Below, one piece after another: positions 1 through 64,000 of a stretch of DNA of 64,000 nt. Each line of letters begins with the position of its first letter. The first letter of the stretch is position 1. Source of the stretch: Desulfocapsaceae bacterium (GTDB lineage: Bacteria; Desulfobacterota; Desulfobulbia; Desulfobulbales; Desulfocapsaceae); assembly GCA_030653035.1 (NCBI GenBank), contig JAUSAB010000096.1:1-64000 (forward strand). The letters are read 5' to 3'. The position numbers and the translations under genes were made by a program. The notes beneath the pieces were generated by a model. It was not told the origin of the DNA. It did no database searches and saw only the letters and a list, made by a program, of their open reading frames with translations.

Positions 1-1
1 G

Positions 2-160
2 GAGTCTCTGGCCCAGATCTGGCTGGTATTGCCGATGCGGTTTGTCTATCGACCGGTGCTAAGTTTTGCGGTTATAAAGGCTATTATTAAGGCCAGTAAA
101 GGGGTGCTGGTCGGCTGGGGCAAACTCGATCGTACCGCCTCTGTTACTTATAATGCTTGA
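2..160 (+). CDS. Family 2 glycosyltransferase, C-terminal end only
   Basis: An open frame runs in from the left edge and stops at 158-160, giving about 52 residues. It contains hydrophobic, membrane-like stretches and ends in a WGKLDRT motif. In established families this GKLxRTG-like tail is common at the C terminus of BcsA-like processive family 2 glycosyltransferases that make extracellular polysaccharide. The following GH26-like lipoprotein starts about 30 bases downstream on the same strand, which fits a polysaccharide synthesis and trimming unit. The catalytic part is outside the window, so the substrate cannot be inferred. Confidence 0.6.
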   Translation, partial: ESLAQIWLVLPMRFVYRPVLSFAVIKAIIKASKGVLVGWGKLDRTASVTYNA

Positions 161-188
161 GGAAAATAGAGGAACCATAAAGGCGATG

Positions 189-1349
189 ATGATAAGATGT
201 TCGGTTGTCAGAACCAAAAGAGCTCTTGGTCTGGTCGCTGTGTTGCTTTTCTGGCTGGCCTTGGGTGTTGGCTGCCGGCATGAGGAGGCCGCCAGGGTTA
301 AAGACGAAGGTCCGAGCGACCTTGTGATGGCGATTAAAGGGGCCTACTCCGGTGCGTATGTGGATTTCGGCGAGGGTGAGGACGATGTCACTTACGATGC
401 CCTAATGGACTTTGAGCAGATGACCGGCAAGCATCTTGCCATTGTCGCCTTTGGTAGTTTTTGGGGTGAACAGGCCTTCCCCGTAAAAACGGTGAACCTC
501 GTTTCGGGGTATGGGGCGATTCCATTGATCATGTGGTCACCATGGGACAGGCCTTACGCAGAAAATCACGGGCCGGATCGTTTTAATCTCCGCGATATCC
601 TGGCTGGTAAGTTTGACGCCTATATTGATCAATGGGCGGATGCGGCGCGAGATTATGGAAAACCCCTCCTCGTATCCTGGGGGCTTGAGATGAATGGCAC
701 CTGGTTTCCCTGGTCGGGCGCCTATTATGGCGGAGGCAGGGATGCAGGCCATAAAAATGGACGTCCCCTCTATGCCGGGCCTGAGTTGGTGAAACAGGCA
801 TACAGGTATGTGGTGAACCGGGTGAGGGCGCGCAAGGCAGATAATATTCTCTGGGGTTTTCATGTCAACAATTATGGCCTGCCTCAGGAACCATGGAATA
901 TGATAGTCAATTATTATCCGGGGACAGATTATGTGGACTGGCTCGGGTTGAGTGTCTATGGCCAGATGCTTCGCGGCGAGGAGTGGGCCTCCTTCTCTAA
1001 TGTGATGGATAGTTCCTATAAAGAGATCTGTCAGTTGGATCCACAAAAGCCGGTGATTCTGGCGGAATGGGGCGTTGGTGAATTCCCTCCACATAACAAG
1101 GCCGAATTTATCTCCAAGGCCTTTGCTGATCTGGAAACGAGATATCCGCGGGTCAAAGGTGCAGTCTATTGGCATGAGCGCTGGGAAAATACGGACGGGA
1201 GCTATAGCAATCTTCGCGTGAATTCTTCTCCTGAGGCCCTTGATGCCTTTCGAGGCGCAGTGGCTAATCCGTACTGGATCGACCGTCCACAATTTCAATT
1301 GCGACAAAAACCTGAACAGCGTCCCCTTGTCCCCCTTGTCGGCCAGTGA
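189..1349 (+). CDS. GH26-like glycoside hydrolase lipoprotein
   Basis: This is an exported protein with an N-terminal hydrophobic segment ending in a lipobox (LGVGC), so it is probably an outer- or inner-membrane lipoprotein. The fold-diagnostic motifs are EMNG followed by WFPW in the middle, where GH26 enzymes carry the acid/base Glu, and ILAEWG near residue 295, the position of the nucleophile Glu. GH26 enzymes cleave beta-mannans or mixed beta-glucans; the true substrate here is unknown. ATG 189 was preferred to the longer frame from 153 because AAAGG lies 5 bases upstream and the longer form would overlap the previous gene; ATG 186 is also possible. It probably trims or releases the polymer made by the upstream glycosyltransferase. 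Confidence 0.75.
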   Translation: MIRCSVVRTKRALGLVAVLLFWLALGVGCRHEEAARVKDEGPSDLVMAIKGAYSGAYVDFGEGEDDVTYDALMDFEQMTGKHLAIVAFGSFWGEQAFPVKTVNLVSGYGAIPLIMWSPWDRPYAENHGPDRFNLRDILAGKFDAYIDQWADAARDYGKPLLVSWGLEMNGTWFPWSGAYYGGGRDAGHKNGRPLYAGPELVKQAYRYVVNRVRARKADNILWGFHVNNYGLPQEPWNMIVNYYPGTDYVDWLGLSVYGQMLRGEEWASFSNVMDSSYKEICQLDPQKPVILAEWGVGEFPPHNKAEFISKAFADLETRYPRVKGAVYWHERWENTDGSYSNLRVNSSPEALDAFRGAVANPYWIDRPQFQLRQKPEQRPLVPLVGQ

Positions 1350-1464
1350 ATATCTGTCCACAGCACAGGCCCTTACTTTTCATTGACCGCCTTTCCAGGA
1401 AAGGGCCAAGTTTCCCCTTGGGTGCTCCTCTCCTTGTCGTTTGCGGCATCCTGAAACGCTCATC

Positions 1465-3093
1465 ATGAAGGAATCCAAGTCTGTGGTCTCACCCAATGCT
1501 CAACTTCTGAAAGCGCTCTACCCGGTCAGCAGTTGTTTTCTCCGTCATGATCATGCGGGTATTGATCCGCATGATCTCTCCGGTTTTTTTCGCGATAAAC
1601 CGGAAATCTGCCGTGAACACCCATTTCTTGTTGATCTGGCTGCCATTGAATTCGCGAGATATGTCCTGTCAGCGCCATCTGAGGCGGATAGCATAACAGG
1701 GCGGGAGTGGGCAGTCAATCCGGTCTTGGAGCTTGTGCCGGTGCATTGGCATCATTTGCCCGCATTTCTTGATGACCAGAGCATCATCCCGGAGGTTGGT
1801 GATGAGTGGGTGCTGGTATTTAAAAAGCCGGGGACGGAGGTCGTGCAGACGATTACCGCCTCCGGGCATGATCTGCTGGCCCTGAAGATCGTGAGCGAAG
1901 GGACAGGACCCCGGGAAGCGGCCAGTCTGGGCGGCGTGACCGTGGGTGTTATTGATGATATTCTGGCTGCCGCAGTCCAGCGTGGTCTGTTGCTTGCCCC
2001 GGAATCTCTTCTGGTACGGCCGGATTCCTTTCCCCGCACCAGCATTGTTGATCCGGATTTTTACTCGACCCCGACTTTTACCTTGCAGTGGCATGTCACC
2101 CAGGTCTGTGATCTGCACTGCCGTCACTGTTATGATCGCAGTGACCGGGAGGAGATGAAATTATCGCAAGGGGTACGCGTGCTTAATGATCTGTATGATT
2201 TTTGCCATGCCCATCATGTTTACACCCAGGTGACCTTTACCGGTGGCAATCCCTTGCTCTATCCCCATTTTAATGCCTTATACAAGGAGGCGGCTGATCG
2301 GGGGTTTATGACCGCAATCCTGGGCAATCCCATGCCGCGCAAGCGGATTGAAGAGATTCTGGCCTTGCAGAAACCTGAATTCTATCAAGTGAGTCTGGAG
2401 GGGTTGCGAGAGCAGAATGATTTTATTCGCGGTGCAGGACATTTTGAGCGGACGCTTGATTTTCTTGATCTTTTAAGGGAACTTGGCGTATATTCGATGG
2501 TCATGCTGACTCTGACCCGGGCCAATATGGGTGAGGTCCTGGAGCTCGCGGAATTGCTGCGAGGGAGGGTCGATCTGTTCACCTTCAACCGTCTGGCCAT
2601 GGTTGGTGAAGGTGCGGCCCTGGCCTCGGTCGCCCCTGAGGAGTTCCCCGGTTTTTTACGGGAGTATATGCAGGCCGCAGCGCACAATCCCTGTATGGGG
2701 TTGAAAGACAATCTGTTTAATCTGCTGCGTCATGAACAGGGCATCCCGTGTCGTGGCGGCTGCGCCGGCTATGGCTGCGGCGCCGGGTTTAATTTTGTCT
2801 CGCTCCTGCCTGACGGTGAGGTTCATGCCTGCCGCAAGCTGCCTTCTTTGATTGGTAATCTCTATCAGCAATCATTAGAAGAAATCTATCACGGTTTGCC
2901 GGCTGGCCGGTATCGGCAGGGGGCTGCGGCCTGTCAGGATTGTGAGATCAGGCCCGTCTGTGGGGGGTGTCTGGCGGTTGCCTATGGTTATGGTGTTGAC
3001 ATCTTTCGGGATATCGACCCGTATTGCTGGAAAAAACAAAAACAGAGTTGTATGGTGAAATCTGAACAAGGAGTAGAAAAAAATGCGTTATAG
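1465..3093 (+). CDS. Radical SAM/SPASM peptide maturase-like protein
   Basis: A 542-residue protein with three visible parts. The N-terminal region has an LVDLAAIEFAR stretch, then a segment near residues 130-180 resembles the PqqD-type winged helix that binds precursor peptides. The radical SAM core has CDLHCRHC (CX3CX2C) and a TGGNPLL loop. The Cys-rich C terminus (GCGAG, HACRK, CQDCEIRPVCGGC) is a SPASM or twitch auxiliary cluster domain. This architecture is known for maturases of ribosomally made peptides such as PqqE and the SbtM family; the exact subfamily is inference. No obvious short Cys-rich precursor gene was found directly upstream. The 3' end overlaps the next gene by 11 bases. 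The start is uncertain: ATG 1465 has no strong ribosome site and TTG 1441 is an alternative. Confidence 0.7.
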   Translation: MKESKSVVSPNAQLLKALYPVSSCFLRHDHAGIDPHDLSGFFRDKPEICREHPFLVDLAAIEFARYVLSAPSEADSITGREWAVNPVLELVPVHWHHLPAFLDDQSIIPEVGDEWVLVFKKPGTEVVQTITASGHDLLALKIVSEGTGPREAASLGGVTVGVIDDILAAAVQRGLLLAPESLLVRPDSFPRTSIVDPDFYSTPTFTLQWHVTQVCDLHCRHCYDRSDREEMKLSQGVRVLNDLYDFCHAHHVYTQVTFTGGNPLLYPHFNALYKEAADRGFMTAILGNPMPRKRIEEILALQKPEFYQVSLEGLREQNDFIRGAGHFERTLDFLDLLRELGVYSMVMLTLTRANMGEVLELAELLRGRVDLFTFNRLAMVGEGAALASVAPEEFPGFLREYMQAAAHNPCMGLKDNLFNLLRHEQGIPCRGGCAGYGCGAGFNFVSLLPDGEVHACRKLPSLIGNLYQQSLEEIYHGLPAGRYRQGAAACQDCEIRPVCGGCLAVAYGYGVDIFRDIDPYCWKKQKQSCMVKSEQGVEKNAL

Positions 3094-3610
3094 AGATCCT
3101 GAGTTGAAGTATTGTCCGGTGTGTGATGAGGAATACCGGGCTGATATCAAGATGTGTGCCGATTGTGCGGTAGAGTTGGTTCCGGGCCGGGAGAAGATAA
3201 CGGCAGAGGCCGCCATTAAAGAGAAGAAGACGGCCCGGTCTATGGAACTGTCAGCCGATGATGATCTGGTGAATATCCGTAAAGGCCCTTTGCTGGAGAT
3301 GAAAAATTTACAGCAGATCCTGGCCAAGGAGCATATCCCTGCCTTGATTGCCGCCGAAAAAAAGAGCAACTGCGGTAAAGGATGCTGCGGAACAGATTTG
3401 TATCTGCAGATCAGAAGAGAAGATGGGGAACTGGCGATGGAGGTGTTGGCCAGGGAGTTTAAACGGACCACGGCCCTTGATCACCATGACCTGAGTCATG
3501 TCCAATCAGTCTATGATGTAGGAACCAGCAAGACGGTGTGCCCGGCCTGTGGTTTTCGTTTTTCCACCAACAACAGCACCTGCCCGGATTGCGGGCTCTG
3601 TTTTGCCTGA
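3083..3610 (+). CDS. Double zinc-ribbon protein with DUF2007-like centre
   Basis: A 175-residue soluble protein. An N-terminal zinc ribbon (CPVC and CADC) and a C-terminal one (CPACG and CPDCG) flank a middle part, about residues 70-130, that resembles the DUF2007 fold (residues around LLEMKNLQQIL and a later ELAMEVL). A compact NCGKGCCG motif lies inside that middle part. The ATG at 3083 has AGGAG ten bases upstream and lies inside the end of the radical SAM gene, so the two are translationally coupled. The protein could be a partner, metal or cluster carrier, or even a substrate of the enzyme. Its function is unknown. Confidence 0.6.
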   Translation: MRYRDPELKYCPVCDEEYRADIKMCADCAVELVPGREKITAEAAIKEKKTARSMELSADDDLVNIRKGPLLEMKNLQQILAKEHIPALIAAEKKSNCGKGCCGTDLYLQIRREDGELAMEVLAREFKRTTALDHHDLSHVQSVYDVGTSKTVCPACGFRFSTNNSTCPDCGLCFA

Positions 3611-3681
3611 GACAGGAGTTGCGATAGCGGCAGAAGGATGTGAACGCTGATTCGTATTGATTCTTGAGGGAACTTGAGTTT

Positions 3682-4110
3682 TTATTCCGGCCACAGTCTG
3701 TGGGTCAATTCCACCAGGGATTCCTGCTGATCGTGGGTAAGCCGGCAGAATGGGGAGTTGTCGAAGGTGGTATCCCGGTTCTCAACAATCAGCACCATCG
3801 CATCTTCGCTCAGGGTGTGGGAATGCCAAGCCCCTTTTTTAACATTATAGATGGTGTGCGGGGACATCTCCTGCCCGTGGACGGCGGTGATGGTCTGATC
3901 TCCCTCGCCTAGAAACAGAATACAGCGGCCCCGCAGCAGGACGAAGACCTCATCGGTTTCGTTATGGCGCTGCAGGGCCGTAATTTTTTCCGGCCGCAGC
4001 TCCTCATTGAAATTGAGGATGGCTACCCGCCAGTTTGCATAATCAATGATGGGTTTATAGCCACTCAGGTGATGTTCCCGTATTTCCAGTAATGTTTCGC
4101 TGATCTTCAT
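3682..4110 (-). CDS. Cupin-domain protein
   Basis: A 142-residue single-domain beta-barrel protein. The pattern RHNETDEVFVLLRG followed by an HTIYNVKKGAWH segment matches the two cupin motifs (metal-binding His and Glu of motif 1, a His and Pro/Gly turn in motif 2). Cupins include isomerases, dioxygenases and sugar-binding regulators, and nothing here selects among them. It is convergent with the zinc-ribbon gene and lies 79 bases from the FieF gene end, on the same strand. Confidence 0.75.
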   Translation of the reverse strand: MKISETLLEIREHHLSGYKPIIDYANWRVAILNFNEELRPEKITALQRHNETDEVFVLLRGRCILFLGEGDQTITAVHGQEMSPHTIYNVKKGAWHSHTLSEDAMVLIVENRDTTFDNSPFCRLTHDQQESLVELTHRLWPE

Positions 4111-4189
4111 TGGTATGTCTGTTTTGTCCCCATATTAAAAGAGCATTAAAGGGCCTGTTGCGGGCTGTTGTAGGGTTTTAGCCCGATAG

Positions 4190-5110
4190 TTACCCTTGAA
4201 AATCGACGGTGTCAGTCATGTCTACGGATGTCAGCACCGGATCCTGATGGATGGTTATATCGGCGCCTGGGAAGCTCTCTTTGATTAATCTTTCAACTTC
4301 TTTGCCAATGTTATGGGCCTGGGCGAGCGGCAGGGTGGCATTCAGGTCCAGGTGGAGTTGGATAATGGCGATTTGCCCTGATTGCCGGGTGCGCAGGTCG
4401 TGCATGCTGAGCACATGCTGATGGCCAAGGACTATCTGTTGGATGGTCTCCCGTTGTTCCCGTGGCAACTGTTGATCCATCAATAATTGAACGGCCTCGC
4501 AGCCGATCTGCCAGGCGCTGCGAAAGATAATCAGGGCGATGATCATCGAGAAAATGGGATCCATGATCTGGCCCCAACTGAAACGGGTCAGCAGGAGGGC
4601 GATAATGGTGCAGACATTGGTCAGGAGATCGGTGGCATAATGGAGCGAATCGGCCTTGATTGCAGTGGATTTTGTCTGTTGTACCACATACTTCTGAAAG
4701 GCAATAAGGATCAAGGTGGCCAGAATGGAGAAGAGCATGATGCCAACACCCAGGCCCAGTGACTGAACGGGGACGGGGGTTTTCAGTCGCTCGATGCCAT
4801 GCATGAAAAGGATCAGGGCTGAGCCGGTGATAAAGCTGGCCTGGCCCAGTCCGGCCAGGGCCTCGGCCTTGCCATGGCCAAAACTGTGGTCGTCATCGGC
4901 GGGGTTCAAGGAATAACGAATTGCCATCAGATTAATAAACGAGGCCATGACATCCATAAGAGAATCGATCAGCGAGGCCAGGATGCTCAGCGAGCCGGTA
5001 GCCAGCCAGGCGGCGAATTTGACCCCGACCAGGAGCACGGCGGTGGCAACGGACGCATAGGTCGCACGCTTCAGGAGACGGACGTTTTTATCGGAATGTG
5101 TTGTGTTCAT
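4190..5110 (-). CDS. fieF: Cation diffusion facilitator, FieF/YiiP type
   Basis: A 306-residue inner-membrane antiporter that exports Zn2+, Fe2+ or similar divalent cations using the proton gradient. Metal-site residues are visible: D49 and D53 in the second helix (IDSLMD), the cytoplasmic-loop ADDDHSFGHGKAE signature at 71-83 and a later ALIIFRSAWQ helix. A C-terminal ferredoxin-like cytoplasmic domain has His-rich stretches (LHLDLNA, TIHQDP). Length and motif spacing match the family closely. A hairpin repeat separates it from zwf. Confidence 0.92.
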   Translation of the reverse strand: MNTTHSDKNVRLLKRATYASVATAVLLVGVKFAAWLATGSLSILASLIDSLMDVMASFINLMAIRYSLNPADDDHSFGHGKAEALAGLGQASFITGSALILFMHGIERLKTPVPVQSLGLGVGIMLFSILATLILIAFQKYVVQQTKSTAIKADSLHYATDLLTNVCTIIALLLTRFSWGQIMDPIFSMIIALIIFRSAWQIGCEAVQLLMDQQLPREQRETIQQIVLGHQHVLSMHDLRTRQSGQIAIIQLHLDLNATLPLAQAHNIGKEVERLIKESFPGADITIHQDPVLTSVDMTDTVDFQG

Positions 5111-5130
5111 AGAAACTCATTGGGTGATGA

Positions 5131-5222
5131 TTTAGTACCTTACAGGATATTTTCTTGTTTTTTTGTAAGAAAATATCCTGTCGCAAGGTACTTATCCCGG
5201 TTGTCTTCACGTTTACCGGGGT
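5131..5222. repeat. Palindromic intergenic element, copy 1 (bipartite)
   Basis: The arms TAGTACCTTACAGGATATTT and their complement around 5170-5194 form a long hairpin with a T-rich loop. A second small stem follows (CCCGG near 5196, CCGGG near 5216). The element is nearly identical to the copy at 41092-41182 and related to 40044-40128. It sits between fieF and zwf and its right end abuts the zwf stop codon. Confidence 0.9.
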
Positions 5223-6793
5223 TAGGTGATGATGTTTTCAACAATGGCCTTGGCCGCGTCGGGGCCTAAGCTTCCGGCGGCATAGCTGTGAAGGTGTTGG
5301 GCGCGGCCCTGGCAGCTTTCACACTCATTCAGAAGCGGGGTGAGCAGGGACCAGGACTGCTCAATTCCATCCTGCCGCCAGAAGAGCATGTGCTCGCCCT
5401 GGATGCAGTCAAGCAGCACCTTCTCGTAGGCATCGGGAGACGTCCCGGTATAAACGTCATCATACCTGAAATCCATGGTCATGGACCGCATGCACATCCT
5501 GGCCCCTGGGTTCTTGGTCTGAAAGGTCAGGCTGATGGACTCTTTGGGATAAATCCCCAGCACCAGGCGGTTGGCAACGACTCTGGCACCCAGGATATCC
5601 CTGAACAGGGAATGGGGAACATCCTTGAACTGGATGACGATCTGGGTCTCCTTGCGGGCCATTCTCTTGCCGGAGACGAGGTAGAATGGCACTCCCTGCC
5701 AGCGCCAGTTCTCCACGTACACCGGCAGCATGGCAAAGGTTGGGATCAGGGAGTCGGCTGCAACCCCCAGTTCCTGGCGGTAGCCCGGAACCGGTTGCCC
5801 ATCGATGCTTCCCGGTCCGTATTGTCCCAAGATGATGGCCTCCTGATTGTTGCCTTTATAGCCATGCAGGGGCCGGATTGATCGCAACAACTTGATCTTT
5901 TCATCCCGGACCCGTTCCGCCTCAAAGTGCGATGGCGGTTCCATGGCGATCAGTGACAGGAGCTGGAGCATGTGATTCTGAAACATGTCGCGGATGACCC
6001 CGGATTGCTCATAATATCCGGCCCGCTGCTCCACCCCCAGTTTTTCCACAGCCATGATGCTGACCGATTCCACATATCCACGGTTCCAGATGGGTTCAAA
6101 GATGGCATTGGCAAAACGGAAGGTCAGGATGTTCTGCACCGTCTCTTTAGCCAGGTAATGGTCGATGCGAAAGATCTGCTTTTCCTGGAAATGTTGATGC
6201 AGGGTCTGGTCCAAGGCCAGGGCGGAGTCCAGGTCGCGGCCAAAGGGCTTCTCGATCACGATTCGGCTCCAGCCTCTGCCATTTTCAAATTGGCCGGCCA
6301 TTCCGGCCTCGCCGATCATGGTGGCAACAACAGGGTAGAGCGAGGGCGGCAGGGCCAGATCAAAAAGGCGGTTGCCCTTGGTGTTTCGCTGTTGGTCAAG
6401 GGTGTCGAGTTGGCCCGCGAGTTCCAGGAAGTCCGGGAGTGAATCGTAGCGGAGGGGGAAATAAAAAATCATGGCCGCGAAATCCTGCCACCGGGCCATG
6501 TCTATTGTTGGATCGCTGCGACAGGCAGTCTGCAGGAAAGAGCGGAAGGTGTCATGGCTGTAGTCGGTGCGGGCGCAGCCGATGATCGATACCGGGTCGG
6601 GCAGGCTGGCGTTTAAAAACATCCGGTACAGGGCGGGGATCAGCTTTCTGGCAGTCAGGTCGCCGGAGGCGCCGAAGATGATGATGGCGCAGGGATCAAG
6701 ATCGCCCACAGTCAGGCAGTCACAGATATTGTCCCGGTCGCAGATCTTGCCCTGGATAATGGTGGATTCCCTGTCCTTATCTTGTGTCGGCAT
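5222..6793 (-). CDS. zwf: Glucose-6-phosphate 1-dehydrogenase
   Basis: Oxidises glucose 6-phosphate to 6-phosphogluconolactone with NAD(P)+, the first step of the oxidative pentose-phosphate route. The N-terminal nucleotide-binding motif is GASGDLTARKL, followed by VIEKPFGRD and the active-site RIDHYLAKE. The roughly 520 residues match the family length. ATG 6793 is preferred over TTG 6799 because GAGG at 6800-6803 sits at the right distance. It directly follows gnd (8 bases), forming an NADPH-generating operon; no 6-phosphogluconolactonase gene is seen beside them. The C-terminal end touches a hairpin repeat. Confidence 0.95.
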   Translation of the reverse strand: MPTQDKDRESTIIQGKICDRDNICDCLTVGDLDPCAIIIFGASGDLTARKLIPALYRMFLNASLPDPVSIIGCARTDYSHDTFRSFLQTACRSDPTIDMARWQDFAAMIFYFPLRYDSLPDFLELAGQLDTLDQQRNTKGNRLFDLALPPSLYPVVATMIGEAGMAGQFENGRGWSRIVIEKPFGRDLDSALALDQTLHQHFQEKQIFRIDHYLAKETVQNILTFRFANAIFEPIWNRGYVESVSIMAVEKLGVEQRAGYYEQSGVIRDMFQNHMLQLLSLIAMEPPSHFEAERVRDEKIKLLRSIRPLHGYKGNNQEAIILGQYGPGSIDGQPVPGYRQELGVAADSLIPTFAMLPVYVENWRWQGVPFYLVSGKRMARKETQIVIQFKDVPHSLFRDILGARVVANRLVLGIYPKESISLTFQTKNPGARMCMRSMTMDFRYDDVYTGTSPDAYEKVLLDCIQGEHMLFWRQDGIEQSWSLLTPLLNECESCQGRAQHLHSYAAGSLGPDAAKAIVENIIT

Positions 6794-6801
6794 CTTCAAC
6801 C

Positions 6802-7704
6802 TCAGGATTTTTGGACGGCGTGGCCGCCAAATTCGTGGCGTAGCGCGGCTAGCACCCTGTTGCCGAAGGTGTTTTCCTGACGCGACTGAAAACGCTGAAA
6901 CAGGGCCATGGTGATCACCGGGGCGGCCACCCCACTGTCAATTGCCTCTTCCACTGTCCATCTTCCTTCACCGGAGTCATCAATATGGCCGGTGATGGCG
7001 GTAAGCCCAGGATCTTTGGCAAAGGCATCTTCCAGTAGTTCAAGGAGCCAGGAACGGACGACGCTGCCCTGGTTCCAGAGATGGGAGATCCGGCCATAAT
7101 CAAGGTCCCGGCCATAGGGTGAGGCCTCGAGCAAAGCAAACCCCTCGCCGTAGGCCTGCATCATCCCGTATTCAATGCCGTTGTGGATCATCTTGACAAA
7201 ATGGCCGGCACCGGTGGGGCCGCAGTAGAGATACCCATCCTTGGGAGCCAGGGTCTGGAGGATGGGTTCCAGAGAGTGAAAGATCTGTTCCTCGCCGCCG
7301 ATCATGGTGCAGTAGCCGACCTTGAGCCCCCAGATGCCGCCGCTGACTCCGGCGTCGATGTAGTGAATACCGCTTCCTTTCAGCTCTTCCACCCGACGGA
7401 TATCGTCTCTGTAGCGGCTGTTGCCGCCTTCGACGATAATGTCTCCTGAAGACAGGAGGCCTCGCAGTTGTTCAAGATGATCATCAACAGGTTTGCCGGC
7501 CGGCAGCATCAGCCAGACCACCTTGGGTGTGGGGAGATTGTCCACCAGTTCCTGCAGGGAAAATGCGCCTGTCGCCCCTTCCTTGACCAGTTCGTTTGTC
7601 TTGTCTGGGGTGCGGTTGTAGGCCACTATGTGATGGCCGCCCAGCAGCAGCCTGCGAGCCATGTTCATGCCCATCCGTCCCAGACCGATCATGCCTATCT
7701 TCAT
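6802..7704 (-). CDS. gnd: 6-phosphogluconate dehydrogenase, short decarboxylating type
   Basis: Converts 6-phosphogluconate to ribulose 5-phosphate and CO2 with reduction of NAD(P)+. The Rossmann motif GLGRMGMNMA starts at residue 6, DAGVSGGIWGL carries the substrate loop, and GAGHFVKMIHNGIEY carries the catalytic Lys. At 300 residues it belongs to the short form (YqeC/GntZ-like), not the 470-residue form. ATG 7704 has AAGGA upstream, so the seven extra residues of the longer frame were dropped. It is the promoter-proximal gene of the gnd-zwf pair. Confidence 0.93.
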   Translation of the reverse strand: MKIGMIGLGRMGMNMARRLLLGGHHIVAYNRTPDKTNELVKEGATGAFSLQELVDNLPTPKVVWLMLPAGKPVDDHLEQLRGLLSSGDIIVEGGNSRYRDDIRRVEELKGSGIHYIDAGVSGGIWGLKVGYCTMIGGEEQIFHSLEPILQTLAPKDGYLYCGPTGAGHFVKMIHNGIEYGMMQAYGEGFALLEASPYGRDLDYGRISHLWNQGSVVRSWLLELLEDAFAKDPGLTAITGHIDDSGEGRWTVEEAIDSGVAAPVITMALFQRFQSRQENTFGNRVLAALRHEFGGHAVQKS

Positions 7705-7729
7705 ATTTTTTCCTTCATGTTTCATCGAG

Positions 7730-7954
7730 TTATGTTGTTTTCATGTTTTGTGGCCATTCCTGTTCTCTGGTTTCGACCTGATAACAGAACCGGTCCCAAC
7801 AGAATTCTTTACCGCTGACAGGACAGCGCAGGGTGATTTTTTTGTCATCAAGACCGGCTACAATCCAGTCGCCATGGCGTGGTCCTTCGGAGATATGGAT
7901 CTTCTCACCAACAGTAAAAGGGTAGGGGGTAAAGATGGTAACGTGTGTCAGCAT
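7730..7954 (-). CDS. Small hypothetical protein
   Basis: A 74-residue acidic-to-neutral protein with GEKIHISEGPRHGDWIV and CPVSGKEFCWDRFCY stretches, which look like a small beta-rich domain with a Cys pair. A GAGAGA ribosome site lies near the start. It is 25 bases upstream of gnd on the same strand, so it may be co-transcribed with gnd and zwf. I do not recognise the family. Confidence 0.6.
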   Translation of the reverse strand: MLTHVTIFTPYPFTVGEKIHISEGPRHGDWIVAGLDDKKITLRCPVSGKEFCWDRFCYQVETREQEWPQNMKTT

Positions 7955-8145
7955 GGTATCTCTCTCGGGAAGAAATAAGATTGGGGTGAAACTCTACCTG
8001 ATTATTGCATACCCGAACGGAAGAATAAAGTCCAAATGAAAGAGATAGTTGCGGTAGGTTGACTGTTGATTGAATAGTGGTATTCTTGAAATTCAGCAGT
8101 CATCTGCTGATGCCTCAGAAACTATCTATTAAGGAGTGTTATTGA

Positions 8146-8946
8146 ATGTATTCCATTATCCTGATCTATTCAGCGCTTGGCGCGGTGGCCGGAATTCTGG
8201 CCGGGATGCTGGGGATTGGCGGCGGGCTGGTGATTGTTCCTATGCTGGTCTTTGCCTTTGGCTGGCAGCATTTTCCTGATCCGTTGATCATGCATCTGGC
8301 CCTGGGTACCTCCATGGCCAGTATTATTTTCACTTCGGTATCCAGTTTCTGGGCCCATCATCAGCGGGGGGCCGTGCAGTGGGATGTGGTGCGCCGCATT
8401 GTGCCGGGGATTCTGGTGGGCACCTTTCTCGGTTCCTGTCTGGCCGCCCGGATGTCCACAGGATTTCTGAAAGGATTCTTTGTGGTCTTTCTTTATTATG
8501 TCGGCGCCCAGATGCTGCTGAATCGCAAGCCGAAACCCAGCCGCCAGCTTCCCGGCATGTTGGGGATGTCCAGTGTCGGCGGTATTATCGGTTCTCTTTC
8601 CAGTCTGGTCGGGATCGGGGGCGGTACCCTGTCGGTACCGTTCATGATCTGGTGCAATATTCCTGTCCATACAGCCATTGGGACCTCTGCCGCCATTGGT
8701 TTCCCCATCGCCATCTCCGGGACCCTTGGCTATCTCTATAATGGCCTGCATCTTTCTGATCTTCCCCGGTATTCATTGGGGTTCATCTACCTTCCTGCCT
8801 TGATCGGTCTGGTTTTTACCAGTGTTCTGACCGCGCCTCTGGGAGTGCGTCTGGCCCATAGTCTGCCGGTTGAGCGGTTAAAGCGCGTTTTTGCCTTTGT
8901 TTTGTTTGTGGTGGCGACCAGGATGGCATATGGTTTGTTCTCATGA
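8146..8946 (+). CDS. TauE/SafE-family membrane exporter
   Basis: A 266-residue polytopic inner-membrane protein, about 8 helices, with the duplicated family motif GMLGIGGGLVIVPML near the start and VGIGGGTLSVPFM in the second half. TauE/SafE proteins move sulfite, sulfoacetate or related organosulfur anions, usually outward. The sulfur-linked genes elsewhere in the window (rhodanese-persulfide dioxygenase) make a sulfite or sulfonate role plausible but unproven. AAGGAG lies 8 bases before ATG 8146. Confidence 0.88.
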   Translation: MYSIILIYSALGAVAGILAGMLGIGGGLVIVPMLVFAFGWQHFPDPLIMHLALGTSMASIIFTSVSSFWAHHQRGAVQWDVVRRIVPGILVGTFLGSCLAARMSTGFLKGFFVVFLYYVGAQMLLNRKPKPSRQLPGMLGMSSVGGIIGSLSSLVGIGGGTLSVPFMIWCNIPVHTAIGTSAAIGFPIAISGTLGYLYNGLHLSDLPRYSLGFIYLPALIGLVFTSVLTAPLGVRLAHSLPVERLKRVFAFVLFVVATRMAYGLFS

Positions 8947-9139
8947 AAAAGATTTTCTGAGATAAACGTCACAGGAAAAGAAAAGGAATCATTTTTGTTT
9001 TTCATTTTTTGATCTCCCTTCCCCTTGAAACGAGCAGTTCTGGATGGTAGTATCTATTTGTTACTTTTTAAAATATTGACTGGTTACAAGAGAAAAGGTT
9101 GTTTTTTTAATGAATGCATATTGAGTAAAGGAAAGCTGG

Positions 9140-10207
9140 ATGCAGTCTCGGAAAATTATAATTGTTGACGATGAGGTGATGATAGCAGACGTGAGCAGGA
9201 GTATCTTTACTTGTGCCGGTCATCAGGTTGTGTGTGCCTATAGTGGAGAACAGGCTGTAGAGCTGGCCATGGCGTCGCGTTTTGATCTGGCCATTATTGA
9301 TGCCATGTTGCCGGGAATGAATGGGATTGAGACCTTTGAGGCTCTCAGCCTGACTTGCCCTCGTATAAAAGGGATACTGCTGAGCGGAGACCTGACTGAG
9401 GCCATGGCCCTTGAGGCTATGGATAAAGGATTCAGCAGGGTCTTTGCCAAGCCTATACAGATAAAGGATTTGCTGCAGGCTGCGCAGGGAGCTCTTGCAG
9501 AGTCTGATCTGCGAGAGGAAAACATCTATTTAAAGGGTCAGGTCTTGAAGATGCGGGCCCTGTTTGAACGCTATATGGCCCCGGAGGTGGCTGCAATCCT
9601 CTTGAATGGCCAGGATTCTCCGCTTGATGTCGCTGGCGAAGTGCGGGAGATTACCGTTTTGTTTGCTGATATCCGTAATTTTACCTTCCTGGTGCAACAT
9701 CTACATCTACAGGATTCACAGAAGTTTTTGACGGAGTTTTTTGATCTTGTGGCTGATGTTATTTCGTTAAGGCAGGGGACTCTTGATAAATTTATCGGTG
9801 ATGCTGCTTTGGCGATCTTTGGCCCACTGGTGTTGCAAGATTCACCTAATCAGTCTGCCGTGTTCGCTGCCATGGAAATCCAGAAGGGGTTTGAGGCGTT
9901 ACGTGTTAAGTGGGCTTTGAAGTCAGAGCTTTTTATGCAGATAGGTTTGGGGATTGGGATAAGTCGTGGCAATATGTATCTGGGGAATGTTGGTTCCGGG
10001 CGTCGTCTTGATTATACGGTGGTTGGCGCCGATGTCAATATTGCGCAACGCCTTGCCTCGGATACGGTGTCCGGTCAGATTCTTATTACTGAGTCAGTTT
10101 ATAGGGATGTGACGGGTGTGGTTGCGGTTCAGGAGCAAAAGACCAAATTGCTGCGAGGTCTGGAAAAAACGATCCGGATTTATTCGATTATTCCATTGGT
10201 GGGCTGA
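9140..10207 (+). CDS. Receiver-adenylate/guanylate cyclase fusion
   Basis: A cytoplasmic two-domain protein. Residues 5-120 are a CheY-like receiver (acidic pair D10-D11, phosphoacceptor D54 in IIDAMLPG, Lys in FAKPIQI). A short helical linker leads to a class III cyclase from about residue 150, with the metal-binding Asp in VLFADIRNFT and FIGDAALAIFG and the NIAQRL segment. Class III domains make cAMP or sometimes cGMP. No sensor kinase gene is adjacent, so the input is unknown. Confidence 0.9.
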   Translation: MQSRKIIIVDDEVMIADVSRSIFTCAGHQVVCAYSGEQAVELAMASRFDLAIIDAMLPGMNGIETFEALSLTCPRIKGILLSGDLTEAMALEAMDKGFSRVFAKPIQIKDLLQAAQGALAESDLREENIYLKGQVLKMRALFERYMAPEVAAILLNGQDSPLDVAGEVREITVLFADIRNFTFLVQHLHLQDSQKFLTEFFDLVADVISLRQGTLDKFIGDAALAIFGPLVLQDSPNQSAVFAAMEIQKGFEALRVKWALKSELFMQIGLGIGISRGNMYLGNVGSGRRLDYTVVGADVNIAQRLASDTVSGQILITESVYRDVTGVVAVQEQKTKLLRGLEKTIRIYSIIPLVG

Positions 10208-10254
10208 GACTGAGGATGATTGCCTGAGTATTGTTTTTGTCTCACCAATATCTT

Positions 10255-10488
10255 TTATGTATGTTTTATGCATTGTACCAGATACAGCGTGTCTCCCATC
10301 ATGACCTGGTCTCCATGGGTCAGCTTTCTGCCCCGTCTCGTTTCCACCACGCCATTTACCCATACTTCACCATTTTGTATTCGCATCTTTGCCTCCATTC
10401 CATCTTGAGCCAGATTGGCCAGTTTCAGGAATTGCCCCAGGCGAATAGGTTCTTCGGAGATAGTTATGCTGTTTACTGTTGAGGGCAT
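10255..10488 (-). CDS. Small S4-domain RNA-binding protein, YbcJ-like
   Basis: A 77-residue protein made almost only of an S4 fold: IRLGQFLKLANLAQDG, then VWVNGVVETRRGRKL and a GDQVMMGDTLY strand. This is the small YbcJ/YaaA-like group of RNA-binding proteins, thought to contact structured RNA such as rRNA. Convergent with the cyclase gene, 47 bases apart. Confidence 0.85.
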   Translation of the reverse strand: MPSTVNSITISEEPIRLGQFLKLANLAQDGMEAKMRIQNGEVWVNGVVETRRGRKLTHGDQVMMGDTLYLVQCIKHT

Positions 10489-10888
10489 GATGGGTGTGGT
10501 GGCCGTATTTAAATTGATGAGCGGTCGTTAAGGAATGGGCAATACTTTTTGGGGATTATTCTCTTCAATAAAAAAATATTGATTTGATGGTGTCTTTTAA
10601 TTTCAGGAAAGGAGAGATAGTGTTAAATGATAAATTCATTGTATAATATTTGTTTGGTAAATCAAGATATTCTGGATAAAGTGAGTGAATATTATGCATG
10701 ATGAAGACCGACTCTCTTTGTTCAAAAGGATAGCAGGTTTCAATCTATCGTGAAAAATGATCTTGTTATTTGAATGGGTGAGGTTATTGGTCAAGATGGA
10801 AAATTAAGGAATATTGTCGAATTTTTTAGGACGTCTTGAATGGGAAGCGTGTTTGTATTGTTGGTGTTTTCAGTGTGAGGTGAGAGTA
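10489..10888. other. Non-coding gap, AT-rich
   Basis: About 400 bases of low-GC sequence between the S4 gene and gabD. No convincing ORF, terminator or repeat. A TTG-initiated extension of the gabD frame to 10814 has no ribosome site and was not accepted. Confidence 0.5.
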
Positions 10889-12343
10889 ATGGAATTGCAA
10901 GATCCTGCCTTGTTCAGGCAGGAATGTTATATCGATGGTGCCTGGGTTACGGCGCAGGAGTCCTTTGAGGTTATTGATCCCGCAGATGGTAAAGTTATTG
11001 GGAGGGTGCCGTCCCTTGGGCAGGAAGCGACCAGGAAGACTGTTGCCGCTGCCAGTGCGGCCTATCCTGGCTGGAAGGCCTTGACAGCCAAGGAACGTTC
11101 CGTGATTTTGAAACGCTGGCATGCCTTGATTGTTGAGCATAAGGACGATCTGGCTATGATCATGACTCGTGAGCAAGGGAAACCTCTGGCCGAGGCCGCG
11201 GGGGAGGTTCTGTACGGTGCATCCTATATTGAATGGTTTGCCGAAGAAGCCAAACGGGTGTATGGCGACACTATCCCCACGACCCAGCAAGGTAAACGGA
11301 TGATAGTCCTCAAGGAGCCGGTGGGGGTCTGCGCTGCCATCACTCCGTGGAATTTTCCTTCCGCCATGATCAGCCGTAAGGCCGCGCCGGCCCTGGCGGC
11401 TGGTTGTCCGGTAATTGTCAAGCCGGCGGCCCAAACGCCTCTGTCTGCCCTGGCCCTGGCCGAACTTGCTGACCGCGCCGGTTTTCCCCGTGGTGTGTTT
11501 AATGTTATTACCGGTCCTGCCTCAGAAATCGGCAACGAGTTAACCAGTAATCCTCTAGTGCGCAAACTGAGTTTTACTGGTTCTACCCCGGTGGGAAAAC
11601 TGCTCATGGCCGCCTGTGCCGGCACAGTGAAGAAGATCTCTCTGGAGCTTGGCGGGCACGCTCCTTTTATCGTTTTTGATGACGCAGATATCGATCAGGC
11701 GGTAGCCGGAGCCTTGGCCTCCAAATATCGAAATTCAGGACAGACGTGTGTCTGTGCTAACCGTTTTCTTGTTCAGGAAGGAGTTTATGAGGCTTTTGCC
11801 ACCAAGCTGGCAGCCGCAGTTCGTTCCGAATTTCGGGTGGGGCCAGGAGTGGAAAGGGGAAATAATCAAGGGCCGCTGATTGATCTGAATGCGGTGATCA
11901 AGGTTGAAGGGCAGATTCAGGATGCCCTGCAAAAAGGGGCCCGGCTGGTAGTTGGCGGTAAGCGGATTGGGGAAAAAGGTTTTTTCTTTGAACCAACCGT
12001 GCTTGTTGACGTGACCAGTGAGATGAGGATAGCTCGGGAAGAGACCTTTGGCCCGGTGGCCCCGATTTTTGTCTTTAAGGAAGAGGCGGATGCGGTCAGG
12101 ATGGCCAATGATTCTCAATATGGGTTGGCCTCTTATTTTTATAGCCGTGATATCGGCAGGGCCTGGCGCGTTACCGAGGCCCTCGAATATGGCATGGTAG
12201 GTGTGAATACTGGAATCCTTTCTTCTGAGGCCGCGCCCTTTGGCGGGATGAAGGAATCGGGCATAGGGCGTGAGGGATCAAAGTATGGCATTGATGAGTA
12301 TCTGGAACTCAAATATATGTGTATTGGCGGGATTGATTTGTAG
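10889..12343 (+). CDS. gabD: NAD(P)-dependent succinate-semialdehyde dehydrogenase
   Basis: A 484-residue aldehyde dehydrogenase. The NAD-site and fold motifs are TPWNFPSAMI, KPAAQTPLSA and SFTGSTPVGK; the catalytic Glu is in ELGGHAPF and the catalytic Cys in SGQTCVCANR. These match GabD-like enzymes that oxidise succinate semialdehyde, although close relatives use other aldehydes. ATG 10889 has GAGG about 9 bases upstream. No gabT is adjacent. An integron cassette starts 87 bases past the stop. Confidence 0.9.
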   Translation: MELQDPALFRQECYIDGAWVTAQESFEVIDPADGKVIGRVPSLGQEATRKTVAAASAAYPGWKALTAKERSVILKRWHALIVEHKDDLAMIMTREQGKPLAEAAGEVLYGASYIEWFAEEAKRVYGDTIPTTQQGKRMIVLKEPVGVCAAITPWNFPSAMISRKAAPALAAGCPVIVKPAAQTPLSALALAELADRAGFPRGVFNVITGPASEIGNELTSNPLVRKLSFTGSTPVGKLLMAACAGTVKKISLELGGHAPFIVFDDADIDQAVAGALASKYRNSGQTCVCANRFLVQEGVYEAFATKLAAAVRSEFRVGPGVERGNNQGPLIDLNAVIKVEGQIQDALQKGARLVVGGKRIGEKGFFFEPTVLVDVTSEMRIAREETFGPVAPIFVFKEEADAVRMANDSQYGLASYFYSRDIGRAWRVTEALEYGMVGVNTGILSSEAAPFGGMKESGIGREGSKYGIDEYLELKYMCIGGIDL

Positions 12344-12466
12344 GAAGCAGGGTACTATGTCATTTGGTGGTGACTGTAACCAAGAATCTTCTCGACAAAT
12401 TGAGATCTTTAAACTAATTATACTTTATGGTTAGACCTCTGCCTATCATCTCAGGAAGTCAGCGCA

Positions 12467-12811
12467 ATGAGCGATGCTTACGTAGTCGGATATATCACAG
12501 TGAAGAATATCGAAAAGTGGGCAGAGTACCGCAGCCAAGTCCCAGACACTCTGGCCCCATGGGGTGCCGAACTTGTCTTTCGAGGTAACCAAGTTGCAGT
12601 TCTTACGGGGGAGAATCCGCACTCCGATATCGTCGTTATCCGCTTCCCTGATATTGCTGCGGTCAATGGTTGGTGCACATCACCAGCTTATCAAGCGCTA
12701 ATTCCTCTGCGGCGGCAAGCGGCGGAAATGGTTTTTTCTCCTATGAAGCATAGCAGTCTGACCCTACGCTCAAGTGGGGCTGCGCGAATAACCCCTCGCG
12801 CAGCCCCTTAG
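12467..12811 (+). CDS. DUF1330 (ferredoxin-like barrel) cassette protein
   Basis: A 114-residue protein. Residues 5-90 match the dimeric alpha-beta barrel family DUF1330 (YVVGYITVKN, YRSQVPDTLAPWGA, DIVVIRFPDIAAVNGW), whose members are small enzymes or stress proteins of unclear substrate. The last roughly 20 residues (after FSPMKHSS) are encoded by the attC palindrome itself and the stop codon lies inside it, so the tail is probably not functional. ATG 12467 follows AGGAAG closely. Confidence 0.85.
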   Translation: MSDAYVVGYITVKNIEKWAEYRSQVPDTLAPWGAELVFRGNQVAVLTGENPHSDIVVIRFPDIAAVNGWCTSPAYQALIPLRRQAAEMVFSPMKHSSLTLRSSGAARITPRAAP

Positions 12812-12824
12812 CTCCACGTTAGAA
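12756..12824 (+). other. attC recombination site
   Basis: Left end GTCTGACCCTACGCTC and right end GCTCCACGTTAGAA are imperfectly complementary. An inner stem GGGGCTGCGCG pairs exactly with CGCGCAGCCCC across a 10-base loop. The CCACGTTAG right end is the typical attC core context. This is a textbook-like attC site that folds as one strand. Confidence 0.85.
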
Positions 12825-12968
12825 GCCATTATGAACTCATCGTAACTTTATTGACCATTTCATTATGGCTTCTTATGTTGTTTTTGCCTTCCAGACGATG
12901 ATAGTATTTTCTTGTAACGGTTTTAGAATGTAAAGATTGATTTTTTCTTGGATAAGGGAGATGGTATT

Positions 12969-13445
12969 ATGCGATACACGAAAACACAAAACAAGGTAGC
13001 TTTTTTTCTGCTTGTAGTTTCCACGTTGCTGGTGAGTAGCTGTGCGCCTATGGGAAGCAGCAGCGACACTCCGCCCCCGATGGAAAATCTTCCAGCATTG
13101 TCTAACTTTGTTGGAGAGTATCGTGACATCGAACTCCCCACTGATATGAAATATGACCACAAAAAAAGCCTGGTTGTCCGCACCGATTCCTTTACCGGCG
13201 GGGTGTTTTATTTTAGCGGTAAGGTGCAACGTGACTCATTGAGAAGTTTTGTTGTATCTTCCATGCAGAAGAATGGCTGGAAGCGGGCTGGTGAGGTTTC
13301 GTATGACAGTGTTTTGTTGGCCTTTACCAAACCTAACAAGTCCTGCACGGTTGTCCTTGAAGAGGGCTTCGGCGGGTCATTTGGTTCAACCTATGCGGCT
13401 ATCTATGTCGCTGAAGATGTTGCTGCAGGTTCTGGTCGTCCTTGA
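12969..13445 (+). CDS. Small lipoprotein, unknown
   Basis: A 158-residue protein with a positively charged start, a hydrophobic stretch and lipobox LLVSSC (Cys near residue 25), so probably a lipoprotein. The mature part contains DMKYDHKKSLVVRTDSF and GGVFYFSGKVQRDSL, beta-rich and soluble, ending in a Gly/Ala-rich tail. It resembles short DUF4810-like or envelope lipoproteins only vaguely. ATG 12969 follows AAGGGAGA, which is why the 12948 start was rejected. Confidence 0.7.
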   Translation: MRYTKTQNKVAFFLLVVSTLLVSSCAPMGSSSDTPPPMENLPALSNFVGEYRDIELPTDMKYDHKKSLVVRTDSFTGGVFYFSGKVQRDSLRSFVVSSMQKNGWKRAGEVSYDSVLLAFTKPNKSCTVVLEEGFGGSFGSTYAAIYVAEDVAAGSGRP

Positions 13446-13538
13446 TGCGATGAGGGGGTACGGTTCAGGCGAGAATCCTGCCGTGTCTTTGTTGAAAATA
13501 TGCTGATTTGCTGAGCAGATCTTGTCATTGTTGTAAGT

Positions 13539-13580
13539 TGCCGCTATGCCGTACCTGGTATAGCGGCAGTTTTGTTTTTT
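13539..13580 (+). terminator. Intrinsic terminator after the lipoprotein gene
   Basis: TGCCGCTATGCC pairs with GGTATAGCGGCA across a short loop, then TTTTGTTTTTT. This is a strong stem plus U tract about 95 bases after the lipoprotein stop. Confidence 0.75.
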
Positions 13581-13695
13581 GGGGAGTCATTACGCAAAAA
13601 ACAGCTTGTTTTCTGAATATTTTGTTGTGACGGCCATAAACGGCAGCATATTGCTTCCTTTGTAGAGGTGGGTATGTTTTTTACTGGAGGTTGAT

Positions 13696-14596
13696 ATGAA
13701 GGCGCTTGTTACCGGGAGTACAGGATTTGTGGGGATGCATCTGATGCGCAGATTGGATCAACCGATTGCAGTTGGCCGCAGTCTGGAAAAGATCAGGTAG
13801 CGGCTTGGGCTTGGAAGCGTGGAGGCGCGACTTTGGGATCCGGGTCGACCAGTGGAATCCTCACTTCTGGCTGGAGTGGATACGGTCTTTCATCTGGCCG
13901 GGGAGTCTGTCTTTAATGGTCGCTGGAATGTGCCCAAGAAAGAGAAGATCCGGGCCAGTCGGGTGGATGCTACCAGGCGTCTGGTGGAAGGCATTGCATC
14001 CTGTGCTCAACCGCCAAAAAAAATACTGATCTGTTCTTCGGCTATTGGTTTTTATGGTGATCGTGGTACTGAAAAACTTACTGAGACCTCGGTTTCTGGA
14101 AATGATTTTCTGGCTGGTGTTTGCGAGGCCTGGGAGCATGAGGCCCTGCGAGCACAGGACTTTGGGGTTCGGGTGGTATGTGTCCGCACCGGGGTGGTAA
14201 TGGGCAAAGGTGGCGGGGCTTTGGCCCAGATGCTGCCCCTGTTCAGGATGGGGCTGGGCGGCTGCTGGGCAATGGTTGTCAGTATATGTCCTGGATTCAC
14301 ATTGATGATCTGGTGGGGGCATGCTCTATGCAGCCGAGCATGATGGGTTTAGTGGCCCGGTAAATGGTGTGGCTCCTGAACCGGTAACGAACAGAGAGTT
14401 TACCAGAATTCTGGCTCAGTTGCTGCGTCGCCCCGCTTTCTTCCCGGTTTCAGGCTTTGTCCTTCAGCTGGCTCTTGGTGAATTTGCCACCGTTCTGCTT
14501 GCCTCGCAACGGATTATTTCCGAGAAGATAAGTTAGACGGCTTGTTGCCGGTTTGTTTTTTCGGCATTGAAGGAAGCACTGGAAGACCTTTTGTGA
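13696..14596 (+). pseudogene. Decayed TIGR01777-family epimerase
   Basis: The start reads MKALVTGSTGFVGMHL, an NAD(P)-binding epimerase Rossmann motif, and later VFHLAGESVF, SSAIGFYGDRG, FLAGVCEAWEHEA and WIHIDDLVGA are family signatures of the YfcH/TIGR01777 group. An in-frame TAG at 13798-13800 interrupts the gene after residue 34. At least two frameshifts follow near 14240-14330, and another near 14525 moves the expected LKEALEDLL ending (stop 14594-14596) out of frame. Several independent lesions make this a pseudogene, not a recoded gene. Confidence 0.9.
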
Positions 14597-14735
14597 TGTT
14601 ATGTCTCAGTCAATCGGTACCTTTTTGGATAACGCTTTTGCCGTCCCTGTCTCGTAGTAACATGGTGTTTTCTGTATTTATTTCGTCATGAATGAATGAA
14701 GAAACTAATGAAGAAACTGTAAAAGCGGTGAAGAT

Positions 14736-15284
14736 ATGGGCAAGTGTTTGTTGTGGTTGATGCTGATTTTGAGTGTACTCGCCGAAGATTGTCTTGCTGG
14801 CAATGATCCCTATGTCCTTCAGCTCCAGGAGCTTGCCGGTCAGGGTGATGATGAGTCCCGATTTGCCCTGGCCCTGCTCTATGAGTATGGCGAGCAGGGA
14901 GTGGCCCGTGACCCTGAAAAGGCAGTTGCCTTGTTTTTGCAGGCGGGCCAGGCAGGGATGCCGGCCGCCTGTCTCTATCTGGGGATCAAATATGAAAATG
15001 GCAGTGGTGTGGTCAGAGATCCTGCTGCGGCAGGCCATTGGTATGGCTGTGCCGCCAGGAAAGGGTGGGCTATGGCCCAATTCTTTCTGGCGGAGTTGTA
15101 TAGAAATGGCAAAGGGGTAAGGCGGGATTATAGCCTGGCCCTTGCCTGGTATGGCCTGGCGGAAGAACAGGGATATCCTGGGGCCAAAGAGGCCGTGACG
15201 CAGCTGGGGCAGGAGGTGAGCGATGCTGAACAAGAAAGGGCAGCCTCTCTTCGTTCGGGGCTTCTCAAACTTGACACTCAATAA
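14736..15284 (+). CDS. Sel1-like repeat protein, exported
   Basis: A 182-residue protein with an N-terminal signal peptide (hydrophobic LLWLMLILSVLAED) followed by about three Sel1/TPR-type repeats (ALLYEYGEQGV, YLGIKYENGSGV, FFLAELYRNGKGV). Sel1 repeats form alpha solenoids that bind proteins, often in secretion or signalling. No cofactor or catalytic site is present. The protein has no obvious partner in its neighbourhood. Confidence 0.85.
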   Translation: MGKCLLWLMLILSVLAEDCLAGNDPYVLQLQELAGQGDDESRFALALLYEYGEQGVARDPEKAVALFLQAGQAGMPAACLYLGIKYENGSGVVRDPAAAGHWYGCAARKGWAMAQFFLAELYRNGKGVRRDYSLALAWYGLAEEQGYPGAKEAVTQLGQEVSDAEQERAASLRSGLLKLDTQ

Positions 15285-15459
15285 AAACAGGGAATAAAGA
15301 AGGTGGTTTCAGAGCTGTCCTAATGTCTTTTTTTGTGTTCCTTCATTCTTGTGCTAATGATTGACTTTAAGGCGTCTGTTGACTATGTTATTTCGGTTGT
15401 TCCTTTGAGAAATAATGGTTTGTGCCGAAGCACATTGTCAAAACACCTTATATTGATAG

Positions 15460-16800
<1,341 letters not shown>

Positions 16801-16917
16801 GTTTGTATTCAGATAGATAGATTAAAGGTAAAAGAATTGAGTTGCACTAAGGGTACTCGATAAGAGAGTCAACCGTTGTGACAAAATAATGTTGTCATCG
16901 GGATGGCAAAAACTGCA

Positions 16918-16973
16918 TAAATAGTTGTAATGAAATTGTCGGAGAACAGTGGCTATTTCGTAACGACTTCTAA
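16918..16973. repeat. Palindromic intergenic element, degenerate copy
   Basis: Left AAATAGTTGTAATGAAAT and right ATTTCGTAACGACTTCTAA form an imperfect hairpin with the conserved GTAACG-type arms seen in the other copies. It lies in the leader of rpoZ, 18 bases upstream of its start. Confidence 0.6.
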
Positions 16974-16990
16974 GAAAACGAGGGTATTGT

Positions 16991-17257
16991 ATGGCAAGAA
17001 TTACGGTGGAAGATTGTTTGGCACAAATTGGTGATGACAATCGGTTTAATCTGATTCATCTTACTGTTCAACGCATTAAACAGCATCGACATGGCGAACC
17101 TTTTCTGGTACCAGGGGATAATAAAGAGATTGTCATGACCCTACGGGAAATCGCAGCGAACAAGGTTACCTTTAAGAATATCAAAGGGCTGACAGATCAC
17201 TCACGGAAGGAAGGTCTGGATAACTGCGTTTCTAATGAACAGGACGTTGTCGCATAA
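16991..17257 (+). CDS. rpoZ: RNA polymerase omega subunit
   Basis: An 88-residue protein starting MARITVEDCLAQI, with DNRFNLIHLTVQRIKQ and KEIVMTLREIAANKV. This matches omega, which helps fold beta-prime and, with DksA-type factors, senses ppGpp in many bacteria. It lies 24 bases before dnaJ. Confidence 0.9.
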   Translation: MARITVEDCLAQIGDDNRFNLIHLTVQRIKQHRHGEPFLVPGDNKEIVMTLREIAANKVTFKNIKGLTDHSRKEGLDNCVSNEQDVVA

Positions 17258-17281
17258 TCTTGTTTTGTACGAGTTAGAAGA

Positions 17282-18418
17282 ATGCCAAGAGATTATTATG
17301 AAGTATTGTCTGTAAGCCGAAACGCAAGCAGCAGCGAGATTAAGAAGGCGTATCGGACGCTTGCCATGAAGTATCATCCGGATCGGAGTCCGGATGATAA
17401 AGAGGCGGAATCCCTTTTTAAAGAGTGTGCTGAGGCCTACGAGGTGCTCAGTGATGTCCAGAAACGAAAGATCTATGATACCTATGGGTATGAAGGCCTG
17501 AAGAGTAGTGGATATCAGGGCCCGGGTAATTTTGAAGATGTTTTTTCGGGTTTTGGCGATCTGTTTGGTGATCTCTTCGGGAGACGGGGTGGTGCGCAAC
17601 CGAGGCGCGGGGGGCCGGTTCCTGGCAATGATCTGCGTTATGACGTTACTATCTCGTTCATGGAGGCCATGCATGGTGTGGCCAAAGAGGTGGAACTGAC
17701 CAGGCGTGATACCTGTTGGAGCTGTGAAGGTTCAGGGTGTCGTCCTGGTCACAAGAGAGAGACCTGTCCTCTTTGTCATGGACGGGGTCAGGTGATCCGC
17801 TCGCAAGGATTTTTCCAGGTTAGTTCTCCCTGTCCGCAATGTCATGGCGAGGGAGAGATTATTACCGACCCTTGTACCGACTGTAATGGCTCTGGGCTGG
17901 TGAACAAAAGCAAAAAGGTTTCAATCAAAATCCCTGCTGGTGTTGACCATGGTTCCCGGATGCGCTTGCGCGGAGAAGGTGAGGGCGGTCGTCGTGGCGG
18001 GGCTACTGGTGATCTCTATGTGGTTATCCATGTGGAGGAACATGAATTTTTTAAACGGGAAGGGGATACTATTTACTGCCGTTTTCCCGTGTCCATGACT
18101 CAGGCCGCCCTTGGATGCAAGGTAGAGGTGCCAACGATTCATGGTAAAAAGAATTTGAAGATTCCTGCAGGCAGCCAGTCTGGAGTCATGTTCACCCTAC
18201 GTCATGAAGGCGTTCCCAGTCTGCGTGGCAGTAAACGTGGGGATATGGTGGTAGAACTTCAGGTGTTGACGCCTGTCAATCTGTGCGATGAACAGAAAGA
18301 ACTCCTTGAGAAGTTTGATGATTTGTGCAGAGAGCATGGGCACCATAAAGAACAGGAAGGTTTTTTTAGTCGACTCTTTAATGAAGTCCTTGGTAAAAAG
18401 ACTAAAGAGGAAGAATAG
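17282..18418 (+). CDS. dnaJ: Chaperone DnaJ
   Basis: A 378-residue Hsp40 co-chaperone of DnaK. The N-terminal J domain carries the HPD tripeptide (YHPDRS), then a Gly/Phe-rich linker, four zinc-binding CxxCxGxG repeats ([32 protein letters not shown]) and a C-terminal substrate-binding beta-sandwich. No dnaK or grpE is adjacent. It lies 24 bases after rpoZ and 6 before moaC, so it is almost certainly in the same operon. Confidence 0.97.
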
Positions 18419-18424
18419 CTGTTT

Positions 18425-18916
18425 ATGAGCCAGATGGATAAAGATTCAGGATTTACTCATTTTGATGGCGATGGCAATGCCAGAATGGTTGATGTCAGCG
18501 GCAAGAATGAGTCTGACAGGGTAGCTCTGGCTGCAGGGAGTATAAGCATGTCGGCGTCGGCATATGCCCTCGTGAAGAGCGGTTCCATGGCAAAAGGTGA
18601 TGTCCTGGGTGTCGCCCGGCTTGCGGGGATTATGGCCGCTAAAAAGGTTGATGAACTTATTCCGCTTACTCATCCGTTGATGATTACCAAGGTCAATGTG
18701 GACTTTGTCTTTCATGATGAGGATTGTGCCATCGAAATCCAGGCAACAGTCGGGATCTGTGGCAAGACAGGTGTGGAGATGGAGGCCTTGACAGCAGTCT
18801 CAATGGCGGCCTTGACTATTTATGATATGTGTAAGGCAGTTGATAAAACCATGGTGATCAACAATATTCGTCTGTTGAAAAAAACAGGTGGTAAAAGCGG
18901 AACCTTTGTTCGCTAA
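18425..18916 (+). CDS. moaC: Cyclic pyranopterin monophosphate synthase accessory protein MoaC
   Basis: A 163-residue enzyme of molybdenum cofactor synthesis that works with MoaA to make cyclic pyranopterin monophosphate from GTP. Signatures: [20 protein letters not shown] with the substrate-binding His and [11 protein letters not shown] with the catalytic Lys close by in MCKAVDK. The other moa genes are not in the window. It sits 6 bases behind dnaJ. Confidence 0.95.
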
Positions 18917-18989
18917 GAATATAGAGATTACTTTTTTCTGTACTTTATGAACCCTTACAGGGTTGCTGGATAATTTGAGGGAGGAGTGA

Positions 18990-19373
18990 ATGGAGCAGAA
19001 AGAGCTGGATCGCTACAGAAAGCTGCTTGAGGATAAACGTGCGGAGATCCTGAGTGAAGCGGAGCGGACACTGATTGAAATGACTGGTCAGAGTGGGAGT
19101 ATTCCCGATCCTAATGATCGGGCAAGCGCTGAGGCCGATCGGAGTTTTGAACTTCGTATCCGTGATCGTGAACGAAAACTGCTGCCCAAGATTGAGGATG
19201 CCCTTAAGCGGATTAAGGACGGCACCTTTGGCGCATGTGAGGGATGTGGTGAGGAGATTGGCATGAAGCGCCTTGAGGCCCGGCCTGTCACCTCTTTGTG
19301 TATTGATTGCAAAACCCTTCAGGAAAAGAAAGAAAAAGGTCATGGCGCCCATGGTATCCACGAAACAGAATAG
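18990..19373 (+). CDS. dksA: DksA/TraR-family zinc-finger regulator
   Basis: A 127-residue transcription factor. A coiled-coil N-terminal half (LDRYRKLLEDKRAEIL) with DPNDRASAE at its turn is followed by a four-Cys zinc finger (CEGCGEEI and CIDCK). DksA binds the secondary channel of RNA polymerase and, with ppGpp, adjusts initiation. The acidic tip residues are present in DPND. The gene ends two bases before galT begins. RpoZ in the same run is a known ppGpp partner of this regulator. Confidence 0.9.
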   Translation: MEQKELDRYRKLLEDKRAEILSEAERTLIEMTGQSGSIPDPNDRASAEADRSFELRIRDRERKLLPKIEDALKRIKDGTFGACEGCGEEIGMKRLEARPVTSLCIDCKTLQEKKEKGHGAHGIHETE

Positions 19374-19375
19374 CC

Positions 19376-20401
19376 ATGCCTGAGTTACGAAAAGATCCTG
19401 TACTGGGACGCTGGATTATCATTGCCGAGGAACGTGCCAAACGGCCTACTGATTTTATTGTTGCCGAGGCACCTACTACTGGAGGTTTTTGCCCTCTTTG
19501 TCCTGGGAATGAAAACACAACTCCCCCAGAGGTGCTTGCCTACGGACGACCGTATGGGGCACCTGCCAATACCCCTGGCTGGCAGGTGAGGGTGGTTCCC
19601 AATAAATATCCAGCCCTTGTCATTGAAGGAGAGATTGACCGTCAAGGCGAGGGGCTTTATGATAAGATGAATGGGATTGGCGCCCATGAGGTGGTAATCG
19701 AGAGTCCGCGCCATGAGGATATCTTTGCGGAGCTTGGGGTTGCGCATATGGTGCTGGTCTTTCAGGCCTTCCGCTCCAGGATTCAAGACCTGGAGCGTGA
19801 CCCTCGTTTCCGTTATGTTGTGGTTTTCAAGAATTTTGGTCGTGCTGCCGGGGCATCACTGGAACACTCGCATTCTCAACTTGTTGCCTTGCCGATTCTC
19901 CCACGCATGATTGTCTCTGAGCTGCAAGGAACATTAGAATATTATAATTACAAGGAACGCTGTATCTATTGTGATATCATCCGCCAGGAGATCCAGCAGA
20001 AGGTACGGGTGGTGTGCCAGAATGAGCTTTTTATCACCATGACTCCTTTTGCGCCGCGGACTCCTTTTGAGATGTGGATCCTCCCTAAACATCATGAGTC
20101 TGGTTATCATAATCAGAGTGATCAGCAACTTGCGGTTCTGTCTGAAATTTTTTCCGAGACGTTACGTCGTCTTGATGCCTGCATTCCAGGGGTGCCCTAT
20201 AACTTTGTGTTGCATACCCAGCCGTTACGTTCTGAGAGTATGAAACATTTTCACTGGCATTTTGAGATCGTTCCCAAATTGACATCCATTGCTGGGTTTG
20301 AATGGGGGTCCGGGTTTTATATCAATCCTATGCCCCCTGAAGAGGCTGCACTGTATCTGCGTGAATCACTTGAAAAAGGAACACAGGAGGCAAGGTCATG
20401 A
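19376..20401 (+). CDS. galT: Galactose-1-phosphate uridylyltransferase
   Basis: Transfers UMP between UDP-glucose and galactose 1-phosphate in the Leloir pathway. The HIT-family fold shows Zn-site Cys pair CPLC in the N-terminal domain, HSHSQLVALP at the active-site His, and CIYCDIIRQE in the second half. It is about 341 residues. The start ATG 19376 is just after dksA; the longer frame from 19307 has no support. It shares ATGA with the receiver gene. Confidence 0.9.
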   Translation: MPELRKDPVLGRWIIIAEERAKRPTDFIVAEAPTTGGFCPLCPGNENTTPPEVLAYGRPYGAPANTPGWQVRVVPNKYPALVIEGEIDRQGEGLYDKMNGIGAHEVVIESPRHEDIFAELGVAHMVLVFQAFRSRIQDLERDPRFRYVVVFKNFGRAAGASLEHSHSQLVALPILPRMIVSELQGTLEYYNYKERCIYCDIIRQEIQQKVRVVCQNELFITMTPFAPRTPFEMWILPKHHESGYHNQSDQQLAVLSEIFSETLRRLDACIPGVPYNFVLHTQPLRSESMKHFHWHFEIVPKLTSIAGFEWGSGFYINPMPPEEAALYLRESLEKGTQEARS

Positions 20402-20748
20402 AGAAAATCTTACTGGTTGATGATGAAGAGGGTATTCAGCTTCTGTATCAGGAAGAGTTTCAGGATGCAGGGTATGAAGTGATTTCTGCCTTTACAGGAG
20501 AAGAGGCCCTGGAAAAATTCAAATCTGAATCTCCTGATCTGGTTATTCTTGATATTCAGATGCCAGGTATGAATGGGATTGAGGTTTTGAGGCAGATGAA
20601 GATGATTTCCCCTCAACTTCCGATTATTCTCAGTACAGCCTATCATGAATATAAACAGGATCTTAGTGCTTGGGCATCGGATGAATATATTGTCAAATCA
20701 CCGGATCTGCAGAAGTTGAAAGAGGCTATTCGCAAGTATCTGGGGTGA
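20398..20748 (+). CDS. Stand-alone response-regulator receiver
   Basis: A 116-residue CheY-like protein with no output domain. D8 and D9, phosphoacceptor D52 (LDIQMPGMNG) and the Lys in YIVKSPD are visible. It probably passes phosphate to a partner or acts as a phosphate sink in a relay. Its start overlaps the galT stop by four bases (ATGA), giving translational coupling. The partner kinase is unknown; the linkage to galT and folE2 gives no clue. Confidence 0.9.
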   Translation: MKKILLVDDEEGIQLLYQEEFQDAGYEVISAFTGEEALEKFKSESPDLVILDIQMPGMNGIEVLRQMKMISPQLPIILSTAYHEYKQDLSAWASDEYIVKSPDLQKLKEAIRKYLG

Positions 20749-20784
20749 TCTGTACGTCTTTTTTTCTGAATTGGTTCCTTGATT

Positions 20785-21525
20785 ATGAAAGATATCCAGA
20801 GCGAACTGGATCACAGGCGCATCAATATCAAAAAGGTCGGGGTTAAAACCATCTCGTATCCGATAACAGTTCTGGATAAGGCGAAGAAGTGTCAGCATAC
20901 CGTAGCCACGGTCAATATGTATGTGAATCTGCCCCATCGCTTTAAAGGGACGCATATGAGCCGATTTGTTGAGATCCTGAATCGGTTTCATGGACAGATT
21001 GACTTGCGAGGTTTTCATCATATTCTTGAGGAAATGAAAGAACGGCTGGAGGCGGAGGCTGCCCATGTAGAGATGGGCTTTACTTATTTCCTGCCCAGAA
21101 AACAAACCCCGGATGGTCTGAATGCCTGTCGTTATGAGTGCCGAATGCACGGGTCTCTTGCCCAGAATGATGATCTGGAATTTCAGTTTACCGTTCCTGT
21201 GTCGTTACCGTTGAAAGAAATGGTGGTGTCTGGATTGCCCAGGTCTCTTGGTCATTGGGGACATGCGGTTATTGCGGTCAGGTTTCGTCATTTTATCTGG
21301 ATAGAAGATATTATAACCCTGGTTGAGCGGGCCATAGAGCAGGTTATTGGTCAGGAACAAGAGCAGAGCAACCAGGATCTGCAAGGAACGTTGTCTGTGG
21401 AATCATTGACCCGGCAACTTGGGATTCGCCTAGCAGAATTATCTGCCTTAAAATGGTTTTCGGTAACCGTAGAGAATCTTTTTGAAGGTTATTCTACCTT
21501 TGCTACCACTTCTTATTCTTCCTGA
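20785..21525 (+). CDS. folE2: GTP cyclohydrolase FolE2 (type IB)
   Basis: A 246-residue enzyme that opens GTP to 7,8-dihydroneopterin triphosphate for folate, in the metal-flexible IB family rather than the zinc-dependent FolE. Motifs include MSRFVEIL, CPR-like substrate loops and SLCPCS-type positions seen here as HGSLAQND around residue 130. ATG 20785 was chosen, not the earlier TTG, because a second Met follows in frame. It precedes glyS by 21 bases. Confidence 0.8.
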   Translation: MKDIQSELDHRRINIKKVGVKTISYPITVLDKAKKCQHTVATVNMYVNLPHRFKGTHMSRFVEILNRFHGQIDLRGFHHILEEMKERLEAEAAHVEMGFTYFLPRKQTPDGLNACRYECRMHGSLAQNDDLEFQFTVPVSLPLKEMVVSGLPRSLGHWGHAVIAVRFRHFIWIEDIITLVERAIEQVIGQEQEQSNQDLQGTLSVESLTRQLGIRLAELSALKWFSVTVENLFEGYSTFATTSYSS

Positions 21526-21546
21526 TTTATTCCTGTAGATATTATT

Positions 21547-23622
21547 ATGGCCGATCTTCTTTTTGAAATAGGTACCGAAGAACTTCCCGCTGGTTTTATT
21601 CTCCCTGCCCTTGAGCAATTACAACAGAATTTTATCAGGAAGGTAACGGAATTGCAGCTTGGTTTTAGGCAGGTCAAGGTGGTAGGAACCCCGAGACGCC
21701 TGGCCTTGATCGTTCAGGATCTTATAGAGCGTCAGCCGGATCGCCGCGAAGAGCTTCTTGGACCTTCTGCCAAAGCAGGTCTTGATGCGGATGGCGGGTT
21801 CAGCAAGGCGGCTCAGGGCTTTGCCCGTTCCAAGGGTGCTCAGGCTACAGAACTGCGGGTGGTGGAAACGGCAAAGGGAGAGTATCTGATGCTGGTCAGA
21901 GAGGTGGCAGGCATGCAGACCGCAGAACTACTGCCAGAAATTCTGCACGGACTTCTTGCTGAATTTGCATTTGCCAAATCAATGAAATGGGGTTGTAACA
22001 GCAATACTTTTGCCCGTCCTGTTCAATGGTTGCTGGCGCTTTATGGCCAGGATGTCGTCAACCTGTCATTTAATGGGATCGTCTCTTCTCGTAGCAGTTG
22101 TGGTCATCGGTTTATGGCCCCCAGTGATATTGAGATTCAAGGCGCATCAAGTTATGAACTGCAACTTGATGCTGCCCACGTTGTGGTTGATCCTGCCCGT
22201 CGTCGTCAGGCGGTGCTGGCAGAGATTGAGCGAGCAGTGGCTGAGACCCCCGGTCTTGTCGGTGCTCATCTGGCAATTGATGAGGCGCTGGTTGATACAG
22301 TTACCAATCTTGTAGAGTGTCCTTTTGCGGTTTGTGGTGCCTTTGATGAGCGTTTTCTGGAGTTGCCCGATGAGGTGCTCATCACCTCTATGCGTGAACA
22401 TCAAAAATATTTTCCAGTGGTTGATGCACAAAGGGCTCTGCTTCCCTTTTTTGTGGCGGTCAATAATACTCTGGTTGCTGATATTGCGTTGACCAGAAAA
22501 GGCCATGAACGGGTTTTGCGGGCTCGACTTGAAGATGCCTTATTTTTCTTTGGCGCGGATAAAAAAAGAAGGCTTGAAGAGCGTTTGCCCGATTTGACTG
22601 GGATTATTTTCCAGGCCAGGCTGGGAACCATGTTGGAGAAAAGTGAACGCCTGATTAAACTTTCAGCTATGCTGGCAGAGAAACTGGCGCCGGAACACAT
22701 TGATGCGGTACAGCGGGCAGCAAGGCTGTGCAAGATTGATCTTCTGACCGATATGGTTGGCGAATTTCCTTCTCTGCAGGGTGATATGGGCGCATCTTAT
22801 GCCTTAAGTGATGGGGAGCCGGCAGAGATTGCCCTGGCTATTCGGGAGCATTATCTACCCAAGAGGGCTGGATCCGAATTGCCGACTTCTACTCTTGGCA
22901 CCCTTGTTGGTTTGGCTGATCGTCTGGATACCTTGGCCGGATGTTTTGGTATTGGCCAACAACCTTCTGGGACTACAGATCCTTTTGGCTTGCGCCGACT
23001 GGCCCTTGCCCTGTTGTATCTTATTGGTGATCGTGGTTACAGTTTGTCGCTTCGGGAAATGGTTTATAAGGCCTTAGCCTTGTACGGTGACAAGGTTGAT
23101 GGCAGTGCCGTGACTGTTGATGCGGTTGTGGCTTTTATTAAGGGACGTTTTGTCAATGACGCGGTGGCTAGAGGTATCGATCAGCAAGCAGTAGAGGCCG
23201 TGACTTTTCTTGGCTTTGATGATGCGACTGATTGTAAAAAGAAAATTGTCGCCCTTGCTGCTATTCGGAACGAGGAGGCCTTTGCGGTTCTGGCGGCTGC
23301 ATTTAAACGGATTCGCAATATCATCAAAGAACACCAAGGGGGCGAGGTCGTTTCTGAATTGCTGGTGGAAGATGCAGAACGAAAGCTTGCGGATGTTTAC
23401 GCTCATGTTACAACAGCAGTACAACCCTTGTTAGCTCGAAAAGAGTATGGTCAGGCACTTGCTGTCATGCTGGATTTGAAAGAACCGGTGGATCTCTTTT
23501 TTGAGTCGGTTATGGTTATGGCTGACGATGAGAAGGTTCGGAGCAATCGGCTTAATCTGTTGACGGCAATCGCCCAGTTGTTTCTTCAGATCGGCGATAT
23601 TTCCAAGATGACGGTCTTGTAA
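21547..23622 (+). CDS. glyS: Glycyl-tRNA synthetase beta subunit
   Basis: A 691-residue protein with the LLFEIGTEELPAGFI start, EFAFAKSMKWG, SMREHQKYFPV, and a helical C-terminal anticodon-binding part (DRLDTLAGCFGIG, DPFGLRR). The bacterial enzyme is an alpha2-beta2 tetramer in which the beta chain binds tRNA-Gly. The alpha subunit gene glyQ is not in the window. It ends 43 bases before a strong terminator hairpin. Confidence 0.97.
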   Translation: MADLLFEIGTEELPAGFILPALEQLQQNFIRKVTELQLGFRQVKVVGTPRRLALIVQDLIERQPDRREELLGPSAKAGLDADGGFSKAAQGFARSKGAQATELRVVETAKGEYLMLVREVAGMQTAELLPEILHGLLAEFAFAKSMKWGCNSNTFARPVQWLLALYGQDVVNLSFNGIVSSRSSCGHRFMAPSDIEIQGASSYELQLDAAHVVVDPARRRQAVLAEIERAVAETPGLVGAHLAIDEALVDTVTNLVECPFAVCGAFDERFLELPDEVLITSMREHQKYFPVVDAQRALLPFFVAVNNTLVADIALTRKGHERVLRARLEDALFFFGADKKRRLEERLPDLTGIIFQARLGTMLEKSERLIKLSAMLAEKLAPEHIDAVQRAARLCKIDLLTDMVGEFPSLQGDMGASYALSDGEPAEIALAIREHYLPKRAGSELPTSTLGTLVGLADRLDTLAGCFGIGQQPSGTTDPFGLRRLALALLYLIGDRGYSLSLREMVYKALALYGDKVDGSAVTVDAVVAFIKGRFVNDAVARGIDQQAVEAVTFLGFDDATDCKKKIVALAAIRNEEAFAVLAAAFKRIRNIIKEHQGGEVVSELLVEDAERKLADVYAHVTTAVQPLLARKEYGQALAVMLDLKEPVDLFFESVMVMADDEKVRSNRLNLLTAIAQLFLQIGDISKMTVL

Positions 23623-23664
23623 TAAATTTAAAGGTGTGGTGTCGGAGTTTTTGCTCATTAGGAG

Positions 23665-23718
23665 CAATGACATAAAAAAAGGCCATCTTTTTCAAGACGG
23701 CCTTTTTTTATGTCATTG
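23665..23718. terminator. Bidirectional intrinsic terminator
   Basis: A perfect 20-base stem (CAATGACATAAAAAAAGGCC with its complement) encloses a 14-base loop. With U-rich runs on both sides it can terminate glyS from the left and the cytochrome c3 gene from the right. Confidence 0.85.
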
Positions 23719-23749
23719 CAGCAGAGAGATTAATTAAAAGGAATTCTGC

Positions 23750-24157
23750 TTATTTCTTGTGGCATTCAACACATTTGGTAGTAGGACCAGCTTTCTTCTC
23801 GGTATGACAACCTTTACAGTTGGTATGGGCAGCATCCTTGAAGGTTACAACTTTTGCATTGGTTATACCTGCAGCCTTGTTGTGACAGGACTCACATTTC
23901 TCGATCTTCTGACCCTCTACATATGCGACTTGTTTACCGGCAGCATCTTTGGAATGATGGCACTCTTTACAGGCAAGTCTTTCCTGATGTTTGGCGTGTG
24001 CAAATGTTGCAGGTTTTGGTGTGGCAGCGGCATCAATGGTGGATTTTAGGATTAATTCTGCAGGGCCTTTGTCAACGTCAACGGCCATGCCGTTAGTGGT
24101 AAATCCAAGACCCAGTGTCAAAGCAAATGCTGCGGCGTACATTACGGTTTTTTTCAA
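23750..24157 (-). CDS. Tetrahaem class III cytochrome c (c3-type)
   Basis: A periplasmic electron carrier with a Sec signal peptide. Four CxxCH sites are visible (CKECH, CESCH, CKGCH, CVECH) and His residues such as HAKH suit bis-His ligation. The mature part of about 110 residues is the size of tetrahaem c3. In sulfate reducers these proteins link hydrogenases and formate dehydrogenases to membrane complexes. TTG 24157, after GGGTGA, is the likely start; GTG 24166 is an alternative. ResB and CcsA genes lie on the same strand upstream. Confidence 0.85.
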   Translation of the reverse strand: MKKTVMYAAAFALTLGLGFTTNGMAVDVDKGPAELILKSTIDAAATPKPATFAHAKHQERLACKECHHSKDAAGKQVAYVEGQKIEKCESCHNKAAGITNAKVVTFKDAAHTNCKGCHTEKKAGPTTKCVECHKK

Positions 24158-24387
24158 AATATTCACCCTTTTTAGAATTAAACAGTGTAGTTAAATGACC
24201 ATTCACTCATGTATCTCTTTCAAGACTTGTACTATATACCCTCTTCCATTTTCTTTGTCAAGAATTCAGCATGCTGAATTCCTGACAATAAATTCTTAGG
24301 TAACTAATTGGTAACTGAATGTTATTTTAATTTTTTATTATGATAAATTGTGGCAGCTAGTCAGGATTTTTTTACAAGTTCTGGCGT

Positions 24388-24440
24388 TAGGAGTCGTAGC
24401 GAAATAATCAAGATTGGTATGATGATTTCGCTACGATAAC
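24388..24440. repeat. Palindromic intergenic element
   Basis: TTAGGAGTCGTAGCGAAATA pairs with TGATTTCGCTACGATAA across a short loop. The same tips, TTAGGAG and CGTA-CGAAAT, occur in the elements near 35736 and 36574. It lies between the cytochrome c3 and ccsA genes. Confidence 0.75.
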
Positions 24441-24516
24441 CATGGAGGGATGAAGAGCGACTGGCTCTTTATGTCGTTCTTGCCTAATAATGTAACAGGT
24501 GTTTTATTCGAACGGT

Positions 24517-25377
24517 TTAGTTTGAGGAACCATAACTGTGCAGGCCTGAAAGTAGAAAATTAACACCATAGTAGGTGAAGATAACTGAGATAAAACCAAA
24601 AATTGCCAGCCAGGCAATCCGTGTGCCTCCCCAGCCTCTGGTGTAACGGGCGTGCAAGGTAATGGCATAGATGAACCAGGTGATGAGTGACCAGGTTTCT
24701 TTGGGGTCCCAGCTCCAGTAAGTCCCCCAGGCCGAGTTGGCCCAGATAGCGCCGGTTATAATCCCTATGGACAGCCAGAGAAAGCCAAAGACCATGGTCT
24801 TGTGAGTGATGTCATCAAGAACCTTTAAGGGAGGTAAGGAGCCCAACAGGGTAGTATCATTGCTTGCTGCCTGACGAGTTTCGCTGGTATTCTTAATCAG
24901 GTACATGATACCCAGGCCGGCGGCCACCGCAAAGGCTGCATAGCCGATAAAGCAGGTGACAACATGAGTGATCAGCCAGTTTGATTGCAGGGCAGGAATC
25001 AGGGGGACGATTTCTTTGGTGATTCCGGAGGCAAAAGAGGCATAGGCCATTGCTAAAAGGGCAAAGGGAACGGCAAATGCCCCAATGATCCTGGTCTTGA
25101 ATTTCCATTCAATAATCAGATAAATAAAAATAATGGTCCAGGCAAAAAAGACTACCGATTCGTACATATTAGTCAGGGGTGCGCGCCCCATTCCCATCTG
25201 GTAGGATTCCAGCCATCTGAGTCCGATGCCAGCCGTTTGAATCAGAAAGGCGATGATGGTAAAGATTGTTGCCACTGGCCCCAGTCGCTTGGTCTTGAAG
25301 ATGAAGACGACAGCATAGAGAATAGTGGAGAAAAGGTAGGTGAAGGTAGTGATACCGATGAGTTGTGAGCTGTTCAT
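24517..25377 (-). CDS. ccsA: Cytochrome c maturation protein CcsA/CcsB (haem channel, System II)
   Basis: A 286-residue polytopic inner-membrane protein of System II cytochrome c maturation. The WWD haem-handling loop is visible as WGTYWSWDPKETW in the second half, between transmembrane helices, with His residues such as TLHARY nearby. It is the small-channel partner of ResB; naming of the two components differs between organisms. It exports haem and ligates it to CxxCH apoproteins in the periplasm, here next to a haem-protein gene. Confidence 0.92.
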   Translation of the reverse strand: MNSSQLIGITTFTYLFSTILYAVVFIFKTKRLGPVATIFTIIAFLIQTAGIGLRWLESYQMGMGRAPLTNMYESVVFFAWTIIFIYLIIEWKFKTRIIGAFAVPFALLAMAYASFASGITKEIVPLIPALQSNWLITHVVTCFIGYAAFAVAAGLGIMYLIKNTSETRQAASNDTTLLGSLPPLKVLDDITHKTMVFGFLWLSIGIITGAIWANSAWGTYWSWDPKETWSLITWFIYAITLHARYTRGWGGTRIAWLAIFGFISVIFTYYGVNFLLSGLHSYGSSN

Positions 25378-25461
25378 GAAGTTAACCCCGTTAGGTTAGG
25401 TTTGAATTTTTTTGTCAGGTTGAAACTTGAAGATGACAATTCAAGGCTTGAAAATTGACAA

Positions 25462-26784
25462 TTAAACCTTCTTGATGATTTGTGACAGTGCCTGAAATGT
25501 CTTTTCGAAACCAGCCTTGTTTTTATTGGCATTTCCAGCCATCAAGATGGAATTCTTCCCATCTGTTTCCTCTCGAATATAGAGCCAGATTCGTTGGTGA
25601 GACATAAAAAAGGCAATAACAAGGCCAAAGATCATCAGGGCGCAACCAGTGTAAACTGTCCATACCCCAGGGTCTTTGGCAACCTGCAGACCGGTGGCAT
25701 ACATCTGTTTTGCGGATACGGTATAACTGTTTTTTGTTCGTTCCACTGTGACTTGCTCGCCATTATTCAGCCAGAAAAGGGAGGGGGCTCCTTTGTCATC
25801 GTTCAGCCAGATCTTTATCTTGCTGACAGACTGTCCTTGTGCTTCAGCACTGACAACACCAAGACGAAGTCCATTTTTCTCCAGGCTGCGCTGTTGTTGG
25901 TACGGGATAATTGCGGTTTCACTCAGGCCTGTATTCTTGTTGGTGATCGTGATCAGAAAGTCCTGGGAAGGTTCATAGCTCGATTGGTAAAAAGTAATGC
26001 CCTTGTAGCTGAGAGGGTCATTGACCACAATGGCCTTTTCTTTTACTACTTTTCCGTTTTCGAGGATGGTAAGTTGTGAGCGGTAGCTTTTGGGCATTCC
26101 ATTGTCATACAACTCGACATTAAAACGATCGCAGCGGATTTCAAAGCCAAGATTAATAGGGCTATGCGTGTCAAAGGTGTAGGCCTTGTCAGTGGACTTG
26201 GTCTCAGGCAGCATGATACTGCCCTTGAAACCAAGGATAGAACCGATGATTGCCCCGGCAAAAATTACCAGAATTGAGGTATGGACAATATAAACACCGG
26301 TTCGGGTCATGGCTCCTTTTTGAGCGAAGAGGAGGAACGAATTATCGAGTTTGCGTTCTTCAGCCTTCCAACCGCTGGTTTTGAGAAAGATCTTCAATGC
26401 ACTTGTCGTGGACTCGGGTGGATTGTCCAACTGCCAACGGCACTGTGGTTCCATTTTTTCGAGACGATTCAGTGGGGTGTCGAGGTTGTCCGCCTTGATC
26501 TGACGCCAGACTCCAGGGAACCTGTCAAGGCTGCAGACAATAAGGTTGAGGCAAAGGAGGCCAAGAAGACACAAAAACCATACAGAGTTGTACATGTCGG
26601 GAGTGAAGGAGAGAACTCGAAACAGATTGGCGGTAGCCTCCCCATATCTCTCACTATACCACTGGACTGACTCTTTCTGGGGGATAATGGTCCCGATGAT
26701 TGAGGTGGTGGATAGGAAGAAAAGAGTGAACAGGGCAAGTTTAACAGATGCAAAAAAGTCCCAGATTGGATTTCTATTTTTCAT
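25462..26784 (-). CDS. resB: Cytochrome c biogenesis protein ResB (Ccs1)
   Basis: A ResB/Ccs1-family protein of about 440 residues. The start FFASVKLALFTLFFL and several transmembrane helices are followed by a long periplasmic domain (LTILENGKVVKEKAI, PLSYKGITFYQSSY, a family motif) and a last helix near LMIFGLVIAFFM. It pairs with CcsA to thread haem and hold apocytochromes. ATG 26784 (MKNRNP) is likely; the frame is also open to ATG 26829. The pair is separated by 84 bases. Confidence 0.88.
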   Translation of the reverse strand: MKNRNPIWDFFASVKLALFTLFFLSTTSIIGTIIPQKESVQWYSERYGEATANLFRVLSFTPDMYNSVWFLCLLGLLCLNLIVCSLDRFPGVWRQIKADNLDTPLNRLEKMEPQCRWQLDNPPESTTSALKIFLKTSGWKAEERKLDNSFLLFAQKGAMTRTGVYIVHTSILVIFAGAIIGSILGFKGSIMLPETKSTDKAYTFDTHSPINLGFEIRCDRFNVELYDNGMPKSYRSQLTILENGKVVKEKAIVVNDPLSYKGITFYQSSYEPSQDFLITITNKNTGLSETAIIPYQQQRSLEKNGLRLGVVSAEAQGQSVSKIKIWLNDDKGAPSLFWLNNGEQVTVERTKNSYTVSAKQMYATGLQVAKDPGVWTVYTGCALMIFGLVIAFFMSHQRIWLYIREETDGKNSILMAGNANKNKAGFEKTFQALSQIIKKV

Positions 26785-26829
26785 TTTTCCATTTTGATAA
26801 TTGTTATTATTCTCTTTCCTTTGTAGCAT

Positions 26830-27229
26830 CCATTAAGGATTAGAGCAAGAATAAAATGTTTTTTGTTAGTGTGAAAACCCAAAAATAACATTTTTAATGT
26901 ACACGAATTTTATAAAAGAGGATATGAGGAAAAACGCTTTCTTTGTATAAAAATATACAACGTGTTTTGATAAAGAATGAACAGTGAACGCTTTTACTCG
27001 CATGATTGCTGTTGAATGGTACCCTCAACAAGGTTGCAAGTGTTTTTATTGCATTTCTTGATGGGTATTTCAAAGAAAAGAACTTGCTATTTGAACGGAC
27101 AAGGGGTATAAGATTGGGTTTTCAATTTGGTGGTATTTGTTTCATACATTCAAGATATTTTAAAAGTCTCGTTGCTCTTGCTTGTTGATAAAGAAATAAC
27201 GGGCTAAGAAGCAAGGGAAGGAGAGAGTG
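26830..27229. other. AT-rich intergenic gap before rpmB
   Basis: About 400 bases with low GC and poly-A/T runs. A 60-codon frame at 27006-27188 has no convincing ribosome site or family signature. I see no terminator, repeat or RNA gene. The region probably holds promoters for resB on one side and rpmB on the other. Confidence 0.5.
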
Positions 27230-27427
27230 ATGGCTAAAGTATGTGAAATTTGTGGAAAAGGGCCTGTTACAGGGAATAATGTTTCCCATGCTAATAATAA
27301 AACTCGGCGGCGGTGGTTGCCAAACCTGAAGAAAGTTCATATGGTGGCCGCTAGTGGTAGCCCAGTAAGGGCACGGGTTTGTACGCGATGTATTCGATCT
27401 GGGGCGGTTGTTAAACCTGCTGCTTGA
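27230..27427 (+). CDS. rpmB: 50S ribosomal protein L28
   Basis: A 65-residue basic protein starting [10 protein letters not shown], with [15 protein letters not shown] and [10 protein letters not shown]. The CxxC pairs show the zinc-binding form of L28. The start is ATG 27230, after GGAGAG. A terminator begins 21 bases past the stop, so it is probably a short transcript. Confidence 0.95.
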
Positions 27428-27447
27428 GATCTCCATTGGTAATTTAT

Positions 27448-27484
27448 AAAAGGCGAGTGGAGTAGTCCATCTCGCCTTTTTTTG
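27448..27484 (+). terminator. Terminator after rpmB
   Basis: AAAAGGCGAG pairs with CTCGCCTTTT across a 13-base loop, followed by a T run. It separates rpmB from the next small gene. Confidence 0.85.
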
Positions 27485-27500
27485 TTTGAGGTAGATGATA

Positions 27501-27755
27501 ATGGCTGAAAGTGAAACGAAATTTCTCCCTTTTCAGGAAGCTGTCAAACTGGTGGCGGCCATTCAAGAGGAAGAAAATATCCATGACCAGGATCGCCGTA
27601 TTCTGACGGTTTATAATCATGATGATCGTGAACTCTGCTGGTTTGATTTTGAAGACGTCCTGCAGGCAATTGGCCCTGGAGACAAGCAAGAGCAGAAGGG
27701 TGCGGTTCAGAATTATATCCTCCATCATATTCCTGATTGGGTGCAGGATCTTTAA
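27501..27755 (+). CDS. Small hypothetical protein
   Basis: An 84-residue acidic protein, FLPFQEAVKLVAAIQEEEN then DQDRRILTVYNHDDRELCWFDFEDVL and a Gln/His-rich tail. GAGG precedes the start region, and it may begin at 27495 or 27501. The conserved-looking VYNHDD block suggests a real gene, but I recognise no domain and no membrane segment. Confidence 0.6.
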   Translation: MAESETKFLPFQEAVKLVAAIQEEENIHDQDRRILTVYNHDDRELCWFDFEDVLQAIGPGDKQEQKGAVQNYILHHIPDWVQDL

Positions 27756-27939
27756 GCGTTGTTAGAAATAACTATCGCTGTTGGCACTGTTGCTTGATTA
27801 ACTGATTTTTTGCTTCTTTTCTCAGCATCGAGTAATATTTTTAGACTGCGACTTGGCTCTATCTTGGCGTAGCCAGGTGGTTGAGTGTGCTGGAGTTTGA
27901 TTTTCAGTACAAAGAGATAACTTTCTTCAGGAGGATTCC

Positions 27940-28299
27940 ATGTTTGCTGCGCATAACCGGTGGTCTAGTGTGATGTTGTTGATTCTTCTTTCTCTTTTCT
28001 TCCTGGTTTCCGGGTGTGTTTCTACTGAGAATGGGGCCAAAGGTTCAGGAAAGATGCAAAGTAATACCCTTACAGTAAAGGGAAGAGTTCAGAAGGTTTC
28101 TCTTGGAGACGGGATTCTGGTTGTCGCTCCTCTAAATGGTGATCATATTACCTTGAAAGTTACTGAGAAAACACCAGTAACAGGTGGTTCAATGAAAGAG
28201 GTTGAAAAGCTCCGACCCGTGCGGGTAACGTATACCGTAGAGGGGAAACAGAATATTGCGGTCTCTATTGAGCTTCTGCCTCAAGGATCATGTGGTTGA
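27940..28299 (+). CDS. Small lipoprotein, unknown
   Basis: A 119-residue protein with a hydrophobic signal and lipobox LVSGC near residue 25. The mature part contains TVKGRVQKVSLGDGILVVAP and VRVTYTVEGK, which look like a small OB- or beta-barrel-type repeat. AGGAGG precedes the start. It is followed by a strong terminator. No family is recognised. Confidence 0.7.
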   Translation: MFAAHNRWSSVMLLILLSLFFLVSGCVSTENGAKGSGKMQSNTLTVKGRVQKVSLGDGILVVAPLNGDHITLKVTEKTPVTGGSMKEVEKLRPVRVTYTVEGKQNIAVSIELLPQGSCG

Positions 28300-28327
28300 A
28301 ATTGTTTTTTTTATTCTTTAATTAACC

Positions 28328-28363
28328 AAAAGGCCTGTCTGGTTTTCCAGGCAGGCCTTTTTT
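28328..28363. terminator. Bidirectional terminator between converging genes
   Basis: GGCCTGTCTGG pairs with CCAGGCAGGCC with a four-T loop, flanked by AAAA and TTTTTT. It ends the lipoprotein transcript and the SDR transcript coming from the other strand. Confidence 0.85.
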
Positions 28364-28364
28364 A

Positions 28365-29207
28365 TTAGCTTTTTTCTGGTGTCAAGATTCCCCTTGGCAT
28401 GTCAGGAACCAGTTCCCCTCCTAGATAAAAGCCTCCATCCATGCGCAGAACGCTTCCGGTCATGAAGTCGGCATCACGTATCAGAAACAGGGTGGCGGCA
28501 GCCACTTCTTCTGCAGTTCCTGTGCGTTGCAACAGGGTATGAGTCAGTAGCCTTTGCTTGTCCTCATTATTCAGAACTGACCATCCTTTGGTCTCCTCAC
28601 CATGTCGGTGCTGGATCAAGCCCAGCATGAGCTCATTTACCCGTATCAGCGGTGCGGCCTCTCGGGCCCAGGTTTCCGTAAAAGATGAAATGGCCCGATT
28701 GGCCGCGCTATAGCCATCATTGAAAAGAAGTGCGGCTGGCCCGCTTCTGCCGGTCAGACCGGAAATGGATGAGATGTTAACGACAGCACCTGGGCCAGAC
28801 CGTTTCATCAATGGTAGACAATGATGGAATAACAGCCATTTGGCTTTGAGTGTGGTGTTGATTTCCAGATCCCATTGGTCATGGTTGTGGGCATGGTCAT
28901 ATGAGCCATGGACGACAGGCATTCCGCCTCGTTCTATATTGTTGATCAGGATATGAAGGGCCCCAAAACGGTTCAGGATTGTTGTCAGCATCTCTTGCAC
29001 CTGTTTCTGCTCACGCAGATCAACCGGGAGGATCAGAACGTCAACATCTAATCCTTTGAACTCTCCTTCCATCTCCTGGATTGAGTCCGGCCAGTCAAAC
29101 GTGGGGAGGATCAGGTTGACCCCTTCCAAGGCTAGTTTCCTGGCAATGGCCCTGCCGATTGCCCGTGATGCTCCGGGGATCATGGCGGTTTTACCTTGTA
29201 ATTGCAT
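28365..29207 (-). CDS. Short-chain dehydrogenase/reductase, unusual active site
   Basis: A 280-residue SDR fold: cofactor loop GASRAIGRAIA at residues 12-22 (the usual GxxxGxG position has Ala), NINNIERG region, catalytic Ser in NISSISG, and Tyr in GYSAANRAI. Classical SDRs need Tyr-x-x-x-Lys there, but this one has Asn in place of Lys. Loss of that Lys usually cripples classical catalysis, so the protein may use another mechanism or have a binding role. ATG 29207 has AAAGGAG; the 25-residue longer start is unlikely. Confidence 0.85.
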   Translation of the reverse strand: MQLQGKTAMIPGASRAIGRAIARKLALEGVNLILPTFDWPDSIQEMEGEFKGLDVDVLILPVDLREQKQVQEMLTTILNRFGALHILINNIERGGMPVVHGSYDHAHNHDQWDLEINTTLKAKWLLFHHCLPLMKRSGPGAVVNISSISGLTGRSGPAALLFNDGYSAANRAISSFTETWAREAAPLIRVNELMLGLIQHRHGEETKGWSVLNNEDKQRLLTHTLLQRTGTAEEVAAATLFLIRDADFMTGSVLRMDGGFYLGGELVPDMPRGILTPEKS

Positions 29208-29398
29208 AGCGTTTCTCCTCTCTTTCTGGGCTTCTATCCCGTGGTTTCCGTAAGGTGCTGTGGGGGGCTTCCCATGCAACACGGATGTTTGGGAAAGATT
29301 TCTGGTCTTGTAATTTGCAGGGCAGGATATAAAGTAAGGGCTCTTTTTAATCCATAGCGATATCTAACTTTCATGAATCTGTTCTGCAAGGTGTAATA

Positions 29399-32272
29399 AT
29401 GAAAAGAGTGAATGCACTGTTTTTTTTCTGTTTTGTTCTTCTCTTCTCTTCTGCTCCAAGTTTTTGTGGCGAGTCGGCGAAGAGTGGTGACCAGAAACAG
29501 TGGTGTCAAACCACCACCTGGCCTCATGAAAAAAGTGATCTGGCCCCTGATCCTTCCTTGATCTTTGGCCGACTGGATAATGGCTTTCGTTATGTTTTGA
29601 TGAGAAATCATGAACCGAAAGGCCGGGTAGCTGTTTATCTGGATATCCAGACTGGGTCGCTTTACGAGACGGAAGAGCAACGGGGGATTGCTCATTTTCT
29701 TGAACATATGGTTTTTAATGGGTCGACTCATTTTCCGGCGGGCTCATTAGTTGATTATTTTCAGTCCATTGGCATGAGCTTTGGTGGAGACACCAATGCC
29801 CATACCAGTTTTGATGAGACTGTGTATCATCTCCTGTTGCCGGAGGCCAGTCGCAAGGAAGTGGACAAGGGGTTGCTGGTCATATCCGATTATGCCCGTG
29901 GCGCCTTGTTGTCAGAGCCGGAAATTGAGCGGGAGCGCGGGGTTATTCTTGCGGAAAAACGGGCCCGGGATTCGGTGCAGTATCGAACCCATGAGGCCGG
30001 TCTGGCCTTTAGTATGCGTGGAACCAAGGTGCCCGAGCGTATGCCCATCGGTATCCCTGATACACTGCAAAAGGTGGATCAGGGCATGATGAAGGCCTAT
30101 TATGATGCCTGGTACCGGCCGGAAAAGATGATCCTGGTGATGGTAGGTGATTTTGACCCTGCCCTGATCGAACCGCTGGTCCAGGCTCGTTTCCAAGCGC
30201 TTCATGCCGGAGGGGCAATGCCTGCTTGTCCGGAATGGGGGCAGGTGACTCATGCCGGACCTGAGTTTTTTTATCATCATGAACCGGAAATGGGTTCTAC
30301 CGAGATCACCTTGGAAACCGTGTGGAATGAGGTGGAGGAAAAAGATTCCCTTGCCGTGCAAACGCGCGAGATTCATGAAGCGGCGGCGGGTCGTATTGTT
30401 CAGCATCGCTTGGAGCAGCTGCTGGAAAATAAAGACACCCCATTCATTGAGGGGAAGACACATGCCGGCATGTTCCTTGGGCGCATTGGTTATGGCGTGA
30501 TCAGCGTCAAGAGTGATCCGGGCAAGTGGCAGTCGGCCCTGGGGATGATTGAACAGCTTCTGCGTCAGGCCCTGGAGTATGGCTTTACCCAGCAGGAGCT
30601 TGAGCGGGTGCAAAAGGAGATGCTGGCCGAGCTTGACTCCGCGGTGTCTACCGCTGCAACCCGTAACAGTCAGGAATTGGCGACGGATTTGATCGGCAGG
30701 TTGAACAGGAATAAGGTGTTGATGTCGCCACAACAGGAAAAAGAGATTTTCTCCCCTGTTGTCCAGGCGATGAAGGCGGCAGAAATTCACACCGCTTTTC
30801 AACGAATTTGGAATCATCCGGCACGATTGATTCAGGTTGTCGGAAACGCCAATCTCTCCGGCAAGGATCCCCGGTTGCAAATCAAAGAGGCCTATGATCT
30901 GGCCTCTGCACAAAAGGTGACTCCACCGCAGGCAGAGGCGGATCTGGTCTTTCCGTATCTGCATCTTGATGTTGACAAGAGGCCGGCCCAGGAAACGCCG
31001 CTGCCTGAGGTCCAGGCCGAGCGGATTGTCTTTGCCAACGGGGTAATCGTCAATCTGAAGCAGACGAAGTTTCAGGAGAATGAGGTGCAGGTTTCGGCCG
31101 ATTTCGGGCAGGGGAAGCAGTCGGAACCTCGTCCTGGTCTGGCCATGCTGGCGGAACAGGTTGTCAATGAGTCTGGAACCGGCAAACTTACCAAGGCAGA
31201 CCGGGACCGGGTCTTGGCGGGCAGTACAGTCAAGCTGGGTTTCAAGGTGGGGGAGTCCGGTTTTGCCTGGAAGGGGACGGCGGTTGGCAAAGATCTTGAG
31301 CTCCTGTTTCAGGTGCTGCAGGCGCATCTTGTCGATCCCGTTGTCCGTGACGATGTCTATAAAAAGGTCATGCAGGGCTTTGAACAGATGTATGGCCAGA
31401 TGGCAAGTGATGTGAGCGGGATCATGCAGCTCTCGGGGGAGTCTTTTCTGGCTGGCGGCAATAAGTCTTTTGGCCTGCCGCCCTGGACTGAATTTTCAAA
31501 TCTTAAACCGGAGCAGATTCGTGACTGGGTTGAACCTGCCATTTTGTCCGGAGCTCTGGAGGTCACACTTGTTGGTGACTTTGATCTGCAACGCGGGCGT
31601 GAGTTGGCCAGGCTTTATTTGGCGCCGCTTGCTAAAAGAGAGCAGGGTGAGGCGACAAAGGAGCAGCTTCATTTTCCGGCCGGGGAAACCTTGCGGCTGC
31701 CGGTTGAATCATCCATTGACAAGGCCATGCTGGTGGTGGCTTGGCCCACTGCTGATTTCTGGGATATCGAGCGGACCAGGCGTCTGTATCTGTTGACGGA
31801 GATCTTTTCAGACCGGTTGCGCAAGGTCATTCGCGAGAAACTGGGAGCGACCTATTCTCCTCAGGTTTTTAATCATCCCAGCAGGATCTATCCCGGCTAT
31901 GGTGTCTTGCGGGCACAGTTGATTGTGGCCCCGGATCAGATTGAGGTCTTGGGTCGGGAAGTGGCGCAGGTGGCCGGCGATTTATGGAAATCCGGGGTGA
32001 CCGCCGAAGAATTTGCGAGGGCCAAGGCGCCTATTCTTACCTCACTGAAGGATATGGTGCGGACTAATGGCTACTGGTTGAACTCGGTTTTTGCCCTGTC
32101 GTCACGGCATCCACAACAACTCCAGTGGCCGGCAACGATTCTTGCAGGATTTGAGTCGGTGACCAGAGAACAACTGTCGGCCTTGGCCCAGGAATATCTT
32201 GATCCGGCCAAGGCGGCAAAGATCATGATTGTTCCGGTGAACCAGCAGACTGATAAGGGAAAATCGCCTTGA
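29399..32272 (+). CDS. M16-family zinc peptidase, exported
   Basis: A 957-residue periplasmic or outer-membrane peptidase with a signal peptide (LFFFCFVLLFSS). The inverted zinc motif HxxEH is HFLEH at residues 99-103, and the third ligand Glu lies about 76 residues later in the ERGVILAEKR region. Four M16 domains are expected from length. PqqL and insulinase-like relatives degrade peptides or process outer-membrane cargo. The C-terminal half lacks a second HxxEH, as in many family members. Confidence 0.9.
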   Translation: MKRVNALFFFCFVLLFSSAPSFCGESAKSGDQKQWCQTTTWPHEKSDLAPDPSLIFGRLDNGFRYVLMRNHEPKGRVAVYLDIQTGSLYETEEQRGIAHFLEHMVFNGSTHFPAGSLVDYFQSIGMSFGGDTNAHTSFDETVYHLLLPEASRKEVDKGLLVISDYARGALLSEPEIERERGVILAEKRARDSVQYRTHEAGLAFSMRGTKVPERMPIGIPDTLQKVDQGMMKAYYDAWYRPEKMILVMVGDFDPALIEPLVQARFQALHAGGAMPACPEWGQVTHAGPEFFYHHEPEMGSTEITLETVWNEVEEKDSLAVQTREIHEAAAGRIVQHRLEQLLENKDTPFIEGKTHAGMFLGRIGYGVISVKSDPGKWQSALGMIEQLLRQALEYGFTQQELERVQKEMLAELDSAVSTAATRNSQELATDLIGRLNRNKVLMSPQQEKEIFSPVVQAMKAAEIHTAFQRIWNHPARLIQVVGNANLSGKDPRLQIKEAYDLASAQKVTPPQAEADLVFPYLHLDVDKRPAQETPLPEVQAERIVFANGVIVNLKQTKFQENEVQVSADFGQGKQSEPRPGLAMLAEQVVNESGTGKLTKADRDRVLAGSTVKLGFKVGESGFAWKGTAVGKDLELLFQVLQAHLVDPVVRDDVYKKVMQGFEQMYGQMASDVSGIMQLSGESFLAGGNKSFGLPPWTEFSNLKPEQIRDWVEPAILSGALEVTLVGDFDLQRGRELARLYLAPLAKREQGEATKEQLHFPAGETLRLPVESSIDKAMLVVAWPTADFWDIERTRRLYLLTEIFSDRLRKVIREKLGATYSPQVFNHPSRIYPGYGVLRAQLIVAPDQIEVLGREVAQVAGDLWKSGVTAEEFARAKAPILTSLKDMVRTNGYWLNSVFALSSRHPQQLQWPATILAGFESVTREQLSALAQEYLDPAKAAKIMIVPVNQQTDKGKSP

Positions 32273-32283
32273 GAACTGAGGGG

Positions 32284-33213
32284 TCAGCCGATCACCCAGA
32301 GCGCGATATCCTGGGAGTGTTTGATAGTGCGATCCGAGACGCCGCCCAGGATTCCTTTGGTCGTACCGTCTCCCCGTCGTCCAATGACAATGGTTCCGCA
32401 TTGCTGTTTATGGGCCTGGCGGAGAATGCCATGTGCTGTTTCCAGATCTGACACCTCAGGCAGGATAATGATATTGGCCTCGGGGATTCCGGCCTCGATC
32501 AGAAGCTGGGTCGGACCGTCGAAAATGTGACTATCACCTGTTAAGTGGGTGTTGCACCACTCTTTCCCCCAGATCTGATAACAGGGTTCAAGGTCTGCCT
32601 CACTCTTCTTCTCTAAAAAACGATGGCAATGGAAGAGAAAAATGGAGATATCTTTTCGCCCTTCCATGATATGGCCAAGGTGGTCAATGGCCAATAGAGA
32701 TGGAAGAGAACCATCAACCGGCGCCAGGAGGTTTCTGTTTGTGACTTCGCCATCAATGATCCAGAGCGGGATTTCATGGCAATTTTTGAGCAAGGTGGCC
32801 GAGACCGATCCCAGAAGCATTTCGCTGAGAGCATTCAGTCCTCTCCGACCGACCAAAACGCTATCCATCAGGAGATGTTCGGCCTGGTGCTGGATGGTGC
32901 CGGCGATATCCTGTCCTGATATTTCCACTGAGGAGGTTATCCGCTCGGGTGTGATCCCCAATCGGACCAGTTTGTCTATTGCCTTCTGGAGATAGGATTG
33001 GGCTGTCAGTCTTTTTCTTCCAGCTCCAGGGGTATCTGGAAGCAGGGAATTTCTGTCATCAGTAGCAACAGGAATAATGCTTTCGCCTGTGCCGATACAG
33101 GTTGTGAGATGAAAATGGATGTCGGGTGCATCGGTAAAGAGAAGGGCGATGTATTCCAGCGATTGACTGGAGTAGATGGAACCATCAACGGCAATGAGTA
33201 TTTTTTTTTTCAT
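32284..33213 (-). CDS. Tandem universal stress protein
   Basis: A 309-residue protein made of two UspA domains. The first begins KKILIAVDGSIYSSQSLEY and ends DSVLVGRRGLNALSEMLLGS; the second repeats the G(2x)G(9x)G-type nucleotide motif as IVIGRRGDGTTKGILGGVS. Usp proteins bind ATP and respond to starvation and redox stress. It is convergent with the M16 peptidase gene, 11 bases from its end. Confidence 0.9.
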   Translation of the reverse strand: MKKKILIAVDGSIYSSQSLEYIALLFTDAPDIHFHLTTCIGTGESIIPVATDDRNSLLPDTPGAGRKRLTAQSYLQKAIDKLVRLGITPERITSSVEISGQDIAGTIQHQAEHLLMDSVLVGRRGLNALSEMLLGSVSATLLKNCHEIPLWIIDGEVTNRNLLAPVDGSLPSLLAIDHLGHIMEGRKDISIFLFHCHRFLEKKSEADLEPCYQIWGKEWCNTHLTGDSHIFDGPTQLLIEAGIPEANIIILPEVSDLETAHGILRQAHKQQCGTIVIGRRGDGTTKGILGGVSDRTIKHSQDIALWVIG

Positions 33214-33475
33214 GAGTGGCAGTTAGAGGATGAGTTTTTGTGTATATGTGTAAATATATTTTATGGCCAGTCTCTGGTTAAAGTCAACAGAAAAGAGATA
33301 TTGTCAAGAGGAATCATAAAAATAGTATCCAGTAATGAGGTGTTTGGTAATAATAATATTGACTGTAAAATGACAGAAGCAGTATAAGCCATTACTGGAT
33401 AATCAAAACAATATTTTCTTACGGTTCCTGAAAATAATGTTCTTTCTTGAATCGTTGCTATCAATGAGGAAAAAA

Positions 33476-33838
33476 ATGGGGGCAAAAAATGAGAGAAGGA
33501 TGTGTACCCGCACCCCCTTTCTCACCGATGTTACTTTGAGGGCCGGGGATGCTGATACCGGCATTAAGGCTACTCTCCTGAATATCAGTATCAGCGGGAT
33601 GTTTGTACGGATTGATCAGGTGATTCCGGTGGGGACACCCTGCACCATAGAGATACGAGTCACCGGCAATCATAGTCGTCTGCTTCTTGAAGACATCCAG
33701 GGTGAAATAGTCAGACAGGATGAGCAGGGGATGGCCATTCATTTTACTTCCCGGATGGAATGGTTTGTCCTCTTTAATGTCTATACCCATTATTGCCGCG
33801 AGGAAATGGAAAAGATTGGGGAGGGTTCCGGGGCGTGA
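33476..33838 (+). CDS. PilZ-domain c-di-GMP receptor
   Basis: A roughly 120-residue protein. The c-di-GMP contact pattern is present: Arg pair in NERRMCTRTPF, then NISISGMF and a GMAIHFTSR strand. Single-domain PilZ proteins bind cyclic di-GMP and pass the signal to motility or polysaccharide machinery. GAGG at 33466-33469 favours ATG 33476 over 33464 or 33437. Confidence 0.85.
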   Translation: MGAKNERRMCTRTPFLTDVTLRAGDADTGIKATLLNISISGMFVRIDQVIPVGTPCTIEIRVTGNHSRLLLEDIQGEIVRQDEQGMAIHFTSRMEWFVLFNVYTHYCREEMEKIGEGSGA

Positions 33839-33950
33839 GTTTGTGGGCAGAATTGTTTCTTGCCCTGGTACCGGCCATTGTTCATAACGTCCTGCCAGGA
33901 ACTTTTATCCCTGGTTCTTACTGGTCACGCGGAATTGAGATCGTGCGATG

Positions 33951-34610
33951 TTACCGGACAATGAGGTTGTGCAGCTCATCGATATCATCTTGTTGATGAG
34001 GGAAATGGGTCTTGAGTAGTTCGCCAATATGAACAATGGCGTGACAGATGGCATCACATTGACGTTTTTCTTTGATCCCCTGGGTGATCAGATCAATAAT
34101 CCCTTGCCACTGCCCCGGATTGATACGGGCATTGATTCCGGCATCAGCCAATACCCAGACCTTGCGTTCGAGAACGGAAATAAAGATGAGGATGCCGTTT
34201 GCATCCTTGGTCTTGTAGAGCTTTTCGGTAAAAAAATTGGCAAGCGCCGCTTCCTGTACCTCGGACTCGACTTGACTCCTGGACAGGAATAAACGCTTTA
34301 ACCAGGAAAATCGGCGCACCAGTCCATAAAACAATCCGTACAGCGTCAGAAAAAGGGCGATAAAGATCCACACATTCTGGGAGCCGAGCCAGAATAAACC
34401 GCTGACCAACGGCATGAGCAGTAATGACACCGGAAGGGCCAGTGCGGTTGCCCCACAAATTATGGCGGTTGGATAGGAATGACTGGCCGAGACCACCATG
34501 GGGACGATCTCTCCCGAGGTCTGCTGCTCCATCTGCTGGATCAGGGCAGAGATTGTCTTCTGCTCTGCCTCTGTAAGAAACTGTTGTGCTAATGTTTTTT
34601 GTGTCTGCAT
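33951..34610 (-). CDS. TPM-domain membrane protein
   Basis: A 219-residue protein with a TPM (TLP18.3/Psb32-like) fold: MEQQTSGEIVPMVV near the start, two or three transmembrane helices (FIALFLTLYGLFYGL) and a second domain ending IVHIGELLKTH. It resembles DUF-type companions of YgcG. It lies 2 bases after the larger TPM gene, so the two are probably co-translated. Confidence 0.8.
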   Translation of the reverse strand: MQTQKTLAQQFLTEAEQKTISALIQQMEQQTSGEIVPMVVSASHSYPTAIICGATALALPVSLLLMPLVSGLFWLGSQNVWIFIALFLTLYGLFYGLVRRFSWLKRLFLSRSQVESEVQEAALANFFTEKLYKTKDANGILIFISVLERKVWVLADAGINARINPGQWQGIIDLITQGIKEKRQCDAICHAIVHIGELLKTHFPHQQDDIDELHNLIVR

Positions 34611-34612
34611 TT

Positions 34613-35497
34613 TTACCAGCTCCCTGAAGCGCCACCGCCACCAAAACTGCCGCCGCCCCCGCTGAAACCACTGAATCCACCGGAGGAACCACCGCCAAAA
34701 CCACCCATCCCCCCTCCGAATCCGCTGCCAAAACCATTACCTGTCGCGCTGGCTATCCTGGCAGCGATCAGGCCGAAGATAAATCCCAGCACGGCCAGGG
34801 CCAGCAGCCCAAGACCACCTAACCCTAAGGCGATTGCCCCGAAAACCGGAGCGAGAATTGCCCCGGCTCCCGCTGCCAGCAATGGGACCCGGGACAGCAT
34901 CCTGCCGAGCACCGAGAAAAGGATCAGCAGAAAGATGATAATGGCGCCGGGGTCAACACCGCTGTTATGGCGTGACTGGGTGCTGGCGGCCGTAAACTCT
35001 CCTTTTGCCACGGCCATGATGGCGGCAATGCCATCGATCACCCCCTGGTCAAAGTTTCCCTCCTTGAACCTGGGGGTGATGATGTCCCGGATGATCCGGC
35101 CGGAGACAAGATCGGTCAGTTTGCCCTCCAGGCCATATCCGACTTCTATACGCAGTTTGCGATCATTTTTGGCGATCAGGAGCAGGGCGCCATTATCAAG
35201 CTTTTTCTGTCCAAGCTTCCACGCCTCCACCACCCGCAGGGAAAAATCCTCCAGAGACGTGCCTTCCAGAGAAGGAACCGTCAACAGCACGATCTGGGTG
35301 GAATCCGTGGCCTCAAATTTCTGGAGCACATCTTCAAGCTGGCGGGCCGTGGCCGGGGCCAGAATTCCGGCATAATCATTGATCCGGCCTTTGAGCGGTG
35401 GGACCTCAAGGGCCAGTGCTGGTCGGGTCCAAAAAAAGAGCAGGGCCAGGGTGAGAAGCAGTGCCGGAACCCTTTTTATCAAGAGATCATTACTCAT
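34613..35497 (-). CDS. YgcG-like TPM-domain protein with Gly-rich tail
   Basis: A 294-residue exported membrane protein: signal (LLLTLALLFFWTRPALA), a TPM domain with RINDYAGIL and VIEAWKLGQKKLDNGALLL-type family positions, then hydrophobic helices and a low-complexity Gly/Ser C terminus (GGSFGGGGASG). LemA, YgcG and a second TPM protein often cluster. Functions are unclear, with links to membrane or photosystem assembly in other organisms. Confidence 0.88.
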   Translation of the reverse strand: MSNDLLIKRVPALLLTLALLFFWTRPALALEVPPLKGRINDYAGILAPATARQLEDVLQKFEATDSTQIVLLTVPSLEGTSLEDFSLRVVEAWKLGQKKLDNGALLLIAKNDRKLRIEVGYGLEGKLTDLVSGRIIRDIITPRFKEGNFDQGVIDGIAAIMAVAKGEFTAASTQSRHNSGVDPGAIIIFLLILFSVLGRMLSRVPLLAAGAGAILAPVFGAIALGLGGLGLLALAVLGFIFGLIAARIASATGNGFGSGFGGGMGGFGGGSSGGFSGFSGGGGSFGGGGASGSW

Positions 35498-35597
35498 CGG
35501 AGATCAGACCGTTATTATAAAATAATTTTAATAATTATCCTGAAAACGGCAGTTAGACACGGTTGTTTAGCAATAACTTATTGTATTGCTAAGCTTT

Positions 35598-35680
35598 TCC
35601 CTCACCCCGACCCTCTCCCAAAAGGAGAGGGAGTTTTTGGCCCTTCTCCCTGAGGGAGAAGGGGTGGGATGAGGGGGAGC
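35598..35680. repeat. Widespread CCCTCACCCC-type palindrome
   Basis: The arms CCCTCACCCC and GGGGTGGGATGAGGG surround an inner CTCTCCC-AAAAGGAGAGGG hairpin. GC-rich dyads of this kind are scattered in many bacterial genomes; this one sits in the gap between the TPM operon and lemA. Confidence 0.7.
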
Positions 35681-35735
35681 TATATGTGTATTATGAGGCA
35701 ACCGCCGTTTTTAGGATTATAGTTCTGTAGTCGGC

Positions 35736-35793
35736 ATAAGGATTCGTAACAAAATGAACGAAAAAAAACCGTTCATTTCATAACGACTCCTAA
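35736..35793. repeat. Palindromic intergenic element at the lemA 3' end
   Basis: ATAAGGATTCGTAACAAAA and TCATAACGACTCCTAA pair across AATGAACG and its complement. The right tip supplies the TAG stop of lemA (complement of CTA at 35790-35792). The tips match the 24388 and 36574 copies. Confidence 0.8.
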
Positions 35794-36374
35794 AACGTGA
35801 CCTTGGGCACAGCCTTGGCCGCCTCGTCTGCCTTAAAGTATTCCTTTTTCACGAGGTGCAGAAGGAACTTGTTGGTCAGGCTTGCTGGAAATTTTCTGAT
35901 CGAACCGTTGAACAGCTCTACCGCTTCATTGTAACGCTGGCGGGCAACGTTGATCCTGTTTTCTGTGCCTTCAAGCTGATTCTGCAGGTCAAGAAAGTTC
36001 TGATTGGCCTTGAGGTCGGGATATTTTTCGACCACCACCATCAGACGGGACAGGGCCGAGGAGAGCTCTCCCTGGTTGGCCCGAAACTGCTGCATGGCGG
36101 CCGGATTGCTCAAGTCCGCCGGGGAGAGTTGGACTGAGGTTGCCTTGGAGCGAGCATCGACGACCTTTTGCAAAGTTTCCTGTTCATGCTGGGCATAGCC
36201 CTTGACTGTGGCTACCAGGTTGGGAATCAGGTCGGCGCGCCGTTGCAGGGTGGCCTCAATGTCGGCCCATGCCTTGAAAACCGTTTCTTCCTGAGTTTGC
36301 AACGAGTTGTAGCCGCAACTGGAGAGAAACAATGCGACACAGAGCAGGACTCCGAGATTGATGATGCGTTTCAT
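35790..36374 (-). CDS. lemA: LemA-family protein
   Basis: A 194-residue lipoprotein or membrane-anchored coiled protein with lipobox-like LFLSSCG and the LemA fold ([40 protein letters not shown]). LemA proteins often accompany TPM proteins, as here, although a 290-base gap with two repeats separates them. The AGGAGG site precedes ATG 36374. Its stop codon comes from a hairpin repeat. Confidence 0.9.
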
Positions 36375-36573
36375 AAGGACCTCCTGAAAGAGTGAAATAA
36401 AAAAAGAGGAGTGGAGCGATGATGCGTATCAGAACCTCGATGTTTGGAAAATCCTGATCGCTGATTGTAGAGAACGCTACCACAGATACCCTTCTTCTTT
36501 CAACTTTTAACTTACGGCTTTTCCGTCTAACCGTTGTCTATTTATAATCTGGTCACCTGGATAGCCAGCCCGG

Positions 36574-36633
36574 AATAAGGAGCCGTAACGAACTAGTTAT
36601 AAAGAAACAAGTTATTTCGTAACGGCTCCTAAT
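36574..36633. repeat. Palindromic intergenic element upstream of the cobalamin riboswitch
   Basis: ATAAGGAGCCGTAACGAACT and the complement TTATTTCGTAACGGCTCCTAAT form a 60-base hairpin with AGTTATAAAGAAACAAGT in the centre. Its tips match copies near lemA and ccsA. It lies about 80 bases before the cobalamin riboswitch. Confidence 0.85.
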
Positions 36634-36709
36634 CTTGACAAAAGAGCTGATTACAGGTATTGAGTAGTTTCATGAATTCAGGTACCTGCAAGACGCTTTT
36701 GTGAGACAA

Positions 36710-36860
36710 TTTTTGCAGGTTGAAAAGGGAACTTCGTGCAAATCGAAGACGGGCCCGCCGCTGTAACCGGGGACAAATCCTGCAGAATGCCACTGTCTGA
36801 AACAGAGATGGGAAGGCGCAGGACGCGAAAGAACCGGGAGTCAGAAGACCTGCCTGAATA
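36710..36860 (+). promoter_or_regulatory. Cobalamin (adenosylcobalamin) riboswitch
   Basis: The B12-box core is visible: GCAGGTTGAAAAGGGAAC, then GTGCAAATCGAAGACGGGCC, CCGCTGTAACC, GCCACTG, GGGAAGGCGC and GTCAGAAGACCTGCC. The last block matches the box that pairs with the first arm. When bound by the corrinoid the structure should favour the downstream terminator and reduce cbiK and transporter expression. The motif is near-exact, so confidence is high. Confidence 0.93.
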
Positions 36861-36916
36861 CAGTTGGTATGACCTCGTGGACAGAGGCCTATACCTGTGA
36901 TTTCGGATATGTAGGG

Positions 36917-36960
36917 AAATCCCGGATCAATTATTATAATTGGTCCGGGATTTTCTGTTT
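36917..36960 (+). terminator. Riboswitch-controlled terminator
   Basis: AAATCCCGGA pairs with TCCGGGATTT and a U run follows. The stem lies between the riboswitch aptamer and cbiK, consistent with premature termination control. Confidence 0.75.
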
Positions 36961-36973
36961 TCCCCGGACCAGA

Positions 36974-37010
36974 TCTGTAAGCCGTGGTCATTTCGTTACG
37001 GCTTACAAGG
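36974..37010. repeat. Short palindromic element before cbiK
   Basis: TGTAAGCCGTG and CGTTACGGCTTACA make a compact hairpin with ATTTCGTTACGG tips. It lies about 10 bases before the cbiK start and shares tips with the element family. Confidence 0.55.
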
Positions 37011-37018
37011 GGAACACC

Positions 37019-38005
37019 ATGTATAAATTTACAAAGCTCTCAATTCTGTCGGCGCTCTGTTTTTTTCTGATCCATTCCGTTGCCTGGGGTCAGGAACACC
37101 ACAAAAAACCAACTCAGGCGGTGGTGATTGCCGCCTTTGGCACCACCGTGCCCGAGGCGCTGGCCGGAATCCTTAATGTCAGGGACCGGATGCGGCAGCA
37201 ATATCCGAACACAGAGATCCGCATTGCCTTTACCTCCAACATGATCCGTGGAATCTGGCATAAACGGCAGCATGATCCCGAGTATGTCAAGGCAAACCCT
37301 TCGATCCCCCAGGAAATCCTGGGGGTGGAGGGGCCTCTGGCCACCATTGCCAATCTCCAGGATGACGGGTTTACCACTATCCTGGTCCAGCCTACCCATG
37401 TTACGCTCGGAGAAGAATATCTTGATCTGGTCTCGTATGTGCAGGGACTGGCCTCTATCCACACCATCAAAACGAAGAATCAGCCCTTCAAGCAACTGGT
37501 GATCGGCAGACCGGCGCTGGGTACCATGGGCGATGTCCATCCCTATCCCCAGGATATCGAACTGGTGGCCAAGTCCTTGTCGGCTGATATCGCTCAGGCA
37601 ACAAAGGCGGATAGCGCCCTGGTGTACATGGGACACGGTAATGATTTTTTCCCGTCCGGCGGCTCCTATCTCCAGTTTGCCGACACCATGAACCGGCTCA
37701 ATCCCGAAGTGAAGACCTATATCGGGAGCGTGGAGGGTTTCCCCGGTCTTGACTATGTGATCGCACAGCTCAAGCGGGACAAGGTGCGGAAGGTTCTGTT
37801 GAAGCCCTTCCTGACCGTGGCCGGCGACCATGCCCGGAACGACATGGCGGGACCGGAGGCAACGTCCTGGAAATCCATCCTGTCCAAAGAAGGATTTGAG
37901 GTCACGCCAGTGCTGCAGGGGCTAGGCGAGGTAGACAGCTTTGCCGATGTCTTTGTCCATCATCTGGTGGAACTGGCAAAAGATAATGGCATTCAATTGG
38001 ATTAA
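37019..38005 (+). CDS. cbiK: Sirohydrochlorin cobaltochelatase CbiK, exported form
   Basis: A 328-residue enzyme that inserts Co2+ (and possibly Fe2+) into sirohydrochlorin early in anaerobic cobalamin synthesis. It has an N-terminal signal peptide (LSALCFFLIHSVAWG). The fold has AFGTTVPEAL, a VYMGHGNDFF active-site His and GDHARNDMAG, also with His. A periplasmic CbiK of this kind is known from Desulfovibrio vulgaris, where it was linked to haem or metal transport. The start is ATG 37019, just past the riboswitch terminator. The longer frame from 36869 is untranslated leader. Confidence 0.92.
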   Translation: MYKFTKLSILSALCFFLIHSVAWGQEHHKKPTQAVVIAAFGTTVPEALAGILNVRDRMRQQYPNTEIRIAFTSNMIRGIWHKRQHDPEYVKANPSIPQEILGVEGPLATIANLQDDGFTTILVQPTHVTLGEEYLDLVSYVQGLASIHTIKTKNQPFKQLVIGRPALGTMGDVHPYPQDIELVAKSLSADIAQATKADSALVYMGHGNDFFPSGGSYLQFADTMNRLNPEVKTYIGSVEGFPGLDYVIAQLKRDKVRKVLLKPFLTVAGDHARNDMAGPEATSWKSILSKEGFEVTPVLQGLGEVDSFADVFVHHLVELAKDNGIQLD

Positions 38006-38038
38006 AGACAGAAGGATGAAGACTAAAGTCTGAAGTAG

Positions 38039-38130
38039 GGTAGGATGGGCAAAGGCCGACAGGCCGTGCCCATCAATTCTTGGGGGTGGATACAGACATG
38101 ATGGGCACGCTCCGCTTTGCCCATCCTACC
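38039..38130. repeat. GTAGGATGGGC palindrome
   Basis: GGTAGGATGGGCAAAG and CTTTGCCCATCCTACC form a long imperfect hairpin with inner GTGCCCATCA and TGATGGGCAC arms. It lies between cbiK and the permease gene. It is a known type of widely dispersed bacterial palindrome. Confidence 0.75.
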
Positions 38131-38171
38131 GCCTTCAGTCTATCCACCTTCAGTCTCAATAAAAAACACAC

Positions 38172-39203
38172 ATGTCACCAAAACCACCTCTCATACTGAT
38201 AGCCCTGGCCCTGTTTCTGGCCATGGCCATTATCCTGGCCACGGGCATGGGCTTTCTCGTCATAACCCCAGGGGAGGTGATCCGGGTTTTGTGGGCCAAG
38301 GCTTGTGGGGCAGGGCTTGTGGCAGATCTTAATCCCACCTTTCCCTTTGTCATCATGGAGGTGCGGTTGCCGCGCATCCTGGCGGCGGCCATTGTCGGTG
38401 GCGGGTTGGCGGTGGCCGGGGCGGTGTTTCAGGCCATTCTGCTCAATCCTCTGGCCGATCCCTATACCCTGGGGGTCTCGTCGGGCGCGGCCTTTGGCGC
38501 CTCACTGGCCCTGGTGTTGGGGATCTCGGGAATCACCGTTCCCATTTTTGTCTCCGTGCCGCTCTTTTCCTTCCTCGGCGCCATGGCAACGCTAGGTGCC
38601 GTCTTTGCCCTGGCTGCCCCGGACGGCAGGCTCTCCTCCAACACCCTGATCCTCGCCGGGGTGATTGTGGCGGCCATCCTCTCGGCCGGAATCGGCTTCA
38701 TCAAGTACCTGGCCGATGAGCAGGTGGGGGTGATCATCTTCTGGCTGATGGGGAGCCTGGTGGGCAAGACCTGGCATGATGTGGCCCTGACTGCCGGCTT
38801 TGTCTTTCCTGGCCTGCTGGTGATGCTCTATTTCGCCCGCGATCTGAACATTATGTCCTTGGGCGGACGGATGGCGGATACCCTTGGCGTTGACAGCCGT
38901 CGGGTGAAGAAGATCCTGCTGCTCTGCGCCTCACTGATCACCGCTATCTGTGTCTCGATATCCGGGATTATCGGCTTTGTGGGGCTGATTGTCCCCCATC
39001 TCCTGCGCATGGTCCTTGGGCCCGATAACCGTCTGCTGATTCCGGCCTGTTTCTTCGGTGGGGCCATCCTCCTGCTCACGGCAGACACTATTACCAGGGC
39101 CTGGCTGCCGACGGAGCTGCCGATCGGGGTGCTGACCTCGCTCATTGGCGGCCCGTTTTTCTGCTATATCTTCCGTAAGAAACAGTTGGGGCAGCGAGCA
39201 TGA
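38172..39203 (+). CDS. BtuC/FecD-family ABC permease
   Basis: A 343-residue permease with about ten helices, family motifs VEVRLPRILAA, GVSSGAAFGA, and the late GLIVPHLLRM coupling segment. BtuC-type permeases import cobalamin, haem or siderophore. The neighbours (cbiK, BtuF-like protein, precorrin methyltransferase) favour a cobalamin, corrin precursor or cobalt-complex cargo. The gene overlaps the ATPase gene by four bases. Confidence 0.88.
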   Translation: MSPKPPLILIALALFLAMAIILATGMGFLVITPGEVIRVLWAKACGAGLVADLNPTFPFVIMEVRLPRILAAAIVGGGLAVAGAVFQAILLNPLADPYTLGVSSGAAFGASLALVLGISGITVPIFVSVPLFSFLGAMATLGAVFALAAPDGRLSSNTLILAGVIVAAILSAGIGFIKYLADEQVGVIIFWLMGSLVGKTWHDVALTAGFVFPGLLVMLYFARDLNIMSLGGRMADTLGVDSRRVKKILLLCASLITAICVSISGIIGFVGLIVPHLLRMVLGPDNRLLIPACFFGGAILLLTADTITRAWLPTELPIGVLTSLIGGPFFCYIFRKKQLGQRA

Positions 39204-40000
39204 ATACAAACACTCTTGCCGCCCCGCTCTTTGTTATCACCAAGGGTTGTTTTGCCTACCGGACAGATAACGTCCTCCAGGATATCGATCTGAGTCTGGC
39301 CCCTGGCCGGTTTTACGGGCTTATTGGTCCCAACGGCAGCGGCAAGTCCACCCTCCTTGATCTGCTGACGGCAACGCGCTCCTTGCAGGGCGGCCAGATT
39401 GCATTTCAGGGAAGGCCCCTTGCCAACTATGCCAAAAAGGAGTTGGCCGTAAAGATTGCCCTGGTCCCGCAGCAATTCGCCATGGGTTTTGATTTTACCG
39501 TGGCCGAACTGGTGCTGATGGGGCGCTATCCGCATATCCCCAGATTCAGTAATCCTACGGTTCGAGATCTGCGTCTGGTTGATGAGGCCATGGCCGTCAT
39601 GCAGATTGACGGGCTGCGTCATCGTCTGATATCCGATCTTTCCGGTGGTGAGAAACAGCGGGTGGTGGTGGCGCGGGCCCTGGCCCAGGATACCGAGGTG
39701 CTGGTGCTCGATGAGGCCACCGCCAACCTAGATATCCATCATACCATTGAGATCATGCATGTTATCCGTAAGCTGGTTCGTGATCAGGGCCGGACGGTCA
39801 TTGCCGCCATCCATGATCTGAATCTGGCCGCGGCCTTCTGTGATCAGGTGATTGTCCTGAAAGAAGGAAGCATCTTCACTGCCGGGCCGGTGGCTGAGGT
39901 TTTGACCTCACATTTGATTGCTGAAGTCTTTCAGGTAGAGGCCGAGGTCCAGGCCGCAACCCCTGATCATCCCCCCCAAATCCATTTCACCTTGAACTGA
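39200..40000 (+). CDS. ABC ATPase, BtuD/FecE type
   Basis: A 266-residue ATP-binding subunit with Walker A GPNGSGKST, Q-loop region VPQQF, signature LSGGEKQRV and Walker B VLVLDEAT. The H-loop is AAIHDLNL. It is a BtuD-like subunit that drives the adjacent permease. A 197-base gap containing a hairpin repeat separates it from the solute-binding protein gene. Confidence 0.93.
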   Translation: MNTNTLAAPLFVITKGCFAYRTDNVLQDIDLSLAPGRFYGLIGPNGSGKSTLLDLLTATRSLQGGQIAFQGRPLANYAKKELAVKIALVPQQFAMGFDFTVAELVLMGRYPHIPRFSNPTVRDLRLVDEAMAVMQIDGLRHRLISDLSGGEKQRVVVARALAQDTEVLVLDEATANLDIHHTIEIMHVIRKLVRDQGRTVIAAIHDLNLAAAFCDQVIVLKEGSIFTAGPVAEVLTSHLIAEVFQVEAEVQAATPDHPPQIHFTLN

Positions 40001-40043
40001 TATGAATATTGAACTTTTTGCAGGTAGGCGAGGTTGTAAGACT

Positions 40044-40128
40044 TTATTAGTGCCTTACAGATTGTTTTCTTGTTTTTTTTACAAGAAAACAATCTGCGAA
40101 AGGCACTTATCCTGTTTACCGGGGCTAA
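40044..40128. repeat. Palindromic intergenic element, copy 2
   Basis: TAGTGCCTTACAGATTGTTTTC and GAAAACAATCTGCGAAAGGCACT form a hairpin, then CTTATCC and TTTACCGGGG follow. It is a variant of the copies at 5131 and 41092, but the stem interior differs and the complement keeps pairing. Immediately beyond it is a second GC-rich run (CTCCCCACTGGTGGGGGAGGG). Confidence 0.85.
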
Positions 40129-40196
40129 TACCCAAAAGTTCCCTCCCCACTGGTGGGGGAGGGTCAGGGTGGGGGGGAGGTCGCGATGAAATCAGC

Positions 40197-41096
40197 ATGT
40201 GGTCTCGCTTGCTGTTTGCTATTCTGATCGCAGTGGGCGGATACCATTCGGCATCTGCCGCCACCCTTGTGGATCAGGACGGAAGTACGGTTTTGTATAG
40301 TGCTTCCGTCAAGCGAATCATCTCCCTCTATCCGGCCCATACCGAGAACCTGCTGGCGCTGGGTCTGGATCAGGAACTGATCGGTATTGCTACTGGTGAT
40401 GAGGCACCCGCTCTCGTTGGCAGGCCGCAATTTTCCGCCAATGATACCCCGGAAAAATTCATTGCCGCCAAGCCGGATCTTATCCTGATCCGGCCAATGA
40501 TCAGCCAGGCCCATCCTCAACTGGTAAGCCAGTTGAAAGAGGCGGGGATTGCCATCGTTTCCCTGCAGCCAACCACGATTGACGAGATGTTCACCTACTG
40601 GCAGGCCCTGGGCGAGCTTACCGGCAGGGCGAGCGAGGCCGCGGCCATGATCCGGAAATTCAAGAGCGATCTTGCGGCCCTCCAACAGGACCGCGACAAG
40701 GTGCCGGTGGAGAAGCGGCCCAAGGTCTATTTTGAGTCGATCCATGCCAAGATGAAGACCTTTGCCCCCTCATCCATTGCGGTTTTTGTTCTGGAAAGTG
40801 CGGGCGGGGTCAATGTCGCAGGCGATGCCAAGGCCAGGAATTCCACCAATATTGCCGCCTACGACAAGGAACGTATTCTGGCCCATGCGGCCGAGATTGA
40901 TATCTATCTTGCCCAGCAGGGGCAGATGAATCAAGTGACCAGGGAAATGATCGAAGGTGAGCCCGGATTTCAGGCCATCAAGGCGATTCAGAACGGGAAG
41001 ATCTTTCTCATCGATGAAGAGCTGGTCGCACGTCCGACCGTACGCCTGCTTGAGGGGATCAGGCAGGTGCGCCAGATGCTCTACCCGGAAAATTAG
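40197..41096 (+). CDS. BtuF-like ABC solute-binding protein
   Basis: A 299-residue protein with a signal peptide (LLFAILIAVGGYHSASA) and the bilobed periplasmic-binding fold: RIISLYPAHTENLLALGL, KPDLILI and LLEGIRQV. BtuF and FepB belong to this fold; the cargo is probably a corrinoid or metal complex. ATG 40197 follows a poor ribosome site; the longer frame from 40002 crosses the repeat and is not credible. Its stop TAG is part of the downstream hairpin. Confidence 0.88.
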   Translation: MWSRLLFAILIAVGGYHSASAATLVDQDGSTVLYSASVKRIISLYPAHTENLLALGLDQELIGIATGDEAPALVGRPQFSANDTPEKFIAAKPDLILIRPMISQAHPQLVSQLKEAGIAIVSLQPTTIDEMFTYWQALGELTGRASEAAAMIRKFKSDLAALQQDRDKVPVEKRPKVYFESIHAKMKTFAPSSIAVFVLESAGGVNVAGDAKARNSTNIAAYDKERILAHAAEIDIYLAQQGQMNQVTREMIEGEPGFQAIKAIQNGKIFLIDEELVARPTVRLLEGIRQVRQMLYPEN

Positions 41097-41182
41097 TACC
41101 TTACAGGATATTTTCTTGTTTTTTGGTAAGAAAATATCCTGTCACAAGGTACTTATCCCGGCTGTTTTCCCGTTTACCGGGG
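41092..41182. repeat. Palindromic intergenic element, copy 3 (bipartite)
   Basis: Nearly identical to the copy at 5131-5222, including the small CCCGG/CCGGGG second stem. It carries the btuF stop TAG (41094-41096) at its left tip. A further short dyad, CCCCCCTAATTTAGGGGGG, lies just after it near 41194. Confidence 0.92.
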
Positions 41183-41340
41183 GAATAAAGTTTCCCCCCT
41201 AATTTAGGGGGGATTAAGGGGGGTTAAAGGGTGCCGGATACAACGGTGAAACAATGTGACAAAGGAAAATCAGTCGGTCTGGGTTGTGACTTATAAAGTA
41301 ATTCGCTGTTTTTATTAAAATTTTATCATCTAATCCTGTC

Positions 41341-42072
41341 ATGCAAGCAACACTCTATATTATCGGTATCGGCCCTGGTGATCCAGACCTCCTGACCATC
41401 AAGGCCCTCAATGTCCTGCGCCACTGTCCGGTGATTGCCACCCCCAAGGCCTCACAGCATGGCCATTCCACCGCGCTTTCCATCGCCCGCCAGGCGCTGC
41501 CAATGGGTGAGATGGACAAAAAAGTGGTTATGGAGCTCCATTTCCCCATGAAGAAGATCCATCTGGGCCAGGAGCCTGACCCGGAGGTGCTCCAGGCGTG
41601 GCAGGATGCCGCCGGCAGGATCTTTGACATTCTCAGCCAGGGCCGGGATGTGGCCTTTCCCACTCTCGGCGATCCCGCCATCTATTCCACCGGCTACTAT
41701 CTGTACGCGACCATTATGGAGTTGCACCCGGAGGTCAGGGTGCAGTTTGTGCCGGGGATCTCGGCCATGAGCTCCTGCTCCGCCACTACCCACACCCCCA
41801 TCTGTCTTGGTGATGATATGCTGGCGGTCATCCCCGCCACCTTCAGCGACAGCCGACTCCGGCAGATCCTCGAAAACTTTGACACCATCGTTCTGATGAA
41901 GGTACACCGGGTCATGGATAACCTGATCGGCCTACTGAGCGAGTTGAACCTTCTCGATAAGGCCACACTGGTCGAACGGGTGGGCATGGCCGATGAACGG
42001 GTCCTTGGTGATCTCTCCGCCATCGATGGACAGGTGCATTATTTCTCCACCATCATTGTCAGGAAAAAGTAG
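41341..42072 (+). CDS. cbiL: Precorrin-2/cobalt-factor II C20-methyltransferase
   Basis: A 243-residue SAM-dependent methyltransferase of the tetrapyrrole family. Motifs GIGPGDPDLLT, FPTLGDPAIYSTGYY and VPGISAMS are typical of the CobI/CbiL C20 methylases. It methylates cobalt-precorrin-2 to cobalt-precorrin-3. Together with CbiK this gives two steps of the anaerobic cobalamin route; the other genes are outside the window. A 244-base gap separates it from btuF. Confidence 0.93.
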   Translation: MQATLYIIGIGPGDPDLLTIKALNVLRHCPVIATPKASQHGHSTALSIARQALPMGEMDKKVVMELHFPMKKIHLGQEPDPEVLQAWQDAAGRIFDILSQGRDVAFPTLGDPAIYSTGYYLYATIMELHPEVRVQFVPGISAMSSCSATTHTPICLGDDMLAVIPATFSDSRLRQILENFDTIVLMKVHRVMDNLIGLLSELNLLDKATLVERVGMADERVLGDLSAIDGQVHYFSTIIVRKK

Positions 42073-42285
42073 GAAGCCGCAGGTGAGCTTGTGGAACACA
42101 ATGACTCGTGATAGAATCATAATGGTGCTATCGGGGATGATTGAAAATAAATTGTAGAAATCGAGAGTTGATCTGAAAAAAATCAGGATGCAATTTCAAC
42201 AAAGACTGACAGTCAGTGGTTTGTTGCGGAGATAATTAGGAAGTATTGACTTTCTGCCTATCGATAAGGCGGACCGTAAGCGATC

Positions 42286-42443
42286 CGTCTTATCGTTGCC
42301 GGATGCTTCGCCATTAGCCTTGGAAGGCTCCGCTTACGCTCCATCTATCCAGGCCAATGAAGCCGACTGCGATTCTCAGTTTTGGCGTGAGCAAGCTCCC
42401 ACCAAAACCTGCGAGTCTCGCGGCTCATCCGGCGACGTTAACC
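42286..42443 (+). other. Probable long attC-like site before the first cassette gene
   Basis: GTTGCCGGATGCTTCGCC near 42294 pairs imperfectly with GGCTCATCCGGCGACGTTAACC ending at 42443. The right core is GTTAACC (42437-42443) and the next start codon follows 15 bases later. The long insert makes it less typical, and parts could be REP-like. Confidence 0.45.
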
Positions 42444-42457
42444 TTCAAGGAAGCTAT

Positions 42458-43165
42458 ATGGTAATTTTTTCCACTCCCTTTTACGTTAAGCAACCTGACG
42501 AAAACAATGATGTTCTTGTGTTTGGGAAATCACCCGAACAACGGAATGAGGACTCAGTTAACGGGATTTCTCGATTCGGTGGGCTTTGGCGCGCGCCAAG
42601 TTATTTCAATTCATACCTTCGATCTGCAAGAATCCTTATAGACCATGGAGTTAAAACAAATTCCCTAGATGACATTGGGCTACCGATTTTCTACATGCAA
42701 AGACACGCAACAGAGCTACTGATCAAGCGACTTCTATCTTGGTTGTATGAAATTGCCGAATTCCGAACTGAACTCGGCCAAAACTGTCAGGATATACCTT
42801 CAAACCAGCAGAAGAAAAACTTTAAAAAGTCACACGATTTATCTCAGCTATTTAAAGACCTTTCCAAAGTAAGTGAACACCTTGGCTTGGCTAAACCGCC
42901 AAGTGAACTTGGCGAGTGGGTAATGGAGCTTGCCAAGTATGAGAAGACGGAAACCTGGGCCAGATATAATCAATCTGAAACTAGGGACCATATGGTGATC
43001 CGTCACGTTCAAGATGAAATCGCTCTCCCACTTGTTGACCTTCAACGACGTTTTGAACAGGTGATTCTCAATATTGAGCATCGGTTATATGGTGAAGAGA
43101 CATATGAAAATGAACTCTATGACGAGTGGCTCTGCGTCGCTCGTTCTTTAGGAAAAGCCGGCTAA
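42458..43165 (+). CDS. HEPN-like cassette protein
   Basis: A 235-residue soluble helical protein. Its arrangement, HATELLIKRLLSWLYEIAEF, then KSHDLSQLFKDL and ARYNQSETRDHMVIRH, resembles HEPN four-helix domains, and an R-x6-H pair occurs at the end, near the HEPN RNase motif. This is inference. ATG 42458 is 15 bases past a cassette core, and its stop TAA lies inside the left end of the next attC. HEPN proteins often act in toxin-antitoxin or phage-defence systems. Confidence 0.65.
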   Translation: MVIFSTPFYVKQPDENNDVLVFGKSPEQRNEDSVNGISRFGGLWRAPSYFNSYLRSARILIDHGVKTNSLDDIGLPIFYMQRHATELLIKRLLSWLYEIAEFRTELGQNCQDIPSNQQKKNFKKSHDLSQLFKDLSKVSEHLGLAKPPSELGEWVMELAKYEKTETWARYNQSETRDHMVIRHVQDEIALPLVDLQRRFEQVILNIEHRLYGEETYENELYDEWLCVARSLGKAG

Positions 43166-43249
43166 CAAGGTTTTTAAACCTGACCGCCGGGCAGCCGCGT
43201 TCTTCGAATCTAGTTCATTGGCGGCGGCAGGTTAAAAACAACGTTAACT
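43159..43249 (+). other. attC recombination site
   Basis: Left GGCTAACAAGGTTTTTAAACC and right GGTTAAAAACAACGTTAACT pair with the matching core letters TAAC/GTTA, and an inner CCGCCG/CGGCGG stem. Length is 91 bases. The next ORF starts 28 bases later, which is typical cassette spacing. Confidence 0.88.
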
Positions 43250-43276
43250 ATAATAAATCGAATAAACTTAGAAAAT

Positions 43277-43966
43277 ATGGAACTTAATGCATTACAGGTA
43301 TATGAGATTTTGAAAGGGCGCGGTGTGGAATTTCTACACCATGCCAATTCTGTTCAGACAACTTGTTCTTTTCTTCGATCTGGTCGCCTTATGTCTCGCG
43401 GTTCAATTATTTCAAGTGGATTAGGACAAACCCCTCAATATTCAGACGAAATAGATAAAAAATATGGAATTTGGTTCGATGTGTTTACTGACACGGTAGA
43501 TATACATCATAGAGCAAGTAGACGTAATATTTATGGCCCAGTACTATTAAAAATCAAATTAGAAATTCTGCAAGTTCCATATATGCCACCACTTTGGATA
43601 TCAAAAAAAAATCCAACAAAATGGGTTGATGGAGAACCTTTAGCAAATCGCTGGTGCTCATCGATTGAAGAACTCAAAAACCAGTTTATAAAAGGTGAGT
43701 TTGACCAAATGATTGTATTTCGTCATATCGGTGGGTCACTTCCAATAAAAGAATATGTATCAGATATTATTTTAGATGAACCTAATCAAGAATACTATGG
43801 ATTAAAATTCTATGATCTAGCTGCAGGGGCCTTATTTTCATCAGCTGGTGGATCTGGAATGCAGATTACAATACACAAAAGAGTATGTAATTACGGTTGT
43901 AAGTGCCAAATTGAATATTCATCTAATCCAGAAGCAGTTATTAAATATTATTTTCCATATACATAG
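43277..43966 (+). CDS. Unknown AT-rich cassette protein
   Basis: A 229-residue protein, strikingly AT-rich in codon use compared with the flanking operons, as expected for a captured cassette. It starts EILKGRGVEFLHHANSVQTTC, a stretch with a weak resemblance to the His-Asn start of DUF4433/DarT-like ADP-ribosyltransferases, but no full domain can be assigned. ATG 43277 has a weak upstream ribosome site. A partial attC follows the stop. Confidence 0.6.
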   Translation: MELNALQVYEILKGRGVEFLHHANSVQTTCSFLRSGRLMSRGSIISSGLGQTPQYSDEIDKKYGIWFDVFTDTVDIHHRASRRNIYGPVLLKIKLEILQVPYMPPLWISKKNPTKWVDGEPLANRWCSSIEELKNQFIKGEFDQMIVFRHIGGSLPIKEYVSDIILDEPNQEYYGLKFYDLAAGALFSSAGGSGMQITIHKRVCNYGCKCQIEYSSNPEAVIKYYFPYT

Positions 43967-43977
43967 AATAAAAAAAA

Positions 43978-44040
43978 TAGTTAACCATGCACTGCAGCGG
44001 ACCCGGGAAACGTCGGCGGCGTTACCGGCAAGTTCATTGA
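43978..44040 (+). other. Partial attC site
   Basis: TAGTTAACCATGCACTGCAGCGG followed by CGTCGGCGGCGTTACCGG resembles the left half and part of the right half of an attC. Beyond 44040 the sequence switches to RAYT-end repeats, so the site appears truncated. Confidence 0.5.
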
Positions 44041-44095
44041 GGAAATCGGGGGAAATCGGGGGACAGTATATGGGGGAAATCGGGGGACAGTATAT
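44041..44095 (+). repeat. 24-base tandem repeat at a transposon end
   Basis: The unit GGGGGAAATCGGGGGACAGTATAT occurs twice (44048-44071 and 44072-44095), with a partial third unit before. The GGGGACAGTAT end is inverted as ATACTGTCCCC after the RAYT gene at 45899-45909. Confidence 0.8.
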
Positions 44096-44207
44096 ACATC
44101 TTTACATCCACACACCCTCATGATATCCTTTGCACATGGCAAGAATAGCACACGCTATATGTCCAGGCAGTCCCCATCATATCACCCAGAGGGGGAATCG
44201 ACGCCAA
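44096..44207 (+). repeat. Truncated 5' copy of the RAYT transposase
   Basis: About 110 bases nearly identical to 45195-45304, including the ATGGCAAGAATAGCAC start. The sequence diverges abruptly after GACGCCA. The rest of the gene is missing, so only the 5' end was duplicated or retained. Confidence 0.85.
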
Positions 44208-44284
44208 GACTACAATGCCGACTTTCCAAGTAAGCGACCGAACCCGTTACCAGTAACTTTAAATGAATATTCAAGGAGATTACC

Positions 44285-45112
44285 ATGAAAAAGATCACTC
44301 TCTTCGCCGGAACACTGCTGCTCATATTTGCCGCCCTGGCCGGGGCGCAGGAGCCGGACCCAAAAGGAAGCAAAGACCATCCGCTTCTGTCGCGTATCCC
44401 TGGGTATATGATTAGCGAACAAGCCAATATAGATTTCGACAGCTACACCTCTCCGTATTTGGAAAAGGAAAATGTTTGGGAAGGGAAGGAAACTAAAACC
44501 AATTACCACGCCCAGGAAGGAACAAAAGAGATGAGTTTTATCCAAATCGTGCGTAATTACGAGAATGCGATCAAAAAACTCAATGGCCAAATCCTCTATG
44601 CCGACACCCGAATCCTCAATGCAAAAATCGACAAGAACGGCGGTATAACCTATGTGAGCGTGGAGGTCTTCAATGAAGGCCGGGATTACACCTTGCTGAT
44701 TGTTGAGAATAAGGCCATGGAAGACGAGGTGGCCATTAACGAAGCGGCCTTAAACAAAGGGCTCTCGGAAAGCGGGAAGATCGCGATCTATGGGATCTTT
44801 TTCGACACCGGCAAGTCGGCCATCAAACCTGAATCAAAACCCACCATTGACGAGATTCTGAAGCTCCTCAACAAAAACAACACCTACAAATTGTATGTGG
44901 TCGGCCATACCGATAGCGATGGGACCGTGGAAGCAAACATGAAACTTTCCAGCGAACGCGCCGCCGCGATTGTCAAAGCCTTGACCGCCGCCGGTGTCCA
45001 GGCCACCCGCTTGAAATCGGCCGGGGTCGGCCCCTACAGCCCGGTAGAAACGAACCGAACCGAGGCAGGGAAGGCCAAAAATCGCCGGGTAGAGCTGGTG
45101 GAAATGCTGTAG
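44285..45112 (+). CDS. OmpA-family C-terminal domain protein
   Basis: A 275-residue exported protein with a signal peptide (LLLIFAALAGA). The C-terminal half has the OmpA-like peptidoglycan-binding motif: FFDTGKSAIKPES, VVGHTDSDGT and NRRVEL. The N-terminal half, about residues 25-150, is unassigned and may be a DUF4892-like domain. It lies between a truncated and an intact RAYT copy, and it could be older chromosomal cargo or a captured gene. AAGGAG precedes ATG 44285. Confidence 0.85.
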   Translation: MKKITLFAGTLLLIFAALAGAQEPDPKGSKDHPLLSRIPGYMISEQANIDFDSYTSPYLEKENVWEGKETKTNYHAQEGTKEMSFIQIVRNYENAIKKLNGQILYADTRILNAKIDKNGGITYVSVEVFNEGRDYTLLIVENKAMEDEVAINEAALNKGLSESGKIAIYGIFFDTGKSAIKPESKPTIDEILKLLNKNNTYKLYVVGHTDSDGTVEANMKLSSERAAAIVKALTAAGVQATRLKSAGVGPYSPVETNRTEAGKAKNRRVELVEML

Positions 45113-45194
45113 TCTGCCCCCCGGCCTTCCGAATTGCGGAGCCAGTGTCCAGTATCGAAGTGTCCCGGCTGGGGTCTGGGTCAAATCAAGGGAC

Positions 45195-45909
45195 ACATCT
45201 TTACAACCACACCCCTCATGATATCCTTTGCACATGGCAAGAATAGCACGCGTTATATGTCCAGGCATTCCCCATCATATCACCCAGAGGGGGAATCGAC
45301 GCCAGGCAACTTTTTTCTGCGATGACGACTACCTGGCGTATGTCGATTTGCTATCGGAGTGGTGCCGGAAATGTGGCGTGACCATTTGGGCCTGGTGTCT
45401 CATGCCCAACCATGTGCATCTGATTGCTGTTCCGCAGGCGGAAACCAGTTTTGCCCGTGCATTTGGCGAGGCCCATCGTCGCTATACCAGACGGATCAAT
45501 TTTCGGGAAAACTGGCGTGGCCATCTCTGGCAGGAACGATTTGCCTCATTTCCCATGGATGAACTCCATCTGCTTGCAGCCGTCCGCTATGTGGAGATGA
45601 ACCCTGTTGCCGCAGGATTGGTAGCCGACCCTGCAGATTACCTCTGGAGCAGCGCAAGCGCTCACCTCGACGGCACCGAAGATCGCCTTGCCAGTGCGTC
45701 ACCTCTGCAGGATATGATTTCCAACTGGAAAGAATTTTTGCGTTTATCGACCGGTGACGAATTGAAAATCCTGCAACAACACGAACGCACTGGCAGGCCT
45801 TTGGGAACTAGCTGTTTTATGGAGGAAATGGAGCAAAAAATTGGCAGAATTCTACGGCCACAACGACCTGGCCCCAAAAAGAAAAGCGACAGCTAGGCAT
45901 ACTGTCCCC
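45195..45909 (+). mobile_element. RAYT (IS200-like) element
   Basis: The transposase coding sequence plus about 40 bases on the left (AGGGACACATCTTTACA) and the short right end with ATACTGTCCCC. These are typical palindrome-linked RAYT ends. There are no long terminal inverted repeats, as expected for Y1 transposases. Confidence 0.7.
45234..45896 (+). CDS. REP-associated tyrosine transposase (RAYT)
   Basis: A 220-residue Y1/IS200-like single-strand transposase: HHITQRGNRRQ start, the metal-binding HxH in MPNHVHLIAVP, and the tail region SFARAFGEAHRRYTRRINF that should hold the catalytic Tyr. Such enzymes act on DNA hairpins such as REP elements. ATG 45234 is preferred to TTG 45228. The C-terminal part appears intact. 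Confidence 0.9.
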   Translation: MARIARVICPGIPHHITQRGNRRQATFFCDDDYLAYVDLLSEWCRKCGVTIWAWCLMPNHVHLIAVPQAETSFARAFGEAHRRYTRRINFRENWRGHLWQERFASFPMDELHLLAAVRYVEMNPVAAGLVADPADYLWSSASAHLDGTEDRLASASPLQDMISNWKEFLRLSTGDELKILQQHERTGRPLGTSCFMEEMEQKIGRILRPQRPGPKKKSDS

Positions 45910-45988
45910 TGAAAACACTCCTTCGAGGGGACTGCGTGCAAGCGTTGCTTGCCGGTTCACGTACCGATTTTCAATAGACAGGAGAAAT

Positions 45989-46933
45989 GTGCTGTTTCTA
46001 TCATCGCCCGTAGTATTGCTCCAACAGAGCTACCAACAAGTAACCATCTCCAAGAGAGGGGAGGGCGTAAGCGAAGAGGCACGCCTACGCGCCGCGTTTT
46101 TCGGCGAGTATGAATTCGTGCTGCATCAGGCACCGCGATATAACTTCATTAGCACGGTTTTCTACAATCAAGACCAGCTTCTCCACACCAAATCTCCCCT
46201 GGTTCCATTCGTCGGCAGGCATGAACAGTTCAAAGTCGTAGAAGAGGTTGAAGGGCCGGAACGAACTCTGACAATTGAGAGTCTGCAAGACGGTGTCTCC
46301 GTTGAGCTGATCGAGATCATCCCGTTGGACGGGAGAGAGCAACCTCTTGACTTTTGGTCGCTCGAAGTGAGCGCAAACCGGCGCACAATTGGCTATGGGC
46401 ATAATCTCCCACCCCAGGCATTGCAAATCAGAATCTCCGGCCTAAATGTTGTTGATGTCGAATCCGTCAACGCTTGCGTGTGGTCCGGCAGGAAGCCTGG
46501 GGTGCAATTCGCTCGCCCCATATTTGGTAGTTTCCAGTGTCGAGAGCCCATCAGGGTTGATTTGTTGGATAACCCACGGGCAGAGGCAAGGGGGGTGGAG
46601 GGGCACCTCAAGGCGGTGTTCGGTACCATCTTTGGCAAGGATTCCGGGCGTAACCTCTGGTTGGCGTGCTGTTACCGGTATCAACTGCTGGATAGTGGCC
46701 CGGAGGTTCGCCTGCCAGTGCTGATGACCCCCACTACCACTACCAATAGCGAGAATTTGCCCTTCACAGTGTCGGCTGCTTTGAAAAAGTGGTATCAAGA
46801 TGTTGTACCGTCGAGAGAGAAAGGGGCTTTCATCTTTGAGATAACGGTCTTCGCTGCCAATGACGACCACAGATTGCCAGTGCTAACGCTGGGTGAGTTG
46901 ACATTGCCATTCGAAGCAATTTCTGAACTTTGA
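45989..46933 (+). CDS. Unknown cassette protein
   Basis: A 314-residue protein with no recognised domain. It has TISKRGEGVSEEARLRAAFF near the start, a TLTIESLQDGVSVEL block and a C-terminal FIFEITVFAANDDHRLP segment that looks beta-rich. GTG 45989 follows AGGAG; the ATG at 45987 is in a dead frame. It is followed by an attC-like core (47016-47022), so it is probably a captured cassette. The 5' end may have been trimmed by the RAYT insertion. Confidence 0.6.
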   Translation: MLFLSSPVVLLQQSYQQVTISKRGEGVSEEARLRAAFFGEYEFVLHQAPRYNFISTVFYNQDQLLHTKSPLVPFVGRHEQFKVVEEVEGPERTLTIESLQDGVSVELIEIIPLDGREQPLDFWSLEVSANRRTIGYGHNLPPQALQIRISGLNVVDVESVNACVWSGRKPGVQFARPIFGSFQCREPIRVDLLDNPRAEARGVEGHLKAVFGTIFGKDSGRNLWLACCYRYQLLDSGPEVRLPVLMTPTTTTNSENLPFTVSAALKKWYQDVVPSREKGAFIFEITVFAANDDHRLPVLTLGELTLPFEAISEL

Positions 46934-46947
46934 GTGGTAAGGAATGA

Positions 46948-47022
46948 AGGCCTTGCCAATACCGGCATGCAGTGAATTTGCTTCGCTATGCTTCGCAAAA
47001 CCCGCTGATGTCCACGTTAGCC
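46948..47022 (+). other. attC-like site
   Basis: The right core CACGTTAGCC (47016-47022) is typical. The inner arm CATGCAGTGAATTTGC pairs with GCAAAACCCGCTGATG, but the left outer end is degenerate, so this is a moderate call. Confidence 0.6.
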
Positions 47023-47049
47023 TTCCATGCAGAATGAGACAATAAGTTG

Positions 47050-47076
47050 CATTTTACAATTTTGTATTGTAAAATG
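47050..47076 (+). promoter_or_regulatory. Palindromic operator of the toxin-antitoxin pair
   Basis: CATTTTACAAT and ATTGTAAAATG are exact complements with a 5-base spacer. They sit 47 bases before the antitoxin start, where type II antitoxins bind to repress their own operon. Confidence 0.65.
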
Positions 47077-47122
47077 AATCCATGGTGTCAATTAGATCAA
47101 CTCAATCATGGAGGTCAATAAA

Positions 47123-47341
47123 ATGGCAATGGCAGTAAGAATATCAGAAGAATTGGTGGGGGAAGCAAAAAAGTTTAGCAGAATCGAACATCGATCCTTG
47201 ACTGGGCAAATTGAGCACTGGGCTAGAATTGGCAAATGCTCCGAGGAAAATCCAGATTTGACGTACAACCTGATAAAAGAAATTTTGATTGGGATCGAGG
47301 AATTAGATCAAAATGAAAAAACAGAATATCAATTTGGTTGA
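47123..47341 (+). CDS. ParD-like antitoxin
   Basis: A 72-residue protein with VRISEELVGEAKKFSRIEHRSLTGQIEHWARIG, a pattern of ribbon-helix-helix ParD-family antitoxins (short, DNA-binding at the start and toxin-binding at the tail). ATG 47123 follows GGAGGT. It lies 6 bases from the toxin start. It should neutralise the adjacent toxin and bind the upstream palindrome. Confidence 0.8.
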   Translation: MAMAVRISEELVGEAKKFSRIEHRSLTGQIEHWARIGKCSEENPDLTYNLIKEILIGIEELDQNEKTEYQFG

Positions 47342-47347
47342 GAGTCG

Positions 47348-47629
47348 ATGAAAATTTATCAGTCAAGATCTTTTGAGAAAAAAGTAAAGAAGTTCAATGA
47401 AAAAGAAAAATATGAGCTAGATAATGAGATTAAACAGATCATTCAAAATCCATTAATCGGTACTGAGAAGAAAGGAGATTTGAGGGGAGTTTTTGTATAT
47501 AAGTTCAATTTGCAGAACCTGATGTACCTTCTTTCTTATCGTTTCATCAAAGAAGAAAGTCTAGAGCTCATAATGATTGGGCCGCATGAAAATTATTATA
47601 GAGATTTGAAGAGCTATTTGAAAAGTTAA
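47348..47629 (+). CDS. RelE/ParE-type toxin
   Basis: A 93-residue basic protein with KIYQSRSFEKKVKKFNEKEKYELDNEI and a late IMIGPHENYYRDLKSYLK strand that fits the RelE/ParE fold. Family members are mRNA interferases or gyrase poisons; which one is not clear from sequence. The gene is 6 bases after the antitoxin and its stop is 9 bases before an attC, so the whole pair forms a cassette. TA cassettes stabilise integron arrays. Confidence 0.8.
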   Translation: MKIYQSRSFEKKVKKFNEKEKYELDNEIKQIIQNPLIGTEKKGDLRGVFVYKFNLQNLMYLLSYRFIKEESLELIMIGPHENYYRDLKSYLKS

Positions 47630-47638
47630 TAACAAACC

Positions 47639-47728
47639 GCCTAACCCATAAGGATTGAGTCGACCCGCGAGACAATAATTTGCTGGCACCGGCGCATGTT
47701 TCGGGTCGAACTCAATCCATTGTTCAAC
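47639..47728 (+). other. attC recombination site
   Basis: Left GCCTAACCCATAAGGATTGAG (core GCCTAAC fits RYYYAAC) pairs with right CTCAATCCATTGTTCAAC; an inner GTCGACCCG/CGGGTCGA stem follows. It ends the toxin-antitoxin cassette. Confidence 0.85.
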
Positions 47729-48294
47729 AAGCCCGACAATTATATAAGGGTAAAAATTCGATCGTGCAGGAGGGACAGAAGCTGGGACAGATAGAGTTTT
47801 CCGAAGTTTTTCTATAATACCTTTTGTTCTTTGACAAGAAAGAACCTCTTCCTGGTTTTTTGATGTTCAGTCGATCTGGTTTTGACCAGTGATTTCCGGT
47901 TTGGCGATATTTGCTTTACCACTCACTGAATTTTGGCAATAGAATTCCCACCCCGTTTGCAAAACGGTTTAAAAAAGGAGAGAAAAGAATCAGTTTCTCA
48001 GCTTGCGACCGGTTTCATTTCACTCTGACCTTATAAAAACTTCTGATTCGACAGCGTGCCGAAGAATCAACAGGCCCCGGCAATGTGGACAATACGGCAT
48101 CTCTTTTTTGTCTTTTTTTTGCTGCCGACAGCCTGGGAATTGACATTCCAGGGAAGCTGCCAGACGCTCGAATCGATCTGGTCAAAAAGCCCGGCCTTTT
48201 TCATTTTATCCCGGAATTTGGCGCGAAAGATCTCGGAAAGTGCTCTGACCGGCAGGAAAAAATCGATCCGCGAAGAATGCCAGAAACCGCTTTC
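47729..48294. other. Gap without a confident gene
   Basis: About 560 bases after the last attC. Two overlapping frames near 48056-48348 have no supported start or family match. GGGACAG-rich words near 47773 recall RAYT ends. I do not assign genes here. Confidence 0.4.
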
Positions 48295-48544
48295 CCGGTG
48301 CTTGACGACTTTGGCCTGGCACCCACTGAACCAGGAACAGCGCCATGACCTGCTGGAGATCCTCGAAGATCGCAATAGCATTAAATCAACCATTGTGACC
48401 AGTCAACTACCCTAAAACCACTGGCATGAACAGATCGGCGCTCCAACCCTGGCTGACGCCATCCTCAATTGCCTGGTGCATGCCACCTGCAGAATACAAC
48501 TTAAAGGAGAATCTATGCGAAAAAAGAAAGCACGCTTGACCTGA
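48295..48544 (+). pseudogene. IS21-family istB remnant
   Basis: Frames restored across a shift read VLDDFGLAP, then QRHDLLEILEDRN, STIVTSQLP, NHWHEQIGAP and TLADAILNCLVHA, the C-terminal end of the IstB helper ATPase (its Walker B Asp pair included). There is one frameshift and one stop in the middle. No istA or terminal repeats were seen. It marks an old IS21 insertion beside the cassette array. Confidence 0.85.
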
Positions 48545-48671
48545 AACCAGACAATAGAGTATTCAACAAAAAACAGCGTCGCTCCGCTCCGATACCTTGG
48601 CCGGAATGAAATGGAATACGCAGCAGAATCTTATTATTGGCGAAATATTGATTTTATTGTGCCAATAAAAC

Positions 48672-48710
48672 AAAAAAGGATGCCCGTTCTTCCGGGCATC
48701 CTTTTTTGTT
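48672..48710. terminator. Terminator after the cytochrome gene
   Basis: AAAAAAGGATGCCCG pairs with CGGGCATCCTTTTTT across a short TTCTT loop, about 25 bases past the cytochrome stop on the minus strand. It may work in both directions. Confidence 0.85.
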
Positions 48711-48732
48711 TTAGAGAAGCGGTATCAGCAGT

Positions 48733-50778
48733 TTATGCCTGATGGCATTTGGTACATGTGTAGCCTTTGCCGGCATGAAAAGTATGCAATGTTGAACTGT
48801 TAGACCAGGATTTCAGGCTGTGGCAGTCGTTGCACAGATCACTTGTCGGTTTTACAAGCGGATTACCTGTTGTTGTCGGTGGTGGTGTTGGAGGAGGTGT
48901 TGTCGTTGTTCCCGTATGGCATTTGGTACATGTGTAGCCTTTGCCGGCATGAAAAGTATGCAATGTTGCACTGTTAGACCAGGATTTCAGGCTGTGGCAG
49001 TCGTTGCACAGATCACTTGTCGGTTTTATAAGAGCATTGGTAGTAGTTGTAGTAGTTGTTGGTGGTGTCGTTTGTGCAACTGCTATCGTCACCCCCGTAT
49101 GGCATTTTGAACATTGGTAGCCTTTTGAGATATGTTCTTTATGCAGTTCTTGACTGTTGCTCCAGCTTTCCAAGCTGTGGCAGGTCTTGCACAAAGTGCT
49201 TTTTGCGCTGACAAGGCCCGTGGGCTCAGGTGTATGACAGCTTGCGCATGCCAGTTTGACCGATCCTCCATTACTTGCCGCGTGTTTGTTGTGCATAGCC
49301 TCCCATGTCGAGGTTTTCGCGGAATGACAGAGGGTACAGTTTGCGACCTTGGCCGGCCAGGTATGATAGCCCAGTTTACCCAAGGGGAGCATTTTAGTGC
49401 CATCAACCGTCTTGCCGGTGGTGGCGTGACACTCGGTACAGAGCGGGGCTTTGGACTTTGGATCAACACCATGGCTGATCAGCATCTCGGCATTGGTTCT
49501 CACCATGGTGTAGGTGGTGCCGGTCAAACCCTGTTGTTTTATGCCGGCGAGCACTGCCTTTTTAAAATCTCCGGTCATGAACATGTCCATGATCACCGGT
49601 GGAATGATCTTGCCGCTTGGGTGCAGAGGCATGACTGACCAGTGGTTCTTGATCGGCACGATCTGGGATTTACCGTTAAAGGCTTTACCATTGGCCCTGG
49701 CCATGGTGTAGGTGCCGTCGGCATTTTTCGTGATTATTTCACCAACATTGTAAACGTACGAGGTGCCGTCGAACCAGCGATACTCTGGTTTCACATTGGC
49801 AACCTTAACCTCCGTGCCAACATAACCGCCCTGTCCGGCACAGAAGGCCGGATCCCAAACGGGCTTCAGCCAGTTGCGGGACATCTCGGTTGCGCCGCCT
49901 TTACCGAAGGTACGGATATGGCAGGTCTGACAGCCTACCTGGCCCTGGGCATGACGGTTTAAGACAGCATTGGAGTGAGGTGCAGCAGTATGGCAGTTGG
50001 TGCATTTCGGGTCAGCCGCTTCAGTCTGGCGCAGATCGATGCCGCGACCGCCGATTTTGTGTTTCGTCGTTACATGACAGGAGGTACAGGTCATGTTTTT
50101 GCCGCCCACTGCAGGAGACATATGCACGTCTTCGGCAACCGTTGGGTTTTTGGTGCTCAACCCCATGTCGCCACGTTTAGTCCAGTCACCGCCGCCGGCC
50201 TTGGCATGGCAGCGCAGACAGGAAGTCCGGGTTGGTTTGTGGACGTTCTGGGCCAGAGAGACCATGGTGGTTCCCGCCGGCATGAGCGCGTAGTTGGGTG
50301 CTGTTGTGTAGTTGCCAAGCGCATCCTGTTTTCCGAAGAGATATGTCTTTAAATTACCAAAGATATCGGTGACGGTTACGGGGTTGGCTTTATCGGCAAC
50401 AGTCAGGCGCTGGTAGGTGTCACTATGGCACATAAGGCAGTCCACGTCATTGATAGTTGCCGGATGCGGGGCATTGCCGTCAGCGCGCACATGGCAGGAA
50501 AAACAGACGCCCTTAGACGACGGGGCGTAAGTGCAGAAGGTGTTGATGCCGCCAACCGCCTTACCAAGAACCTTGCCAGGGGCATTAGTTAACTCGGGTG
50601 TAGGCCCTTTCCATTGCATGTGCAGGCTGTTGAGCATGTCTTGTGCCTGTACCTGATGACAGGCAATACAGGTCTGGGGCCCATCATATTTTGTGATTGC
50701 CAGATGTTGGGGAATGGCTCCGCTTGCGTTGCCGGCAAAGAAGGTAAGCGCCGCTGTTGCAAATATTGATTTTTTCAT
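48733..50778 (-). CDS. 16-haem exported c-type cytochrome with repeat tail
   Basis: A 681-residue multihaem cytochrome with a Sec signal (MKKSIFATAALTFFAG). I count 16 CxxCH sites: CIACH, CFSCH, CLMCH, CLRCH, CTSCH, CTNCH, CQTCH, CTECH, CTLCH, CASCH, CKTCH, CSKCH, and two CNDCH/CTKCH pairs. The C-terminal 160 residues have three copies of a two-haem unit (LCxxCHSL-SWSNS, then KGYxCxKCH) separated by Thr/Pro-rich linkers, the last two almost identical in DNA. A role in extracellular electron transfer is inferred. Two copies of GGGAGGAAAAA precede the start. Confidence 0.9.
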   Translation of the reverse strand: MKKSIFATAALTFFAGNASGAIPQHLAITKYDGPQTCIACHQVQAQDMLNSLHMQWKGPTPELTNAPGKVLGKAVGGINTFCTYAPSSKGVCFSCHVRADGNAPHPATINDVDCLMCHSDTYQRLTVADKANPVTVTDIFGNLKTYLFGKQDALGNYTTAPNYALMPAGTTMVSLAQNVHKPTRTSCLRCHAKAGGGDWTKRGDMGLSTKNPTVAEDVHMSPAVGGKNMTCTSCHVTTKHKIGGRGIDLRQTEAADPKCTNCHTAAPHSNAVLNRHAQGQVGCQTCHIRTFGKGGATEMSRNWLKPVWDPAFCAGQGGYVGTEVKVANVKPEYRWFDGTSYVYNVGEIITKNADGTYTMARANGKAFNGKSQIVPIKNHWSVMPLHPSGKIIPPVIMDMFMTGDFKKAVLAGIKQQGLTGTTYTMVRTNAEMLISHGVDPKSKAPLCTECHATTGKTVDGTKMLPLGKLGYHTWPAKVANCTLCHSAKTSTWEAMHNKHAASNGGSVKLACASCHTPEPTGLVSAKSTLCKTCHSLESWSNSQELHKEHISKGYQCSKCHTGVTIAVAQTTPPTTTTTTTNALIKPTSDLCNDCHSLKSWSNSATLHTFHAGKGYTCTKCHTGTTTTPPPTPPPTTTGNPLVKPTSDLCNDCHSLKSWSNSSTLHTFHAGKGYTCTKCHQA
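48742..49031 (-). repeat. Duplicated two-haem module
   Basis: Two segments of about 117 bases, at 48742-48858 and 48915-49031, match at all but about two positions. They encode the last and the next-to-last haem pairs of the cytochrome. The linker between differs, so the duplication is recent and clean at domain borders. Confidence 0.9.
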
Positions 50779-51345
50779 TTTTCCTCCCGTTTATTTTTTC
50801 CTCCCGTTTTATGCCATACGTTTTCAAGCCGATATTTCTTTGTTGGTTGTACCGCACGGCATTCCACTGTATGTACTGCTCTCTTGTGCTGTTTTGTTGC
50901 AGGGTTGTATGTCCTTCTACTGTCTTTGTATAACTCACTAAAGACCTCCCTCGATAAAGAGAATAATTATTAATCTCACATTGACAAGCATTTTGTATGC
51001 CAAATAAAGATTTTTTTAACGTACTGATTGTCTGTTGTTAATATAACAACAGGAGTGTATGTGATTGATGTAACTGGTGTAAAAAGTTAAACTTTAGTAC
51101 AGAATGAAGACAGAAGTGTTGGCTGATGGGGTAAGTGGGCGTTGACCGTAAGTTATGTCTATAAACTGAGCCTCTTGCAAAATGATCTTTTCGCCCAATC
51201 TCTTCGTTATGCTCAGAATTTTATCCTCGGAATATCAACTATATGCCTGCGGTAAAATTTTTCGCATGCCTCGATTTTGGGACGAAAATCTTCATTTTGC
51301 AAAAGGCTCTTTTTTATGCAAGAACTGAGAATAAAGGGAATATAG
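50779..51345. other. Gap with duplicated ribosome site and a MITE-like element
   Basis: The 5' leader of the cytochrome gene (minus strand) has two tandem GGGAGGAAAAA ribosome-site copies near 50779-50812. An AT-rich stretch and a palindrome near 51035 follow. The MITE-like element fills 51168-51309. No gene is seen. Confidence 0.65.
51168..51309. mobile_element. MITE-like inverted-repeat element
   Basis: GAGCCTCTTGCAAAATGATC on the left and TTCATTTTGCAAAAGGCTC on the right are imperfect complements of about 25 bases, 142 bases apart in total, with an internal AATATCAACTAT that looks palindromic. Elements with these GAGCC-TTTTGCAAAA tips recur in related genomes, to my knowledge. No coding capacity. 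It lies directly before hrpB. Confidence 0.7.
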
Positions 51346-53886
51346 ATGGTAAATCTTCCCATCTATGAGGTCTTACCGGAGCTACGGGTGCAGCTGGCCA
51401 GTCGCAAGGCGATAGTGCTCAGCGCCCCGCCAGGTTCGGGCAAAACTACGGTGGCGCCCCTGGCCTTGCTCGCCGAGCCTTGGCTGGCAGGACAAACCAT
51501 CCTGATGCTCGAACCGCGACGGCTGGCGGCTCGGCTGGCCGCTGCCTTCATGGCCAGGCAGCTGGGCGAGGAGGTCGGACAGACCGTGGGTTATCGGGTG
51601 CGCTTTGAGGCAAAGGTCTCGTCTACAACCAGGGTGGAGGTGATAACCGAAGGGGTGTTCACCCGTCGCCTGCAGGATGACCCTGAGCTGGCCGGGGTGG
51701 GGCTGGTGATCTTCGACGAGTTTCATGAGCGCAGCCTGCAGGGGGATCTGGCCCTGGCCCTCTGCCTTGATGTGATGAACGGCCTGCGGGATGATCTTAA
51801 GCTCCTGATCATGTCTGCCACTCTCGACACTGAGGCGGTCAGCCGGCTGCTTGATAATTCCCCGGTAGTCATGGGGGCGGGCCAGACCTATCCAGTGGGT
51901 GTGGAATACTGTCGGGCCGGTCAATTGTTCAATCCCCAGCCCCGCGAGATCGCCAAGCAGGTGGCCGCAACCATCCACAAGGCCATGGTCGAGCAGCCGG
52001 GCGATATCCTGGCTTTTCTGCCCGGCGCCGCCGAGATTCGGCATACCCAGGCGCTGCTGATTACAGCCCTGCAGCCAACCGAGATTGCCATCCATCCCCT
52101 GTACGGTGATCTGAGTCTCGCCGCCCAGACCGCTGCTGTGCAACCGGATCCAAAGGGCCGCCGGCGCATCATCCTGGCCACGCCCATTGCGGAAACCAGC
52201 ATCACTATCGAGGGGATCCATACCGTGGTTGACAACGGCTGGAAACGGACTCCGCAATTCAACCCCAACAGCGGCCTGAGCCGCCTGACCACCCAGCGTA
52301 TTTCGCTGGCGGCCGCTACCCAGCGTACCGGTCGGGCCGGACGTCTTGGCCCGGGTCACTGTTACCGTTTGTGGAGTCAGGGCGAGGAACATGGGCTCAG
52401 GCCCTTTGATCTACCGGAGATCCTGGCTGCCGACCTGAGCCAGTTGGTCCTGGATCTGGCCCGTTGGGGGGTAACCTCTCCGGAGGCCCTGCGCTGGCTC
52501 GATCCGCCACCGGCTGCTCATTTCGCCCAGGCGCAATCGGTCCTCCAGATCCTCGGAGCCCTGGACCAGCAAGGGCATATCACCTCCCTTGGCCGGAAGA
52601 TGGCCGAGCTCCCGGTTCATCCTCGCCTGGGGCACATGTTGCTGTCCGCAGCCAGGTATGGGGTAACTGCCCTGGCCTGCGACCTCGCGGCCCTGCTCTC
52701 GGAGCGCGATATCATCAAGGGGCGGGACCGTTCGGCGGATATCGAAGACCGGCTCCATGTCCTGGCGGCCTTTCGTACTGATGGCCGAGCCGCTGCTCAA
52801 TCCCTTGATGCGGACACTGATGCCTGCCGCCGGGTGACGCAGACCAGCAGGCAGCTCCGGGAACATCTGCCCAGATCTGCCCGAAACAAGACCGGAGACC
52901 CCGAAGTGCTAACCGCAACCGTTGGTGAGCTTTTGGCCCTGGCCTTTCCCGATCGGATTGCTCAACGGAGGGATGGAGGCAGGGGACAGTACAAGCTCGC
53001 TTCCGGCCGTGGCGCGATTCTCCCCGTCCATGACCGGCTCACCGCCCACGAGTATCTGGCGGTGGCCGAACTGGACGCGGGTAAAATCGAGGGCCGCATA
53101 TTTCTCGCCGCTCCCCTGGCCAAGGAGTCCCTGCCGGCCTTGTTCGCCACTCAGTTGCAATGGGAAGAAAAAGTCTTCTGGGAAGAGCAGGGCGGTTCAG
53201 TAAAGGCCCAACGTGTCCTGCGGCTGGGTGAGATTGTCCTGGAAACCATCTCTTTGACAAGTCCTTCTGCCGAGGCGGTGTTGGATGCACTTCTTTCCGG
53301 CATCCGCAGCCGTGGTTTTGCCGTCCTGCCTTGGAGTGATAAGGCCAGGGAGTTGCAGGCGCGGTTGGAGAGTATGCGCTTTTGGCAGCCGCAAGCTGGC
53401 TGGCCGGATGTTTCAGATATCTGGCTGATGGCGAATCTTGATCAATGGCTGGCCCCTTGTCTTTTCGGGATGCGAAGCGCGGAACATCTTAAAAAACTCG
53501 ACCTCTTCACTCTCCTTGCCGCCAGACTCGACTGGCAACAACAGAGCCGGCTGGACCGGGAGGCCCCAACTCACCTCACGGTGCCCAGCGGTTCACGGAT
53601 TAAGTTGCGTTACACCCCTGGCGAGCCTCCGGTACTGGCGGTGCGCCTCCAGGAGATGTTCGGGCTGGCCGATACCCCGATGGTCGGCAACAATAGGGTG
53701 CCTGTGTTGCTCCATCTGCTCTCCCCGGCCCAGCGGCCCATGCAGATCACCCAGGATTTGCGCGGCTTCTGGGGAGGCGCCTATCATGATGTGAAAAAGG
53801 AGCTTCGTGGCCGCTATCCCAAGCACCACTGGCCGGATGACCCCTGGCAGGCCCAGCCTACCAATCGGATTAAACCCCGAAAATAA
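51346..53886 (+). CDS. hrpB: ATP-dependent RNA helicase HrpB
   Basis: An 846-residue DEAH-box helicase. Motifs in order: Walker A PPGSGKTT, Ia LEPRRLAARL, DEFHERS (motif II variant), SATLD, and QRTGRAGR, followed by HrpB-specific C-terminal domains (GLADTPMVG, QDLRGFWGGAYHDVKKEL). HrpB-type helicases remodel RNA or mRNA-protein complexes; their substrate is unclear. GGGAATATAG precedes ATG 51346. Confidence 0.95.
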   Translation: MVNLPIYEVLPELRVQLASRKAIVLSAPPGSGKTTVAPLALLAEPWLAGQTILMLEPRRLAARLAAAFMARQLGEEVGQTVGYRVRFEAKVSSTTRVEVITEGVFTRRLQDDPELAGVGLVIFDEFHERSLQGDLALALCLDVMNGLRDDLKLLIMSATLDTEAVSRLLDNSPVVMGAGQTYPVGVEYCRAGQLFNPQPREIAKQVAATIHKAMVEQPGDILAFLPGAAEIRHTQALLITALQPTEIAIHPLYGDLSLAAQTAAVQPDPKGRRRIILATPIAETSITIEGIHTVVDNGWKRTPQFNPNSGLSRLTTQRISLAAATQRTGRAGRLGPGHCYRLWSQGEEHGLRPFDLPEILAADLSQLVLDLARWGVTSPEALRWLDPPPAAHFAQAQSVLQILGALDQQGHITSLGRKMAELPVHPRLGHMLLSAARYGVTALACDLAALLSERDIIKGRDRSADIEDRLHVLAAFRTDGRAAAQSLDADTDACRRVTQTSRQLREHLPRSARNKTGDPEVLTATVGELLALAFPDRIAQRRDGGRGQYKLASGRGAILPVHDRLTAHEYLAVAELDAGKIEGRIFLAAPLAKESLPALFATQLQWEEKVFWEEQGGSVKAQRVLRLGEIVLETISLTSPSAEAVLDALLSGIRSRGFAVLPWSDKARELQARLESMRFWQPQAGWPDVSDIWLMANLDQWLAPCLFGMRSAEHLKKLDLFTLLAARLDWQQQSRLDREAPTHLTVPSGSRIKLRYTPGEPPVLAVRLQEMFGLADTPMVGNNRVPVLLHLLSPAQRPMQITQDLRGFWGGAYHDVKKELRGRYPKHHWPDDPWQAQPTNRIKPRK

Positions 53887-54032
53887 GCACAAACCGTGAT
53901 CTGCAAATCCCTCGTGCGTTTTGTGTCATTTTGACTATAATCCTTCAATATTTCGATTGTTTGATGTCCGGTACTCAAGCAGTAGCCGGATCGACGGGGT
54001 AATTTTTCAAAAAAATTGAAAAGGAGTTTTTC

Positions 54033-54662
54033 ATGGAGCTTGAGGTTCCGGTAATCGGCATACTGCGAGGGGTTGAGGGTGATTTTTTTGGCGAGGTGAT
54101 GCAGGCTTCCTTTGCTGCCGGGCTTATGGCCATGGAGGTCACCATGAACACCCCGGGTGCCGAGGAGATTGTTCGGAAATGCCGTCCCGCAGTGCCTGAT
54201 GGCAGGCTGTTGGGCATGGGCACTATCCGCAATCTTCCGGAAGCCCGGCGGGCCGTGGCCGCCGGGGCCATGTTTCTGGTAACTCCCAATCTGGATATTG
54301 GAGTGATTGAGTATGCCAAGACGGCAGCCATTCCCATCGTTGTGGGGGCGCTGACGCCCACCGAGGTGTACACCGCCTGGTCCGCCGGGGCCGATTTGGT
54401 CAAGGTCTTTCCCTGCGGCGCCATGGGTGGCCCACAGTACATCAAAGATCTCAGAGGGCCTTTTGATCATATCAGACTTGCCGCAGTCGGCGGGGTGAGT
54501 CTCGCCAATGTTGCTGAATATTTTGGAGCAGGCGCAGCGGCGGTGGGTGTTTCCACCAGTCTCTTCGGCAGTAAAGCCCTGCAGGAGAAGGACCTTGATC
54601 TGCTTGGCCAGAATGTAAAAAAATTCATTGATCATTGCCGCATCGCCCAGGATCGGGTATGA
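54033..54662 (+). CDS. eda: KDPG/KHG aldolase
   Basis: A 209-residue class I aldolase. The catalytic Lys lies in the DLVKVFPCGAMGG segment, and VGALTPTEVYTAW and RLAAVGGVSLANV fit the family. It cleaves 2-keto-3-deoxy-6-phosphogluconate to pyruvate and glyceraldehyde 3-phosphate, or acts on 4-hydroxy-2-oxoglutarate. No edd is in view. AAGGAG sits before ATG 54033, and a second aldolase follows 51 bases later. Confidence 0.88.
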   Translation: MELEVPVIGILRGVEGDFFGEVMQASFAAGLMAMEVTMNTPGAEEIVRKCRPAVPDGRLLGMGTIRNLPEARRAVAAGAMFLVTPNLDIGVIEYAKTAAIPIVVGALTPTEVYTAWSAGADLVKVFPCGAMGGPQYIKDLRGPFDHIRLAAVGGVSLANVAEYFGAGAAAVGVSTSLFGSKALQEKDLDLLGQNVKKFIDHCRIAQDRV

Positions 54663-54713
54663 TCGCACCGATTTCTTACTATATACACGTCTTTTTTAAG
54701 GAGGTTTTTCCCC

Positions 54714-55664
54714 ATGTTCAGACCGGAAATTAAAGTTATTGACTGCACCGTCCGCGATGGCGGTTTGATGAACAAATGGCAGTTTGACGACACCTTTGTC
54801 AAACAGGTTTACCATGCCCTGGCCGAGGCCGGGGTTGATTATATGGAGATCGGCTATCTCAGCTCCGAATCCGCTTTTGACCGCAATGTGGTAGGCCCTT
54901 GGCGCTTCTGCGGCGAAAAAGACCTGCAACGCATCATCGGCGATGATGAAAAGAAGATCAAGCTCTCGGCCATGGCGGATATCGGGAGGATCGACTATGA
55001 GGATATCCCGGTTCGATCTGAAGGTTCACTCGACATGATTCGGGTGGCCTGCTATGTGCACCAGATCGACAAGGCCGTCGACCTGGCGCACCACTGCATT
55101 GATAAAGGCTACGAGACCACGATCAACCTCATGGCGGTTTCCACCGTCGGGCCGCGCGACCTGGAAGAGGGCCTCAACGATCTGGCCAAGTGCCGGGTTC
55201 CCGTCATCTATCTGGTGGACAGCTTCGGCGCCTTTTATTCCGAAGATATCGAGGTTTTGGCCAGGATGTACATGGAGCGAATGCCTGACAAAACCATCGG
55301 CATCCATGCCCACAACAATCAACAATTGGCCTTTGCCAACACCATCTCCTCCATCATCTCCGGGATCAACTATCTCGATGCCACCCTCTACGGTATTGGC
55401 CGCGGTGCCGGTAACTGCCCGCTGGAACTGCTGCTTTCCTTCCTCAAGAATCCGAAGTTCAAGGTTCGCCCCTTGGTCAAAGTGATCGAGGAGCAGATCC
55501 TGCCCTGGCGGGAAAAGATCGACTGGGGCTATTTCATCCCCTACATGGTTTCCGGGGTTCTCAACCAGCATCCTCGGGAGGCTATGGCCTGCATGGAATC
55601 AGACAAAAAAAATCAAGTCACCGAATTCTATGACCAGATGACCAGCGTCGCCTCCGGCCTGTAA
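54714..55664 (+). CDS. DRE-TIM aldolase, HMG-CoA lyase/4-hydroxy-2-oxovalerate aldolase-like
   Basis: A 316-residue TIM barrel. The DRE metal region is DCTVRDGGLMNKW, IGIHAHNNQQLAFAN holds the HxH metal ligands, and DATLYGIGRGAGNCPLELLL holds the family Gly-rich helix. This fits the aldolase catalytic group that includes HMG-CoA lyase and 4-hydroxy-2-oxovalerate aldolase; the substrate is not fixed. AAGGAGG precedes the start. Pairing with eda suggests a shared pathway of keto-acid cleavage. Confidence 0.85.
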   Translation: MFRPEIKVIDCTVRDGGLMNKWQFDDTFVKQVYHALAEAGVDYMEIGYLSSESAFDRNVVGPWRFCGEKDLQRIIGDDEKKIKLSAMADIGRIDYEDIPVRSEGSLDMIRVACYVHQIDKAVDLAHHCIDKGYETTINLMAVSTVGPRDLEEGLNDLAKCRVPVIYLVDSFGAFYSEDIEVLARMYMERMPDKTIGIHAHNNQQLAFANTISSIISGINYLDATLYGIGRGAGNCPLELLLSFLKNPKFKVRPLVKVIEEQILPWREKIDWGYFIPYMVSGVLNQHPREAMACMESDKKNQVTEFYDQMTSVASGL

Positions 55665-55689
55665 TCTTTTTGCAAAACATGTTGTGAGC

Positions 55690-55717
55690 AAGGCAGCCAC
55701 TAAGGGCTGCCTTTTTT
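55690..55717 (+). terminator. Terminator after the aldolase gene
   Basis: AAGGCAGCC pairs with GGGCTGCC across ACTAA, followed by TTTTTT. It ends the aldolase operon. Confidence 0.85.
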
Positions 55718-55959
55718 ATTGACGCAGAGAGGTGATTGGCTTGTATGGATACCAGCGGGATTATGCTTGTGGAGCAGGCTGGAGGCCAGAGAGAATGTTG
55801 CGCATCATCGGGACACTTCTGGCGTGAGATGCACCCGGCATTGTTGGTGGCAAAAAAAGCAATTGCGGAAAAAAGTTAAATGATTAATTGTTCTTGAGTC
55901 TATTGAATGAATCCACTGAACGTATTTTCTTAATCATCATTGTAATGATGGAGACCAGT

Positions 55960-57162
55960 ATGAAGAATGCCACCCCGTTTTTATACACCGCCAATGAGCT
56001 TTTTGACTGGTTGAGCGGTCGTCCTGATTTTGTCCTGCTTGATGTTCGGAACGCCAATGATTTCGCCAATTTCAGCGTTGAGGCCCCAGTCTTTTTCCCT
56101 TATATAAATATTCCCTATTTTAATTTCATGGAAGATGCCCAGGGCAGCATCAATCTTGTGCCGAAAGGGCAGAAGATACGGATCGTCTGCGCCAAGGAGG
56201 GGTCGGCTAAATATGTGGCTGATCTCCTCTGCGAGCATGGTTTTACCGATGTCGGCTATCTGCAGCAGGGGATTGTGAGCTGGGGCAATGCCCTGGTGCC
56301 CAAAAAAGTCAGTAGTGACGATGAAAAATATACGCTCTACCAGTTTGTCCGGCCGGGAAAGGCCTCGTGCAGCTATATGCTGATCTATAAGGATGAGGCA
56401 ATGGTCTTTGATCCTTCCCGCAATATTGATGTTTATAAGGCCATGGCCAAGCAGCATGGCAGCAAGATTATCCGTTCCTTTGAGACCCATCGGCAGGCCG
56501 ATTATATCTCCGGCAGCCCACAACTGGCGAAAGAAAAAGGGTGCAAGGTGCTGGCGAGCAAGCTTGATTTTACCGGAGCGACTTTCCCCTATGAACCGGT
56601 GGTTGACGGTCAGGTCTGCACCTTTTCCAAAAAAGGCCCGGAGGTGCGGGTCCTGCATACGCCAGGACACACCATGGGCAGTTCCTGTTATCTGATTGAC
56701 AATAAATATCTACTCAGTGGGGATACCGTTTTCATTAGTACCGCCGGCCGTCCTGATCTTGGCGGACGGTGGGCGGAATGGGCGCGGGAGCTCTATCTGA
56801 GTCTCATGCTGCGTCTGCGGGATCTGGCTGATCATGTCCAGGTGCTGCCCGGTCATTATACTTCCTGGAGCGAGGCCAATGGTGAGCATATTATCATGGA
56901 GAACCTCGGGAATTTGCGTCAGCATGTGGTGGCCTTTCGTCTGGCCAATGAGAAAAAATTTGCTGAGTTTATTGAAGAGAACATGCGGCCGCAACCTGCT
57001 GTTTATGGGGAAATCCGTAAGGTGAACATCGGTTTTCTTGAGGTGAGCCAGGAAGAGGCCGACGTCATGGATCTGGGCAAGAATGAGTGCGGGGCCAGTA
57101 ATTACGGGAAGGTGGGTGTCAGCGCCGAGACCCAGCGGGTTGACCGGAGGCAAACGGCCTGA
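55960..57162 (+). CDS. Rhodanese-persulfide dioxygenase (ETHE1-like) fusion
   Basis: A 400-residue protein. Residues 1-110 are a rhodanese-like domain (FVLLDVRNANDFAN, active-site loop CAKEGSA with its Cys). Residues 125-350 are a metallo-beta-lactamase fold of the ETHE1 type. The usual THxHADH is THRQADY here: the first His is kept, the second and last metal-site positions are lost. HTPGHTMGS and SGDTVF supply the other iron ligands. In ETHE1 the single iron uses three such residues, so activity on glutathione persulfide is plausible. GGAG precedes ATG 55960. Confidence 0.85.
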   Translation: MKNATPFLYTANELFDWLSGRPDFVLLDVRNANDFANFSVEAPVFFPYINIPYFNFMEDAQGSINLVPKGQKIRIVCAKEGSAKYVADLLCEHGFTDVGYLQQGIVSWGNALVPKKVSSDDEKYTLYQFVRPGKASCSYMLIYKDEAMVFDPSRNIDVYKAMAKQHGSKIIRSFETHRQADYISGSPQLAKEKGCKVLASKLDFTGATFPYEPVVDGQVCTFSKKGPEVRVLHTPGHTMGSSCYLIDNKYLLSGDTVFISTAGRPDLGGRWAEWARELYLSLMLRLRDLADHVQVLPGHYTSWSEANGEHIIMENLGNLRQHVVAFRLANEKKFAEFIEENMRPQPAVYGEIRKVNIGFLEVSQEEADVMDLGKNECGASNYGKVGVSAETQRVDRRQTA

Positions 57163-57211
57163 TTTCTATTGTCCTGTGACGGGACGGTTTTGAAAAACAG
57201 TCATAATTCCC

Positions 57212-57646
57212 ATGAAGATATTGATTCTCTGCACCGGCAACAGTTGCCGCAGCCAGATGGCGCATGGATTTTTGCAATCCTTTGATCCACGGATCCAGGT
57301 CTTTTCGGCAGGCACGGAACCTGCTGCCCGGGTCAATGCCCAGGCAGTTGCCGTGATGGCGGAAGTCGGGATTGACATCAGTCATCATGTCCCTGCCCAT
57401 GTCAGTCAATACCTGGGCGAGGCGTGGGATTTTGTCATCACGGTCTGCGGCGGCGCCAATGAATCCTGTCCGGTCTTTATCGGTAAGGTCCAGTCCCGTC
57501 TCCATTTTGGTTTTACTGATCCTTCCCAGGAACAGGGACCACCAGAGTATGTTAAGCAGGCCTTTCATCAGGTCAGGGACGCGATCAAGGCCAGATTCTA
57601 TGAGTTCTATTGTGAGCAGATTGTGCCGTTGCTGCCGAAACAATAA
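57212..57646 (+). CDS. arsC: Arsenate reductase ArsC, low-Mr phosphatase fold
   Basis: A 144-residue protein with the CTGNSCRSQ phosphate-binding loop at residues 7-14 and a second Cys pair in TVCGGANESCPVF. These match the thioredoxin-linked ArsC family, in which Cys shuttles reduce arsenate. Low-molecular-weight tyrosine phosphatases share the first loop but lack the later Cys pair. No arsR or arsB is beside it. The gene overlaps bioD by one base. Confidence 0.88.
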   Translation: MKILILCTGNSCRSQMAHGFLQSFDPRIQVFSAGTEPAARVNAQAVAVMAEVGIDISHHVPAHVSQYLGEAWDFVITVCGGANESCPVFIGKVQSRLHFGFTDPSQEQGPPEYVKQAFHQVRDAIKARFYEFYCEQIVPLLPKQ

Positions 57647-58347
57647 TGGCTGAGCACTCGGTCATCGCAATCACCGGTATTGATACCGATATCGGTAAGA
57701 CCGTGGCCACCGGACTTCTAGGCCGCTATCTTCTGGAGCAGGGTAAACGGGTCATTACCCAGAAGCTGGTGCAGACCGGATGTACTGGGCTTGCGGAAGA
57801 TATCCTCACTCATCGGCGTCTAATGGGCCAGGAACTCCAGCCTGAAGACCACCAGGGGCTGACCTGCCCCTATGTCTTTGCCAAGCCCTGCTCGCCGCAT
57901 CTTGCGGCCTCCCTGGCCAGGTGCAGGATTGATCCCGCGGTCATCCGTCAGGCTACCCGGACACTTGCCGCTCGGTATGAGCTGGTGTTGCTGGAAGGGG
58001 CAGGCGGCTTGTTGGTCCCTTTAACTGAAAACCTCACTTTTCTGGATTATCTGGAGCAGGAGGCCTGCCCCTTGATTGTGGTCAGCACCCCTCGTCTGGG
58101 ATCGATCAATCATACCCTTTCTGTCCTGGAACTGGCCCGTAACCGGGGTTTGACCGTGCTGGGGATTGTCTATAATCGCTATCGGGAGAGTGACCCGGTG
58201 ATTGCTGGGGATACCGCTCAGATTTTTTCACGGTATCTGCAGCGATACGGTCATCATGATTGTGTTGTTGATCTGTTTGCGGTCGAGGAGTACAGCCCTC
58301 AGAATAGAAGTCTGGATTTCAGTTCGTTGTTTAGGTGCCGTTACTAA
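57646..58347 (+). CDS. bioD: Dethiobiotin synthetase
   Basis: A 233-residue ATP-dependent carboxylase of biotin synthesis. P-loop GIDTDIGKT, LLEGAGGLLVP and VVSTPRLGSINHTL are family motifs. It converts diaminopelargonic acid to dethiobiotin. Other bio genes are not seen. The last residues and the stop are encoded by a hairpin repeat (58330-58391), which overlaps the 3' end. Confidence 0.95.
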   Translation: MAEHSVIAITGIDTDIGKTVATGLLGRYLLEQGKRVITQKLVQTGCTGLAEDILTHRRLMGQELQPEDHQGLTCPYVFAKPCSPHLAASLARCRIDPAVIRQATRTLAARYELVLLEGAGGLLVPLTENLTFLDYLEQEACPLIVVSTPRLGSINHTLSVLELARNRGLTVLGIVYNRYRESDPVIAGDTAQIFSRYLQRYGHHDCVVDLFAVEEYSPQNRSLDFSSLFRCRY

Positions 58348-58391
58348 ACAAGCAAGGTCTTTTTCTTGCTTGTTTAGTTTACGGCACCTTA
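58330..58391. repeat. Palindromic intergenic element at the bioD 3' end
   Basis: TTTAGGTGCCGTTACTAAAC pairs with GTTTAGTTTACGGCACCTTA, with inner AAGCAAG and CTTGCTT arms. The element gives bioD its last codons and stop. Confidence 0.9.
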
Positions 58392-58560
58392 TGCCGCGCC
58401 AAAGAAACAGCAATCTTTTTCGGCTGTTTCTTTGCGTGGCGTCTGGCCAGCAACGACTGTCGAGATCATCCAGGTCGTCGCGTCAAAGAAACCGGCAGAC
58501 AGTATCTTGCCGATATCAATACACTGAGAGTCGTTACGAATACTTGAGAAAGGAGAGAAC

Positions 58561-58803
58561 ATGGCGCGTGTGCAAAAAAAGATTTGTCTCAGTTGCCGGA
58601 ATTTCAGTCTGCAGGAGACTGATTCCGGTGTCTGCAAGGTGGTCAAAGGGCTTGCGTCCTATCCGGTGAAGGCAACCGAGGATACCTGTGATCGGTGGCT
58701 CGATTGTGGTCAGCAATACTTTATCCGTACCGGTTGGATCAAGGGGCGGCTGGCTAAAGAGCAGGGGAATAAGATTGTTACTGAAACCGGGATCATCTGT
58801 TGA
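58561..58803 (+). CDS. Small Cys-rich protein, unknown
   Basis: An 80-residue protein with CLSCR, GVCK, DTCDRW and DCGQQ, six or seven Cys in all, suggesting a small metal-binding or ribbon domain. GAAAGGAGAG precedes ATG 58561. It is 30 bases before the CYTH gene, so may be co-transcribed with it. I recognise no family. Confidence 0.65.
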   Translation: MARVQKKICLSCRNFSLQETDSGVCKVVKGLASYPVKATEDTCDRWLDCGQQYFIRTGWIKGRLAKEQGNKIVTETGIIC

Positions 58804-58833
58804 TTTTCATGAAAAGAGTAAACAAGGTGGGGC

Positions 58834-59304
58834 ATGGGAACAGAGATTGAACGAAAATTCCTGGTAATCAGTGACGAATGGAGAGGCTTGGCCACAGGAG
58901 TTGAGTATCGTCAGGGCTATCTCAGTGTTAGTAAAGAGCGGACCGTCCGGGTGCGGATTGCAGGCGATACCGCATTTTTGACCATCAAGGGGCAAGCCAG
59001 CGGGATCAGTCGGATGGAGTATGAATACCCGATTCCGGTCGAAGACGCTAAGGTCCTGCTGGCAGAACTCTGTGAACAGCCGCTCATTGAAAAAAAGAGG
59101 TCTAAGATCGACTATCAGGGTTTTGTCTGGGAAGTAGATGAGTTTTTTGGTGAAAATGAGGGGTTGCTGGTGGCCGAGATCGAGCTTGACGGCGAGGATC
59201 AGGAATTTGTAAAACCGCCCTGGGTTGGGGAGGAAGTGAGCTCCGATCGTCGTTATTCCAACGCGAGTCTGGTTAAAGCCCCTTTTCTTACCTGGAATCC
59301 TTAA
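58834..59304 (+). CDS. CYTH-domain phosphohydrolase
   Basis: A 156-residue protein with the EIERKFL (ExExK) motif at the start and basic residues spaced as in the CYTH tunnel (VRVRIAGD, LTIKG, RSKIDYQG). The family hydrolyses tripolyphosphate, thiamine triphosphate or makes cyclic nucleotides; tripolyphosphatase is the common role in bacteria. It is convergent with the K+ channel gene by 7 bases. Confidence 0.88.
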   Translation: MGTEIERKFLVISDEWRGLATGVEYRQGYLSVSKERTVRVRIAGDTAFLTIKGQASGISRMEYEYPIPVEDAKVLLAELCEQPLIEKKRSKIDYQGFVWEVDEFFGENEGLLVAEIELDGEDQEFVKPPWVGEEVSSDRRYSNASLVKAPFLTWNP

Positions 59305-59311
59305 GGGTGTT

Positions 59312-60298
59312 TTAAATCGTCTTTTCCAGTTCCTTGATCTTGGTGTAGTCCCCGAGGACAATCAGGGTGTCGTCTTTGAGGATCATGCTGTTGGGGTTGG
59401 GATTGAACAGCATCTCGCCATGGCTGCGTTTGATGGCCACGACGATCAGGTTGAAATCACGGCGGATATTAGAATCCATCAAGGTGCTGTTGACGATTTT
59501 GCCATGGTCGGAAACGGAGAGTTCTTCCATGCGTAGGCCAAGCTCACCACTGTGGATGGTCAGGTCGATAAAGTCAGTGACGGTTGGCCGCAGGATGTGC
59601 TGGGCCATACGGCAAGCACCGATATAGTAGGGCGATATGACACGGTTGGCCCCGGCACGCAGCAGTTTGGTCTCGCCGCCCTCGGTGCCGCTGGAGCGGG
59701 CCATGATATAGAGGTCGTTGTTCAGGCCTCGCGCCGACAGGGTGATATAGACATTATTGGCATCAGAGGAGACCACGGAGATAAGTCCTTTGGCCCGTTT
59801 AACCCCGGCCTGGAGCAGCATGTCGTCGCTTGAGGCCTCACCATCAAGGAAAAGAAAATTGAGTTCAGCCAGTTCTTGAACGACCTGGGGATTGTTTTCA
59901 ATAACGACAAAGGATTTATCTGCCTCTTTGAGCAAGTTGCAGATGACCCGGCCAATGCGGCCAAATCCGCAGATAATGTAATGATCTGTGAGTCCCAGGA
60001 CCTTCTTCTTCATATTCAATCTCCCGTAAATAGCCCGAAGTTCACCTCCTACCACTGCCTCGGTAATCTTGCTGAACATAAACATGACAAAACCCACCCC
60101 GATCAAGATGAGCACCATGGTAAAGATCCGTCCCTTGGTGTCCAAGGGAAAGATCTCGCCATAGCCGATGGTGCTGATGGTGATCATGGTCATGTAGAGG
60201 CTGTCAATAAAACTGCTATGTTCGATGAACATGTACCCAAATGTTCCGAACGACAGGATGACGACCAGCATGATCAGGAGTGTTACTGATTTATGCAT
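59312..60298 (-). CDS. K+ channel with RCK/TrkA domain
   Basis: A roughly 328-residue two-helix potassium channel: selectivity filter TISTIGYGEI between two hydrophobic segments, then an RCK domain starting YIICGFGRIGRVICNLL (TrkA-N, NAD-binding) and ending with a TrkA-C part (DTLIVLGDYTKI). Gating depends on nucleotide or Ca2+. ATG 60298 was preferred to the 17-residue longer frame. Confidence 0.92.
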   Translation of the reverse strand: MHKSVTLLIMLVVILSFGTFGYMFIEHSSFIDSLYMTMITISTIGYGEIFPLDTKGRIFTMVLILIGVGFVMFMFSKITEAVVGGELRAIYGRLNMKKKVLGLTDHYIICGFGRIGRVICNLLKEADKSFVVIENNPQVVQELAELNFLFLDGEASSDDMLLQAGVKRAKGLISVVSSDANNVYITLSARGLNNDLYIMARSSGTEGGETKLLRAGANRVISPYYIGACRMAQHILRPTVTDFIDLTIHSGELGLRMEELSVSDHGKIVNSTLMDSNIRRDFNLIVVAIKRSHGEMLFNPNPNSMILKDDTLIVLGDYTKIKELEKTI

Positions 60299-60459
60299 AT
60301 ATTCATTGTTGGTATGTTTTTGAAACCGGGTATGTTTTTTGCCATGCACTATACCTTGTTTTTGATTAAAGAAAACCTTGAAAAGTGTTTTTTGTCCAGC
60401 GGGACGGCTTGATTTTTTCTGAACTATTATGCAAAAATAATCCAGGAAGGTACACGACC

Positions 60460-61206
60460 ATGAGCACCTATAAGATTCACCCCATTGTCATGGGGACCAA
60501 GATCTTTGATAAGGGAATGATGACCTATCAATATGATTACGGCACCCCTTATACCATCCCCATTTATTGCTGGTATCTCGAAGGCGGCGGAAGGAAGATT
60601 CTCGTTGATACCGGTGAGCTGCGTCCCATCCAGTCGGAAGAGCGGGAGAAAAGTATCGGCGGCCGGATCTATACCTTTGAAGAGGGATTGGCCAAATGGG
60701 GGATAACGCCTGAGGATATTGAGCTGGTGATCCACACCCATCTCCATGCCGATCATTGTGAAAATGACTATAAGTGCGTCAATGCGCTTTTTTATATCCA
60801 CGAAAAGGAGCTGGAGACCATCCACAATACTCATCCGCTCGATTATCGCTATGTGGAGGATTATATCTACGAGATCGAGGAAAACGGGCAGATCAGACCG
60901 GTGAGCGGAGATGGGGAAATCGTGCCGGGGATCTCGGTTGTCCATACCCCCGCTCACACTCCGGGTGGTATGACGGTGCTCATTGATACGGAAAAGGGAA
61001 AGGCTGCCATCACCGGTTTCTGTGTCATCCGGGAAAATTTTGAGCCGCCGCCAGCCATCCTGGCCATGGAAATGGAGGTGATCCCGCCCGGCACCAGTGT
61101 TAATACCTACGAGGCCTATGATATTGTCCTGCGGGTCAAAGGACTGGCCGATATCATCCTGCCCCTGCACGAGCCGGAATTTGCAGCGGTTGACACTATC
61201 GGTTGA
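60460..61206 (+). CDS. Metallo-beta-lactamase-fold hydrolase, AHL lactonase-like
   Basis: A 248-residue protein with the complete HTHLHADH metal motif, then HTPAHTPGGM and a terminal HEPEF His. It resembles lactonase-like MBL proteins, although the ligand is not fixed. AGGAAGGT precedes ATG 60460, which removes the 25-residue 5' extension. It is divergent from the channel gene. Confidence 0.85.
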   Translation: MSTYKIHPIVMGTKIFDKGMMTYQYDYGTPYTIPIYCWYLEGGGRKILVDTGELRPIQSEEREKSIGGRIYTFEEGLAKWGITPEDIELVIHTHLHADHCENDYKCVNALFYIHEKELETIHNTHPLDYRYVEDYIYEIEENGQIRPVSGDGEIVPGISVVHTPAHTPGGMTVLIDTEKGKAAITGFCVIRENFEPPPAILAMEMEVIPPGTSVNTYEAYDIVLRVKGLADIILPLHEPEFAAVDTIG

Positions 61207-61261
61207 GGCTGTACCTATTTGTGGAGCAGATCGCTATTGAAAAAGTTCAGAGAGGTTTTTT

Positions 61262-62803
61262 GTGACTGATATCCTGGTCTTTGCCCCCATTGTCCTGCTG
61301 GTTGTTGTTGCGTTGGTGTTGTCTCTGGTCCTGAGAAAGGTGTCGCAGCCGGTTGATCTTTCCCTTTTGTTCGCCCGTCTTGATGGTCTGGAGAAAGGAC
61401 AGGGACGCGCTGAATTGATGATCCGGGAGGAGGTGGCCAAGAGTCGTGAGGAACTGAGCCGGACGGGACGAGAGCAGCGGCAGGAGCTCACTGCGGCCTT
61501 TGCGACCTTTGGCGATTCGGTGGTCCAGCGGATGATGGATGTTGCCACTCTCCAGAAGGGGCAACTGGATGGGTTCTCTGAGCAGCTTGCCGCCTTTGCC
61601 AGGGTAAGTGGTGAACAGCTGAACGGGATGCGGGTCGAGTCCGTAAGCGGGGCCAAACAGCTCCGGGAAGAGGTAGTGACGACCCTGAACAGCATTTCGG
61701 CGACCATGACCAAGACCATGAAAGAGCTGGCAGTGGCAGAAAAGGTCCAGCTTGAGGCCATGTCCACGGTGATTGCGAGACTTGCAGATTCCAACGAGAA
61801 GAAGATGGAGGCCCTGAGGGTGACGGTGGAGGGCAAACTGCAGGCCATGCAAGCTGATAATGCCAAACAGCTTGAGCAGATGCGGCAGACCGTCGATGAA
61901 AAATTGCAGGGGACTCTCGAGAAACGCCTGGGAGAATCCTTCAAGCAGGTCAGCGAACGGCTGGAGCTGGTGCACAAGGGTCTGGGCGAGATGCAGACGC
62001 TCGCCACCGGGGTCGGCGATTTGAAAAAAGTGCTCACCAATGTCAAGACTCGCGGCACCTGGGGTGAGGTGCAGCTTGGCGCCCTGCTTGAGCAGGTGCT
62101 TAATCCCGATCAGTTTGCTGTTAATGTGGCTACCAAGGATGGTGGCGAGCGGGTCGAGTTTGCGATCAAATTGCCGGGTACGGGAACGGAGGTCAGTGAG
62201 ATTGTCTGGTTGCCCATTGATGCCAAATTCCCCATTGAGGATTATCAGCGTTTGATCGATGCTCAGGAGCTGGGGGATCTGGTTGGGGTGGAGACCGCAG
62301 GTAAGCAGTTGGAAAGCCGGGTCAAGGTCTGTGCCGGCGACATCTGCCGTAAGTACCTGAATCCGCCCAGGACCACCGATTTTGCCGTCCTTTTCCTGCC
62401 GATTGAGGGACTTTTTGCTGAGGTCATCCGTCGCACCGGTCTGACCGAGGCCATCCAGCGGGAATGCCGGGTGGTGATTGCCGGACCAACTACCTTGTGG
62501 TCGATCCTGAACAGTCTGCAGATGGGGTTCCGTACCCTGGCCATCCAGAGGCGATCGAGTGAGGTGTGGAATCTGCTGGCCGCGGTCAAGACCGAGTGGA
62601 GCAGGTATGGTGAAGTCCTTGGTAATGTGCAGAAGAAGCTGGAGCAGGCATCAAAGACCATTGATCAGGCAAAGACGAGATCAAGGGCCATTGAGAGGAG
62701 GTTGCGGGATGTACAGGAACTTCCTGTTGGTGAGGCTTCGGTTTTGCTGTCCCTTGATGTGTTGGAAGAAGACGGTGCTGCGGGTGAGGATGTAGTGGAG
62801 TAA
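61262..62803 (+). CDS. rmuC: DNA recombination protein RmuC
   Basis: A 513-residue protein: N-terminal helix (IVLLVVVALVLSLVL), a long coiled coil to about residue 240, then the PD-(D/E)XK-like RmuC core (RGTWGEVQLGALLEQ, PIDAKFPIEDYQRL, LPIEGLFAEV). RmuC limits inverted-repeat-mediated rearrangement, which is interesting in a genome with so many hairpins. The start is GTG 61262. Confidence 0.9.
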   Translation: MTDILVFAPIVLLVVVALVLSLVLRKVSQPVDLSLLFARLDGLEKGQGRAELMIREEVAKSREELSRTGREQRQELTAAFATFGDSVVQRMMDVATLQKGQLDGFSEQLAAFARVSGEQLNGMRVESVSGAKQLREEVVTTLNSISATMTKTMKELAVAEKVQLEAMSTVIARLADSNEKKMEALRVTVEGKLQAMQADNAKQLEQMRQTVDEKLQGTLEKRLGESFKQVSERLELVHKGLGEMQTLATGVGDLKKVLTNVKTRGTWGEVQLGALLEQVLNPDQFAVNVATKDGGERVEFAIKLPGTGTEVSEIVWLPIDAKFPIEDYQRLIDAQELGDLVGVETAGKQLESRVKVCAGDICRKYLNPPRTTDFAVLFLPIEGLFAEVIRRTGLTEAIQRECRVVIAGPTTLWSILNSLQMGFRTLAIQRRSSEVWNLLAAVKTEWSRYGEVLGNVQKKLEQASKTIDQAKTRSRAIERRLRDVQELPVGEASVLLSLDVLEEDGAAGEDVVE

Positions 62804-62818
62804 TATGTTGCAAGGAAA

Positions 62819-62884
62819 ATCGCCCGCAGGGACGGGTTCCTACATTGCCCGGAACATCCGTAGGGGCCCACCCCTGCGGGCGAT
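62819..62884. repeat. GC-rich nested palindrome
   Basis: ATCGCCCGCAGGG and CCCTGCGGGCGAT are exact complements around a nested GGTTCCTACA/GTAGGGG region. This GTAGGGGC family of dyads is common in bacterial intergenic DNA. It could also terminate rmuC. Confidence 0.7.
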
Positions 62885-63023
62885 CAGGGATCGCAATTAT
62901 TCCCACCATTTCCTCAAAAAAGGCCGCTGCAAGACCCAAGAAATAAAAAATATATCATTAACACAGTTGTTGAGATATACTTAATAATATCATTATTTAT
63001 CATATCTCGTAAGGGAGGCAGGA

Positions 63024-63623
63024 ATGGAAAAAACATGTGGGTGGGATCAAAAGACTCTGGCTGGTGGCGGGCGTAGTGTGTGGCTGTTGTTGGGTTGGGC
63101 GGTGCTTTTGACTTCCGGCCCGGCTGGGGCTGCGGATTCGAACCCATTGCCGGATGCCGGTCAGACAAAATGTTACGATACAAACGGTACTGAAATTACC
63201 TGTCCGGCGGCCGGGCAGCCCTTGCTTGGTCAGGAAGCCCAGTACCACGGAGCGGCTCCTTCCTACAGTGCTACCACCAATACCGTCGCCGACAATAATA
63301 CCGGGCTGGTGTGGATGAAGTCCGATGACGGCACAACCCGAACCTGGCAGGGTGCTGTTGACTATTGCAACGGCCTTGATTATGCCGGCCAGACCGACTG
63401 GCGGTTGCCGACCAGAGTCGAGTTGAAATCTATTGTTGATTATGGACGGACAAATCCGGCTATCAATCCGGCCTTTACCTGTCAGTCGTCCAGTTACTGG
63501 TCGGCTACCACCTACGCGGATTACCCGGCGGGCGCTTGGGTTGTCTATTTCTACACTGGCTATGATTATTGGTACATTAAGACCAATAGTTATTACGTTC
63601 GTTGTGTTCGCGCCGGATTATGA
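63024..63623 (+). CDS. DUF1566 (Lcl C-terminal-like) exported protein
   Basis: A 199-residue protein with a signal peptide (SVWLLLGWAVLLTSGPAGAA) and a DUF1566 domain: NTGLVWMKSDDGTTRTWQGAVDYC, TDWRLPTRVELKSIVDY, SSYWSATTYADYP and VRCVRAG. DUF1566 proteins are often surface or lectin-like. GGAGG precedes ATG 63024. The function is unknown. Confidence 0.9.
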   Translation: MEKTCGWDQKTLAGGGRSVWLLLGWAVLLTSGPAGAADSNPLPDAGQTKCYDTNGTEITCPAAGQPLLGQEAQYHGAAPSYSATTNTVADNNTGLVWMKSDDGTTRTWQGAVDYCNGLDYAGQTDWRLPTRVELKSIVDYGRTNPAINPAFTCQSSSYWSATTYADYPAGAWVVYFYTGYDYWYIKTNSYYVRCVRAGL

Positions 63624-63691
63624 AAATTTGGGCCTTTGGTTCTTTGGCTGTTACTGTTTTCCCCCTCTCCCAAAAGTTGTCTGGCAAGAGA

Positions 63692-63987
63692 TTATTTATC
63701 CGCCCGTTTTTGCCAGTGAATCGGATTTCGTTTTATGTGCATGATCGCAACTACCAGTATACCGTTGTCACGGATTTGATAGATAACTCCAAAAGGAAAT
63801 TTGTTGGTGATGCACGCCTGGTTCAAAGAGAAATCTGTGGCTAGGCATTTGGGAATGCAGAAATTCTTTCCAGCGTATTGGTCACTTCAGCTGCAAATTC
63901 ATACCCCAGGCCAGAACATTGGTTGTTGTAATAGTCAACAGTATCAATGAATTCCTGTTCTGCGTGTGCAAGTATATTGATGTTCAT
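63692..63987 (-). pseudogene. Decayed ParE/RelE-type toxin
   Basis: The first part reads NILAHAEQEFIDTVDYYN and FAAEVTNTLERISAFPNA, with an early TAG where Trp is expected. The second part, in another frame, reads ITNKFPFGVIYQIRDNG and MHIKRNPIHW. A TGA and a one-base deletion lie between. These are the ParE fold blocks in order, so the gene is degraded. An antitoxin gene probably extends off the right edge. Confidence 0.85.
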
Positions 63988-64000
63988 TTTGCATTGAGTT

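Follow-up and report, generated by a model that had tools for sequence, protein, structure and literature searches.

A cytochrome gene in the window, the 64-kb stretch of DNA analysed here, encodes an enzyme core like that of octahaem tetrathionate reductase (OTR), a four-haem block and, past haem 12, a C-terminal extension of 119 residues that consists of two two-haem modules and their Thr/Pro linkers and is restricted to this one gene copy (Table 1). The reading that we consider somewhat probable is that the protein is an OTR-like multihaem reductase with a fused four-haem block, that the C-terminal modules act as tethered electron shuttles, and that the extension arose after the split from an in-genome paralog, its units having later been homogenised through gene conversion or a further round of copying. 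A sequence-only reading had called the product a 16-haem cytochrome, and the motif scan of the open reading frame bears this out. A Pfam search with the whole protein returned generic multihaem models only. HmcA, the 16-haem cytochrome of sulfate reducers (NF045713), shares the sixteen haems but differs in architecture, and membership of that family was rejected, since the score of 17.2 bits against a cut-off of 400 bits is no real match.

Table 1. Features of the 16-haem cytochrome gene and its flanks (window positions; all on the reverse strand)
Feature	Position	Strand	Basis or remark
Cytochrome gene, 681 aa, 16 CXXCH, ATG start; multihaem, putatively periplasmic	48733..50778	-	ORF call and motif scan
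Sec-type signal peptide MKKSIFATAALTFFAGNASG, lipobox Cys absent, predicted cleavage site	50719..50778	-	sequence reading
OTR-like core, haems 1-8, residues 21-456	49411..50718	-	TIGR04315, PDB 1SP3, Foldseek
Cys82 codon	50533-50535	-	
Lys201 codon	50176-50178	-	
Four-haem block, haems 9-12, residues 457-560	49099..49410	-	alignment; conserved in all relatives
Unit 1, last haem pair of the four-haem block	49099-49209	-	
Thr/Pro linker 1, 24 aa, TGVTIAVAQTTPPTTTTTTTNALI	49027..49098	-	predicted disordered, pLDDT about 24-47
Unit 2, two-haem module, haems 13-14, 37 aa	48916..49026	-	2 CXXCH and 2 further His
Thr/Pro linker 2, 21 aa, TGTTTTPPPTPPPTTTGNPLV	48853..48915	-	predicted unstructured
Unit 3, two-haem module, haems 15-16	48742..48852	-	110/111 nt identity to unit 2
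17-bp tandem duplication with two GGGAGGAAAAA ribosome-binding-site copies	50778..50806	-	sequence scan
Perfect 21-bp hairpin with flanking A/T tracts, just past the cytochrome stop codon	48666..48713	-	fold z = -8.5

About two thirds of the protein, judged by sequence and fold comparison, is an OTR-like enzyme core, which the sequence-only reading had missed. Residues 35-456 match TIGR04315 (tetrathionate reductase family octahaem cytochrome; NCBIfam) with E = 4.6e-69 and 233.5 bits, a score that falls below the curated cut-off of 375 bits and thus does not establish OTR activity. The best PDB match is 1SP3, OTR of Shewanella oneidensis, both by sequence (E = 1.5e-42) and by fold (Foldseek search with an AlphaFold model, E = 8e-15, with no second significant match; the model has a mean pLDDT of 56 and its core is moderately confident only). 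In the alignment with 1SP3, Cys82, Asp198 and Lys201 correspond to OTR Cys64, Asp150 and Lys153, and all three are invariant among the relatives that cover those positions. We take Cys64 and Lys153 to be active-site residues of OTR, and Lys153 to be a haem ligand. The family and structure matches, together with the conserved Cys, Asp and Lys, argue that residues 21-456 form an OTR-like eight-haem core. With eight CXXCH alignable to 1SP3 and with the aligned active-site Lys and Cys (Lys201, Cys82) present, the core belongs to the OTR superfamily in the broad sense. PMC4476040 mentions that lysine ligates haem in tetrathionate reductase. Apart from its score below the family cut-off, the window protein differs from the Shewanella enzyme in that the core is fused to four, here eight, more haems. 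It is a candidate reductase, for which tetrathionate, nitrite, hydroxylamine or another compound may be the substrate.

For comparison, related genes were collected from genome contigs and from whole genomes, the latter covering close relatives, the order and the phylum; those with at least 57% core identity and an intact stop codon or C-terminus made up a set of 46. Every one of the 46 ends 1-5 residues past haem 12, and none carries an added two-haem module, so that the repeat-built tail, which brings this protein to 16 haems, is lineage-specific. The 46 include a 12-haem paralog in the same genome (G000:C13:43655-45364), which is 87% identical and groups with the window gene as its sister on the core tree (SH-aLRT 99). 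The extension was most simply acquired in the lineage of the window gene after the split from this paralog; an older extension, later lost from the paralog, is possible. Within this genome no further unit copy is better than the terminal unit of the paralog, and a search of 93 genomes of the family and 395 of the phylum turned up nothing closer than the terminal unit of the family itself. Unit 1 of the same gene does not resemble unit 2 more closely than the terminal units of other species do, and in the AU test (p 0.62-0.75) a grouping of unit 2 with unit 1 was not rejected, the unit tree being uninformative. No synteny with the relatives was found around the cytochrome gene.

Units 2 and 3 are alike far above chance, at 110 of 111 bases, close to the figure of about 115 of 117 estimated by eye in the sequence-only reading. 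There are no synonymous differences between them, and identity drops sharply 1-2 bases beyond the 111-base unit. Unit 1 matches either of them at 73 of 111 bases (66%) and is the diverged third unit that had been recognised as older. The two linkers differ from one another at 19 of 63 aligned bases (about 30%), with a further 9 nt of indels, and the contrast with the single difference in the units is strong (Fisher P = 8e-9). Both linkers are of low complexity; they nonetheless align better than codon-shuffled versions, with 1 of 2000 shuffles doing equally well. The non-repetitive linker ends, which were chosen by eye after the data had been seen, differ at 8 of 24 positions. Replication slippage within Thr codons accounts for part of the contrast between linkers and units.

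One clean recent tandem duplication predicts linkers as alike as the units. Since the linkers have diverged and carry indels, this is not the best fit and is disfavoured. The pattern would be better explained by gene conversion confined to the haem units, or by a unit having been copied into a linker that already existed. Thus, of the earlier proposal that the tail is growing by recent duplication, the repeat-built construction from near-identical units stands, while the single clean event that it assumes is not supported. An assembly artefact was considered and is unlikely, as the longest perfectly matching run is about 60 bases, the linkers are not alike, and the contig that contains the gene is 64.4 kb long. 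A more dynamic picture, in which ongoing recombination keeps the haem beads identical while the Thr/Pro strings are free to change, so that the haem arm of a soluble respiratory reductase lengthens, varies in length within the species and tunes how far the enzyme reaches for electrons, is in our judgement quite unlikely.

The added modules could also be products of chance recombination, harmless and redox-active baggage with no special role. The presence of the tail in one gene only, with the paralog and 45 other relatives lacking it, is what such neutral elongation would give. Both modules, however, keep an intact reading frame, and none of the four CXXCH or four extra His that they contain has been lost; haem insertion is costly; and the only base difference between them is nonsynonymous but conservative (Ala/Ser). 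We therefore regard neutral elongation as unlikely, while taking it seriously. The two CXXCH and two other His of each module are sufficient for two bis-His haems.

The linkers are rich in Thr and Pro (12 of 24 residues in linker 1 and 15 of 21 in linker 2) and look flexible, in agreement with the flexible chain suggested from the sequence; the low pLDDT of the linkers in the AlphaFold model is weak evidence for disorder, and the arrangement of the tail in that model is not interpretable. This flexibility argues against a continuous wire and for delivery by tethered diffusion. Of the longer electron wire and the longer reach for which the sequence-only reading had suggested selection, reach fits better than conduction. 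An extended fixed wire or filament subunit, in which haems 13-16 would pack against the four-haem block for conduction over a longer distance, would be in keeping with sixteen haems in a single chain and with the similarity of the units to cytochrome c7 (PF14522). Linkers of 21-24 residues between the modules would, however, break the close stacking of a packed haem chain, and the PDB searches by sequence and by fold revealed no likeness to cytochrome filament proteins, OTR being the only confident match, which makes a fixed wire very unlikely.

Two known systems suggest how a tethered arm might work. Tethered-diffusion electron transfer was put forward in 2024 as a new class, of which PgcA was the first member. 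In this Geobacter sulfurreducens protein, haem domains on (PT)x linkers move independently and, by tethered diffusion, carry electrons across distances of up to 180 A (PMC11520253). Thr/Pro linkers separate haem domains in both proteins. PgcA is an extracellular lipoprotein with three domains of one haem each, two of which have His-Met ligation, whereas the window protein has two haems per module, enough His for bis-His ligation, an enzyme core and a plain Sec signal. STC of Shewanella is a separate soluble tetrahaem cytochrome that binds OTR with weak affinity (Kd 1.6 mM; PMC4484225); haems 9-12 could play the same part of tetrahaem donor to the core, the difference being that they are fused to it. 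The tethering in PgcA and the binding of STC to OTR lead us to see in haems 9-12 a fused donor block, which haems 13-16 would feed as tethered shuttles.

Under the tethered-shuttle reading that we favour, the eight-haem core would reduce a soluble sulfur or nitrogen compound in the periplasm. The Sec signal is a plain one and lacks a lipobox Cys, which suggests that the protein is soluble and periplasmic. The fused haems 9-12 would stand in for the small tetrahaem cytochrome that serves OTR as a separate shuttle in Shewanella, and the modules of haems 13-16 would take electrons from a partner and hand them to the four-haem block by leashed diffusion, not by conduction along a fixed wire. Once added, the two modules would have become identical through gene conversion, or through a second round of copying with its ends in the linkers.

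The tail might instead serve mainly to dock the enzyme to a partner, a mineral or an outer-membrane conduit. A binding role of this kind has some precedent, as the (PT)x motifs of PgcA were formerly proposed to enhance mineral binding (PMC11520253), and in relatives of the window protein Pro-rich or Gly/Ser linkers attach accessory domains of other kinds at the N-terminus. The added modules, however, are haem modules with no recognisable binding domain, and there is no sign in the 16-haem protein of export past the periplasm; we consider docking as the main role highly improbable.

Accessory domains take several forms in the family. Six relatives (L005, L006, L007, L014, L021 and L091) have a beta-rich domain on (PxPPPV)n linkers, or MopE-type metal-binding repeats, before the 12-haem body; the beta-rich domain matched no Pfam family. 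Two others, L009 (2608-4596) and L094, have 13 haems, with a one-haem domain on an N-terminal Thr/Pro linker. Tethered haem accessories thus recur in the family, and the N-terminal haem domain of these two proteins is an independent case of the design. Desulfurivibrio-type genomes carry tandem pairs of 12- or 13-haem OTR-like genes (L012:2628-6459, L015:274-3985 and L009:731-4596).

Each of the three elements, an OTR-like enzyme, extra haem domains and haems tethered by Thr/Pro linkers, is already known; the literature searched contained no protein that combines them and has a natural counterpart without the tail in the same genome. The 16-haem gene shows how an enzyme gains haem modules, and the 12-haem and 16-haem forms in one genome are a natural pair with and without the tethered beads, which would allow the role of the tether to be tested directly.

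The leader of the gene has a small duplication of its own. The two tandem copies of GGGAGGAAAAA pointed out in the sequence-only reading are real: they lie 17 nt apart and are the only two in the 64-kb window. The paralog leader has one GGGAGGAAAAA at the matching place; the 17-bp duplication is private to the window gene. Behind the upstream copy stands ATA instead of ATG, and the start codon therefore adjoins the downstream copy only. At the other end of the gene, the hairpin past the stop codon is probably a strong intrinsic terminator, possibly a bidirectional one, to judge by its stem and flanking tracts.

Further out on the 3' side, a decayed IstB (IS21-family) remnant at 48300-48540 (+), covering the last third of the PF01695 profile (E = 2e-19), ends about 190 nt from the cytochrome stop codon and may mark a past rearrangement on this side. 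A small toxin-antitoxin-like two-gene pair lies at 47108-47629 (+), its second gene being ParE-like (PF15781, E = 1.5e-30). Genes for Y1/IS200-like transposases of the REP-associated type were seen at 45228-45896 (+) and at L003:5460-6164 (+), within a few kb of the window gene and of the paralog, respectively.
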